Below, in pieces: positions 1 to 42,020 of a stretch of DNA of 42,020 bases (positions are counted from its first letter, which is position 1; the number at the start of each line of letters is the position of its first letter). Under the pieces are notes generated by a model that ran no database searches, was not told the DNA's origin, and saw only the letters and a list, made by a program, of their open reading frames with translations. Source of the stretch: Nanobdellota archaeon (GTDB taxonomy: Archaea; Nanobdellota; Nanobdellia; Parvarchaeales; Parvarchaeaceae); assembly GCA_021802105.1 (NCBI GenBank), contig JAKAAW010000004.1:1-42020 (forward strand), read 5' to 3'. The translations under genes and the position numbers were made by a program.

Positions 1-21
1 ATCGAAGCGTACACCGATATT

Positions 22-543
22 ATGACAGATTTGGCAGAAACTATTTATTCATTTTTATCAGGAGATATCCCAAAGGGACTTCCAGAAGTTATAGCTTCAG
101 CAGGCACTATATATAGTTTGGATAGGAAGCAAGGATACGAAGGGGCATTCTGTGGCGAGTTCAATTATTTCATAACCAGATTGATACAAATAGTGCCTAA
201 AAAACTTGTCGAGGATAATGCATGGAAAAGCGAATTTAGGTACTGGGTATACGCTTTCACAGTTAGCGCATTGATGCTATCCAAGGAAAGGATGCAGAGT
301 TTGTTTAATAAAGAGAAAGGAAGCAAATTTGCGTGGGTCTATGGCTCTTTCGTCGGGGTGTTTGAGGATATAAAGGACGAATATAAAAGAAGAGTCAACA
401 CAGCATATGAAGCCTCCCAGATAAGCAGATCTGGAGACTGTTATGACACTCCCTTTCATACCGAACTAATCAGTGTGAAGGACAGAGACGGTTCGGTTAT
501 AGGATGGCAGGAAATAATGAAGGGCTTTGACTACGACAAATGA
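22..543 (+). CDS. hypothetical protein (173 aa)
   Basis: Open ORF at the window start, no overlapping better candidate; family not recognised. Confidence 0.6.
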   Translation: MTDLAETIYSFLSGDIPKGLPEVIASAGTIYSLDRKQGYEGAFCGEFNYFITRLIQIVPKKLVEDNAWKSEFRYWVYAFTVSALMLSKERMQSLFNKEKGSKFAWVYGSFVGVFEDIKDEYKRRVNTAYEASQISRSGDCYDTPFHTELISVKDRDGSVIGWQEIMKGFDYDK

Positions 544-593
544 CCAAATAGACAAAAGTATAAACAAATATTCCGTTTACCGTATAGACTAAG

Positions 594-603
594 GTTTATA
601 AAG
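594..603 (+). promoter_or_regulatory. putative archaeal TATA-like element (GTTTATAAAG) upstream of the L7Ae operon
   Basis: AT-rich TATA-like 'ggtttataaagg' about 55 bp before the ATG; a strong Shine-Dalgarno 'aggaggt' lies near 636-643. Confidence 0.4.
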
Positions 604-652
604 GTATGTCATCAATACTTATAATAAAAAATATCAGGAGGTATTAGCAGAT

Positions 653-1006
653 ATGGTAGATGAAGCTGAGAGAAAAGATTTGGACAGTCAAGTATATTCG
701 GTTCTCGAAAGAATTCACGCAAAGTCAGGAAACATAAGGAAAGGAGTGAATGAAGCCACAAAAGCAATAGAGAGGTCCCAGGCAAAACTAGTGGTGTACG
801 CTGCGGACGTTTCACCTAAGGAGATAGTCATGCACTTACCGCTCCTATCAAAGGATAGGGGAGTACCATGCGTTGAAGTAAAGAGCAGAGCTGAGCTCGG
901 TAGGGCTGTAGGCATAGTGGTACCCACGTCTGCAGTAGCGGTTGTAGACGCTAGTGAAGAGGCCCACGCGTTAGAGGAGCTTGTAAGTAAGATAAAGAAC
1001 TTATGA
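653..1006 (+). CDS. rpl7ae: 50S ribosomal protein L7Ae
   Basis: [60 protein letters not shown] is the typical L7Ae RNA-binding core; preceded by AGGAGGT. Confidence 0.97.
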
Positions 1007-1275
1007 AAAAGACCGATCAAAAGAAAAAGGCAGGACCAGCTGCCGCTCAGAAAGTACCTGCAGAGATGAACGCCGGTTTCACAGGTTTCCCTTCGGAAGT
1101 CGTAGAGATAGTTGGAAGACATGGGGTTGCCGGAGAGGTTACTCAGGTGAAATGCAAGGTCTTGACGGGTCCTGATAAGGACAAGATAATAAGAAGGAAC
1201 GTGCGAGGGCCTGTTATTAAAGGAGACATACTCGTATTAAAAGAGACAGAGATGGAGGCTCTACCAATACGTTAA
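1003..1275 (+). CDS. rps28e: 30S ribosomal protein S28e
   Basis: [54 protein letters not shown] is S28e-like; start overlaps the L7Ae stop. Confidence 0.95.
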
Positions 1276-1278
1276 GTT

Positions 1279-1458
1279 ATGAAGTGCAATTTTTGCGGCA
1301 GCGATATAAAGAAAGGAACAGGGATCATGTACGTTAAAGTAGACGGAACAGTCCAGAATTTCTGCAGGAGGCGCTGTATGAAGTACTCTATAATCGGAAA
1401 GGACGTCCGAAAGATAAAATGGGTCTCAAAATCAATAAATAGTAGCGAGACTAAATAA
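1279..1458 (+). CDS. rpl24e: 50S ribosomal protein L24e (59 aa, not in the supplied ORF track)
   Basis: Translated by hand: MKCNFCGSDIKKGTGIMYVKVDGTVQNFCRRRCMKYSIIGKDVRKIKWVSKSINSSETK; Cys4 zinc ribbon and context after S28e. Confidence 0.93.
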   Translation: MKCNFCGSDIKKGTGIMYVKVDGTVQNFCRRRCMKYSIIGKDVRKIKWVSKSINSSETK

Positions 1459-1462
1459 TCTG

Positions 1463-2269
1463 ATGAGCAATAAGAAAGGCATAAACGCTTTCCTAGAATT
1501 CATAATAGCTATAATCATTATTATCCCAGTCGTTTTCGTAGTTCTTGTGATATTCGTTTACGGTACAGGCAGCATCAAGTCCATAGTCCAATCCCCTCAG
1601 GCATATGTCAGTGATACTGCCGCAGCTCTCACAAGCGGCGAATCGGTTGTTGTGGGCTCCTTGGCCCCTTCTCTCAACAGCAATCAGTTCATGGCGCAGT
1701 TCTATGGCAGCACTTCATGTATCTCTATGCTCGACCAGCTGTCTAGAACAGGGGCGCTCACGGCACCGAGCAATCCAGCTACACTTTCGAATGGTTATTT
1801 CATATGTATGGGATCTTACAAAACCAACGATCTAGTGTCTCCAGGTTGGAGTTACCTGCCTGCGGCATCTTTCAATTCATCTTTTCCGGACTGGTTCTCG
1901 GCTGCGGCATATCTGAACGCAAGATCTAGCATTAACTCATCTGGAATAAACGGTTCCCATGGAACTCTGAGTTTTTTTGAAAACGTTCTGCCGAGCCAAG
2001 CTTTAGCCTCTTCGTGTAAATCTTTCCTTAATGCAACTACGACTATAGGGAAGAGTGAACCTTCTGCTTATATCTCTGCTCTAGACTGCGTGCCTATCCC
2101 TACAAAAAGTGGAACACCCATATTCCTCAGTGTTAACACAGGTTCGTGTACCAATGGATGTATAAATAATCCTGTAGCATTTCTGCACGGGTCGCCAGGG
2201 TCTATATCTCTTCAGAGTTGTACATACACAGGAGGAAGTTCATTAATATGTCAGTTTGATATAAGCTAA
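1463..2269 (+). CDS. N-terminally anchored secreted/pilin-like protein (268 aa)
   Basis: N-terminus MSNKKGINAFLEFIIAIIIIIPVVFVVLVIFVYG (positive KKG then a hydrophobic helix) followed by a Ser/Asn/Thr-rich ectodomain with several Cys. Confidence 0.6.
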   Translation: MSNKKGINAFLEFIIAIIIIIPVVFVVLVIFVYGTGSIKSIVQSPQAYVSDTAAALTSGESVVVGSLAPSLNSNQFMAQFYGSTSCISMLDQLSRTGALTAPSNPATLSNGYFICMGSYKTNDLVSPGWSYLPAASFNSSFPDWFSAAAYLNARSSINSSGINGSHGTLSFFENVLPSQALASSCKSFLNATTTIGKSEPSAYISALDCVPIPTKSGTPIFLSVNTGSCTNGCINNPVAFLHGSPGSISLQSCTYTGGSSLICQFDIS

Positions 2270-2270
2270 T

Positions 2271-3440
2271 ATGGAGATAACCTGGGAGGGAATATTAATG
2301 TTTCTTCTTATGGCAGTTATACTGGTCTTTGTGGTGCTGTCACTCTCAAATTTCTTCAAATCTCAGAGCTCTATCAACAGCTATAAACAGTTTGTATCGC
2401 TCGCAGGGGGTGCATGCACTTCCCCTCAATCTGCAACGAATCTGCAGTTCAACTCCCCTAATGCGATAGTATTCCAGATGTATGATAATTCGACTTGTGA
2501 CCCGATTCTGGCTGCCAACAAAAATACCATATTCTCTCAAAGTTATCCTTATTCAAGCTCTCTTAAGAATAATTTTGACCTTTGCTACGTTCTTCCGGGG
2601 CAGGCCATCAGCGGCAACAATATAGTTTCCTCCGGCCGTCAATACTATTTGAATTCCAGCCTTAGCATCATTAATGAATACTATCTAAAACCTATAGCGT
2701 CTACCTACAACAGCAAGAATGTAGTTTTCCTACCATACTCAGATCAGCTTGGCATGCCTGCACTACAGGTCACCGCCAACGGCGCCGACATAAAAGATAC
2801 GTCTATAGTATATTATGCGCTTAACGCTTCCAAGACAGCGACGTTTTCTCCAAACACTTATTCATTTGACTTTTACATCTATTCCAATATATCCGGCAGT
2901 GTGTATCTCGATTTCATAAACGCAGGCAACACATGCCAGAACATCCAGGAGACTTTATCCGCTGGTTACCCCCAGCATTTCACAATATCCCCTGCTTGCA
3001 ATACTGCGTTCCAGAACGTAAGTGTTGTGTTTGACACAGCAGGCAAGGCAATCCAGTACCAGATAAACATAAGCGCAACTCATTACTCTGGATACGCCAG
3101 CGGTTCAGATATAAGTGCCCTATCCCTTCAGTGTATGAACCTAGAGCCTGCGTTTATAGGCGGCCTACTTAAAAACCAGACTCTAGTGTGCCAACCACTA
3201 ACGTGCGGATCAACAACTTTCCAGCTTACTAACGCTGTCAACAGGCCGTTTCTAGGGCTAGTATCGGGAACTTATTCATTCTTTGAGATACAATCTGGTT
3301 TGTCATCCCTTCAGATAATAAACAACAACAATGAGTACATAACGAAAAACACTCTTATGGATCTCCTCTTCGCTAACGCTAAGCAGGTGCCTGGTTATCA
3401 TAATACATACATGTGCGCACGGTTCGGAATAGACTGCTGA
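2271..3440 (+). CDS. N-terminally anchored secreted protein (389 aa)
   Basis: One N-terminal TM (EGILMFLLMAVILVFVVLSLSNFF) and a long Asn/Ser/Tyr-rich, Cys-containing ectodomain; 1-nt spacing after the preceding gene. Confidence 0.6.
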   Translation: MEITWEGILMFLLMAVILVFVVLSLSNFFKSQSSINSYKQFVSLAGGACTSPQSATNLQFNSPNAIVFQMYDNSTCDPILAANKNTIFSQSYPYSSSLKNNFDLCYVLPGQAISGNNIVSSGRQYYLNSSLSIINEYYLKPIASTYNSKNVVFLPYSDQLGMPALQVTANGADIKDTSIVYYALNASKTATFSPNTYSFDFYIYSNISGSVYLDFINAGNTCQNIQETLSAGYPQHFTISPACNTAFQNVSVVFDTAGKAIQYQINISATHYSGYASGSDISALSLQCMNLEPAFIGGLLKNQTLVCQPLTCGSTTFQLTNAVNRPFLGLVSGTYSFFEIQSGLSSLQIINNNNEYITKNTLMDLLFANAKQVPGYHNTYMCARFGIDC

Positions 3441-3548
3441 CTGCGAGCGCCGATGATCAAAAAATATTAAATACACACAATGAGTCCATAATATTATAAA
3501 ATAAGCGTCCGGCATAGCGCGATCTTATTATTATGCTGTTGGTGAATT

Positions 3549-3827
3549 ATGGCAAAAGTTACAGTTACAATATGTGACATGTGTAAGCAGAGAATAGCTA
3601 CCAAGACTTGTCCGGTATGCGGCAAAGATCTGTGTGAAGCTGATACTAAATCGTTCTCTGTTGACGTTGGATTACGGTTTGGTCCAAGGGTAGAAGTTTA
3701 CCACGGTTACATGTGCGATGGGGATTACAAGAAGCTGGAAACAAATCTGGGAAAGACCCTCGGAAAAATAGGAGAAAAGATAAAACAAGAGATAGATGGG
3801 GTAATCTCCGAGAGCGTAGCGCAGTAA
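3549..3827 (+). CDS. small zinc-binding protein (92 aa)
   Basis: CDMCKQRIATKTCPVCGKDLC: paired CxxC motifs; otherwise unassigned. Confidence 0.65.
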   Translation: MAKVTVTICDMCKQRIATKTCPVCGKDLCEADTKSFSVDVGLRFGPRVEVYHGYMCDGDYKKLETNLGKTLGKIGEKIKQEIDGVISESVAQ

Positions 3828-3876
3828 ATCACCATAGAAAGGTTTATTTATAGGTTCGCAGCTTATGATATTTTAT

Positions 3877-3990
3877 CCACCTGTAGCCCAATGGTAGAGC
3901 GACCGGCTGTAGATATAACTAAGTGCTATTTTATTAGTGCGATGAGGAGCGGCGACCGGTAGGTTGGGGGTTCAAATCCGCCCAGGTGGA
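3877..3990 (+). tRNA. trnY: tRNA-Tyr (anticodon GTA) with a 42-nt intron at canonical position 37/38 (intron about 3913-3954)
   Basis: Acceptor CCACCTG/CAGGTGG with C1-G72 and A73 (archaeal Tyr identity), anticodon stem ACCGG/CCGGT, loop CTGTAG-intron-A, T-loop TTCAAAT. Confidence 0.9.
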
Positions 3991-4059
3991 TATTCTTATT
4001 TCTAATACCTCTGCAAGTATACCACTTAATTATATAAGTAGTACACAACAATAATTAAA

Positions 4060-4656
4060 ATGGTTATGCAGAGTGTTCTGATATGCGTGCATGGGTATAC
4101 TAGGGCGCCGAAAGTCCTGCATAGACCTTGGGAAGATGTGATGCTGGACAGGCTAACTGCCGCATACAAACTTTCTGAGTTCCTTCACAGTGCGAACGTG
4201 ACAAGCTACCTTATACTTTCAGGGGGAGTCGTCTCAAATGGCGAGGTGGAAGCAGATAAGATATATGAGTTCGCGAAAAGAAAACTCCCAGGGCTGTTCG
4301 AACTTGTAACAGATGTCATACTTGAGAGAGAATCCAAGAACACCCAGGAAAACGTTGATGAGATAATAAAATGGGCAAAGAAGAAGAACGCTGCTATCAT
4401 CGCTGTCAGCAGCAAAGATCACGCTCCGAGAATAGCAAAGGACTGGGCTTATGATAAGAACAGGAAGGGGCATCTGATAATGATAGCCCCTTCAGAGGAA
4501 TCCTATAGTGAGTCTGGCTCTATGGATTCGCCGATAATAATAGAACCTCCTTTTTGGGCGTATGAGAGTCTTAAAGACATATTTAACGTCCCTGCTAATA
4601 AGGTAGAAGAGGTGAAAAGGAAAATAGCTGAGATAATAGGCACAGCGATGGAGTAG
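4060..4656 (+). CDS. DUF218/YdcF-like (ElyC/SanA superfamily) domain protein
   Basis: ILSGGVVSNGEVEADKI..., RESKNTQENV, SSKDHAPRIAKDWA pattern typical of the DUF218 fold. Confidence 0.65.
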   Translation: MVMQSVLICVHGYTRAPKVLHRPWEDVMLDRLTAAYKLSEFLHSANVTSYLILSGGVVSNGEVEADKIYEFAKRKLPGLFELVTDVILERESKNTQENVDEIIKWAKKKNAAIIAVSSKDHAPRIAKDWAYDKNRKGHLIMIAPSEESYSESGSMDSPIIIEPPFWAYESLKDIFNVPANKVEEVKRKIAEIIGTAME

Positions 4657-4657
4657 T

Positions 4658-5677
4658 ATGGATACAGACAGTAAGTTTAATTTGATAAAAAGAAACACGT
4701 CAGAGATAATAACCGAAGACGATCTTAAAAAACTATTATCTGAGAAGAAAGAAATCTCCGCTTATGCGGGCAGGGCACCCACTGGAGCTCTGCATGTAGG
4801 ACACCTTGTCACTTTTGGCAAGCTGCTTGATTTCCAAAAAGCTGGCGTGAAGGTCAAGATACTCATAGCCGATATACACGCTGCTCTGGATGATTTGAAA
4901 TCAAAATGGGAAGACCTCGATAAGAGAGTAGAATATACACAGAAGTGCATGGAGCTGTCCTTTGACTGGAAAGAGAAGCCTGAGTTCATAAGGGGTTCAA
5001 GTTTTGAATTTGGCAGGAACTATATGAATGATGTACTGAAGATATCGACCATAGCTACAGTGGATAGGGCGACTAGAGCGGCATCAGAGGTAACAAGAAT
5101 GAAGAACCCGAAAGTGAGCGAACTTGTCTACCCAATAATGCAGGCAGTTGATGAGCAGTATCTAGACATTGACATCCAGCTCGGTTCGATGGATCAAAGG
5201 CATATATTTGTATTCGCAAGGGAATATCTCCCGCAGATAGGTTACAGGAAAAGAGTAGAGGTGATGGTTCCTTTCATTACATCGCTTCTCGGTCCAGGAT
5301 CGAAGATGAGCTCATCCATACCGGAGAGTCACATAAAAGTTTACGATTCAGAGGATGTTATAAGGAGAAAAATAAGCAAGGCTTATTGCCCTGCAGGTAT
5401 AACCAAAGACAATTTTGTAATAGATATAGTCAAATACGTGATTTTACCATCCGACGACAAATTCAAGCTGGAACGGGATAATAAGTTCGGTGGGGATTTA
5501 GAGATAACTTCCGCTGAAGAACTTGAGAGGCAGTACACTGATAAAAAGATACATCCTGAAGATCTGAAGAAATCAGTCGCCATATACCTTGTCAAGAGGC
5601 TGGAGCGCGTTAGGAGCTACTTCGAAGGAAGGCAGGACTTTCTGAATGAACTTGGAGAAGAGTTCCTCTCTAAATAA
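4658..5677 (+). CDS. tyrS: tyrosyl-tRNA synthetase, archaeal type
   Basis: GRAPTGALHVGH (HIGH-type), YPIMQAVDEQYLDIDIQLGSMDQRHIF, KMSSS (KMSKS-type). Confidence 0.95.
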   Translation: MDTDSKFNLIKRNTSEIITEDDLKKLLSEKKEISAYAGRAPTGALHVGHLVTFGKLLDFQKAGVKVKILIADIHAALDDLKSKWEDLDKRVEYTQKCMELSFDWKEKPEFIRGSSFEFGRNYMNDVLKISTIATVDRATRAASEVTRMKNPKVSELVYPIMQAVDEQYLDIDIQLGSMDQRHIFVFAREYLPQIGYRKRVEVMVPFITSLLGPGSKMSSSIPESHIKVYDSEDVIRRKISKAYCPAGITKDNFVIDIVKYVILPSDDKFKLERDNKFGGDLEITSAEELERQYTDKKIHPEDLKKSVAIYLVKRLERVRSYFEGRQDFLNELGEEFLSK

Positions 5678-5742
5678 ATACTCAAAAAGCCGCTAGAGAA
5701 AAAACATACATATTTAAACTAAATTACTTCTATAATACAAAT

Positions 5743-6153
5743 ATGAAAATACGGGCTATAAAACAAAAACAGAAGGCTCTGCAAAAAGAGATACAGAGGC
5801 CGATGGTGGGAACTCACGTTTTTGGGAATCTTTATGGGGTGGATTCAGCTTTATTAAAAGATCTTGCAGCAACAAAAGAAATAATAAAGAAGGCTTCTGA
5901 GCTGGGCAACCTCCATATAATAGACATAATGGAGAGGCAGTTCAACGTAATCAATTCCCCCGATTTAGGAGGAGTATCGGTAATAGCCCTGCTAGTCGAG
6001 AGTCACATAGCGGTGCACACATGGCCTGAGAGCAACTACGTCACTGTCGATATATACTCATGCGGGGAGGAAAGTAGACCGGAAACGACATTTGATTACA
6101 TCGTGTCAAAATTCAATCCAGCTGATGTTGAAAAGTTCGAGACTAAACGATAA
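5743..6153 (+). CDS. speD: S-adenosylmethionine decarboxylase proenzyme (SpeD-like)
   Basis: ESHIAVHTWPESNYVTVDIYSCG: processing Ser and conserved HTWPE/DIYSCG motifs. Confidence 0.92.
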   Translation: MKIRAIKQKQKALQKEIQRPMVGTHVFGNLYGVDSALLKDLAATKEIIKKASELGNLHIIDIMERQFNVINSPDLGGVSVIALLVESHIAVHTWPESNYVTVDIYSCGEESRPETTFDYIVSKFNPADVEKFETKR

Positions 6154-6154
6154 A

Positions 6155-7840
6155 TTATCTACTGATGTATACAAAAGTCTCAGTGTCTTTATTGTCTAAT
6201 ATACAGAAACCAAACCTCTCGAATTGTATCGTTTCTCCTTCTTTGAGGGTGGTTATCCCTCCCTCTGCTATTCCGCTTACGGTCATGAGACTGTTTTCAT
6301 TAAAAGATCCGTCCTCATTTAGAAGATTTCCAACAACAAGAATCTTTACCGGAAGGTTATCTTTGGTGACCCACTGTACTATTCTCTCTCCACCAATCAT
6401 CTTATCGGACACGAAATCCGCGCGTATCCCTTCCTTACCAGGGTCGTTTATCCTGACTGTATAAAGATCTTTTAGCCTTAACAGGTCCCCTTTCTTTAGC
6501 ACAGCAGCGTCTTTGCCGTCGATTATAAAATTACCGTCCGTTCTTACGACTCTGAAGCCTAGGTCAACTGATGGGTGGGAAGGTATCTTCGCTTCTTTCT
6601 CCCCCGCGCCATTAACAGTAAGACTCTGCGGATTCGAAACGAAAAAGAAGCGCTTCGACTTGTCATCTATTATCCTTCTGTTAGGGGTGAGCAGTGTGTC
6701 CCATTCATACTCGTGTTTGGACTCGGAATAACCCACTGTCAGCGCAAATTGCTTTATAGCTTCAGGTGTTATGCCCCTCCTTCTGATTGATGAGACTGTC
6801 GGTAATCTTATATCATCCCATCCGCTTATTTGCCCCTTTTCTATAAGCTCCCTTAATTTCCTCTTTGAGAAGGGAGTGCCCGTGAAATTGAATCTTGAGA
6901 ACTGCACTATATTCAATTTTTTGAGTCCTAGAACATCACGGAGCTTGTCCTGGAACGATACTTTGAATTCGTTGCTACGCAGGACGTGTGTTATCCCGCA
7001 CATGTCATCCTCGACAACGCTGGCAAAATCATATATCGGCCATAGACTATACGATTTGTAGTCAGTTTTTATGATTCTAAATAGATTGGGGTCTCTTAAG
7101 GAAAAATCCTTGTCTTTCATGTTCCCTTTGAATCTTATGACAGCTTCCCCTGGCTTCATTTCACCGTTTATCACGAAATTCCACATATGCCTGTTTTCTT
7201 CGACAGTATGTCCTCTGTGTTCGCATTCTTCTCCATTGAGACGCCCACTCTTTATTTTCTCCAGTGAGCAGGTACATACATAGGCAAGATTTTCATTTAT
7301 CATTTTCTCACCGATCTCGTACATCCTAGTCATGTCCGAGCTTATGAATTTTTCCTCATCCCAAGTTATACCCAACCATTTGTAACCTTCTCTGAACGAA
7401 TCTGCAAATCTTTTCTCTACTTTATTCGGGTTAGTATCCTCAAACCTTAACCACAGTTTCCCGCCATATTTTTCCTTGTACAGGTAGTTTATCATACCCG
7501 CGATTGCGTGCCCAAGGTGCATGAATCCAGAAGGTTCTGGTGGGAGTCTTAGGACTACTTCTCCTTTGACGTTTGGTAAATCCTTAAGCCCAGCCTCTTT
7601 TACAAATTTCTTCTTTTCAGTATCAAGACCCAACAGTGTAGCCTCTGCTTGCTGTCTTTCTATGCTCAGTGCATTAACTTCAGAAACTATCCTTGATATC
7701 GTCTTTTTCGACTCTTTTACATCTGAAAGGATAGATTTGTCCGTACCGGCAAGTCTTGAGAAGACAGCAGAGTCACTAGCTTTTCCCTCATGCTCTATTG
7801 CGTTCTTCAGGGCGGCTTTTCTTACGTTAGCATCCTCCAT
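6155..7840 (-). CDS. gltX: glutamyl-tRNA synthetase, archaeal type
   Basis: RLPPEPSGFMHLGHAIAGMINYLYKEKYGGKLWLRFEDTNP and FSKRKLRELIEKG; archaeal N-terminal extension. Confidence 0.95.
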   Translation of the reverse strand: MEDANVRKAALKNAIEHEGKASDSAVFSRLAGTDKSILSDVKESKKTISRIVSEVNALSIERQQAEATLLGLDTEKKKFVKEAGLKDLPNVKGEVVLRLPPEPSGFMHLGHAIAGMINYLYKEKYGGKLWLRFEDTNPNKVEKRFADSFREGYKWLGITWDEEKFISSDMTRMYEIGEKMINENLAYVCTCSLEKIKSGRLNGEECEHRGHTVEENRHMWNFVINGEMKPGEAVIRFKGNMKDKDFSLRDPNLFRIIKTDYKSYSLWPIYDFASVVEDDMCGITHVLRSNEFKVSFQDKLRDVLGLKKLNIVQFSRFNFTGTPFSKRKLRELIEKGQISGWDDIRLPTVSSIRRRGITPEAIKQFALTVGYSESKHEYEWDTLLTPNRRIIDDKSKRFFFVSNPQSLTVNGAGEKEAKIPSHPSVDLGFRVVRTDGNFIIDGKDAAVLKKGDLLRLKDLYTVRINDPGKEGIRADFVSDKMIGGERIVQWVTKDNLPVKILVVGNLLNEDGSFNENSLMTVSGIAEGGITTLKEGETIQFERFGFCILDNKDTETFVYISR

Positions 7841-7968
7841 ACTTATTCTATAAGGTTTTTATTTATATGCTAAAAAAGACACCCAAAATGCCGCTGGAAC
7901 GGTTATAGACACGTTTTTAAATAGCGGACTGTTAAATCATATATATAAAAAGTAAGAGGTGGTACCAA

Positions 7969-8148
7969 ATGGCAGACTTCATAAGGAAGAGCTTAGTAAA
8001 AGCAGAAGTCAAGAAGGTCGGAAAGGGAATGAGATGCCCTGATGACTCTGTTGAGGGTCTTGATAAACACGTCAAGATGATCATCGAGAAGGCAGTCGCA
8101 AGAGCGAAGGCTGACGGAAGAAAGACCGTTAAAGCTCACGACTTCTGA
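7969..8148 (+). CDS. short histone-fold protein (DUF1931-like, 59 aa; not in the supplied ORF track)
   Basis: Hand translation MADFIRKSLVKAEVKKVGKGMRCPDDSVEGLDKHVKMIIEKAVARAKADGRKTVKAHDF; GRKTVKAHDF matches the histone-fold C-terminal signature; AGAGGTGG SD upstream. Confidence 0.8.
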   Translation: MADFIRKSLVKAEVKKVGKGMRCPDDSVEGLDKHVKMIIEKAVARAKADGRKTVKAHDF

Positions 8149-8157
8149 AAAATAGCA

Positions 8158-8183
8158 TTTTTTATTTTTTTATTTTTATTTTA
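8158..8183 (+). terminator. T-rich archaeal-type terminator after the histone-fold gene
   Basis: Run 'tttttatttttttatttttatttt' directly downstream of the stop codon. Confidence 0.55.
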
Positions 8184-8228
8184 AATTGATAATAGTAAGT
8201 TTTTATTCTCAGTATTCATTATACCTAT

Positions 8229-8687
8229 ATGGTTAATATAGCCCTGATATCCGGAATCATAATAATAGCTATAGCACTTATAACATTGGTGCGTGTGATA
8301 AAACCGTTGCTCGAAGCGCTTATAATCATAGCAGTAGTGATGGCAGGAACGGTATTAGTATTCCATTCGGTACCTATCATCGGATTACCAAACTTCAATA
8401 TACCAATAAGTATCGGACCAAATATAATGGGGGCGAATCCGGGATACGACAACACCACAGACATAGCAGTCTTCAATGCGTATACATTTAACCTTGGCGG
8501 ATTCACGGCCACACTAAATGGAAAACCCGTTGCTATACTAAATAATGCTACATCCATCTCCGCGATAAAATTCGGTGTCCTCGTACTTAATTCATCTGCT
8601 AGTGGGACAATAAAGATAAGCGGCTCTACACAGCTTTTCGGATTTAACCTTGGAAGCATGACTGCGGCTTACAATTACACAGGGTAA
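8229..8687 (+). CDS. membrane-anchored hypothetical protein (152 aa)
   Basis: Two hydrophobic N-terminal stretches then an Asn/Gly/Ser-rich domain (NYTG end). Confidence 0.55.
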   Translation: MVNIALISGIIIIAIALITLVRVIKPLLEALIIIAVVMAGTVLVFHSVPIIGLPNFNIPISIGPNIMGANPGYDNTTDIAVFNAYTFNLGGFTATLNGKPVAILNNATSISAIKFGVLVLNSSASGTIKISGSTQLFGFNLGSMTAAYNYTG

Positions 8688-8708
8688 CTGCCTATAAAGA
8701 TATGGTGC

Positions 8709-9920
8709 TTATACGCCGAGATTCCTCTTTAGCATGTATATCTTATCTAGAGTTTCAGTGTCTCTTTCTATATCAATGCAGCTCTCGACAGTAGCATCTA
8801 TCGCCGTTCTTAAAGCACGCAGCGCGCCCTTAGACCCGGCGTGTGAACGAAAAGAATCAGAATGGCCTGGCACGGTTTTCGGTGCTATCTTCATATCCAA
8901 GTGTCCAGTCGGTACGACTACGCTGACATTCGCCTCGTCCGTTGCACCCATCTGGTGCTGGTTACCTATATGCAACTTATTTGGCTTTATACCGTGCTTC
9001 GCCAGATTTTTGAATAATACTTCATCTATCTCTCTGGCATTGTGGTATACCTTATAGACAGGTGTAAGTTCTTTTAACGAACTCTTCACGCCATATCTTC
9101 TGCCAGCAGATTTAGTTAATTTTTTTATCTTGTTATACGCGGACTTGAAAATAGAGTCATCAAAGCTCCTTAAGTCTACCTCCATTCTAGCCGCTTCTGG
9201 GACTATGTTTGACGCTTCGCCTCCCTCTTTTATGAACATACCTGCCATAACGCCACTGTATCTTTTTGATGATTCTAATTTTCTTATACCATTGTAGACA
9301 TAGACTAGTGCGTCCAGCGCATTTCTGCCGAGTTGAACGTTCTCCATATCAGAAGCTTTTCCTTTGAACACCAGATCAAATGTTATGTCATTCGGCGACT
9401 GACAACCTACATTCCATTCTGAATCTGGATGGAATCCTAATACAAAATCGATATCTTTAAAGGCCCCTCTCCTCACCATGCGCTCCTTACTGCCAGAATA
9501 CTCTCCGATACCTTCCTCAGAAGGTGTACCTATAACCACTATCTTTCCATTATAACCACTCTCCTTTAATTTTATGGCAGAGCCAACAGCCCACGCAGCT
9601 ATGAGATTATGTCCACACGAATGTCCGTTTGGAAGTGCATCCTCTTCACATAAGAAACAAACCGTTGGTTTACCAGTCCCGTACTCTGCTCTGAAGGAAG
9701 TTTTCATATCGCAGTACGGGAACGTTGTACTAAAGCCTTTTCCTTTAAGAAAGGAGTTAAGAAAAGAGGACGTTCTGAACTCTTTGCTCCCCAGTTCTGC
9801 TAATCCAAATACCTTATTAGACACTTCGACTATCTCATCAAAAGAAGTGCGTCCAACGATTCTCATGCATAATTTATGCTCCGATAGCATAAGTAAATAT
9901 CTGTTATGCCTTCTTTCCAC
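8709..9920 (-). CDS. M20-family amidohydrolase/peptidase (M20D-like)
   Basis: CFLCEEDALPNGHSCGHNLIAAWAVGSA, GTPSEEGIGEYSGSKERMV, GATDEANVSVVVPTGHLDM: M20 metal ligand motifs. Confidence 0.85.
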   Translation of the reverse strand: MERRHNRYLLMLSEHKLCMRIVGRTSFDEIVEVSNKVFGLAELGSKEFRTSSFLNSFLKGKGFSTTFPYCDMKTSFRAEYGTGKPTVCFLCEEDALPNGHSCGHNLIAAWAVGSAIKLKESGYNGKIVVIGTPSEEGIGEYSGSKERMVRRGAFKDIDFVLGFHPDSEWNVGCQSPNDITFDLVFKGKASDMENVQLGRNALDALVYVYNGIRKLESSKRYSGVMAGMFIKEGGEASNIVPEAARMEVDLRSFDDSIFKSAYNKIKKLTKSAGRRYGVKSSLKELTPVYKVYHNAREIDEVLFKNLAKHGIKPNKLHIGNQHQMGATDEANVSVVVPTGHLDMKIAPKTVPGHSDSFRSHAGSKGALRALRTAIDATVESCIDIERDTETLDKIYMLKRNLGV

Positions 9921-9960
9921 CGTTTTAACCTATTTATTATAAGGCAATCAAGATTATACT

Positions 9961-10226
9961 TGACAGGCTAGCTGGGGAGTTAGTCCCTCCCTCAAACGCA
10001 AACGGACTTTAGGCGTGGCGAAAGCGCGGTCGAGGAGTAGTGATTCCGCACATGCTAGCAAAGCTATCTGAGAATCACAGCCTTGCGGGATGCTTTCGTT
10101 CGAAAAATCGGCCAGGCCCGGAAGGGAGCAACCGTAATTGAATGGGTGCGTGCTTGCAGGTAAACTGTGAGGAGAAAATGTTGCTATCCTCTGTACGGAT
10201 AGCTGTTTCGAAGCCGTGGCCTGTCA
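9961..10226 (+). ncRNA. ffs: archaeal SRP (7S) RNA
   Basis: Domain IV core GCCAGGCCCGGAAGGGAGCA at 10111-10130; closing 5'/3' helix TGACAGGC (9961-9968) with GCCTGTCA (10219-10226). Confidence 0.93.
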
Positions 10227-10234
10227 TTGAAGAT

Positions 10235-10317
10235 GTCGGGGTACTCAAGCGGTTACGAGGCACGCCTGCTAAGCGTGTTGGCGAAAGCCTGCGTGGGTTC
10301 GATCCCCACCCCCGACG
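10235..10317 (+). tRNA. trnS: tRNA-Ser (anticodon GCT)
   Basis: Acceptor GTCGGGG/CCCCGAC, G73, anticodon arm CACGC-CTGCTAA-GCGTG, long variable arm TTGGCGAAAGCC, T-arm GTGGG-TTCGATC-CCCAC. Confidence 0.95.
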
Positions 10318-10382
10318 TTTTTTTAAATATTTATACGGGAATTGTCCATACTCTCCATAAAAAAACAGTAGAGGTATTAGAA

Positions 10383-10826
10383 ATGGCATATCAGTATCTT
10401 AAACCTAAGGACGATTACAGAAGGGATATATTCCTTATCTGCTCTGTAAGAAATGCATCAGAAGAGCACAGAACATTTCAGTGTAATTATACAGATGGCT
10501 TAGAGAAGAAAGGGCATAGAGTATTCTGGCCGCCAAGAGACAATCCATTTGAGAGTGTCGACCGTATAGGACTGGATATTATAAGGACAAACCTTGAAGC
10601 CATACTGGCATCAGACGAGGTGCATATAATATTCGATCCTAATAGTCAGGGAAGCATAGCAGACATAGAAGCCGCAATGGCAGTGAAAAAACCGATATAC
10701 TTAGTCAACCCTGAGCTGTTGAAGGCTACAGTGAGAAAGAGCTACACAAACGCCGTGCTGAACATGCACGCAATGTACGAACCTTCTATGGTGTATTCAA
10801 GGAGATACGGTTTCGCTGGTGTGTGA
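10383..10826 (+). CDS. nucleoside 2-deoxyribosyltransferase-like protein
   Basis: Start chosen at MAYQYLKPKDDYRRDIFLICSVRNAS; DEVHIIFDPNSQGSIADIEAAMAVKKPIYLVNPE resembles the NDT fold. Upstream ORF extension overlaps tRNA-Ser. Confidence 0.65.
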   Translation: MAYQYLKPKDDYRRDIFLICSVRNASEEHRTFQCNYTDGLEKKGHRVFWPPRDNPFESVDRIGLDIIRTNLEAILASDEVHIIFDPNSQGSIADIEAAMAVKKPIYLVNPELLKATVRKSYTNAVLNMHAMYEPSMVYSRRYGFAGV

Positions 10827-10877
10827 TGACGCGATTTTAAGGCAAAAGTATTTAAATATCTGCCTGCAAAATGCAGT

Positions 10878-11906
10878 ATGAATTCGCTTTCAATAGGTAT
10901 TATAGGTCCTTATAAGACGGGAAAGAGCACGCTCGTGAATAAACTACAGCAGAGGAAGGGATTTGAAGGGGACGTATCGTTTTATTCATTCAAGTATGGC
11001 GGTAAGAGCATAACACTGATAGATACCCCTGGTGACATGGACGCGCCGACGATGATAGCATCTGTTCTTAGCATATCTGATGCCATTGTGTTTTGCGTCT
11101 CCCCTGACATAGGAGTAAACGCACAGGTCGGAGAGCTACTCGTTTTAGCAGACACTATAGGGATCACGCAGGGTCTGATATGCATAACAAAGGCAGATAT
11201 ATCCACCGAGTCTGACATAAAAAGTCTGAAGACCAGACTGTCCAACTTCATAAAAGGTACTCACCTAGAAAAATTTGAGATGGTAGTTATAGACATCAAC
11301 AGCGATCAGAACATAGCAGATATACGCGCGAAGCTGTCTAACCTTAATTACGATGCAAGCAGGATACAAAAACCGTTCAAACTGTTTATAGACCACGCTT
11401 TTGAATCAAAGGGAACGTCCATAGCTGTCGGCAATCTTTCCACAGGGTCGATAGCTATACATACGGACGGAGTTCTCTGCCCGGCGCCTTTCTCTAAGGA
11501 CCTATCAGTAAATTCTATACAAATAAATCAAGAGGAAGTACAGAAAGCAGAGGCCGGCGACAGACCTGGTGTCGGTATCAAAGGAGTTTGGCCTTGGGAC
11601 CTACCAAGAGGCACCGAGCTCAGACAGAAAGGCAGCTTCAAGGACGTAAAGTCCGGAAAGATGAAGGTTTATGTCAACGGACTTTACAAACAGGAGATAA
11701 AGGATGGCAGCAGGCTGACTCTGATATGCAACTGGCAGACACCTCTTGTTACCCTTAAAAACGTTTCTAGGAGCGGCAATGAACTGACGGCCGATTTTGA
11801 GGCTGACAAGAATTTCTGTTTTGACAACGGAGATCACCTGCTTCTCATAAACAAGGACCTGCCAATAAGGATCCTTAGAGTGGTTGGAAAGGTTGAGATA
11901 TTATGA
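10878..11906 (+). CDS. EF-Tu/SelB-like translational GTPase paralogue
   Basis: G1 GPYKTGKSTL, G3 DTPGD, G4 TKAD, followed by beta-barrel-like domains; in a translation neighbourhood. Confidence 0.8.
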   Translation: MNSLSIGIIGPYKTGKSTLVNKLQQRKGFEGDVSFYSFKYGGKSITLIDTPGDMDAPTMIASVLSISDAIVFCVSPDIGVNAQVGELLVLADTIGITQGLICITKADISTESDIKSLKTRLSNFIKGTHLEKFEMVVIDINSDQNIADIRAKLSNLNYDASRIQKPFKLFIDHAFESKGTSIAVGNLSTGSIAIHTDGVLCPAPFSKDLSVNSIQINQEEVQKAEAGDRPGVGIKGVWPWDLPRGTELRQKGSFKDVKSGKMKVYVNGLYKQEIKDGSRLTLICNWQTPLVTLKNVSRSGNELTADFEADKNFCFDNGDHLLLINKDLPIRILRVVGKVEIL

Positions 11907-12445
11907 TGGAGAAAACTCTGGTAATGCTTAAGCCGGATGCAATCGAGAGACAACTCGCGGGTAAAATAATAGCCAGATTCGAGGAGGCAGGTTTCACGAT
12001 ATCGATGATGAGGAAAGGCAGGATGTCAATGGAACTAGCCGAAAAACAGTACAGAAGCACAGAGACCCAGCTTACTGGCATGGGAAACAAGACCATTGAA
12101 TCAATGACCAGCTCCGGTCATGAGGCGGAGATAGACAAGCTATTCGGGACTAGGGATCCCTACAAGATAGGGGAGCAACTGATGGACTGGAACAGAAAAT
12201 TTATGACGTCATCCGATATAATCGCTATGGTGCTAGAAAGAGAAGACGCGGTAGCAAAGGGAAGGGAGCTTATAGGCAAGACAGACCCTTCCGCGGCACC
12301 CAAAGGCACTATACGGGGAGATTTTGCAGAAGATTCTATACTCCAGGCCAATCTTGAAGGAAGGGCCACAAGAAATCTAGTGCACGCATCAGATAAGGAC
12401 GGCGCACAGATAGAGACGAATCTATTTGAGAAAGAGTTCTTCTGA
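11903..12445 (+). CDS. ndk: nucleoside diphosphate kinase with inserted segment
   Basis: TLVMLKPDAIERQLAGKIIARFEEAG and GTIRGDF...RNLVHASD; active-site NxxHASD; 180 aa. Confidence 0.92.
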   Translation: MMEKTLVMLKPDAIERQLAGKIIARFEEAGFTISMMRKGRMSMELAEKQYRSTETQLTGMGNKTIESMTSSGHEAEIDKLFGTRDPYKIGEQLMDWNRKFMTSSDIIAMVLEREDAVAKGRELIGKTDPSAAPKGTIRGDFAEDSILQANLEGRATRNLVHASDKDGAQIETNLFEKEFF

Positions 12446-12447
12446 TT

Positions 12448-12894
12448 TTAAGTCTGGCGCCTTATTTTGTACTTAGAAGCAGTTTTCTTTATCGCCTCTT
12501 TATTATTGTCCCATTTGACCATTGATACTGCAGTATTCTCCTCAACCCAATCCCATTTGTCGTGTTCTTTATACACGTTGTTCTTATCAGTAACTACAAC
12601 GTCAGGTCTTACTTCAACTTCAAAGACGCTCTCGTTTTTCTTTGTTCCGTCGCTTTCGAAAGAGAACTCCATTATTTTCTCGTACTTGATTATGTCTTCA
12701 GGTCTGATACCAGTCTCCTCAAATACCTCTCTTTTAAGCGTTTCATCCAGCGTCTCCCCACTTTCTACACCACCGGTGACGCTCTGCCATACATCGTTGT
12801 TCATTCCGCCAATCCTACGCATTATGAGAAACTTTGGTCCATCTTTCTCCATTCTAAAAATTACTGCTTGTATCTTATTGTTTGTTCTCACCAT
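12448..12894 (-). CDS. NUDIX hydrolase
   Basis: GGVESGETLDETLKREVFEETGI = Nudix box GX5EX7REUXEEXGU. Confidence 0.93.
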   Translation of the reverse strand: MVRTNNKIQAVIFRMEKDGPKFLIMRRIGGMNNDVWQSVTGGVESGETLDETLKREVFEETGIRPEDIIKYEKIMEFSFESDGTKKNESVFEVEVRPDVVVTDKNNVYKEHDKWDWVEENTAVSMVKWDNNKEAIKKTASKYKIRRQT

Positions 12895-13016
12895 AACTAA
12901 TAATAGACTGCAATGTATTTACATCTTTCATATGCCGAGACGCGCAGAGTCCTCCCATAAAACCTTATAACCTAAGCGCTCTTCATTACTCTATAAAAGT
13001 AAGAGGAGCCTTTTTT

Positions 13017-14732
13017 ATGAGATCACCAATATGCGCCTTCTTGGGGCACGTCGATGCTGGAAAAACAAGCATAATGGACGCTATAAGGAATACGTTCTTT
13101 GCTTATCGCGAGAGCGGCGGTCTTACCCAAAATATAGGCATAACGGAGGTGCCGACGGACAGGATAAAGGAGATAACATCAGATCTCCTAAAAAAATTTA
13201 AAGTCGATGTAAACATATCTAACATAATATTCATAGACTCGCCTGGTCACGAGGCTTTCGTTACTCTTAGAGAGAGAGGTGCCTCTATAGCAGATCTCGC
13301 GATACTGACCGTGGATGTTACGGAAGGGCTACAGAAACAAACAATAGAGTCCATAGAAATACTTAAATCATACAAGACACCTTTTCTAGTCGCACTCACA
13401 AAAATAGACGCCATTCAGGGGTATCTACCCGCCAAGGATATTTCATTCATAGATCTGTTGAGAGGAGAGGGGTCTACCTATACTGAAAACGTGGACAAGG
13501 AGGTCTATTCCCTCGTAGCTGAGCTATCTAATTATGGTTTCCAGGCGGAGCGCTATGATAGAGTGACAGATTTTACTAAACAGCTGACCATAATACCTGT
13601 CTCAGCAGTGAACAATGTAGGGATAAAAGATTTAATAGTTATGATAATAGGGTTGAGCCAGAGGTATATAACTGCGCAGAGATCCGAAGGTAATCAAGCT
13701 GCTATACTTGAGGAGAAACTAGTCAAAGGAATAGGAAAAGTGTACGATTCCATAATCTATTCTGGAGAGCTAAACGTCGGTGATAAGGTGCTTATACAGA
13801 CAAAGGAAGGCCCTGTTGAGACTAAAGTTAAGGCCATAATGAAACTTATGCCTCTTGAAGAGAGCAGAGAGAACTTCGGTAAGTATGAAAGTGTAAAATC
13901 CGCTTCAGCAACGACTCCTATAAGACTCGTCTTACAGGATCCTGAAGCAATGATAGGGACATCACTAGCGGTGTTCAAGACCGAAGATGAGAAGCAGACA
14001 CTTCTCTCAGAGATAGCAGGATCAAGAGAAGGTTACAACGATGATTCTGCAAAAGGAATAGTCGTGTGCGCAGATTCACTCGGCAGCATAGACGCTATAC
14101 GGAAAATAGGCGAGTCAAAATTAATAGATATAGGGAAGACTAGGATAGGAGAACCTTCCAAGAATGATATCTCCACTGCAAAGCTAAACAACGGCGTCAT
14201 ACTCGCTTTCAACGTACCTGTGCAAAAGCAGACTGAAGCTATGTCAAAGACGGAGGGAGTGACGATAATAAACACGAACTCTATATACGCCTTGTTCGAG
14301 AGATATGGCGAATTCATTAGAGACTTAAACGCAAGGAAATTCAAGTCTATCACCGCTGGTCTTAAGCTTCCTGCAAAGATAGTGTTCTTGAAGGGTAACA
14401 TATTCAGAAGATCCGGTCCATGCATATTTGGTGTCGAGGTGTTGGAAGGAGAGATAAGACCGGGTTATCCTCTGATAAATGGGAGAGGAGAAAGGATAGG
14501 AAGGATAGTTAACATACAGGACGATAATAAGGCACTTGATAGGGCCATAAAAGGAGACAAGGTGGCAATAAGTGTTGACGACGCGGTGTACAGTAGGAAT
14601 CTAAGGGACGAGGACTTGCTATATACTGATATAGAAATATATGATGTAGTAAAGTTTGAAGACGTAAGAGACTCGTTGTCAAAGGATTATTCGGATGTAA
14701 TGCTGGAGATACAAAAGATAAAGAAGATTTAA
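13017..14732 (+). CDS. infB: translation initiation factor aIF5B (IF-2 type)
   Basis: GHVDAGKTSI, DSPGHEAF, TKID, LNNGVILAFNV and the C-terminal beta-barrel. Confidence 0.96.
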   Translation: MRSPICAFLGHVDAGKTSIMDAIRNTFFAYRESGGLTQNIGITEVPTDRIKEITSDLLKKFKVDVNISNIIFIDSPGHEAFVTLRERGASIADLAILTVDVTEGLQKQTIESIEILKSYKTPFLVALTKIDAIQGYLPAKDISFIDLLRGEGSTYTENVDKEVYSLVAELSNYGFQAERYDRVTDFTKQLTIIPVSAVNNVGIKDLIVMIIGLSQRYITAQRSEGNQAAILEEKLVKGIGKVYDSIIYSGELNVGDKVLIQTKEGPVETKVKAIMKLMPLEESRENFGKYESVKSASATTPIRLVLQDPEAMIGTSLAVFKTEDEKQTLLSEIAGSREGYNDDSAKGIVVCADSLGSIDAIRKIGESKLIDIGKTRIGEPSKNDISTAKLNNGVILAFNVPVQKQTEAMSKTEGVTIINTNSIYALFERYGEFIRDLNARKFKSITAGLKLPAKIVFLKGNIFRRSGPCIFGVEVLEGEIRPGYPLINGRGERIGRIVNIQDDNKALDRAIKGDKVAISVDDAVYSRNLRDEDLLYTDIEIYDVVKFEDVRDSLSKDYSDVMLEIQKIKKI

Positions 14733-15430
14733 GACCACTCCTTCGCAGCTTTTTCGTAAAGCTCAGGTGTGTCGCACGCCATCCACTTGCCGGAGTAGAC
14801 GAAACCGTTTATCATGTTATCTCTTACAAGGTGCTCGAACTCATAAGCGATGTTTGACACACCTTCTGGAAGCATACTTATCAGTGACGGATCTATCATG
14901 TATATTCCAGTATCGATAAGATGAGATGGCGGGTCGTTTTTCGGTTTCTCTACGAATTCTGTTATCCGGTCTCCATCCATCTTAGCCACTCCAAACTGTG
15001 ATACATCTTCAACAGTCGTAAGACCTATTGTTGCGAGGGGATGTTTCTCTTTATGGAAATGATATATTTTCGAAAGTTCAAAATCGAAGAGATTGTCCCC
15101 GTTCAGCATTATAAAATCCCCTTTTATATTGTTTCCATAAGCTTTTATGGCTCCTCCCGTGCCGAGAGGGGTTTCCTCAATTGCGTATTTTATTCTTACT
15201 CCGAAAGCGTCACCGTCGCCGAAATAATCCATTACATTTTCTTTAAGGTGGCTTACCGCAAGAATTATGTCTAGGAAACCGGCTTCCTTGAGACGATTTA
15301 TTGTGTGTTCCAGTATAGGTTTACCCCTTATTAGAGCCATGGATTTAGGTATGGACTGTGTCATCGGCAGGAGTCTTGTCCCGTACCCTCCTGCTAGAAT
15401 GAAAGCCTGGACATGCAAATCATTTGCCAT
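14729..15430 (-). CDS. sugar-nucleotide nucleotidyltransferase
   Basis: AFILAGGYGTRLLPMTQSIPKSMALIRGKPILEHTI: NTP-transferase signature; GDNLFDF. Confidence 0.92.
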   Translation of the reverse strand: MANDLHVQAFILAGGYGTRLLPMTQSIPKSMALIRGKPILEHTINRLKEAGFLDIILAVSHLKENVMDYFGDGDAFGVRIKYAIEETPLGTGGAIKAYGNNIKGDFIMLNGDNLFDFELSKIYHFHKEKHPLATIGLTTVEDVSQFGVAKMDGDRITEFVEKPKNDPPSHLIDTGIYMIDPSLISMLPEGVSNIAYEFEHLVRDNMINGFVYSGKWMACDTPELYEKAAKEWS

Positions 15431-16583
15431 TCTTGTTTTTTGTCCTCCCTCTCCTTATGATATTGTCTATGGCAGTATCTAAATTTTTAATCATTAGCCT
15501 CTCGTCATAAACTGGTGAATTTAGAGCTCCTTTCCTGAGGTTTTCGTAATAGCGTTTATCTAATATTTTGTTAAGGGCACCTGCTAGATCCGCCTCATTT
15601 GCTTCTACTAATATACCATTTACTCCGTTCTTTATGAACTCTCTTGGGCCGCCCTCGTTTGCTGAAACCACTGGTTTTCCATAAGCCAGCGATTCGAGAG
15701 GTACTAAGCCCGTGTCCTCATTTATCGCCAAGAAAAGTGTAGCGTAGCATTTCGAGTAGAGCTCCCTAAGCCGCTTTTCACTTATGTCTCTCTCTATTAT
15801 TATATCACTTCTACCCGCTGACAGCTCTTTCAGGGTTTTAAAATAACTCTCACTCTCGACGAATCCACCTATCACTAGCTTGAAGCCTAGGGAGGGGAGT
15901 TTTGATTTTATAAAGGCTTTCACGGCAAGATCCTGTCTTTTGTAAGGAATAAACCTGCTTGGATAAAATATTACCTTGTCTACCCTTCCCTTACTGTGTT
16001 TTCCGAAGTCTGCGTTTGGGCCTATCTTGAATATCCTGTTACTATCAATTAGTTTGTAACCTACAAGTCTACTCCTAACCTCATCGCTGAGCACTATTGC
16101 ATAAGATATGTGCTTCCAGGCGTTTCTCTCTAGTATCCTGTATATAGGAACCAATATAGGCAGTGACATCCTGAATTTCAAGGAGCTGGTTCTGTAATAA
16201 TTATACATGGAATGTGCCACTCTTAAGGGGGTGTGTGTCAAGGCTATAGTAAGAGAGTGCCTGTTTCTGAACACCGCTAGCTCTGCTATTCCTGCGGTCG
16301 ATATCATAAAAATGTCGTACTTGTCTAGATTTTTTATCTTTTTCGTCAGCAAACCAAAGAACAGACCAGCTCCTTTTCTTAGGAACCCGTTGGTATTTGC
16401 ACTGCCAATCTGGCGTACTTTGAACTCTTTGAAATCCGAGAATGTCTTTTCCTTATCATAGCCAAGAGTGTACAAGTCTATACAGTATCTTTTGTCTTTA
16501 AGGATGGAGAGTACGATCCGTTCCACTCCTCCTTTGCTTTTTAACCACGGTACAAACAACGCAATCTTTATTTTCTTTTCCAT
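15420..16583 (-). CDS. glycosyltransferase family 4 (GT-B)
   Basis: PWLKSKGGVERIVL; FYPSRFIPYKRQDLAVKAF; EDTGLVPLESLAYGKPVVSANEGGPREFI. Confidence 0.92.
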   Translation of the reverse strand: MEKKIKIALFVPWLKSKGGVERIVLSILKDKRYCIDLYTLGYDKEKTFSDFKEFKVRQIGSANTNGFLRKGAGLFFGLLTKKIKNLDKYDIFMISTAGIAELAVFRNRHSLTIALTHTPLRVAHSMYNYYRTSSLKFRMSLPILVPIYRILERNAWKHISYAIVLSDEVRSRLVGYKLIDSNRIFKIGPNADFGKHSKGRVDKVIFYPSRFIPYKRQDLAVKAFIKSKLPSLGFKLVIGGFVESESYFKTLKELSAGRSDIIIERDISEKRLRELYSKCYATLFLAINEDTGLVPLESLAYGKPVVSANEGGPREFIKNGVNGILVEANEADLAGALNKILDKRYYENLRKGALNSPVYDERLMIKNLDTAIDNIIRRGRTKNKNGK

Positions 16584-16588
16584 GCAAA

Positions 16589-17290
16589 TTATGTCTGCAA
16601 ACAGGAAGGTGCTACCACGTTAGTACCTAGGGCGAATATGTACACTAAGAGAGTTGCCGGAACTTGGTTCAGGTGGATTGAAGACGATGCGACTCCGTCT
16701 GCGTTGGTAACGCTCCTAGTGCTGTTTATGTACTGCCCCCCATACGTAAAAACGCTGATGTTATAGGCAGTCAAAGCTGTTGGCGTATGCTTACTGCCGA
16801 AAAATTCTATGTTGTAGTTCAGAGTGTTGCCGCTGATGGAATAAGAATAATTGATGTAGGTTATGTCCGCCTCGAAGCCTATCTGAACTCTGTCACTGTT
16901 GTTATACATTGCATACATAATGTAGTTTCCTGGCGTCATCGGGAGTATCCCAACAATATTCAATTTGGCATTCTGGATGTACGAATACGTGCCGGAGGAT
17001 ACCTTTACAAAGTTTCCGCAGAAAAATGATCCTAGCAGAGTCAACTGTGGTACGGTTAGCGAGAACGAGATCTTAGAACCAAGCCCTTCGTTTGTTACGT
17101 AGTTTGCTTCTTTAACGAGGCTCGTAGCTGTAGTAGAAACCTTTGAAGCTACGGAAGCATTGTAATAGCTAGAATAGTACACGAACACGTAAATCAGGAA
17201 AAAGCCTATTATTAACAGGGCTATCGAAACTATTATTAGATATTCAGTCGTGAACTGGCCTTTTCTACCCGCCCGTGATTTTTCCCGCAT
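16589..17290 (-). CDS. type IV pilin-like protein with class III signal peptide
   Basis: Start at MREKSRAGRKGQFTTEYLIIVSIALLIIGFFLIYVFVYY: R-K-G|Q-F-T-T-E signature with hydrophobic helix. ORF extends to 17305. Confidence 0.8.
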   Translation of the reverse strand: MREKSRAGRKGQFTTEYLIIVSIALLIIGFFLIYVFVYYSSYYNASVASKVSTTATSLVKEANYVTNEGLGSKISFSLTVPQLTLLGSFFCGNFVKVSSGTYSYIQNAKLNIVGILPMTPGNYIMYAMYNNSDRVQIGFEADITYINYSYSISGNTLNYNIEFFGSKHTPTALTAYNISVFTYGGQYINSTRSVTNADGVASSSIHLNQVPATLLVYIFALGTNVVAPSCLQT

Positions 17291-17455
17291 ACAGTGTATT
17301 ATCATCTATCAATATATAATTTGAAACTTTCTGCACTATCTATTTTTTGTTTTGCGGTTCATCGGTGCCGTGAATAAACTTGTAATTTTTACAATTTATT
17401 TGCACATTAAGAAAGCTTTATATATAAGTTGCGCTCCTACTATATAAATATTATT

Positions 17456-18379
17456 ATGAGAGTGATAACAAACAAGGAGAGCAAGAAGTGCCCGTCTTGC
17501 GGGGCAGATGCAGTCGTCTACGATAAGACTACCGGGGAATCGATTTGCCAGAAATGCGGATACGTCCTGGAGAGCGACATGATAGACTATGGTAGGGAAT
17601 GGCGATCTTTTGAGGATGAAAGGTCCGAGAGTAAAGGGAGGATGGGGTCTCCTCTCAGCTACGCAAAGTACGATAAAGGGACTAGTACAGTTATAGGAAA
17701 AGCTAGCGAATCGATAAAACTATCAAATGCAAACAGAAGAACGTTTTACAAGCTTAGAAAGTGGCAGCCAAGAATATCTACCGCTTTCGAACGCAATCTT
17801 AAATTTGCCCTCACAGAGCTAAGACATGCCAGCAACAGGCTGCACGTATCGGACGTTATACAGGAAGAGGCAGCGAAAATGTACAGGGAAGCCATAAGCA
17901 GGCGCCTCGTAAGGGGAAGGTCCATGGAGAGTGTCATAGCAGGTGCTCTGTACGCTTCTGCAAGGAAATATAATAGGCCGATAACTTTGGATGAGATCTC
18001 TGACACATTCAGCGTAGAGCGAAAGGAAGTCGGAAAAGCTTACAGGCTTCTATGCAGAGAGCTTGGTATAAAGATACTGCCTACATCACCTAGTGATTAC
18101 ATATACAAGTTTGCTGTCGAACTTAAAGTCTCTAACAAGACAGTTGCTGATGCGGTCAAACTCCTAAAAGAGGCTGAGGAAAAAGGGCTCACTAGTGGTA
18201 AGGGTCCAATGGGAATAGCAGCAGCGGTTCTCTATGTGGCAACGCTGATAAACAAGGAAAAGAAGACTCAGAGAGACGCAGCCAAGGCGGCAGGTATAAC
18301 AGAAGTAACGATAAGAAACAGGTATAAAGAACTTTACCAGGCCCTTAATCTTAGAGATAGGTACAAGATAGAAGAATAA
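17456..18379 (+). CDS. tfb: transcription initiation factor TFB
   Basis: Zinc ribbon CPSCGADAVVYDKTTGESICQKCGYVL, REWRSFEDER B-finger region, two cyclin repeats. ORF open from 17429 but the ATG at 17456 starts MRVITNKESKKCPSC. Confidence 0.95.
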   Translation: MRVITNKESKKCPSCGADAVVYDKTTGESICQKCGYVLESDMIDYGREWRSFEDERSESKGRMGSPLSYAKYDKGTSTVIGKASESIKLSNANRRTFYKLRKWQPRISTAFERNLKFALTELRHASNRLHVSDVIQEEAAKMYREAISRRLVRGRSMESVIAGALYASARKYNRPITLDEISDTFSVERKEVGKAYRLLCRELGIKILPTSPSDYIYKFAVELKVSNKTVADAVKLLKEAEEKGLTSGKGPMGIAAAVLYVATLINKEKKTQRDAAKAAGITEVTIRNRYKELYQALNLRDRYKIEE

Positions 18380-18391
18380 GCGGCTCTTCCT

Positions 18392-19432
18392 ATGGATACT
18401 TTCAAGGAGGGGAGAATATCTTTTTTCGCGAAAGACGAACAGACTAGGGACGCCAAAGTTTTCTTCAACCCCGCAAGACAATTCGACAGGAACCTTAATG
18501 TTTTACTTTTTCGATCACTCGGCATGAAAGATCTCTGTGGAGCAGATCTTTTCTCTGCGAGTGGTATAAGGGGGTTAAGGCTTTCCGCAGAAACAGACGC
18601 ATTCAAAAGCATTCTGCTCAATGATATCCATACATCCAGTATAATAAAAAAGAATGTGAAGGCAAACGAAAAAAGGCTTAACTCTGATATCATCACAGAA
18701 TCCTTCAACGTTACTGAGATTGATAGGTCAAAGGGGCTTTTTGATTACATAGATATAGATCCGTTCGGATCACCGGCGTTCTACGCTGTCCACGCTATGA
18801 ACAATATGAAAGTCGGAGGGATAATGGCTCTTACAGCTACTGATACATCCGCGCTGTACGGAAGCGCCAATAAAGCGTGTGCGATAAGATACAGGGCGGT
18901 CTCAGCGAAAACGTCCTACTATAATGAGATGGGTCTAAGGATACTTCTGAAACGAATAGATGACATAGCAGGTGTGTATAGGAGAGAGATAGAGTCGCTG
19001 TTTTTTGACGTAAGAAAACACTACATTAGGGTTTATGTGCGCATAAAGAGAATAAGACAGTCTGACGACATAAATCATATCTACCAGTGCGGAAGATGCC
19101 CGAACAGGACTCTTATAGAAGGGGGAAAATGTGCCAACTGCGGCTCGGCAATGATCAAGCTTGGGCCCATATGGTCAGGAAAGCTTTTCGACAGAGCACT
19201 TGTGCAGAGGATGTATGAAAAATCAGAGGATGCAGATGAAAAGGACTACCTTGGAATCCTCAGGAGTGAAGGCGATTCGATTACTTACTACACTACTACA
19301 GAGATGGCTTCTTACCTTAAACAGCATGAAAAAAAGAACGGAGCGATCGGTACAAGAACTGTACTGAATAACAAAGGCTTCAGGATAGATTACTGCTTTA
19401 AAGAACTGCTTGAAAATTACAGAAACTTATAA
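18392..19432 (+). CDS. trm1: tRNA (guanine26-N2)-dimethyltransferase
   Basis: EGRISFFAK, DLFSASGIRGLRLSAE, DYIDIDPFGSPAFY, CGRCPNRT zinc motif. Confidence 0.95.
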   Translation: MDTFKEGRISFFAKDEQTRDAKVFFNPARQFDRNLNVLLFRSLGMKDLCGADLFSASGIRGLRLSAETDAFKSILLNDIHTSSIIKKNVKANEKRLNSDIITESFNVTEIDRSKGLFDYIDIDPFGSPAFYAVHAMNNMKVGGIMALTATDTSALYGSANKACAIRYRAVSAKTSYYNEMGLRILLKRIDDIAGVYRREIESLFFDVRKHYIRVYVRIKRIRQSDDINHIYQCGRCPNRTLIEGGKCANCGSAMIKLGPIWSGKLFDRALVQRMYEKSEDADEKDYLGILRSEGDSITYYTTTEMASYLKQHEKKNGAIGTRTVLNNKGFRIDYCFKELLENYRNL

Positions 19433-19681
19433 CTCCTTTACTTGCTTGAGCAGCGCCTGACCTGGCAGTCCTCTCCTAAATCTAGCAACGACTCTTCCAT
19501 TGTCGCCGTGGACTCTGGTTATAACCCCTCTTATGAAGTTCTTTGAGAACGTAACCTCGACCTTTTTACCTATGTACTTGCCGGCATCCGTTCTCGTGCT
19601 TACACCATCAATCTTTAAAATTGCCTGCAGAACGTTCTGCGTTTTTCTTCCTCTCCTAAAAGATACTATCTTCATTACCAT
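19427..19681 (-). CDS. rpl35ae: 50S ribosomal protein L35Ae
   Basis: SFRRGRKTQNVLQAILKIDGVSTRTDAGKYIGKKVEV...ITRVHGDNGRVVARFRRGLPGQALLKQV. Confidence 0.92.
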   Translation of the reverse strand: MVMKIVSFRRGRKTQNVLQAILKIDGVSTRTDAGKYIGKKVEVTFSKNFIRGVITRVHGDNGRVVARFRRGLPGQALLKQVKEL

Positions 19682-19682
19682 A

Positions 19683-20765
19683 TCATTTTTGTCCTTCGTT
19701 GTATTTGTCGCCCTTTTTCTCCATCTCTTTTGATAGCTCCTTATCTATAGCCGGTTTAGGTATACCTTTCTCTTCTCTAATGCTACTTATTATCTTGAGT
19801 GTCTTGTCGACCACTTCCTTTGTGATCTTGTGTTTTTTGCTATACTCCTCACCACTAACTTCCTTGAGCTCACCGTGATCTATCTTCTTGAACCACGTAA
19901 CGACCTCCTCGACCTTCTCAACGTCTTCTTTTGTCAGGACCTTTTCCTTCTCGACTGCTATTGCCATGAGGTTCTTTGCGACCTCCTTTGGTACAGGAGG
20001 CAGATAACCGTACTCCATAAGCAGAGCCTGTCCTGCGGCAACTACAGAATTATAAAGGTCAAGACTTAACTTGGTGCTCAGCACGCTGTCGGCCAGCATT
20101 ATAAGACCCTCTGCATTCTCGATATTCGCGTCTATGGATTCCTTTGTTGGTATTATGTTGCCAGTTTTGTAAAGCATCTGTATAGGCACGAAGAAACCTG
20201 TGTCATAAACGGCCACTCCGTCCCTAAGGAGAGTGAGTATAACCGGGTTTGGCTTTATAATAGATGCCCAGAACTCTGACAGAGGATATGCCTGAGCGTG
20301 TATTTTATCCGAAAAATCCCTTGCAATCTCTGCCATCTTCGTGAAAAGACGGTCCTTAAGCTGTTCGAGCGTGAATCTCTGTATATCAGTGTCGTCTACT
20401 ATGAACGCGACGTCTATGTCTGAAGTGCTACTTACACCTGACTTTGTCTTTGAACTACCGAATATTATTATGGATTTTATGTATCTCCTAAAAAGGCTGA
20501 GTACTCTAAGGAAATAAGCCCTTACATTATTGGCATCCTTTGCAGGAAGAAGTTTTCCCAAAACATCAAATGACAGACCAGCTAGCTGTCCAGGTGGTTC
20601 TATGTGCTCCTCTTTGCCATCTTCGCCGATATCCATGCCCACAAACGATCCTATATAATCTACTCTCTCATTCATTTCGTCTATCTTTGCTGAAAGAGCA
20701 TCTATAGTAGAGAAGAGCTTATTAAGTGCCCCTTCTATAGGATTTACATTCTCAGTCTGATGCAT
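19683..20765 (-). CDS. nucleotidyltransferase (Pol-beta superfamily) with C-terminal HEPN-like helical domain
   Basis: IIIFGSSKTKSGVSSTSDIDVAFIVDD = GSx(n)SDIDV NTase motif; start at MHQTENV (ORF extends to 20804). Confidence 0.75.
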   Translation of the reverse strand: MHQTENVNPIEGALNKLFSTIDALSAKIDEMNERVDYIGSFVGMDIGEDGKEEHIEPPGQLAGLSFDVLGKLLPAKDANNVRAYFLRVLSLFRRYIKSIIIFGSSKTKSGVSSTSDIDVAFIVDDTDIQRFTLEQLKDRLFTKMAEIARDFSDKIHAQAYPLSEFWASIIKPNPVILTLLRDGVAVYDTGFFVPIQMLYKTGNIIPTKESIDANIENAEGLIMLADSVLSTKLSLDLYNSVVAAGQALLMEYGYLPPVPKEVAKNLMAIAVEKEKVLTKEDVEKVEEVVTWFKKIDHGELKEVSGEEYSKKHKITKEVVDKTLKIISSIREEKGIPKPAIDKELSKEMEKKGDKYNEGQK

Positions 20766-20913
20766 AGTATAACCTCCACTTTTCAATAAATTTATATTAC
20801 ACACTCTTCTCCTTTATAAGTCTTTATAGCGAATTAAATGTTGTTTTGGCGCCAGAAACTTTCAATGGCTGATATCCATAGTATATATAAATTATTGACA
20901 CCAAAGTAATGAT

Positions 20914-22656
20914 ATGAACCTCCAAGCAGTTGCCAGATACGAAAAAATGATAATGTCCCCTGCTACTTCGGTAAAAGACGTAGACAACTGGATAAATGAG
21001 CTTAAGGCCCGCGCGTCCAGCATAGAGGGTCACTATTCTGGAAAGCTAGAAGAGTTCCGCTTCGCTGGCAAGTTTGAAAGGCCTGCAAGTGGACTTCTTG
21101 GTGGGGAAAAGGGCTCTCTGGTATCCCTTGATATAGAAAAGGGTTACCAGTTCCAAACCGAATACAACATGCTCATGCAGGAGCTAGGCGGATTGGGATA
21201 CACGGAAAAACTGAAAACCGCGGAATCAATTGATCCTGCAGCAATCTCAAATATAATGACAATGGTGTTCGAGAAGAGGAAAGCTTTTGAAGATAGGGCC
21301 ATGACTTTGCTCGGCAGTGTGAACGCAGTGCTTAAATCCATAATATCTATAACATACGAACTGAGGGAGCTTGATAGGAACCTGCAGTTCTATAATCTCT
21401 TAGAATCAACAGACAAGGAGAAGAAAGCTGCGGCAGAACTGGCTCTCAAGAGGATATTCGTGGACCAGGTCGACGCGAGGAAGAGAGGTGCAAGTCTTTC
21501 GGCGCTGTCGAACGGATACACTCAAGGGCAAGGGGGCGCAGGTTTTATAGACTTAGTCGCATCCTTCTACAAAGTTACAAGCTTAAAGGACATAGCGAAC
21601 ATGCAGAGAAATACCGAGTACAAAGACATCCTGAAGAACAGGTATATAGAATATGAGGAATGGAGGAAATTAAGTGGGTCTGATCTCAAACAGAGGAGGT
21701 CTATGCTTCTACAGTATCTGAAGAGTCAGGTATCCTCCTATAAGATGTACTCCGAGTGGGCTGCGGAATCGCTTACTATACTTAAAAGAATAAATCTCAC
21801 TGGTACAAAAAGTGCAGGGGAGTACCTTGGAAAAATAAAACAGCCTGACATCTTCGAAACAGCGAAGTTTAGCGTATCTATAATAAATGGGAAGCCCATC
21901 TACATGAACGATTACGCAGTCGAGAGTGCGAAAGTGTTCGGAAATAGGGGCATACAGATTCCAGTTAAGGTATCCATAAAAAGTCCAGCTTCTGCACCTA
22001 TAACGCAGGGACCCAAGGAGAGCAGCAGGGCATTCACTTACAAGAGAATCACGAAATACGGGCCAAAAGTTGTGGCGGCCATAGAGGCAGAGATTTCATT
22101 CACAGAGAAACAGATGTTCATCAAGGGCGTTCCGCAGGAGAGGCCACAGTACTATGGTACTTTTGATATGAAGCTCGTACCATATTGCTTCACGCTGGAT
22201 GAGTGGTATCTATTCAAAAAAGCACAGGAGGCTAAGATAAACAAGACGGTTTTCTCCGGTCTCGATAGCGTTGCCGTTTCCTCTCTAGGATCAATACAGA
22301 AAGAACTTGACAAATACATGGTGGAAGCGGAGAAGGAGTCAGTAAAAAAGACCGCCAAGAAAAGCGATAGCTACGCTTTCATCGACATATACAGGTCATT
22401 TAAAGATGATATATTCGGGATTAATAAGGCTATGTCACTGTTCACGCCGACCATGGATAGGAAATCAAGTATTTTCAAAGCCGACACTTACGAGATAGCG
22501 GTCAGCCACAGGAAGTTTGGCGCAGCCAGGGTGAAATCCGCTATCTCTGCAGGCATGTTTGTGGCGATGGATGACCTATCACTGATATATGAAGAGTTCA
22601 AGCGCAGAAAGAAACTTCTCACGCCGTTGTCAAAGTTTGACAACCCTCTGTTTTGA
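20914..22656 (+). CDS. orphan 580-aa soluble alpha-rich protein
   Basis: Long clean ORF, rich in Lys/Glu/Ser, no TM segments or motif recognised. Confidence 0.75.
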   Translation: MNLQAVARYEKMIMSPATSVKDVDNWINELKARASSIEGHYSGKLEEFRFAGKFERPASGLLGGEKGSLVSLDIEKGYQFQTEYNMLMQELGGLGYTEKLKTAESIDPAAISNIMTMVFEKRKAFEDRAMTLLGSVNAVLKSIISITYELRELDRNLQFYNLLESTDKEKKAAAELALKRIFVDQVDARKRGASLSALSNGYTQGQGGAGFIDLVASFYKVTSLKDIANMQRNTEYKDILKNRYIEYEEWRKLSGSDLKQRRSMLLQYLKSQVSSYKMYSEWAAESLTILKRINLTGTKSAGEYLGKIKQPDIFETAKFSVSIINGKPIYMNDYAVESAKVFGNRGIQIPVKVSIKSPASAPITQGPKESSRAFTYKRITKYGPKVVAAIEAEISFTEKQMFIKGVPQERPQYYGTFDMKLVPYCFTLDEWYLFKKAQEAKINKTVFSGLDSVAVSSLGSIQKELDKYMVEAEKESVKKTAKKSDSYAFIDIYRSFKDDIFGINKAMSLFTPTMDRKSSIFKADTYEIAVSHRKFGAARVKSAISAGMFVAMDDLSLIYEEFKRRKKLLTPLSKFDNPLF

Positions 22657-22660
22657 TAGT

Positions 22661-22837
22661 ATGTTAAACAAAAAGGGAGAGATGCCTATAACTGAGATAG
22701 TCGCCATAGTCATCGCCCTTATCTTGGCTGGGATAGGAGTCGTAATAGCGGCTACCTTCCTTTTGGGAGGAGGAACCAGTATAGCCAACGATATACTTAA
22801 AGCAATATCGTTCAGCTGGTTGTTTGGTAATGGATAA
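22661..22837 (+). CDS. micro-pilin-like membrane protein 1 (58 aa)
   Basis: MLNKKGEMPITEIVAIVIALILAGIGVVIAATFLLGGGTSIANDILKAISFSWLFGNG. Confidence 0.65.
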   Translation: MLNKKGEMPITEIVAIVIALILAGIGVVIAATFLLGGGTSIANDILKAISFSWLFGNG

Positions 22838-23003
22838 GAAAGGGTCTGTGCAGGGAACGGTTCTTCTGTATGTAGTACTAATGATAGTCCTTATTATAAT
22901 AGTGATAATAGTACTGGAGCTGTTCACGCCATACAAATTCTCCAATCTGATAGATTCTTTTATATCCGCGGCCAGCCACAGCGGTGGAGGACAGTATGCA
23001 TAA
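22830..23003 (+). CDS. micro-pilin-like membrane protein 2 (57 aa; not in ORF track)
   Basis: Hand translation MDKKGSVQGTVLLYVVLMIVLIIIVIIVLELFTPYKFSNLIDSFISAASHSGGGQYA; starts inside the previous stop (ATGGATAA). Confidence 0.65.
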   Translation: MDKKGSVQGTVLLYVVLMIVLIIIVIIVLELFTPYKFSNLIDSFISAASHSGGGQYA

Positions 23004-23142
23004 GAAAGGGGTCACAGACTACGTGCTCCTCATGATAATAATCATAGTAATCTCCCTTGTCATAGTGATATTCTATCTGGTAATCTTCTCCCCCGGAGCC
23101 CTGGGCAAGTTAATACCTCCTCTCCCAAATCCTTTCGGGTGA
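22996..23142 (+). CDS. micro-pilin-like membrane protein 3 (48 aa; not in ORF track)
   Basis: Hand translation MHKKGVTDYVLLMIIIIVISLVIVIFYLVIFSPGALGKLIPPLPNPFG; starts inside the previous stop (ATGCATAA). Confidence 0.62.
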   Translation: MHKKGVTDYVLLMIIIIVISLVIVIFYLVIFSPGALGKLIPPLPNPFG

Positions 23143-23148
23143 CATGAT

Positions 23149-23325
23149 ATGAACGGCAAAGGCATAACGGAGACGACTATATATTATATAATAGCGCTAG
23201 TGCTTGCCATAATCTTGATAATAATCTATATACTACTCGCCGGGCCCAACGTAATCTCCAATGCAATATCTAGCGTGCTCTCCGGCTTCAAATCTTCGAT
23301 AACTTCAGGTCTAGGCAGTATATAA
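23149..23325 (+). CDS. micro-pilin-like membrane protein 4 (58 aa; not in ORF track)
   Basis: Hand translation MNGKGITETTIYYIIALVLAIILIIIYILLAGPNVISNAISSVLSGFKSSITSGLGSI. Confidence 0.62.
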   Translation: MNGKGITETTIYYIIALVLAIILIIIYILLAGPNVISNAISSVLSGFKSSITSGLGSI

Positions 23326-23373
23326 GACTTTCCCATCAAAAACGTTTAAAAGTATGGGACGCTAGGTATTCTG

Positions 23374-23649
23374 ATGGAAAATTGGTACAAGCATTCCGAG
23401 GGAAAGGCAGTCAAATCCTTGAAATTCGGAGAGTTCGAAGTAAAGTACGTGAAGAAGGAGAAGAGTGAAGACTTCCAGCCGCGCAACGACAAGGCTCCCA
23501 TAAACATAAGCAAAGAACAGCTTAAAGTGACTAAAAACGGAGCTAAGCTTAAAGTCAGAAAAGCAAAGAAACTGGCTATAATCGAAGCTCTAAGGAACGA
23601 TGAGCTGGACAGGGTAGACGAGATAGTCAAGACCCTAGAAGCACAGTAA
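23374..23649 (+). CDS. small basic hypothetical protein (91 aa)
   Basis: Lys-rich ORF with upstream TATA-like 'gtttaaaag' and a downstream T-rich tract. Confidence 0.65.
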   Translation: MENWYKHSEGKAVKSLKFGEFEVKYVKKEKSEDFQPRNDKAPINISKEQLKVTKNGAKLKVRKAKKLAIIEALRNDELDRVDEIVKTLEAQ

Positions 23650-23700
23650 GAACCGATTTTTACTTTTTTTATGTTTCTTCAGGCGCGGATGTATTATCTC

Positions 23701-24075
23701 TTAATCTTTTAGCACGGCTGCTATCTCATCTGCCGATCTTTTTGTGTACATCTTAATGAGACCATAGTTTGCATTGGGATCCGTCATCACAGTTAATATA
23801 GCGTTTTCACCGGCTTTTATAGCGACTACCCGTATGTCCTTCGATTCAGCGAATATCGTGTCAAATATGTTTTTTGACCCAAGATATTTTAGAGCCTCTT
23901 CAGCTGCACCAACCATAGAAGCCATCATGGCGGCGAAGTTATTCGGGTCTATGTCCTGTGGTATCCTGTGTACTATAGGCAGCCCGTCCGCAGATATGAC
24001 GGCTGATGCTTTTATCCCGCCGACCTCTCCGAGTTTCTCTAAGATCATGCTCATTGATTCGGATTTTGTGGCCAT
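23701..24075 (-). CDS. Roadblock/LC7 domain protein (MglB-like)
   Basis: ILEKLGEVGGIKASAVISADGLPIVHRIPQDIDPNNFAAMMASMVGAAEEAL...AILTVMTDPNANYGLI: Roadblock fold signature. Confidence 0.88.
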   Translation of the reverse strand: MATKSESMSMILEKLGEVGGIKASAVISADGLPIVHRIPQDIDPNNFAAMMASMVGAAEEALKYLGSKNIFDTIFAESKDIRVVAIKAGENAILTVMTDPNANYGLIKMYTKRSADEIAAVLKD

Positions 24076-24112
24076 ATAACTAATTATAACTCATACTTAA
24101 TTTAAGCATTTA

Positions 24113-25321
24113 CTAAGTCAGCTCCTCAAAAAGCGCAGAGAGGGCTGCTTCTATCCCCTCTTTCTTAAGTTTTGCCGGTTTGTTAGGGTCTATATTCTCC
24201 ACGTTCTCAGCAACAGTCTGTATCAGTGGTGCTTCTTTCTCAAGGTGTAGTTTATCTCTTACCTCATCAATGCCGAGCGCACCCGGCATATTAGCCTTAT
24301 TTGCTACAACGACTATAGGCAGACCGTATGTCTCGGTCTTCCTAAGCATCTCTATCGCTCTTGGAAACTGCGTTGGTTTTGTAGAATCTATTATGAGTAT
24401 AACTCCTACTGCTTCACCGCCCAGCAGCTTAAGGAGTGGATCGAACCTTTCCTGTCCAGGAGTGCCGAAAAGATCCGCCTTATAACCCTTAAAATCAACG
24501 TTACCATGATCAAGGGCTATAGTACCGCCTAATCTGTCAACACTTATTGCGTCCTTAGAAGCTGAGTGAATGAAAGAGGTCTTGCCGGCATCCGTTGGAC
24601 CGGTGACCAGTATCTTGGGGAAATATATTTTTATTCCCCCTGGTTTTACTGATTTGAAAAGCACAGAGGTGAATTTTTTGCCTATCACCCAGTCACACTT
24701 TATGACAGCGAAGTACTGCCCGAATATGACGCGTTTCTCTATCCCTTTGATGTCGACTCTAGCGTTTACTTTTGATATAAGTTTATCCACGTTGTCTTCG
24801 CCGTAATTCCAATCAGTGAAAAGGAAAACCGCAGAACTGTCAGAGTTCTTTATCTTGTTGTTGATTAGGTCTACTATAGAAAGTGCAAAATCAAAGTCGA
24901 AGAAATCGGCTATGAGCGAGAGTGAATCTATGACTATTAAATCGTAATCCTTTTCAAGTTCATCTGTAATAGCTTTTTTTATCTCTTCTTTGTCATATGG
25001 GTTTTTTATCATCCTGCCTATGCTGCCATCGGACGAATTTATACCCGTTATACCGCTGTAGGAATCTATCATGGATAGGTTATCGTTGGTAATAAAGTCA
25101 TACTCCTTCATATCAGCCAGATACGCTTTCGGAGACGCACGGTTTAGGTACAAGAGCACCTTATTGTTGTGGATGAGGTTGTTTTGTATCAGCTGGTAGC
25201 CGAAAACTTCGTTTCCGACAGCAGGAGAGGCAAAGAAGAGGACTCCTTTCCTAGCAGGTATACCGCTAAGCTCTTCGTCAAGCCTACCTATCCCGAATAT
25301 TGGGTCTTTTCCTTTAGCCAT
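24113..25321 (-). CDS. fusion: degenerate KaiC/RecA-like domain + Ras-like small GTPase domain
   Basis: N-terminal IFGIGRLDEELSGIPARKGVLFFASPAVGNEVFGYQL and Walker-B-like DYDLIVIDSLSLI; C-terminal G1 GPTDAGKTSF, G3 DLFGTPGQERF, G4 VANKANM. Confidence 0.85.
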   Translation of the reverse strand: MAKGKDPIFGIGRLDEELSGIPARKGVLFFASPAVGNEVFGYQLIQNNLIHNNKVLLYLNRASPKAYLADMKEYDFITNDNLSMIDSYSGITGINSSDGSIGRMIKNPYDKEEIKKAITDELEKDYDLIVIDSLSLIADFFDFDFALSIVDLINNKIKNSDSSAVFLFTDWNYGEDNVDKLISKVNARVDIKGIEKRVIFGQYFAVIKCDWVIGKKFTSVLFKSVKPGGIKIYFPKILVTGPTDAGKTSFIHSASKDAISVDRLGGTIALDHGNVDFKGYKADLFGTPGQERFDPLLKLLGGEAVGVILIIDSTKPTQFPRAIEMLRKTETYGLPIVVVANKANMPGALGIDEVRDKLHLEKEAPLIQTVAENVENIDPNKPAKLKKEGIEAALSALFEELT

Positions 25322-25363
25322 ACAGAGAGTTGTCAGACATGGAATATAACCCTTTCAGGCAGT

Positions 25364-26023
25364 TCAGATGTCTTTCCAGTCAAGCACCTCTTTAGCGTTG
25401 CCGGAGACCTTAAAGGTTCTCTTCCCCCCTTCCATCTTAAGTGATATAACCGCGTCCATAAGTGATTTTATAGTTTCGTTTACGTCCGGGGCGTGCATCT
25501 CATTGTCTATTAAAAAGACGCTTGATATCCCAGCCATTTTGGCGCGCCCACACACGAACTGAAGAAATCGGTACATCGTTGTCGGATTGTTGTACAGAAG
25601 AAGAACTGAAAGGGAATCTATAATGTTAAGCACCGGGATGCCTTCTTTAGACATGTCCGCGTTCATAGCGGACAGAGCCACCGATAATCCTGTCAGGTCT
25701 AAAGGCCCGTTAAGCATCTTTGTGTAATTATTATCTCCCGCCTGAGGGGTTATACTCCTGCTGTACACATCTATAAGCTTGAGAGATGTGCCTAGATACT
25801 GCGCTATGTTAAGGTGTTTTGACGAGAATTCTGATAGGACGTCGCTTACTGGTTTCCCGGTGGTAACATACACGACCGCTACTTTGCTCTGCAGTGCAGA
25901 CGTTACGGCTCGGTAGATAAAATCCTCCTTGTTGCTCTCTTTATTCCCGCTTAGAAGATATGTTTTGCGCAGATCTATCCCTCCGACAGAATCGTCGAAA
26001 GAACTTATTCCTGTCTTTATCAT
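25364..26023 (-). CDS. KaiC/RecA-like protein lacking a Walker A
   Basis: TGISSFDDSVGGIDLRKTYLLSGNKESNKEDFIYRAVTSAL (canonical SGxxGxGKT replaced by SGNKESNKE); VLNIIDSLSVLLLY. Confidence 0.75.
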   Translation of the reverse strand: MIKTGISSFDDSVGGIDLRKTYLLSGNKESNKEDFIYRAVTSALQSKVAVVYVTTGKPVSDVLSEFSSKHLNIAQYLGTSLKLIDVYSRSITPQAGDNNYTKMLNGPLDLTGLSVALSAMNADMSKEGIPVLNIIDSLSVLLLYNNPTTMYRFLQFVCGRAKMAGISSVFLIDNEMHAPDVNETIKSLMDAVISLKMEGGKRTFKVSGNAKEVLDWKDI

Positions 26024-26637
26024 ACCTTAAGCAATTTAACGCGCTTAGATTTTGTGCCTATGGATGTGCCATCAACAGTTATAGAAACGTCCACTGTAAG
26101 CTCATCATCTTTCTGATCGAACGTTATCTCCTCCTTAGCCGATTTCTCAACAGATACGTTTATGAAGGGGAAAAGGTAGTTTATGAGACTCCTGAAAAGG
26201 GCCTTCTGGTCCCCTCTTTTAATTATCATAGAGACTGTATCATTAAGATCCTGCGTATTGACTATCTTGAAATAGTCAGTCTCTATTATGAGGTCCGTTA
26301 TTTTCTCGTGTGGAAGCTCAAGCAGGTCGTTTATGGTGTCCCTTATATTTTCGTCAGCACCAAATCGCTTGGATACGCTTCTTGGTTTGCCTCCTGCGAT
26401 AAAATCAATCGTGAGTTCCGTAGAGTTGACTAGATAGAGCCTTAAGAGAATCTTGTATATCCCGTCCGCGTACAACCTAAGCGGGTGCGTTACCTTAAGC
26501 TTCACAGCCCCTTCAAGGTATTCCAGGTTAATATCTAGCCTTTTCGCAGGTATTATACTGTTAAGAGTTGATGCCGACCCTGCACCATCAAAGAATTTCC
26601 TGAGTTCATTTATAGCCTCAAAAGCGTTCATCTCCAT
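26020..26637 (-). CDS. hypothetical protein (205 aa) in the KaiC/GTPase cluster
   Basis: 4-nt overlap with the KaiC-like gene; no motif recognised. Confidence 0.65.
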   Translation of the reverse strand: MEMNAFEAINELRKFFDGAGSASTLNSIIPAKRLDINLEYLEGAVKLKVTHPLRLYADGIYKILLRLYLVNSTELTIDFIAGGKPRSVSKRFGADENIRDTINDLLELPHEKITDLIIETDYFKIVNTQDLNDTVSMIIKRGDQKALFRSLINYLFPFINVSVEKSAKEEITFDQKDDELTVDVSITVDGTSIGTKSKRVKLLKV

Positions 26638-26673
26638 ATCAGATTATGTTCTTCAATAAATATAAAATAGATT

Positions 26674-27252
26674 TTATGCACAAACACCTGTTGAAGAGGA
26701 CGCTGGAGCATATAGAGCGGTCTCGTTCGGATAGAGCGCGAAAGCAGAATGCGAAGTAGATATTATTACAGCCACGTATCCTGCGCATCCCGCACTATCA
26801 TTGAACCATCCAGAGATGCTGTTCCCTCCCAATTCGAACACGTTGGCTGTATTAACGCCGTTTGAATTGACCCAGTTTACATACTGCTGGTTTGTCATCA
26901 CCATAAATCTAGTGTTGGTTGTGGCATTGTACTGCATATGCACCCTGAAAGTATCCGGTATTGAAAGGAATATATATGAGCCAGCCGGCTCTGATATCTT
27001 CTGGTTCCATATGTACAATAAAGGACTGTTATTGATGAATCTAAAGCTGAGAGGTATAATGTTGCCTTCAGATATTGCTATAGAAGAATTTTGTGTCAGG
27101 CAGAAACCGGACCCATTTTTGAACACAAGAGTAGTATTCTCACTGCAGCTGTTTATTAGCAAGAGGTGGTTGGAGAAAGCGTAAAAGAACCCCACTGCTA
27201 TGAGCACTATAAAAAGAAGACTTAAAATTTGTCCAGCATCAGAAGATTTCAT
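26674..27252 (-). CDS. pilin-like anchored protein with Cys-containing ectodomain
   Basis: MKSSDAGQILSLLFIVLIAVGFFYAFSNHLLLINSC: AGQ plus hydrophobic helix. Confidence 0.65.
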   Translation of the reverse strand: MKSSDAGQILSLLFIVLIAVGFFYAFSNHLLLINSCSENTTLVFKNGSGFCLTQNSSIAISEGNIIPLSFRFINNSPLLYIWNQKISEPAGSYIFLSIPDTFRVHMQYNATTNTRFMVMTNQQYVNWVNSNGVNTANVFELGGNSISGWFNDSAGCAGYVAVIISTSHSAFALYPNETALYAPASSSTGVCA

Positions 27253-27291
27253 AGTATGATTAGCACATTCGTCGATTTAACATCTGCCAAA

Positions 27292-27660
27292 TCAGGATCT
27301 ATAGCTGCCGCAATTAGGTATCGTTCCAGTTATAGACCAGGCAACCGTTGTCCCGTTGTTTAGGACGCAGCTGCTCGTTCCGCCAGGGACAGTCCCACAG
27401 GACCATGTCGTTCCACTTATAGTATCATTTGGATATGTGCACCACTGCGCAGGGTTGTTTACGGCAGAGGATTCAGAGCAAGCGGTCTGGCAGTTTGCCG
27501 CGAAAGCCTGTTCGGCCTGGGTGTTAGGGTTCGTGGCGCCTCCTATACCTTTGAATCCACCGAGAACGAAGGTTATAAAAAGAACCAGAATGAGAAGGCC
27601 TATAGCTATGAGGATTATTGTATTTATCGGTAACCCTTGTCCTTTTGAGCTTAAAACCAT
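27292..27660 (-). CDS. pilin-like protein with class III-like signal and Cys-rich ectodomain
   Basis: MVLSSKGQGLPINTIILIAIGLLILVLFITFVLGG then several Cys; internal start chosen at 27660. Confidence 0.68.
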   Translation of the reverse strand: MVLSSKGQGLPINTIILIAIGLLILVLFITFVLGGFKGIGGATNPNTQAEQAFAANCQTACSESSAVNNPAQWCTYPNDTISGTTWSCGTVPGGTSSCVLNNGTTVAWSITGTIPNCGSYRS

Positions 27661-27826
27661 TATCATAAATGTCTTTTTTAGTATTTAAATATTGCATTAC
27701 TATGAGACAGTCTGCAACTGAATCATGCAATGTGGTCCTTATTATTGGAGTCCAGGCGATGATTTTTTGCAATGAATCCTATTTTTTCTGGATTAATCAT
27801 TTTTAACATGGCACTTAGCGATGAGC

Positions 27827-27894
27827 TTGTAGTTTAATTACTAATAAAACTACAAACGAGGTGATTAAACTACAGAAAATGAATCAAACTACAA
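27827..27894. promoter_or_regulatory. cluster of four AAACTACA boxes (one inverted), about 20-bp spacing
   Basis: TTGTAGTTT 27827-27835; AAACTACAA 27847-27855; AAACTACAG 27867-27875; AAACTACAA 27886-27894; TATA-like TATTTATA at 27931 follows. Confidence 0.7.
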
Positions 27895-27965
27895 CGCCCT
27901 TAGCGATATAACCTATTAATACTATTAAAATATTTATACGAAGAACCCCTGATAATCAATACATT

Positions 27966-28232
27966 ATGCAGCTTAATAGGTTAGTTATAGACGCGGTAAA
28001 ACCAGTCGGCGAATACAGTATAATAGACCTTGCCACTGATCTATCAAAGCACGTGAAAGGAGGGGCCGTTTCTATAAAGGTTGAAGAGGTAGACATAAGG
28101 ACAGAGGGCCTTAAGGTAACAATAGAAGGCTCGAGAATAAACTTTAACGGCATACAGAAAGCCCTTAAGGACAGAGGAGCCGTTATAAATAGCCTGGACG
28201 AGGCTACTGTCTTATCAAATGGAAAGAGGTAG
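27966..28232 (+). CDS. DUF211-like protein
   Basis: MQLNRLVIDAVKPVGEYSIIDLATDLSKHVKGGAVSIKVEEVDIRTEGLKVTIEGSRINFNGIQKALKDRGAVINSLDEA. Confidence 0.75.
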   Translation: MQLNRLVIDAVKPVGEYSIIDLATDLSKHVKGGAVSIKVEEVDIRTEGLKVTIEGSRINFNGIQKALKDRGAVINSLDEATVLSNGKR

Positions 28233-28770
28233 AGCAAAATATTTCGTCCTCAGTATAAGCGACGGTCTTTTCCTCGGCCTAGGTCTATCCTTAGGAGTCT
28301 CTTTCTTCAATGAGTATAGTTTTACTTTCACTTCTATACTTCTAGTAGGCATAACCGGTGCCCTATCCAACATGTTCGCGATATATAACGCGGAGAGCTT
28401 CACCTCTGGTATGCAGCTGCTTGAGTACAAGACATTTTTGTTTGCTAGAGATTATGACCCCGTCAAGCTAGCTAGGAGCAAACATAAGAAGAGCCTGAAA
28501 TACGCCACGGAAAGCTTCTTGTCCACAATGCTTGGCAGCATGATAGTTATCGCGCCGTACCTAGTTTTCTATTCGCTCAGCGGTAATGGAGTAAGGCTCG
28601 CGAGCGTCGCTTCTCTGGCAATAAGCCTGGTCGTTCTGGCTATGATAGGTTCATATCATCATAGTGGGCTAAAGTCAAAAATCAAAGGCGCCCTAAAGAC
28701 TACGGGGATAGGTGTTGCAATAGCTGCGCTAAGTGCCCTGGTAGGATTCCTTCTGAGCACGTTTATCTAA
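28219..28770 (+). CDS. VIT1/CCC1-family-like membrane protein (Fe/Mn transporter candidate)
   Basis: FVLSISDGLFLGLGLSLGV... GITGALSNMFAIYNAESF, multiple TM helices; overlaps the DUF211 gene. Confidence 0.65.
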   Translation: MERGRAKYFVLSISDGLFLGLGLSLGVSFFNEYSFTFTSILLVGITGALSNMFAIYNAESFTSGMQLLEYKTFLFARDYDPVKLARSKHKKSLKYATESFLSTMLGSMIVIAPYLVFYSLSGNGVRLASVASLAISLVVLAMIGSYHHSGLKSKIKGALKTTGIGVAIAALSALVGFLLSTFI

Positions 28771-29615
28771 TCTTTCTCTATCAGTCTATTCATCTTATCG
28801 TTGAAGTGCATGCCTGCGTTTATTACTTTGTCAGCATCTTCACCGGTAATCTCAAGTCTCTCCCCATGTAGCAATTTTTTGCCAAGGCTGAATATCTGCG
28901 TGAAAGTCGAAACGTCTTCGGATGTGACCAGATGCATCCTTTCAAGCGACTCAAGCATCCCACTTATCGTCTCTGGAGAAGGCGGAACCTCACCGTGCTT
29001 CATTATAATGGCTTGTGCAGAGTTTATTATCGACCAGTACATGTCGGTAATGGACCCGGCCAGTCTAACCTTTGAGGATTCTGCATAGAGCTGGCTCCTT
29101 GACAGCGCCGCGTATATTGATTCCTCTGTTGGTTTTATCTCCCCTCTCTCAAGAAGCACCTGAAGCGGTTCGAAGTATCCTGTGTCTATCAAAGGCACTC
29201 CATATTTCAAAACGTTTATCGACACAGGGTCAGCTGCTAAAACGCCTTTCCAGAAAGCTGTCAGAGTTACGAAGTTGATGTGAAGCTTTACTGATTTCTC
29301 CTCTTTTAGTAGTTTGTCTACATCGGCGTAGAAAGGAGCCAGTATATTCTCGTCTATCTTATTAAGGACGTCATCCATTATTATCATTATATCCACGTCG
29401 CTCTGCTCCGTTTCTTTGCCTTTGCTGTAAGATCCAAAGAGCGTGATTGTCTTTATCAGCTTTGGATATCTTTCGAACGCATTTTTAGCGAATCTGTACG
29501 CAGCGTCATATCCTTTTAATCTTAATTTTCCTTCCTCATTTTTTTCATCCATATCAAACCATCGGTGCTCCAGAGAAGTCGCCTCCTCCTTTGTTGTCCA
29601 TATAACCTGCTCCAA
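28767..29615 (-). CDS. nucleotidyltransferase + HEPN-like protein (paralogue of 19683-20765)
   Basis: ITLFGSYSKGKETEQSDVDIMIIMDD; shared DTGYFEPLQVLLERGEIKPTEESIYA versus DTGFFVPIQMLYKTGNIIPTKESIDA. Confidence 0.78.
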   Translation of the reverse strand: MEQVIWTTKEEATSLEHRWFDMDEKNEEGKLRLKGYDAAYRFAKNAFERYPKLIKTITLFGSYSKGKETEQSDVDIMIIMDDVLNKIDENILAPFYADVDKLLKEEKSVKLHINFVTLTAFWKGVLAADPVSINVLKYGVPLIDTGYFEPLQVLLERGEIKPTEESIYAALSRSQLYAESSKVRLAGSITDMYWSIINSAQAIIMKHGEVPPSPETISGMLESLERMHLVTSEDVSTFTQIFSLGKKLLHGERLEITGEDADKVINAGMHFNDKMNRLIEKD

Positions 29616-31254
29616 AAGTAGGGGCTATCCCGCTGAAACCGCCGTACTGGAACAGGTCGTTTCTAAGACCAAGATTTAGGTAAGATGAGTAGTCACCGAC
29701 TATCGAAGAATAAGGATTTCCGGCGTAAGCCGTCAGGCTGGCGTAAGGGGTTTTATCAAACAATGGAGCGCTCATGTACTGGAACGAAGGTCCCATGCCA
29801 GCGGTTATGCCTCCCACGCCTCCGAAAACTTCCATGATCGCAGGCGCATCGACGCCGGCGTTCTTGAGGGTCTCATATATCTCCTTTATCGGAGCAGTGC
29901 CTTCGCCTAAAGGCAGGTGTGCATCTATATCTCCCATATTATCGTTAAGGTGGTATCTTTTCACGTAGTCTCCGAGCTTCTCCGCCATCTTGACTATATC
30001 TTTGTCCGAATATGGTTTTCCCGTGTCTGGATTAACGTAGGATTTGAATATATTAAGGTGACCGACGTCTAGATTGACACCTATAAGTTTGCGACTGAGG
30101 TCCTCAGCGCCAGATCTCGACAGGCGGAGCGTCTTGTCGTTCATCGCCGCCTCCACGAACAGCTCCCTCGCCTTGTCTATTGTCTCTCTTACATCGGTAG
30201 GATCACTAAGGGACATATCCGGCGTCATTGTGTTCTCAACGAGTATCATCGGTTTTGTCGAGGTTTTGGCGGACATTATTGCCGCGTCCTTTATACCCTC
30301 AGCGGCAAGCACTGGCGCCTCTTCCTCAAAACGTGTGAATCTTTTGTCTATGTTAGCTAGCTGTTTCTCTTTCAAAAATCTCCTGTTCTGTATACCTTGC
30401 TCCTCCTTATCAAGAAGCTCTTTCATCTTGATTAGATTAAGCTCTTTTTGGGTTCCGCGTATGGAATAATCTACAAGCGAGTCTGCTATCTGCTTTTTTT
30501 GGAGTTCTATATTGTGCTGGCTTATGTCAAGACTTGCCAGTTCTTGGCTGTAACCCATTGCTTCCTGATCCTTAAGAAAAGCGAACGTAGCTTTTGGCGA
30601 TAGGGTTATACCTCCTTCCCCTTGGATTATGAATTTTTTCCTCTCTTTTTCATCCTCAAGTTTGTCATAGGCCTTCTTTATCTCGGTATATCTATCCAGA
30701 AATTCCCTCTCAGTCACATTCGGAATTTTGTATGGACCTACAGTGAACGCTTTGTCCTGCTCTTTATCGTACACAGAAAAACGCATATTTGGGTCGGGGC
30801 TTCCAAAGTTATCCGAAGCCGCGTGGAATATTATGGGCATGTTACGCCTGCCCATCGGTTTGCTTACGTCATCAGTGAAATTTATAGCGGCGGCAATCTC
30901 CTTCTTCATCAGGTCCATGTACTCAGCGTTCCTCTCACCTGTTTTTGGATTTATGCCTGAAAAATTTATGGACCAAGGTGCGTGCACGCTTAGGTCGGAG
31001 TCGGTCGTCCTTGCTAGGTTGCCTATCGCCTCCCTTTCCTTCTTAGTTATCCTGGCTGCGGGAGTTCCCTGTCCAGTAAACCCATATAGGCTTGCTAGGT
31101 CAAGCTCAACCATTTGTGCCCCACTTCTCAGTATCTTTGCGAATTCCGCCAGCTGGTTGTTCTCGCCTATCGATACACCAAGTGAAGCCTGTTTAAACGC
31201 ATCATTAAACTTGTTGTCAAGTCTATACTCTGTCATATATTCTCTATGATTCAA
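29554..31254 (-). CDS. xylose-isomerase-like/AP-endonuclease-2-like TIM-barrel protein with insertion and Gly/Tyr-rich tail
   Basis: NNQLAEFAKILRSGAQMVELDL, LIGVNLDVGHLNIFKS, RYHLNDNMGDIDAHLPLGEGTAPIKEIYETLKNAG. Confidence 0.72.
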   Translation of the reverse strand: MNHREYMTEYRLDNKFNDAFKQASLGVSIGENNQLAEFAKILRSGAQMVELDLASLYGFTGQGTPAARITKKEREAIGNLARTTDSDLSVHAPWSINFSGINPKTGERNAEYMDLMKKEIAAAINFTDDVSKPMGRRNMPIIFHAASDNFGSPDPNMRFSVYDKEQDKAFTVGPYKIPNVTEREFLDRYTEIKKAYDKLEDEKERKKFIIQGEGGITLSPKATFAFLKDQEAMGYSQELASLDISQHNIELQKKQIADSLVDYSIRGTQKELNLIKMKELLDKEEQGIQNRRFLKEKQLANIDKRFTRFEEEAPVLAAEGIKDAAIMSAKTSTKPMILVENTMTPDMSLSDPTDVRETIDKARELFVEAAMNDKTLRLSRSGAEDLSRKLIGVNLDVGHLNIFKSYVNPDTGKPYSDKDIVKMAEKLGDYVKRYHLNDNMGDIDAHLPLGEGTAPIKEIYETLKNAGVDAPAIMEVFGGVGGITAGMGPSFQYMSAPLFDKTPYASLTAYAGNPYSSIVGDYSSYLNLGLRNDLFQYGGFSGIAPTFGAGYMDNKGGGDFSGAPMV

Positions 31255-31282
31255 ACAGATATATTAGTTTATCGCACTCTTT

Positions 31283-31723
31283 TTAGGAGCCAAAAAGCCT
31301 ATAATGCTCCTTCATCATGCATCTGTTGAAAACAACAGTCACACCCTCCTTCTCTGCCATCTCTCTTGCGCCGTCGTTTTTTATTCCTTCCTGCATCCAA
31401 ATGACCTTAGGTGGTTTCTTAAGGACATCTTCCACTATGCCAAGAACTTCTTCTGACGGCCTGAATATATCTAAGATATCGAAATCTGTGTCGACATCCT
31501 CTATATTTCTAAACGCTTTCAAGCCAAGAACAGTATCATGGTTCGGATTTATGGGTATTATAGTATATCCTTTTTCCAGCAGATATTTTGGTATCTCGTG
31601 TGCCGCTTTTCCTGGAGTATCCGACACTCCGACTACGCACACTCTCTTATAATCTAAAAGAATTTTTTTGATGTCTCCGTCTGTGTGAGAGTCCTTTTCC
31701 ATTTGAATATTAAGGCATGTCAC
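31283..31723 (-). CDS. CoA-binding domain protein (YccU-like)
   Basis: VCVVGVSDTPGKAAHEIPKYLLEKGYTIIPINPNHDTVLGLKAFRNIEDV...VIWMQEGIKND. Confidence 0.9.
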   Translation of the reverse strand: MTCLNIQMEKDSHTDGDIKKILLDYKRVCVVGVSDTPGKAAHEIPKYLLEKGYTIIPINPNHDTVLGLKAFRNIEDVDTDFDILDIFRPSEEVLGIVEDVLKKPPKVIWMQEGIKNDGAREMAEKEGVTVVFNRCMMKEHYRLFGS

Positions 31724-31815
31724 TAATAATACTTATAGGAAACCGCACACATGACTATAACGGAGATTATCCATGCAGACCAATGTTTAAATAACACGAG
31801 ATGCTTTTTTAGGAT

Positions 31816-32985
31816 ATGAAGATTAAAAACGCGAAAGCTTTCAAGATACTCAACTCAAACTCAAATTTCACCGTACAGGTGAACATAACATCAGACGCTG
31901 GCGTCTTCAAGGGATCTTCTCCGGCAGGGGAGAGCGTAAGCGCGTTCGAAGTCACTCCATTCAAGGAGGGATTAGATCAGGAGATATCAGCTTTCAACGA
32001 TTTTCTTAAAAAAATTGAGAACAGACAGTTATCTGGTCTAGATGATATATACGCGCTAGAAAAAGAGATACCAAAGGAATTCGTAGGCGGTCCATCACTG
32101 TCATTATCTTACGCTATGGTTTACGCATTGAGCCATGAGCTCAACAAAGAACCATACTCTTTGTTCGGCTCAAAGAACACTGTACTTCCCATCTCTAAGA
32201 TGCTTGGAGGAGGTATGCACGCGTCAAATCTTGGGATGGACATACAGGAAATACTTGCCGTAACCCTTGGCGATGATATAAAAGAAAGCGTCGATGGAAC
32301 TCTCAGCGTATACAAGCAGTTAAAAGAGCTCCTTAAAAACAGTACCTATAGCTTCGTCGGCGGCGTAGATCCTGAAGGAGGGTTTGTAACCGGTCTGGAT
32401 AACTACGAATCCCTAAAAATGGTTAAAAAAGCTATAGAGAAGGTGGTCGAGAAAACAGGTAAGGATATACGCTTAGGAATAGATATGGCGGCTTCCACCT
32501 TTTTCAAGGATGGGGTGTATGTGTATAAGAGGCCTATATACGGGAAGAAAGAGGTATCCTCAGGTGAGCAGATAGACCTTATAAAGAAGCTTATAGACGA
32601 GTTCGATTTGTATTTTATAGAAGACCCTGTTGATGAATCCCTTCTTGAGGATTATGGCAAGATACTCTCTTTGACTGACAATCTTGTCGTAGGGGACGAT
32701 GCTACAGCTACTGTCACAGAGAGACTGGAAAAGGCGAAAGGAAAGATAAACGCTGCTTTAATAAAACCAAACCAAGTGGGGCTGCTGTATAAAGTGAAAG
32801 AATTCTCCGACAAAGCCGACAAGATGGGGATAATAAAGGTTGCGTCGCACAGGTCGGAAGAAACCCGTACAACTCTGCTGTCTGACCTGGCAGTAGGTCT
32901 CGGCGCAAAGTATTTAAAAGTAGGAATTAATAGAGGTGAGAGAGTAGACAAGATTAATAGACTGCTCGAGATATGTCAAGTATGA
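31816..32985 (+). CDS. eno: enolase (divergent N-terminus)
   Basis: GGGMHASNLGMDIQEI, DPEGGF, IDMAAS, FIEDPVDE, VVGDDA, LIKPNQVG, SHRSEET, GINRGERVDKINRLLEI. Confidence 0.88.
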   Translation: MKIKNAKAFKILNSNSNFTVQVNITSDAGVFKGSSPAGESVSAFEVTPFKEGLDQEISAFNDFLKKIENRQLSGLDDIYALEKEIPKEFVGGPSLSLSYAMVYALSHELNKEPYSLFGSKNTVLPISKMLGGGMHASNLGMDIQEILAVTLGDDIKESVDGTLSVYKQLKELLKNSTYSFVGGVDPEGGFVTGLDNYESLKMVKKAIEKVVEKTGKDIRLGIDMAASTFFKDGVYVYKRPIYGKKEVSSGEQIDLIKKLIDEFDLYFIEDPVDESLLEDYGKILSLTDNLVVGDDATATVTERLEKAKGKINAALIKPNQVGLLYKVKEFSDKADKMGIIKVASHRSEETRTTLLSDLAVGLGAKYLKVGINRGERVDKINRLLEICQV

Positions 32986-33581
32986 TGTTAAAGAAAACAG
33001 AGAAATTGGAAGCGTACAAGAAGTACGGTACACGCATAGGTACAAAATCCGTTAACGCGGCCATAGACAAGTTTGTATTCAAGAAGATAGCCAACAAGTT
33101 CACCATACTCAACATAAAGCTAATAGACGAGCGTATAAAGCTTGCTTCCAAGATGCTGGGCAAGTACAACAGAAAAGATGTACTTCTTATATGTACCCTT
33201 GACAGCGCTTATTACTCTATATACAACTTCGCGAAGCTAATGAAAATAAGCGTTAACTTCGGCAGGTATTTAGCTGGTTCGCTGACAAATATCAATTACA
33301 AGAATTTCTTCGAGCCGAGAATATTGCTAGTTACAGACCCGAGCGTCAACAGGAGAGCTATAAACGACGCAAAGAGGATAAACATCCCGATAGTTGGGAT
33401 CTGCGACACCGACAACAGCGCGAGTTTTATAGACATCATAATACCGGGAAACAACAAGAGTGGAAATAGTATAGGTCTTATACTATACCTTCTTGCCTAT
33501 GAGATGGGCACAAAAGAGGAGAGGGAGAAACTGGAAAGCGTTACGATAGACGATTTTATTTCCAAAGAATTAGATTTCTAG
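32973..33581 (+). CDS. rps2: 30S ribosomal protein uS2
   Basis: YGTRIGTKSV...GRYLAGSLTN...EPRILLVTDPSVNRRAINDAKRINIPIVGICDTDN. Confidence 0.93.
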   Translation: MSSMMLKKTEKLEAYKKYGTRIGTKSVNAAIDKFVFKKIANKFTILNIKLIDERIKLASKMLGKYNRKDVLLICTLDSAYYSIYNFAKLMKISVNFGRYLAGSLTNINYKNFFEPRILLVTDPSVNRRAINDAKRINIPIVGICDTDNSASFIDIIIPGNNKSGNSIGLILYLLAYEMGTKEEREKLESVTIDDFISKELDF

Positions 33582-33585
33582 ATTT

Positions 33586-33954
33586 ATGGATTTTTGTGAC
33601 GTTTATTTGGGCGGCAAGCCCATCGCAAAAGGGGTGAGATACTGCGGCAGCTTCAGGCTGAAGCTTCTAGGTCTTATGTTCGTGAAGAGACCGGGTGCTG
33701 GTGCTTTTCTTCCAGACGTCAGAGACATACACATGAACTTTGTAAACTTTGAGCTTAGGGTAATCTGGTTAGATAACAAGTTCAGGGTTGTTGATGATAA
33801 GATTGCAAAGAGATGGAAATTATATAATGGGCCAAGAGATGCATCGCACGTACTTGAACTCCCCATATCCAATCGAACCAAACTTAAGACCGGCGATACT
33901 CTTAAGATAATAGTATATGAAGAGAATAACAAAACAAAAAAGAAAAGACGCTGA
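33586..33954 (+). CDS. DUF192 family protein
   Basis: KLLGLMFVKRPGAGAFLPDVRDIHMNFVNFELRVIWLDNKFRVVD; HVLELP...LKTGDTLKI. Confidence 0.82.
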   Translation: MDFCDVYLGGKPIAKGVRYCGSFRLKLLGLMFVKRPGAGAFLPDVRDIHMNFVNFELRVIWLDNKFRVVDDKIAKRWKLYNGPRDASHVLELPISNRTKLKTGDTLKIIVYEENNKTKKKRR

Positions 33955-34867
33955 AAAAAAGCGTGAGATTAAAACGGACGTTTTCAACACTTCTTGCAAG
34001 TCGGTGAAGCTGTTTGACTTTGAGATGATCCTACCAGGAAACTCTGTGGTTAGAGTGGGGGAAAAACTGGATATATTGACAGGCGGATTAAGTCCTAAAA
34101 GTATGAGCGGTGGTATCCTTTCAATCCTAAGGAGTGCTGTGGCTGACTGCGGCGTTTTCGACGGCGTTCTGGTATCTGGAGGCATAGATTCTTCTGTTAT
34201 AGCGGCTATAGCGGAAGAAAAAATAGGGAGTATACGCCTTTTCGTAGCTGGTTTCCCAAGCAGTGATGACGTTGCTTTCTCTGAGATACTCGGCAGTAGT
34301 CTAGGTGTAAAAGTCGACAGTATTATTCTAGACGAAAAGAAGATTGAAAAGATAATAAAAAAGTTAAAGGCTTTTGGCCTCGATACATACAGTGTCATAA
34401 TAGGCATAGTCGAATACGCTGCCATCGAATACGCAGCGTCGCACGGCTGCAGACGTCTCTTGAGCGGAGTAGGAAGCGATGAGCTTTTCCTAGGTTTTAG
34501 CAAACACAGAGAAGAAAAGTCTGTAGCGAAGCTCAAGAAGATGCGCGAGTCAAGGCTGTCTTACATAAACGTTACTGACTTGTACCGCATTAAAACCATA
34601 GCTGATAAGCTAGGTGTGGAAGTCTTATTACCTTATTTAAACGAGAAAGTCGTTAATTTTGCATTGAATATGCATATAAAAAGCACACAGTATATTTATC
34701 GCAAGACGCTTTTGAGGTCAGCTGGAAAACAGCTCGGCCTCGACGAGCGCATTGTGGAAAGAAACAAGAAAGCCATGCAGTACGGCAGCGGTGTTATGAA
34801 ACATCTTGAAAGAATTGCAAGAGAGCATGGCGTAAAAAACGTAGGTGAATACATAAAAAGAATATGA
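33917..34867 (+). CDS. asparagine-synthase-like ATP-pyrophosphatase without glutaminase domain
   Basis: VLVSGGIDSSVIAAIA PP-loop; LLSGVGSDELFLGFSKH; LPYLNEKVVNFAL. Confidence 0.85.
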   Translation: MKRITKQKRKDAEKKREIKTDVFNTSCKSVKLFDFEMILPGNSVVRVGEKLDILTGGLSPKSMSGGILSILRSAVADCGVFDGVLVSGGIDSSVIAAIAEEKIGSIRLFVAGFPSSDDVAFSEILGSSLGVKVDSIILDEKKIEKIIKKLKAFGLDTYSVIIGIVEYAAIEYAASHGCRRLLSGVGSDELFLGFSKHREEKSVAKLKKMRESRLSYINVTDLYRIKTIADKLGVEVLLPYLNEKVVNFALNMHIKSTQYIYRKTLLRSAGKQLGLDERIVERNKKAMQYGSGVMKHLERIAREHGVKNVGEYIKRI

Positions 34868-36195
34868 TAAAAATACAAGCATTTGGAGGATACAGTAAGA
34901 TAGGAAAGAGTATGACGGCTATCGATGTCGACGGCGAGATAATCTTAACGGATATGGGTGCTGATATAGAGAAACTCGTAGATTTTGAGGATGACAAGAG
35001 CATAATATCCGTTCATGATACGCCTGCTCTTATAGATAATGGAGTCATACCAAATGATGTTAAATTCTTCGAGGAAAACGGTAAGAAAGTTAAGGCGATA
35101 GTCCTGACCCACGGTCACCTAGACCACGTTTGGGGGGTGCCTTTCTTGGCGGCAAAGTACAAGTGCCCCGTGATAGCTACGCCATTCACGATAAAGGTTC
35201 TGGACAACCTTATGAAGAACTTTAGACAGAAAGGAATCAACACGGTCAGACTGAATACAGGCACGGAGTATAAGCTTTCAGAAAGCATAAGCGTAGAGCT
35301 TGTCAACATAACGCACTCGATACCGAACTCTGCGATGACAGTGATACATACAAAGTACGGCGCGATTGTTTATGCAAATGACTGGAAACTAGATGACACG
35401 CCCACTCTGGGACAAAAGCCGAACTACGCGAGGATGCAGGAGCTTGGAGACAAAGGGGTGCACACCCTTATCTTGGATTCGACCAACGTAGATCATGATG
35501 GATACACGTTCTCAGAGAGCGTCGTGAGAACGATGCTGGAAGACGTCATAAAGAAATCACTTAGCAACAAGACGATTTTTATAACCACCTTCTCATCCCA
35601 TATAGCTAGGATAAAGAACATAGTAGAGATAAGTAGGAAGTCGGACAGGCAGGTCCTGATATTTGGAAGGAGCATGGCGATGTATATCGGTGCGGCTATT
35701 GAAGCTAATATAATAGAGAAATCAAAATTGCCTGAAGTCATAACTGGTCGGACAAAAATAAATGATATACTTAGGTACGTCAGAGGTAAGCCGGGGAAGT
35801 ACGTGATATTATGTACAGGGCATCAAGGGGAGAAAGGCGCTTTTCTTGACAAGCTCGCTACGGGACAGTACGAATATAGGCTCGGAAGCGACGATGCAGT
35901 AATTTTTTCGTCAAGAGTAATCCCTACCACCCTTAATATAGCGAACAGAAGCATCCTTCAAACTGCTCTTGAAAAGTTAAATGTAAACATAGCCGACAAC
36001 GTGCACGTATCTGGACACGGTTCCAAGAACGATTATAAGCTAATGATAAAGATGTTAAGGCCTAAGCACCTTATACCATCACACGGTGGCATGGACAAGA
36101 TAAGCGTTGCCATAGATGTTGCAAGGGATTTGGGGTACGAACTCAACAAGACATCGCACATCCTGCTAGACGGTCAGGAACTGTCGCTAGAGTGA
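34864..36195 (+). CDS. rnj: ribonuclease J (beta-CASP metallo-beta-lactamase)
   Basis: LTHGHLDHVWGVPFLAAKY; YANDWKLDDTPTLG; SGHGSKNDYKLMIKMLRPKHLIPSHGG. Confidence 0.9.
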   Translation: MIKIQAFGGYSKIGKSMTAIDVDGEIILTDMGADIEKLVDFEDDKSIISVHDTPALIDNGVIPNDVKFFEENGKKVKAIVLTHGHLDHVWGVPFLAAKYKCPVIATPFTIKVLDNLMKNFRQKGINTVRLNTGTEYKLSESISVELVNITHSIPNSAMTVIHTKYGAIVYANDWKLDDTPTLGQKPNYARMQELGDKGVHTLILDSTNVDHDGYTFSESVVRTMLEDVIKKSLSNKTIFITTFSSHIARIKNIVEISRKSDRQVLIFGRSMAMYIGAAIEANIIEKSKLPEVITGRTKINDILRYVRGKPGKYVILCTGHQGEKGAFLDKLATGQYEYRLGSDDAVIFSSRVIPTTLNIANRSILQTALEKLNVNIADNVHVSGHGSKNDYKLMIKMLRPKHLIPSHGGMDKISVAIDVARDLGYELNKTSHILLDGQELSLE

Positions 36196-36231
36196 ATTGC
36201 GGAAATATTTAATATAGGAGGAACCTACTCT

Positions 36232-38589
36232 TTGATTATGGATGATAGTACGGATGGTTTTTTGGCCCAGTCAAAAATCTGGAACAGGGACATCGAGAAG
36301 AAGACCATAGAAGTGATGGGAAAGAGGGCATATGGCTTTGATAAGTCGTCTGATCTTAATACTTTCTCCATGGACACCCCTCCCCCGTATGCATCCGGAA
36401 GACCATGGCACCTGGGCGCAGTTGCCCAGTATTCTCAGATAGACGCGATAGCTAGGTCCTCTAGAATGTTTGGAAACCAGGTTCTTTTTCCTGTCGGTAT
36501 AGACAGGAACGGGATACCGGTCGAGCGTTATACCGAAAAAAAGTACAATATAAGCATGAGAAGTACAGACCGAGAGAAATTCTTAGGCATGTGCAGAACG
36601 GCTTTGGACGACCTCGAGAAGGAAATGCTCGCCCTTCTGGACACCATAGGCTATTCCGCCGATTTTAGCAGACTCTACAGGACGGATAGCGACGACTACA
36701 GGGCATTCACGCAGGCCACATTCATACAGCAGTGGAACGCAAAGAACATATACAAAGGTACAAGACCTAGCAATTATTGCGTGGGTTGCGGTACGACGAT
36801 AGCCGATGCCGAGATAGAATATTCAGATCTATCTTCAAAATTAACTTACATAAGATTCAAACTGAAAGGGTCCGACAAGACAATAACCATAGCAACAACC
36901 AGACCAGAACTTTTGGGTGCGTGTGCTGCGATAATGGTTAATCCCAACGACGATAGGCATAAAGAGATGATAGGCAAGAAAGCCATAGTTCCCATCTATG
37001 ATCTGGAGGTAGAAATAATCCCACACGAATCAGCGAAACCGGAATTCGGAAGCGGTGCTGTGATGATATGTTCCTATGGTGACTATAACGATGTTCTACT
37101 TTTTAGAGATCTTAGCTTAAAAGAGAGGATACTTGTAGACACTTTCGGGAAAATGAACGAAAATGCTGGTAATGAGATCCTTGGACTTAAAGTAAAAGAT
37201 GCCCGCTCAAAGATAGTTTCAATGCTCGAAGAGAGCGGCCTTGTAGAAAAATCTGAAGATGTAAGTCATAGAACTCCTATATGTGAGAGGAGCAAAACGC
37301 CCATAGAGATCATACCAATGGAAGAGTATTTCCTGAAAACCGTCGATGATAAGGAGCGCCTTATGGAAATAGCAAAGAATATAGAGTTCATACCATATCA
37401 GCACAGACAGATACTTATAAACTGGATAAATGTGGCTTCGGACTGGCCTATATCAAGGAGGAGATTCTATGGCACGGAGATACCTATATGGTACTGTGAT
37501 AAGTGCAGTGAGCCGTATGTCCCCCCGCCGGGAAAATATTACAAACCTTGGAAGGAAGCCCCGCCTAGCTCGGCGACTTGCTCATCCTGTGGAGGGAAAA
37601 GCTTCAGGGGAGATGATAGGACATTTGATACGTGGATGGATTCGAGCGTAAGTGCTTTATACGTCAGCGGTTACGGCAGAGACGAAGAGCTGTTCAAAAA
37701 GACTTATCCAATTACAGTAAGGACGCAGGGTGTCGACATAATCAGGACATGGATGTACTACAGCATAGTGAGATGCTCGCAGCTGTCCGGAAATGCCCCT
37801 TGGAAAAAAGCATGGGTAGGGGGTATGGGCCTGGACGAGCATGGGGTCAAAATGAGCAAGAGCAAGGGCAATGTTGTAGATCCTTCCCCTCTTATGGACA
37901 GGTATGGTGTCGATGCGTTCAGGTTCTGGGCAGCATCTGAGGCCTCGATAGGCAGTAATTTCTCCTACTCTGAGAGCAAACTTGCCGGCTCACAGAAATT
38001 CCTCACCAAACTACTAAACTTGTCAAAGCTGATACACGCGCTTGGCAAGCCCGTACATGACATTGGGTATGACGACTTGATGCCTGCAGATAAATGGATA
38101 ATGGGAGAGTTCTCTGCTCTCGTTAAGGACGCTGTGTCTGGTTACAAGGAGCTTAACTTCTTCATCCCATCTAACAGGATACGCAACTTCGTTTGGTCGG
38201 TTTTCGCACCTCATTACGCTGAAATGGTCAAGGCCAGGGCGTACGGTAATGGTTTTTCTGATAAACAGAAAAATGCTGCAGTCTACACGCTTAACCACGT
38301 TTTGGATGGAGTCCTTTTGCTGACTGCACCTATATGTCCTTTTATAACGGAGGCATTGTGGTCGGAATCGCACGGGACCGGTGAATCCGTACACTCCAAG
38401 ACCTTCCCCGCACTTGGCAGATCAGAGGAAAGATACATGCTGGGAGACGCACTAGTAAAATTCAACAGCATGGTATGGGCGGAGAAAAAAGATAAAGGAA
38501 TGTCTCTCAGAGACAGCATATCTATAGCTATACCTGATGAGCTAAAGGAAATGTCTGACGACCTTAGAGCTATGCACAACATAAAGTGA
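36232..38589 (+). CDS. valS: valyl-tRNA synthetase
   Basis: TPPPYASGRPWHLGA (HIGH-type), INWINVASDWPISRRRFYGTEIPIWYC, KMSKSKGNVVDP; paired CxxC zinc sites. Confidence 0.93.
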   Translation: MIMDDSTDGFLAQSKIWNRDIEKKTIEVMGKRAYGFDKSSDLNTFSMDTPPPYASGRPWHLGAVAQYSQIDAIARSSRMFGNQVLFPVGIDRNGIPVERYTEKKYNISMRSTDREKFLGMCRTALDDLEKEMLALLDTIGYSADFSRLYRTDSDDYRAFTQATFIQQWNAKNIYKGTRPSNYCVGCGTTIADAEIEYSDLSSKLTYIRFKLKGSDKTITIATTRPELLGACAAIMVNPNDDRHKEMIGKKAIVPIYDLEVEIIPHESAKPEFGSGAVMICSYGDYNDVLLFRDLSLKERILVDTFGKMNENAGNEILGLKVKDARSKIVSMLEESGLVEKSEDVSHRTPICERSKTPIEIIPMEEYFLKTVDDKERLMEIAKNIEFIPYQHRQILINWINVASDWPISRRRFYGTEIPIWYCDKCSEPYVPPPGKYYKPWKEAPPSSATCSSCGGKSFRGDDRTFDTWMDSSVSALYVSGYGRDEELFKKTYPITVRTQGVDIIRTWMYYSIVRCSQLSGNAPWKKAWVGGMGLDEHGVKMSKSKGNVVDPSPLMDRYGVDAFRFWAASEASIGSNFSYSESKLAGSQKFLTKLLNLSKLIHALGKPVHDIGYDDLMPADKWIMGEFSALVKDAVSGYKELNFFIPSNRIRNFVWSVFAPHYAEMVKARAYGNGFSDKQKNAAVYTLNHVLDGVLLLTAPICPFITEALWSESHGTGESVHSKTFPALGRSEERYMLGDALVKFNSMVWAEKKDKGMSLRDSISIAIPDELKEMSDDLRAMHNIK

Positions 38590-38590
38590 T

Positions 38591-38797
38591 ATGGTAAAAA
38601 TAACCGTAAAGAACATAAACTTCGGGGAAAAGGAGATAGAGCTGGAGAGCAGTAAAGTGAGCGAACTCATAAACAAGTTAGGCACTAATGATGATGCTTC
38701 TATTTTTGTAGGAGACGACGGCGAGATATACACCAAGGACATTAAACTGCGTGACGGGTCTATAGTAAACATGATAGAAGTCTTCTCTGGAGGGTAA
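38591..38797 (+). CDS. ThiS/MoaD-like ubiquitin-fold sulfur carrier
   Basis: 68 aa, beta-grasp pattern, ends ...VFSGG (C-terminal GG). Confidence 0.83.
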   Translation: MVKITVKNINFGEKEIELESSKVSELINKLGTNDDASIFVGDDGEIYTKDIKLRDGSIVNMIEVFSGG

Positions 38798-38799
38798 CC

Positions 38800-39711
38800 A
38801 TGGAGTGTCAGGTGTGCGAGAAAACAGCGGTCATAAGCACGTCCAACGGAACATTCTGTTCTGAGCATTTTAAGGACAATTTTGAGAGGACCACTCTGGA
38901 TACTATAAAAAAATATAATCTTATCAGAGAAGGAGAAGTCATAGGGGTGGCCAATTCCGGCGGAAAGGACTCCCTCTCCTTGCTTTACATAATCTCGAAA
39001 CATTTCTCGAAGACAAATCGTATAATCTCCATAACTATAGACGAGGGGATAAAAGGTTACAGGGACAAGACCATAGAGACGATGAAGAAATACTGCAGTG
39101 AATGGGGAGTCAAGTATAAGATATACAGCTACAAAGACTTTGCAGGGCTTGGTATGGATAGCATAGTCAAGGTTCAGAAAGGCATCCCGTGTGCTGCGTG
39201 CGGCGTACTCAGAAGGCATCTTCTAAATGCAGGTGCGCTCGAATCCGGCGTTAACAAGTTATGCACTGCCCATAATATGGATGATGAGGCGGAGAGCGTT
39301 TTGATGAACGTTTTCCAGAATGATTTCGAAAAATTAGTGCGCTCGGGACCAGTATCCGGTATCTCGTCAAATGATGGGTTTATACCCAGGGTTAAGCCGT
39401 TCATATTTATTAGTGAAAAGGAAACGATGCTTTTCTCTATTTTGAACGGTATAGAAGCGTTGCACACTGCTTGTCCATATTCAGGTTTTGGTTTTAGAGG
39501 GATTATGGCACGAAGAGTAAAGCAGCTAGAAACGAAAATACCGGGTTCTAAAAAGAGACTGGTCAAAGCCGCTATAAGGATAAGAGTGCTTGGATCAGGA
39601 TCAACAGCGGGAAGGCTCGTCAAGTGCTTGATGTGCGGCTCTCCAACTCCAGAAGATGTGTGCGAGGCGTGCAGGATAAAAGAAAGGCTATCAGGAGTTA
39701 TAGAAACGTGA
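38800..39711 (+). CDS. TtuA/Ncs6-like tRNA 2-thiolation ATPase
   Basis: CQVC...GVANSGGKDSLSLLYI PP-loop, GIPCAACGVLRRHLLN, TAHNMDDEAESVLMN, C-terminal CLMCGSPTPEDVCEAC zinc motif. Confidence 0.9.
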   Translation: MECQVCEKTAVISTSNGTFCSEHFKDNFERTTLDTIKKYNLIREGEVIGVANSGGKDSLSLLYIISKHFSKTNRIISITIDEGIKGYRDKTIETMKKYCSEWGVKYKIYSYKDFAGLGMDSIVKVQKGIPCAACGVLRRHLLNAGALESGVNKLCTAHNMDDEAESVLMNVFQNDFEKLVRSGPVSGISSNDGFIPRVKPFIFISEKETMLFSILNGIEALHTACPYSGFGFRGIMARRVKQLETKIPGSKKRLVKAAIRIRVLGSGSTAGRLVKCLMCGSPTPEDVCEACRIKERLSGVIET

Positions 39712-39767
39712 TACCATCTCACTAATAACAAATCTTTAAATATCAAAAACTGCATCAATAAAACATT

Positions 39768-41030
39768 ATGCAGAACTCTGAGTCCAATGTAGAGGTCTCT
39801 CAAGATTATGGTGCGTATTCAAAAAATATAAGCGATTTTAACAAGAGACTCAACGATACGCTTAACGATATATACAGGCGAATAAACGCACTTGCGGAGA
39901 GTATATCAGACATAGACGCGTCTAGACGGGACAACATAGATCCAGTTTACATCAGAAAGATAGATTCTAAGGTAGAGAAACTATCATCTGATCTTAACGA
40001 CGTAATATCTAATTTCAACTCTGCAGTCGATAAGATGAACGATAACTACAAGGACGCTTCGTCGAAAATAAATAAAATAAGCTCGTCAATGGACCAGCTA
40101 TCTGTAAATTCAAGATCGCTCTTGTCTGACATGAACAAGAGCATAAGTAGCTTCAACATGACTTCAGAAAAGATAAATAGGGATATTGACATAAACGCAA
40201 AGAAGATAGAGGATATAAGGGGAAGCATAGATAAATTCTCAGAAACCACCAAATCGGAGATAAACGAACTGAGTTCCGCTGACAATGAACTTACCAGTAA
40301 GCTTAACAAGCTGTCGGAGACTCTTTACTCTGGCATACCAAATATAAACCGGCTCATAGATGATCTGAATCAGTTGAAAAAATCCACCTCAAATATAAAT
40401 TCCCGTTTCGAGACCATTACAAACAGCACGAACTCATTGTCAGTAGAGACGAATAGCCTTAATCTCAAGCTTGATACGCTGAGCAAGGAGTTCCAGAACA
40501 TACAATCTAGTGTATCAGACACGCAGAAGCACGTTATGGATTTCATAAACATAGCTAGATCATCCATAGCAAATGTGAGTACATATAACCCGGAGACTCT
40601 CAATGTAGAAATAAGCAAGACAAGAGATAAGACCGATTCGTTAGAAAACCAGATGTCTGACACCGCATCGCGCATAGAAAAACTGCAGTCATCGTTGTCT
40701 TCGGTAAACGGGAAGATATCCGAGTTGTCTGTGGTAAAGAACGCATCAAAACTGTTCGAGAATGTACAGAAGCTGTCGGACACCATAGAAGACGTGGAGA
40801 ACAGGATAAACGCAAAAGCATCCAAGATAGAAGTCATATTCAATGAGATGAACAGCCAAATGAACCGCTTTGTTGATATTTCGGACCGATTGAATGAACT
40901 GTCAAAAAGATTCAATGAGACCGACTCTGAGATAGGAAAGGTTAAGGGCAATATGCCTATGTTCGCCACAAAAGACGACATACTCGATATACACCGTAAA
41001 CTCGATCAGATTTCTAAACCTCAGAACTGA
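39768..41030 (+). CDS. long coiled-coil protein (420 aa)
   Basis: Repetitive heptad-like pattern throughout (e.g. DKMNDNYKDASSKINKISSSMDQLSVNSRSLLSDMNKSISS), no TM segment. Confidence 0.7.
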   Translation: MQNSESNVEVSQDYGAYSKNISDFNKRLNDTLNDIYRRINALAESISDIDASRRDNIDPVYIRKIDSKVEKLSSDLNDVISNFNSAVDKMNDNYKDASSKINKISSSMDQLSVNSRSLLSDMNKSISSFNMTSEKINRDIDINAKKIEDIRGSIDKFSETTKSEINELSSADNELTSKLNKLSETLYSGIPNINRLIDDLNQLKKSTSNINSRFETITNSTNSLSVETNSLNLKLDTLSKEFQNIQSSVSDTQKHVMDFINIARSSIANVSTYNPETLNVEISKTRDKTDSLENQMSDTASRIEKLQSSLSSVNGKISELSVVKNASKLFENVQKLSDTIEDVENRINAKASKIEVIFNEMNSQMNRFVDISDRLNELSKRFNETDSEIGKVKGNMPMFATKDDILDIHRKLDQISKPQN

Positions 41031-41037
41031 AACCTTT

Positions 41038-41508
41038 ATGGAAGAAAACGGCGGGAAAATAAGGAAAAGGTTGTATAAAGATATACCGCTGGCTGGCATA
41101 AGCCTTAGCGAGTTTGAGAGGCCTGGCAACGATTATTTCACAAACCTTAGAAGGTTCTGCATATCTATAGGAGTAATAAGTCCCGGCGAGAGTAGGGTCG
41201 GCATAGTGCACATATTAGACGTATTGCTCAAGGCAAGGAAGGGCCACCCACACGGTCTAGACAGCTATTCTATCGTAAAGGAACTCTACAAAACCGACGT
41301 CAAGATAGTTTACGCAAATATATTAAGGGATGTTAGGAAGCTGATTGAAGTAGGCTTGGTCGAGAAACGCGACAGTAAGTATAGGATAAAGGAGAACCTG
41401 AATCTTAACGAGATACTGAACTCATTTATAAAACCATACATAGTGGACAGGATATTGAAGCGCGTTTCGGAATACGCGATAAAATTGGATGATCAGATAA
41501 ACAAGTAG
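41038..41508 (+). CDS. winged-helix-like DNA-binding protein candidate
   Basis: HPHGLDSYSIVKELYKTDVKIVYANILRDVRKLIEVGLVEKRDSKYRIKENL: wHTH pattern. Confidence 0.6.
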   Translation: MEENGGKIRKRLYKDIPLAGISLSEFERPGNDYFTNLRRFCISIGVISPGESRVGIVHILDVLLKARKGHPHGLDSYSIVKELYKTDVKIVYANILRDVRKLIEVGLVEKRDSKYRIKENLNLNEILNSFIKPYIVDRILKRVSEYAIKLDDQINK

Positions 41509-41511
41509 TAA

Positions 41512-41787
41512 TCAGATCTCTGACACTAATTTATATATCCTCTTACCGTTTGTTGTCAGCTTTAGTAGTTTCTTGTGCGATGTCCCGTTAGAGGTTATTA
41601 TGCCAAGTTCTATCATTTTCTTGATAAGTTTTATTATGTATGCGTAGCTGCAGTCTATTCTCTTGGCAGCCATCGCAGAGTACATATTGCCATCATTTGA
41701 GGCTATCATCTTCAGAAGGATAAATGGTTTTTCATGTAGGAACAATCTTCTTATCGCCTTATTTGGATTGACCTCCCTGTTATGCAT
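41512..41787 (-). CDS. MarR-like winged-helix transcription regulator
   Basis: LLKMIASNDGNMYSAMAAKRIDCSYAYIIKLIKKMIELGIITSNGTSHKKLLKLTTNGKRIYKLV. Confidence 0.7.
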   Translation of the reverse strand: MHNREVNPNKAIRRLFLHEKPFILLKMIASNDGNMYSAMAAKRIDCSYAYIIKLIKKMIELGIITSNGTSHKKLLKLTTNGKRIYKLVSEI

Positions 41788-42020
41788 ACACTCAGTAATG
41801 TTATATCCTATTTATAACTTTAACAATCGTCTGCGCAGTTGTTTTTTATCTAAATAGGCACGCAACACAATCTGCATATATTAGGAATGTAATGATTTTA
41901 TCTCAAATAAATTGGACTGTTTATTGAAGTTTTTATAGAAGCTTATAAATTTGTGTTACACACCCCTTAAGATTTTATCTTTTATCGCCTAGAATGGTAT
42001 AGTATGCATTATCCTTATCT

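Follow-up and report, generated by a model that had tools for sequence, protein, structure and literature searches.

Archaea of the DPANN group live attached to other archaea, and the machinery of this attachment is largely unknown. Among pilins of small size, those of bacterial Tad/Flp systems are minimal proteins with a single helix and a short tail, and the Epd pilins of Methanococcus and Thermococcus, which have class III signal peptides, are associated with EppA and belong to clade 1 of type IV pili, are about 70 aa long. Short pilins have been noted for Tad-type systems in the literature (PMC6711533). The closest described loci are the type IV pilus islands of DPANN genomes, where a pilus ATPase and a TadC-type platform lie beside unannotated signal-peptide proteins, for which a role as diverse pilins was predicted (Makarova et al. 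2019, PMC6393860, Fig. 2A). According to the archaeal prepilin rule, the leader ends with a charged residue at -2 followed by Gly, Ala or Ser at -1, and a hydrophobic helix comes immediately after it (PMC4371748).

Four short genes downstream of a 580-aa gene

The window, i.e. the whole stretch of 42,020 nucleotides analysed here, forms contig C1 in the draft genome (669 kb, completeness 89.5%) of an ultra-small, probably host-dependent archaeon of the DPANN group; a protein encoded next to the genes described below is 71-72% identical to that of the nearest named relative, the MAG 'Nanoarchaeota archaeon MAS3.bin115'. Judged by its composition, the family is presumably Parvarchaeaceae (compare PMC10134863). 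On the plus strand, the gene of a 580-aa protein (20914..22656) ends 4 nt upstream of a string of four very short genes, with which it is likely co-transcribed. Gene 1 (22661..22837) encodes 58 aa with the N-terminus MLNKKGE (leader MLNKKG), Glu at +1 and +6 and a conserved tail SFSWLFG; gene 2 (22830..23003) encodes 57 aa with the N-terminus MDKKGS (leader MDKKG) and a conserved FTPYK; gene 3 (22996..23142) encodes 48 aa with the N-terminus MHKKGV (leader MHKKG) and a conserved LPxxP tail; gene 4 (23149..23325) encodes 58 aa with the N-terminus MNGKGI (leader MNGKG), an invariant Glu at +3 and a conserved GP followed by an amphipathic tail. All four are plus-strand genes, and each product has one transmembrane helix. 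Their coordinates, lengths and N-termini, first proposed in a sequence-only reading of this DNA, proved exact when checked base by base. The same reading had them all overlapping, which holds for genes 1 and 2 (8-nt stop/start overlap at 22830..22837, ATGGATAA) and for genes 2 and 3 (8 nt at 22996..23003, ATGCATAA); genes 3 and 4 are separated by a 6-nt gap, so that only three of the four ORFs overlap.

The string was sought in relatives, as the sequence-only reading had suggested, and the same four hydrophobic micro-ORFs were found in the same order in all 26 same-genus genomes whose flank behind the 580-aa gene was read. Gene 1 was detected by whole-genome search in all 32 genomes of the family, the remaining six carrying the four genes at another site. 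Neither loss of the frames nor absence of a synonymous bias, the two outcomes named in advance as speaking against coding function, was observed: the frames are kept in 26/26 genomes, and pooled dN/dS across them is 0.215 for gene 1, 0.203 for gene 2, 0.259 for gene 3 and 0.245 for gene 4. Nucleotide differences fall mostly at third codon positions in all four genes, and of the 52 alternative-frame cases examined for each gene, 48 to 51 are interrupted by stop codons. The four ORFs are almost certainly real, conserved protein-coding genes.

The gene junctions are conserved as well. Genes 1 and 2 overlap by 8 or 4 nt in 22/26 genomes and genes 2 and 3 by 8 nt in 16/26, which fits the translational coupling suggested earlier for both pairs; the four proteins might be made in equal stoichiometry. 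It should be added that one genome, G007, has a 185-nt spacer between genes 3 and 4, seen there alone among the genomes read.

Across genomes the products range from 46 to 62 aa, are extremely hydrophobic and have almost no exposed domain. Alignments gave distinct family signatures, namely SFxWL(F/Y)G for gene 1, FTPYK for gene 2, LPxxP for gene 3, and an invariant Glu and Tyr with a GP turn for gene 4; in gene 3, Asp or Glu occupies +2 or +3 in 24/26 genomes. Comparison of profiles with hhalign showed mutual similarity of genes 2 and 4 (97.7%) and of genes 3 and 4 (97.3%), against 38-79% for reversed controls, and indicates paralogy among genes 2-4. The case of genes 2 and 3 is less clear: their similarity of 96.5% is partly due to composition, as the reversed control reached 89%, and paralogy therefore rests mainly on the other two pairs. 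No credible family in Pfam, NCBIfam or PDB covers any of the four proteins, and a PDB profile search with gene 1 matched only chance membrane helices. For gene 2, DUF350 was considered (E 1e-4) and discarded, being below the family cut-off and reflecting the hydrophobic helix.

Prepilin-like leaders and their loss in gene 4

Leaders conforming to the prepilin rule are encoded by gene 1 in 31/31 genomes, gene 2 in 28/31 and gene 3 in 30/31, the copies in the window included. For gene 4, the window copy (NGKG-ITE) and most relatives that have a leader conform to it, whereas 16 genomes of one clade encode none; the automatic count of 29/31 for this gene is inflated by 'ES/EA' in the leaderless copies. 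The latter start with M-E-(S/A/E)-(V/I)-W where the others have K-G-I-T-E, and the DNA upstream of them encodes no leader. In a tree of the 580-aa protein, the loss maps to one event, in a clade of 16 genomes (support 97/93). The leaderless proteins begin almost exactly where the processed form would, and keep the invariant Glu and Tyr; leader loss thus mimics the mature form, which is compatible with cleavage as the normal route for gene 4 in other clades. At the same time, the leaderless state of a whole clade implies that prepilin cleavage is not essential for gene 4.

Downstream of the predicted cleavage site, gene 1 has Gln at +1 in 18 and an acidic residue at +6 in 25 of the 26 genomes. 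Gln at +1 is absent from genes 2-4, and the classical Glu at +5 of class III pilins from all four genes, in the same 26 genomes. The class-III-like (KG) N-termini ascribed to the whole string in the sequence-only reading are therefore borne out in part: genes 1-3 retain a prepilin-like leader, while gene 4 is leaderless in 16 genomes and the Glu at +5 is missing.

Genomic context and the proposed pilus-like machine

Two genomes of the same genus (G023/G027) and two other genera (g2, g3) carry the string away from the 580-aa gene. At these sites (G023/G027, G028, G029, G030/G031) the four genes directly follow genes for single-helix proteins of ~500 and ~145 aa, preceded, where the contig reaches, by ~330- and 53-aa single-helix genes; the whole block comprises single-helix proteins of ~165, 53, ~330, ~500 and ~145 aa with the four genes at its end. 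GINS-like and helicase-like genes come after the string in most of these loci, and in G030/G031 the prepilin peptidase gene is no more than about 5 kb away from it. In other families (G036, G045, G055, G058), a preserved order runs from the ATPase and the platform through genes for a ~160-aa protein, a small helix, a ~300-aa and a ~500-aa protein to gene 1 and gene 4; order preservation was recorded for loci L118, L119, L128 and L138. Larger cysteine-rich proteins with a helix at the N-terminus are also encoded at the locus in other families. The ATPase of these loci is ~760 aa long and the platform is a single protein of ~700 aa; this ATPase was found in 137/143 genomes of the class.

Proximity was also assessed across the class. 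Among 72 non-family genomes with a gene-1 match at E <= 1e-3, obtained with a wider profile (A6) that includes three class-level members, the best match lay within 10 kb of the ~760-aa ATPase gene in 33, three of which are members of the profile itself; two or three of 72 would be expected at an assumed chance rate of 3.5%. Some class-level matches at E ~1e-4 may not be orthologues but different single-helix pilins encoded in these loci. An independent test with a gene 4 profile built from genus sequences alone gave matches in six non-family genomes, in four of which (G043, G045, G048, G058) the match directly follows that of gene 1 on the same strand, with spacings of -1, 23, 35 and 38 nt, respectively. 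From the closeness of gene 1 to the ATPase, together with gene 4 following gene 1, we conclude that the string once belonged to an old DPANN pilus locus and has become detached from it. The simplest history would be a single operon that was broken up in this family; in most of the genus, the string probably came to lie behind the 580-aa gene through an inversion of the segment with the four genes, GINS and helicase. In G004, the ~500-aa partner gene is convergent and about 3 kb from the string; in the species of the window, string and partner block are on different contigs.

The genome of the window encodes an assembly ATPase (PF00437), a platform (PF00482) and a prepilin peptidase (PF01478, protein E-value 5.4e-12), the last present in 35/38 genomes, and no pilus gene adjoins the four. 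The machine is spread over at least three contigs, with ATPase and platform on C11, the peptidase elsewhere on C11, a partner block on C2 and the four genes on C1. The partner block (L137, C2:12000-26000, minus strand) consists of 173-, 53-, 348- and 491-aa single-helix proteins near a MinD-type ATPase, together with a pilin-like 145-aa protein starting MRRGQATLELL. The ~490/500-aa family of this block has 17 invariant alignment columns, 13 of them Cys, and an AlphaFold model of its 491-aa member (pLDDT 70) had no fold match in PDB.

In our preferred reading, to which we give a probability of about 0.68, the products of the four genes (46-62 aa) are minimal subunits of type IV pilin type and belong to a pilus-like machine that is shared across this class of DPANN archaea; their processing and incorporation into a filament are proposed. 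The pilin-type membrane subunits suspected in the sequence-only reading gain support from the leaders of genes 1-3, from the peptidase, ATPase and platform of the genome and from the homologues of genes 1 and 4 in ATPase loci. Overlapping starts would couple translation, so that the four proteins are made together; each would be inserted N-in through its single helix, and a PibD/FlaK-like peptidase would remove the short leader (K/R-G/A) from the products of genes 1-3, as well as from that of gene 4 in genomes that encode one. The ~760-aa ATPase and the ~700-aa platform would then pack the helices into the core of a filament or pseudopilus, on which the large cysteine-rich proteins (~500 aa) could be displayed as the exposed partner. 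Judging from the DPANN lifestyle and the published discussion of Nanoarchaeota pili (PMC6142677), the displayed proteins would probably serve contact with the host cell. Whether the four form the filament core or a basal or tip complex is a guess that leans slightly towards the core. It is conceivable, though doubtful, that this core is an obligate heteropolymer of four (or five) helix-only pilins from one coupled string, one of them without a cleavable leader across a clade; to our knowledge, such a heteropolymeric, helix-only pilus architecture has not been seen before.

The most serious alternative, which we nevertheless hold to be rather unlikely, makes the four proteins membrane-embedded parts of the basal body, either as helices that staple the platform or as a complex for tip initiation, resembling minor pseudopilins, instead of filament subunits. 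Such a role would suit their extreme hydrophobicity and near lack of an exposed domain, as well as the retention of the invariant Glu and Tyr by gene 4 despite its single leader loss; the true filament or tip proteins could then be the larger ones encoded in the cluster (about 145 to 670 aa). However, short pilins are known as major subunits of Epd and Tad pili (PMC4858521, PMC6711533), and the conserved leaders of genes 1-3 argue for processing by the peptidase.

A second pilus system with an ATPase and a split TadB/TadC-like platform is encoded on contig C8 of the same genome (L078:6120-9621), and the four could be its missing short pilins, as Epd/Tad systems with short pilins typically have a split platform and a pilin-like gene was not found beside this one. 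We regard this as very improbable: G022 (98% complete) has the four genes, the ~760-aa ATPase and the peptidase but no match to the C8 platform, and in none of seven non-family genomes with both a gene-1 match and this platform did the two lie within 10 kb. The platform also went undetected in the less complete genomes G001, G003, G008, G018 and G023. As a separate observation, contig C13 of G038 carries a lone 51-aa single-helix ORF with a KKG start (L127:5748-5903), flanked by genes for 424 and 530 aa and lying 14 kb away from the Tad-like platform; it may be an orphan micro-pilin.

Less probable still is a membrane complex unrelated to pili, in which the four would be partners of the 580-aa protein. 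Their genes start within 10 nt downstream of the 580-aa gene in 26 genomes, but only one clade of the genus has this arrangement, G023/G027 as well as g2 and g3 have the string in the pilin block, and the 580-aa family occurs across the class (54/57 genomes) with other genes downstream, among them that of a ~500-650-aa protein and, in many cases, a nucleotidyltransferase-like gene. The 580-aa protein itself matched nothing in Pfam or NCBIfam, its AlphaFold model (pLDDT 76) had no PDB fold match, and it probably stands outside the pilus-like machine; the idea that its gene defines the system was rejected by synteny in G023/G027 and other genera. Elsewhere in the window, the minus strand holds an operon-like run (23701-27666). 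Its products are a roadblock/LC7 protein, a 402-aa protein in which a weakly KaiC-like region is fused to an Arf/Ras-like GTPase, a KaiC/DUF7504 protein and three others that have no match in Pfam. Finally, chance ORFs or a non-coding feature, which such short, low-complexity, hydrophobic frames might suggest, are refuted by the dN/dS values and by frames (26/26 genomes), third-position bias, order and overlaps conserved across the family. When the 665-bp region was shuffled 2000 times with dinucleotides preserved, a comparable ORF (>=46 aa, hydrophobic stretch at the N-terminus, [KR][GA] site) never arose, as against four in the real sequence.

Comparison with described pilus systems

Four small families missing from Pfam and NCBIfam serve as tags of a pilus-like machine, the ATPase of which occurs in nearly all genomes of the class. 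Since gene callers easily drop genes this short, pilin inventories of DPANN archaea may be incomplete. Moreover, the leader of gene 4 was lost once in nature, and this offers a built-in test of the need for prepilin cleavage in assembly.

Most archaeal pilins have a globular head, in contrast to the four proteins, which have none. In the genome of the window, two large pilin-like proteins with K-K-G-A and K-R-A-Q leaders are encoded beside the prepilin peptidase gene (L079:2682-3662 and 3664-4533): they share with the micro-proteins a K/R-G/A-type leader directly before the hydrophobic helix, and differ in their size of ~290-315 aa and their large outer domains.

Epd pilins resemble the four in their short length and K/R-G/A leader, and in the Gln at +1 that most gene 1 copies have. 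Unlike them, the four are without Glu at +5 and genes 2-4 without Gln at +1, and the linked ATPase is accompanied by a single ~700-aa platform, not a split one. With Tad/Flp pilins the four have in common the minimal, single-helix build with a short tail; however, they do not have the Flp motif GxxxxEY (Glu-Tyr at +5/+6) and are not linked to a split TadB/TadC platform. PF16982 (Flp1_like) gave one weak match (E 0.04), in one of 19 gene-1 members.

The closest likeness is to the DPANN pilus islands. A search for literature on DPANN pilins together with Woesearchaeota returned nothing; the island layout, with a T2SSE ATPase, a TadC/FlaJ-type platform and a row of signal-bearing proteins, was seen in G036, G045, G058, G103, G106 and G117. 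In contrast to these, the copy in the window is a detached fragment, the string standing away from the ATPase in this family. Compared with the published islands, taken here by their description, the present loci have strings of four 46-62 aa proteins in defined families, one of them leaderless in a clade. Islands with diverse predicted pilins were already known in DPANN archaea; the present analysis adds the definition of four micro-families, evidence that they are conserved, the observation that in one family they are detached from the rest of the locus, and the loss of a leader.
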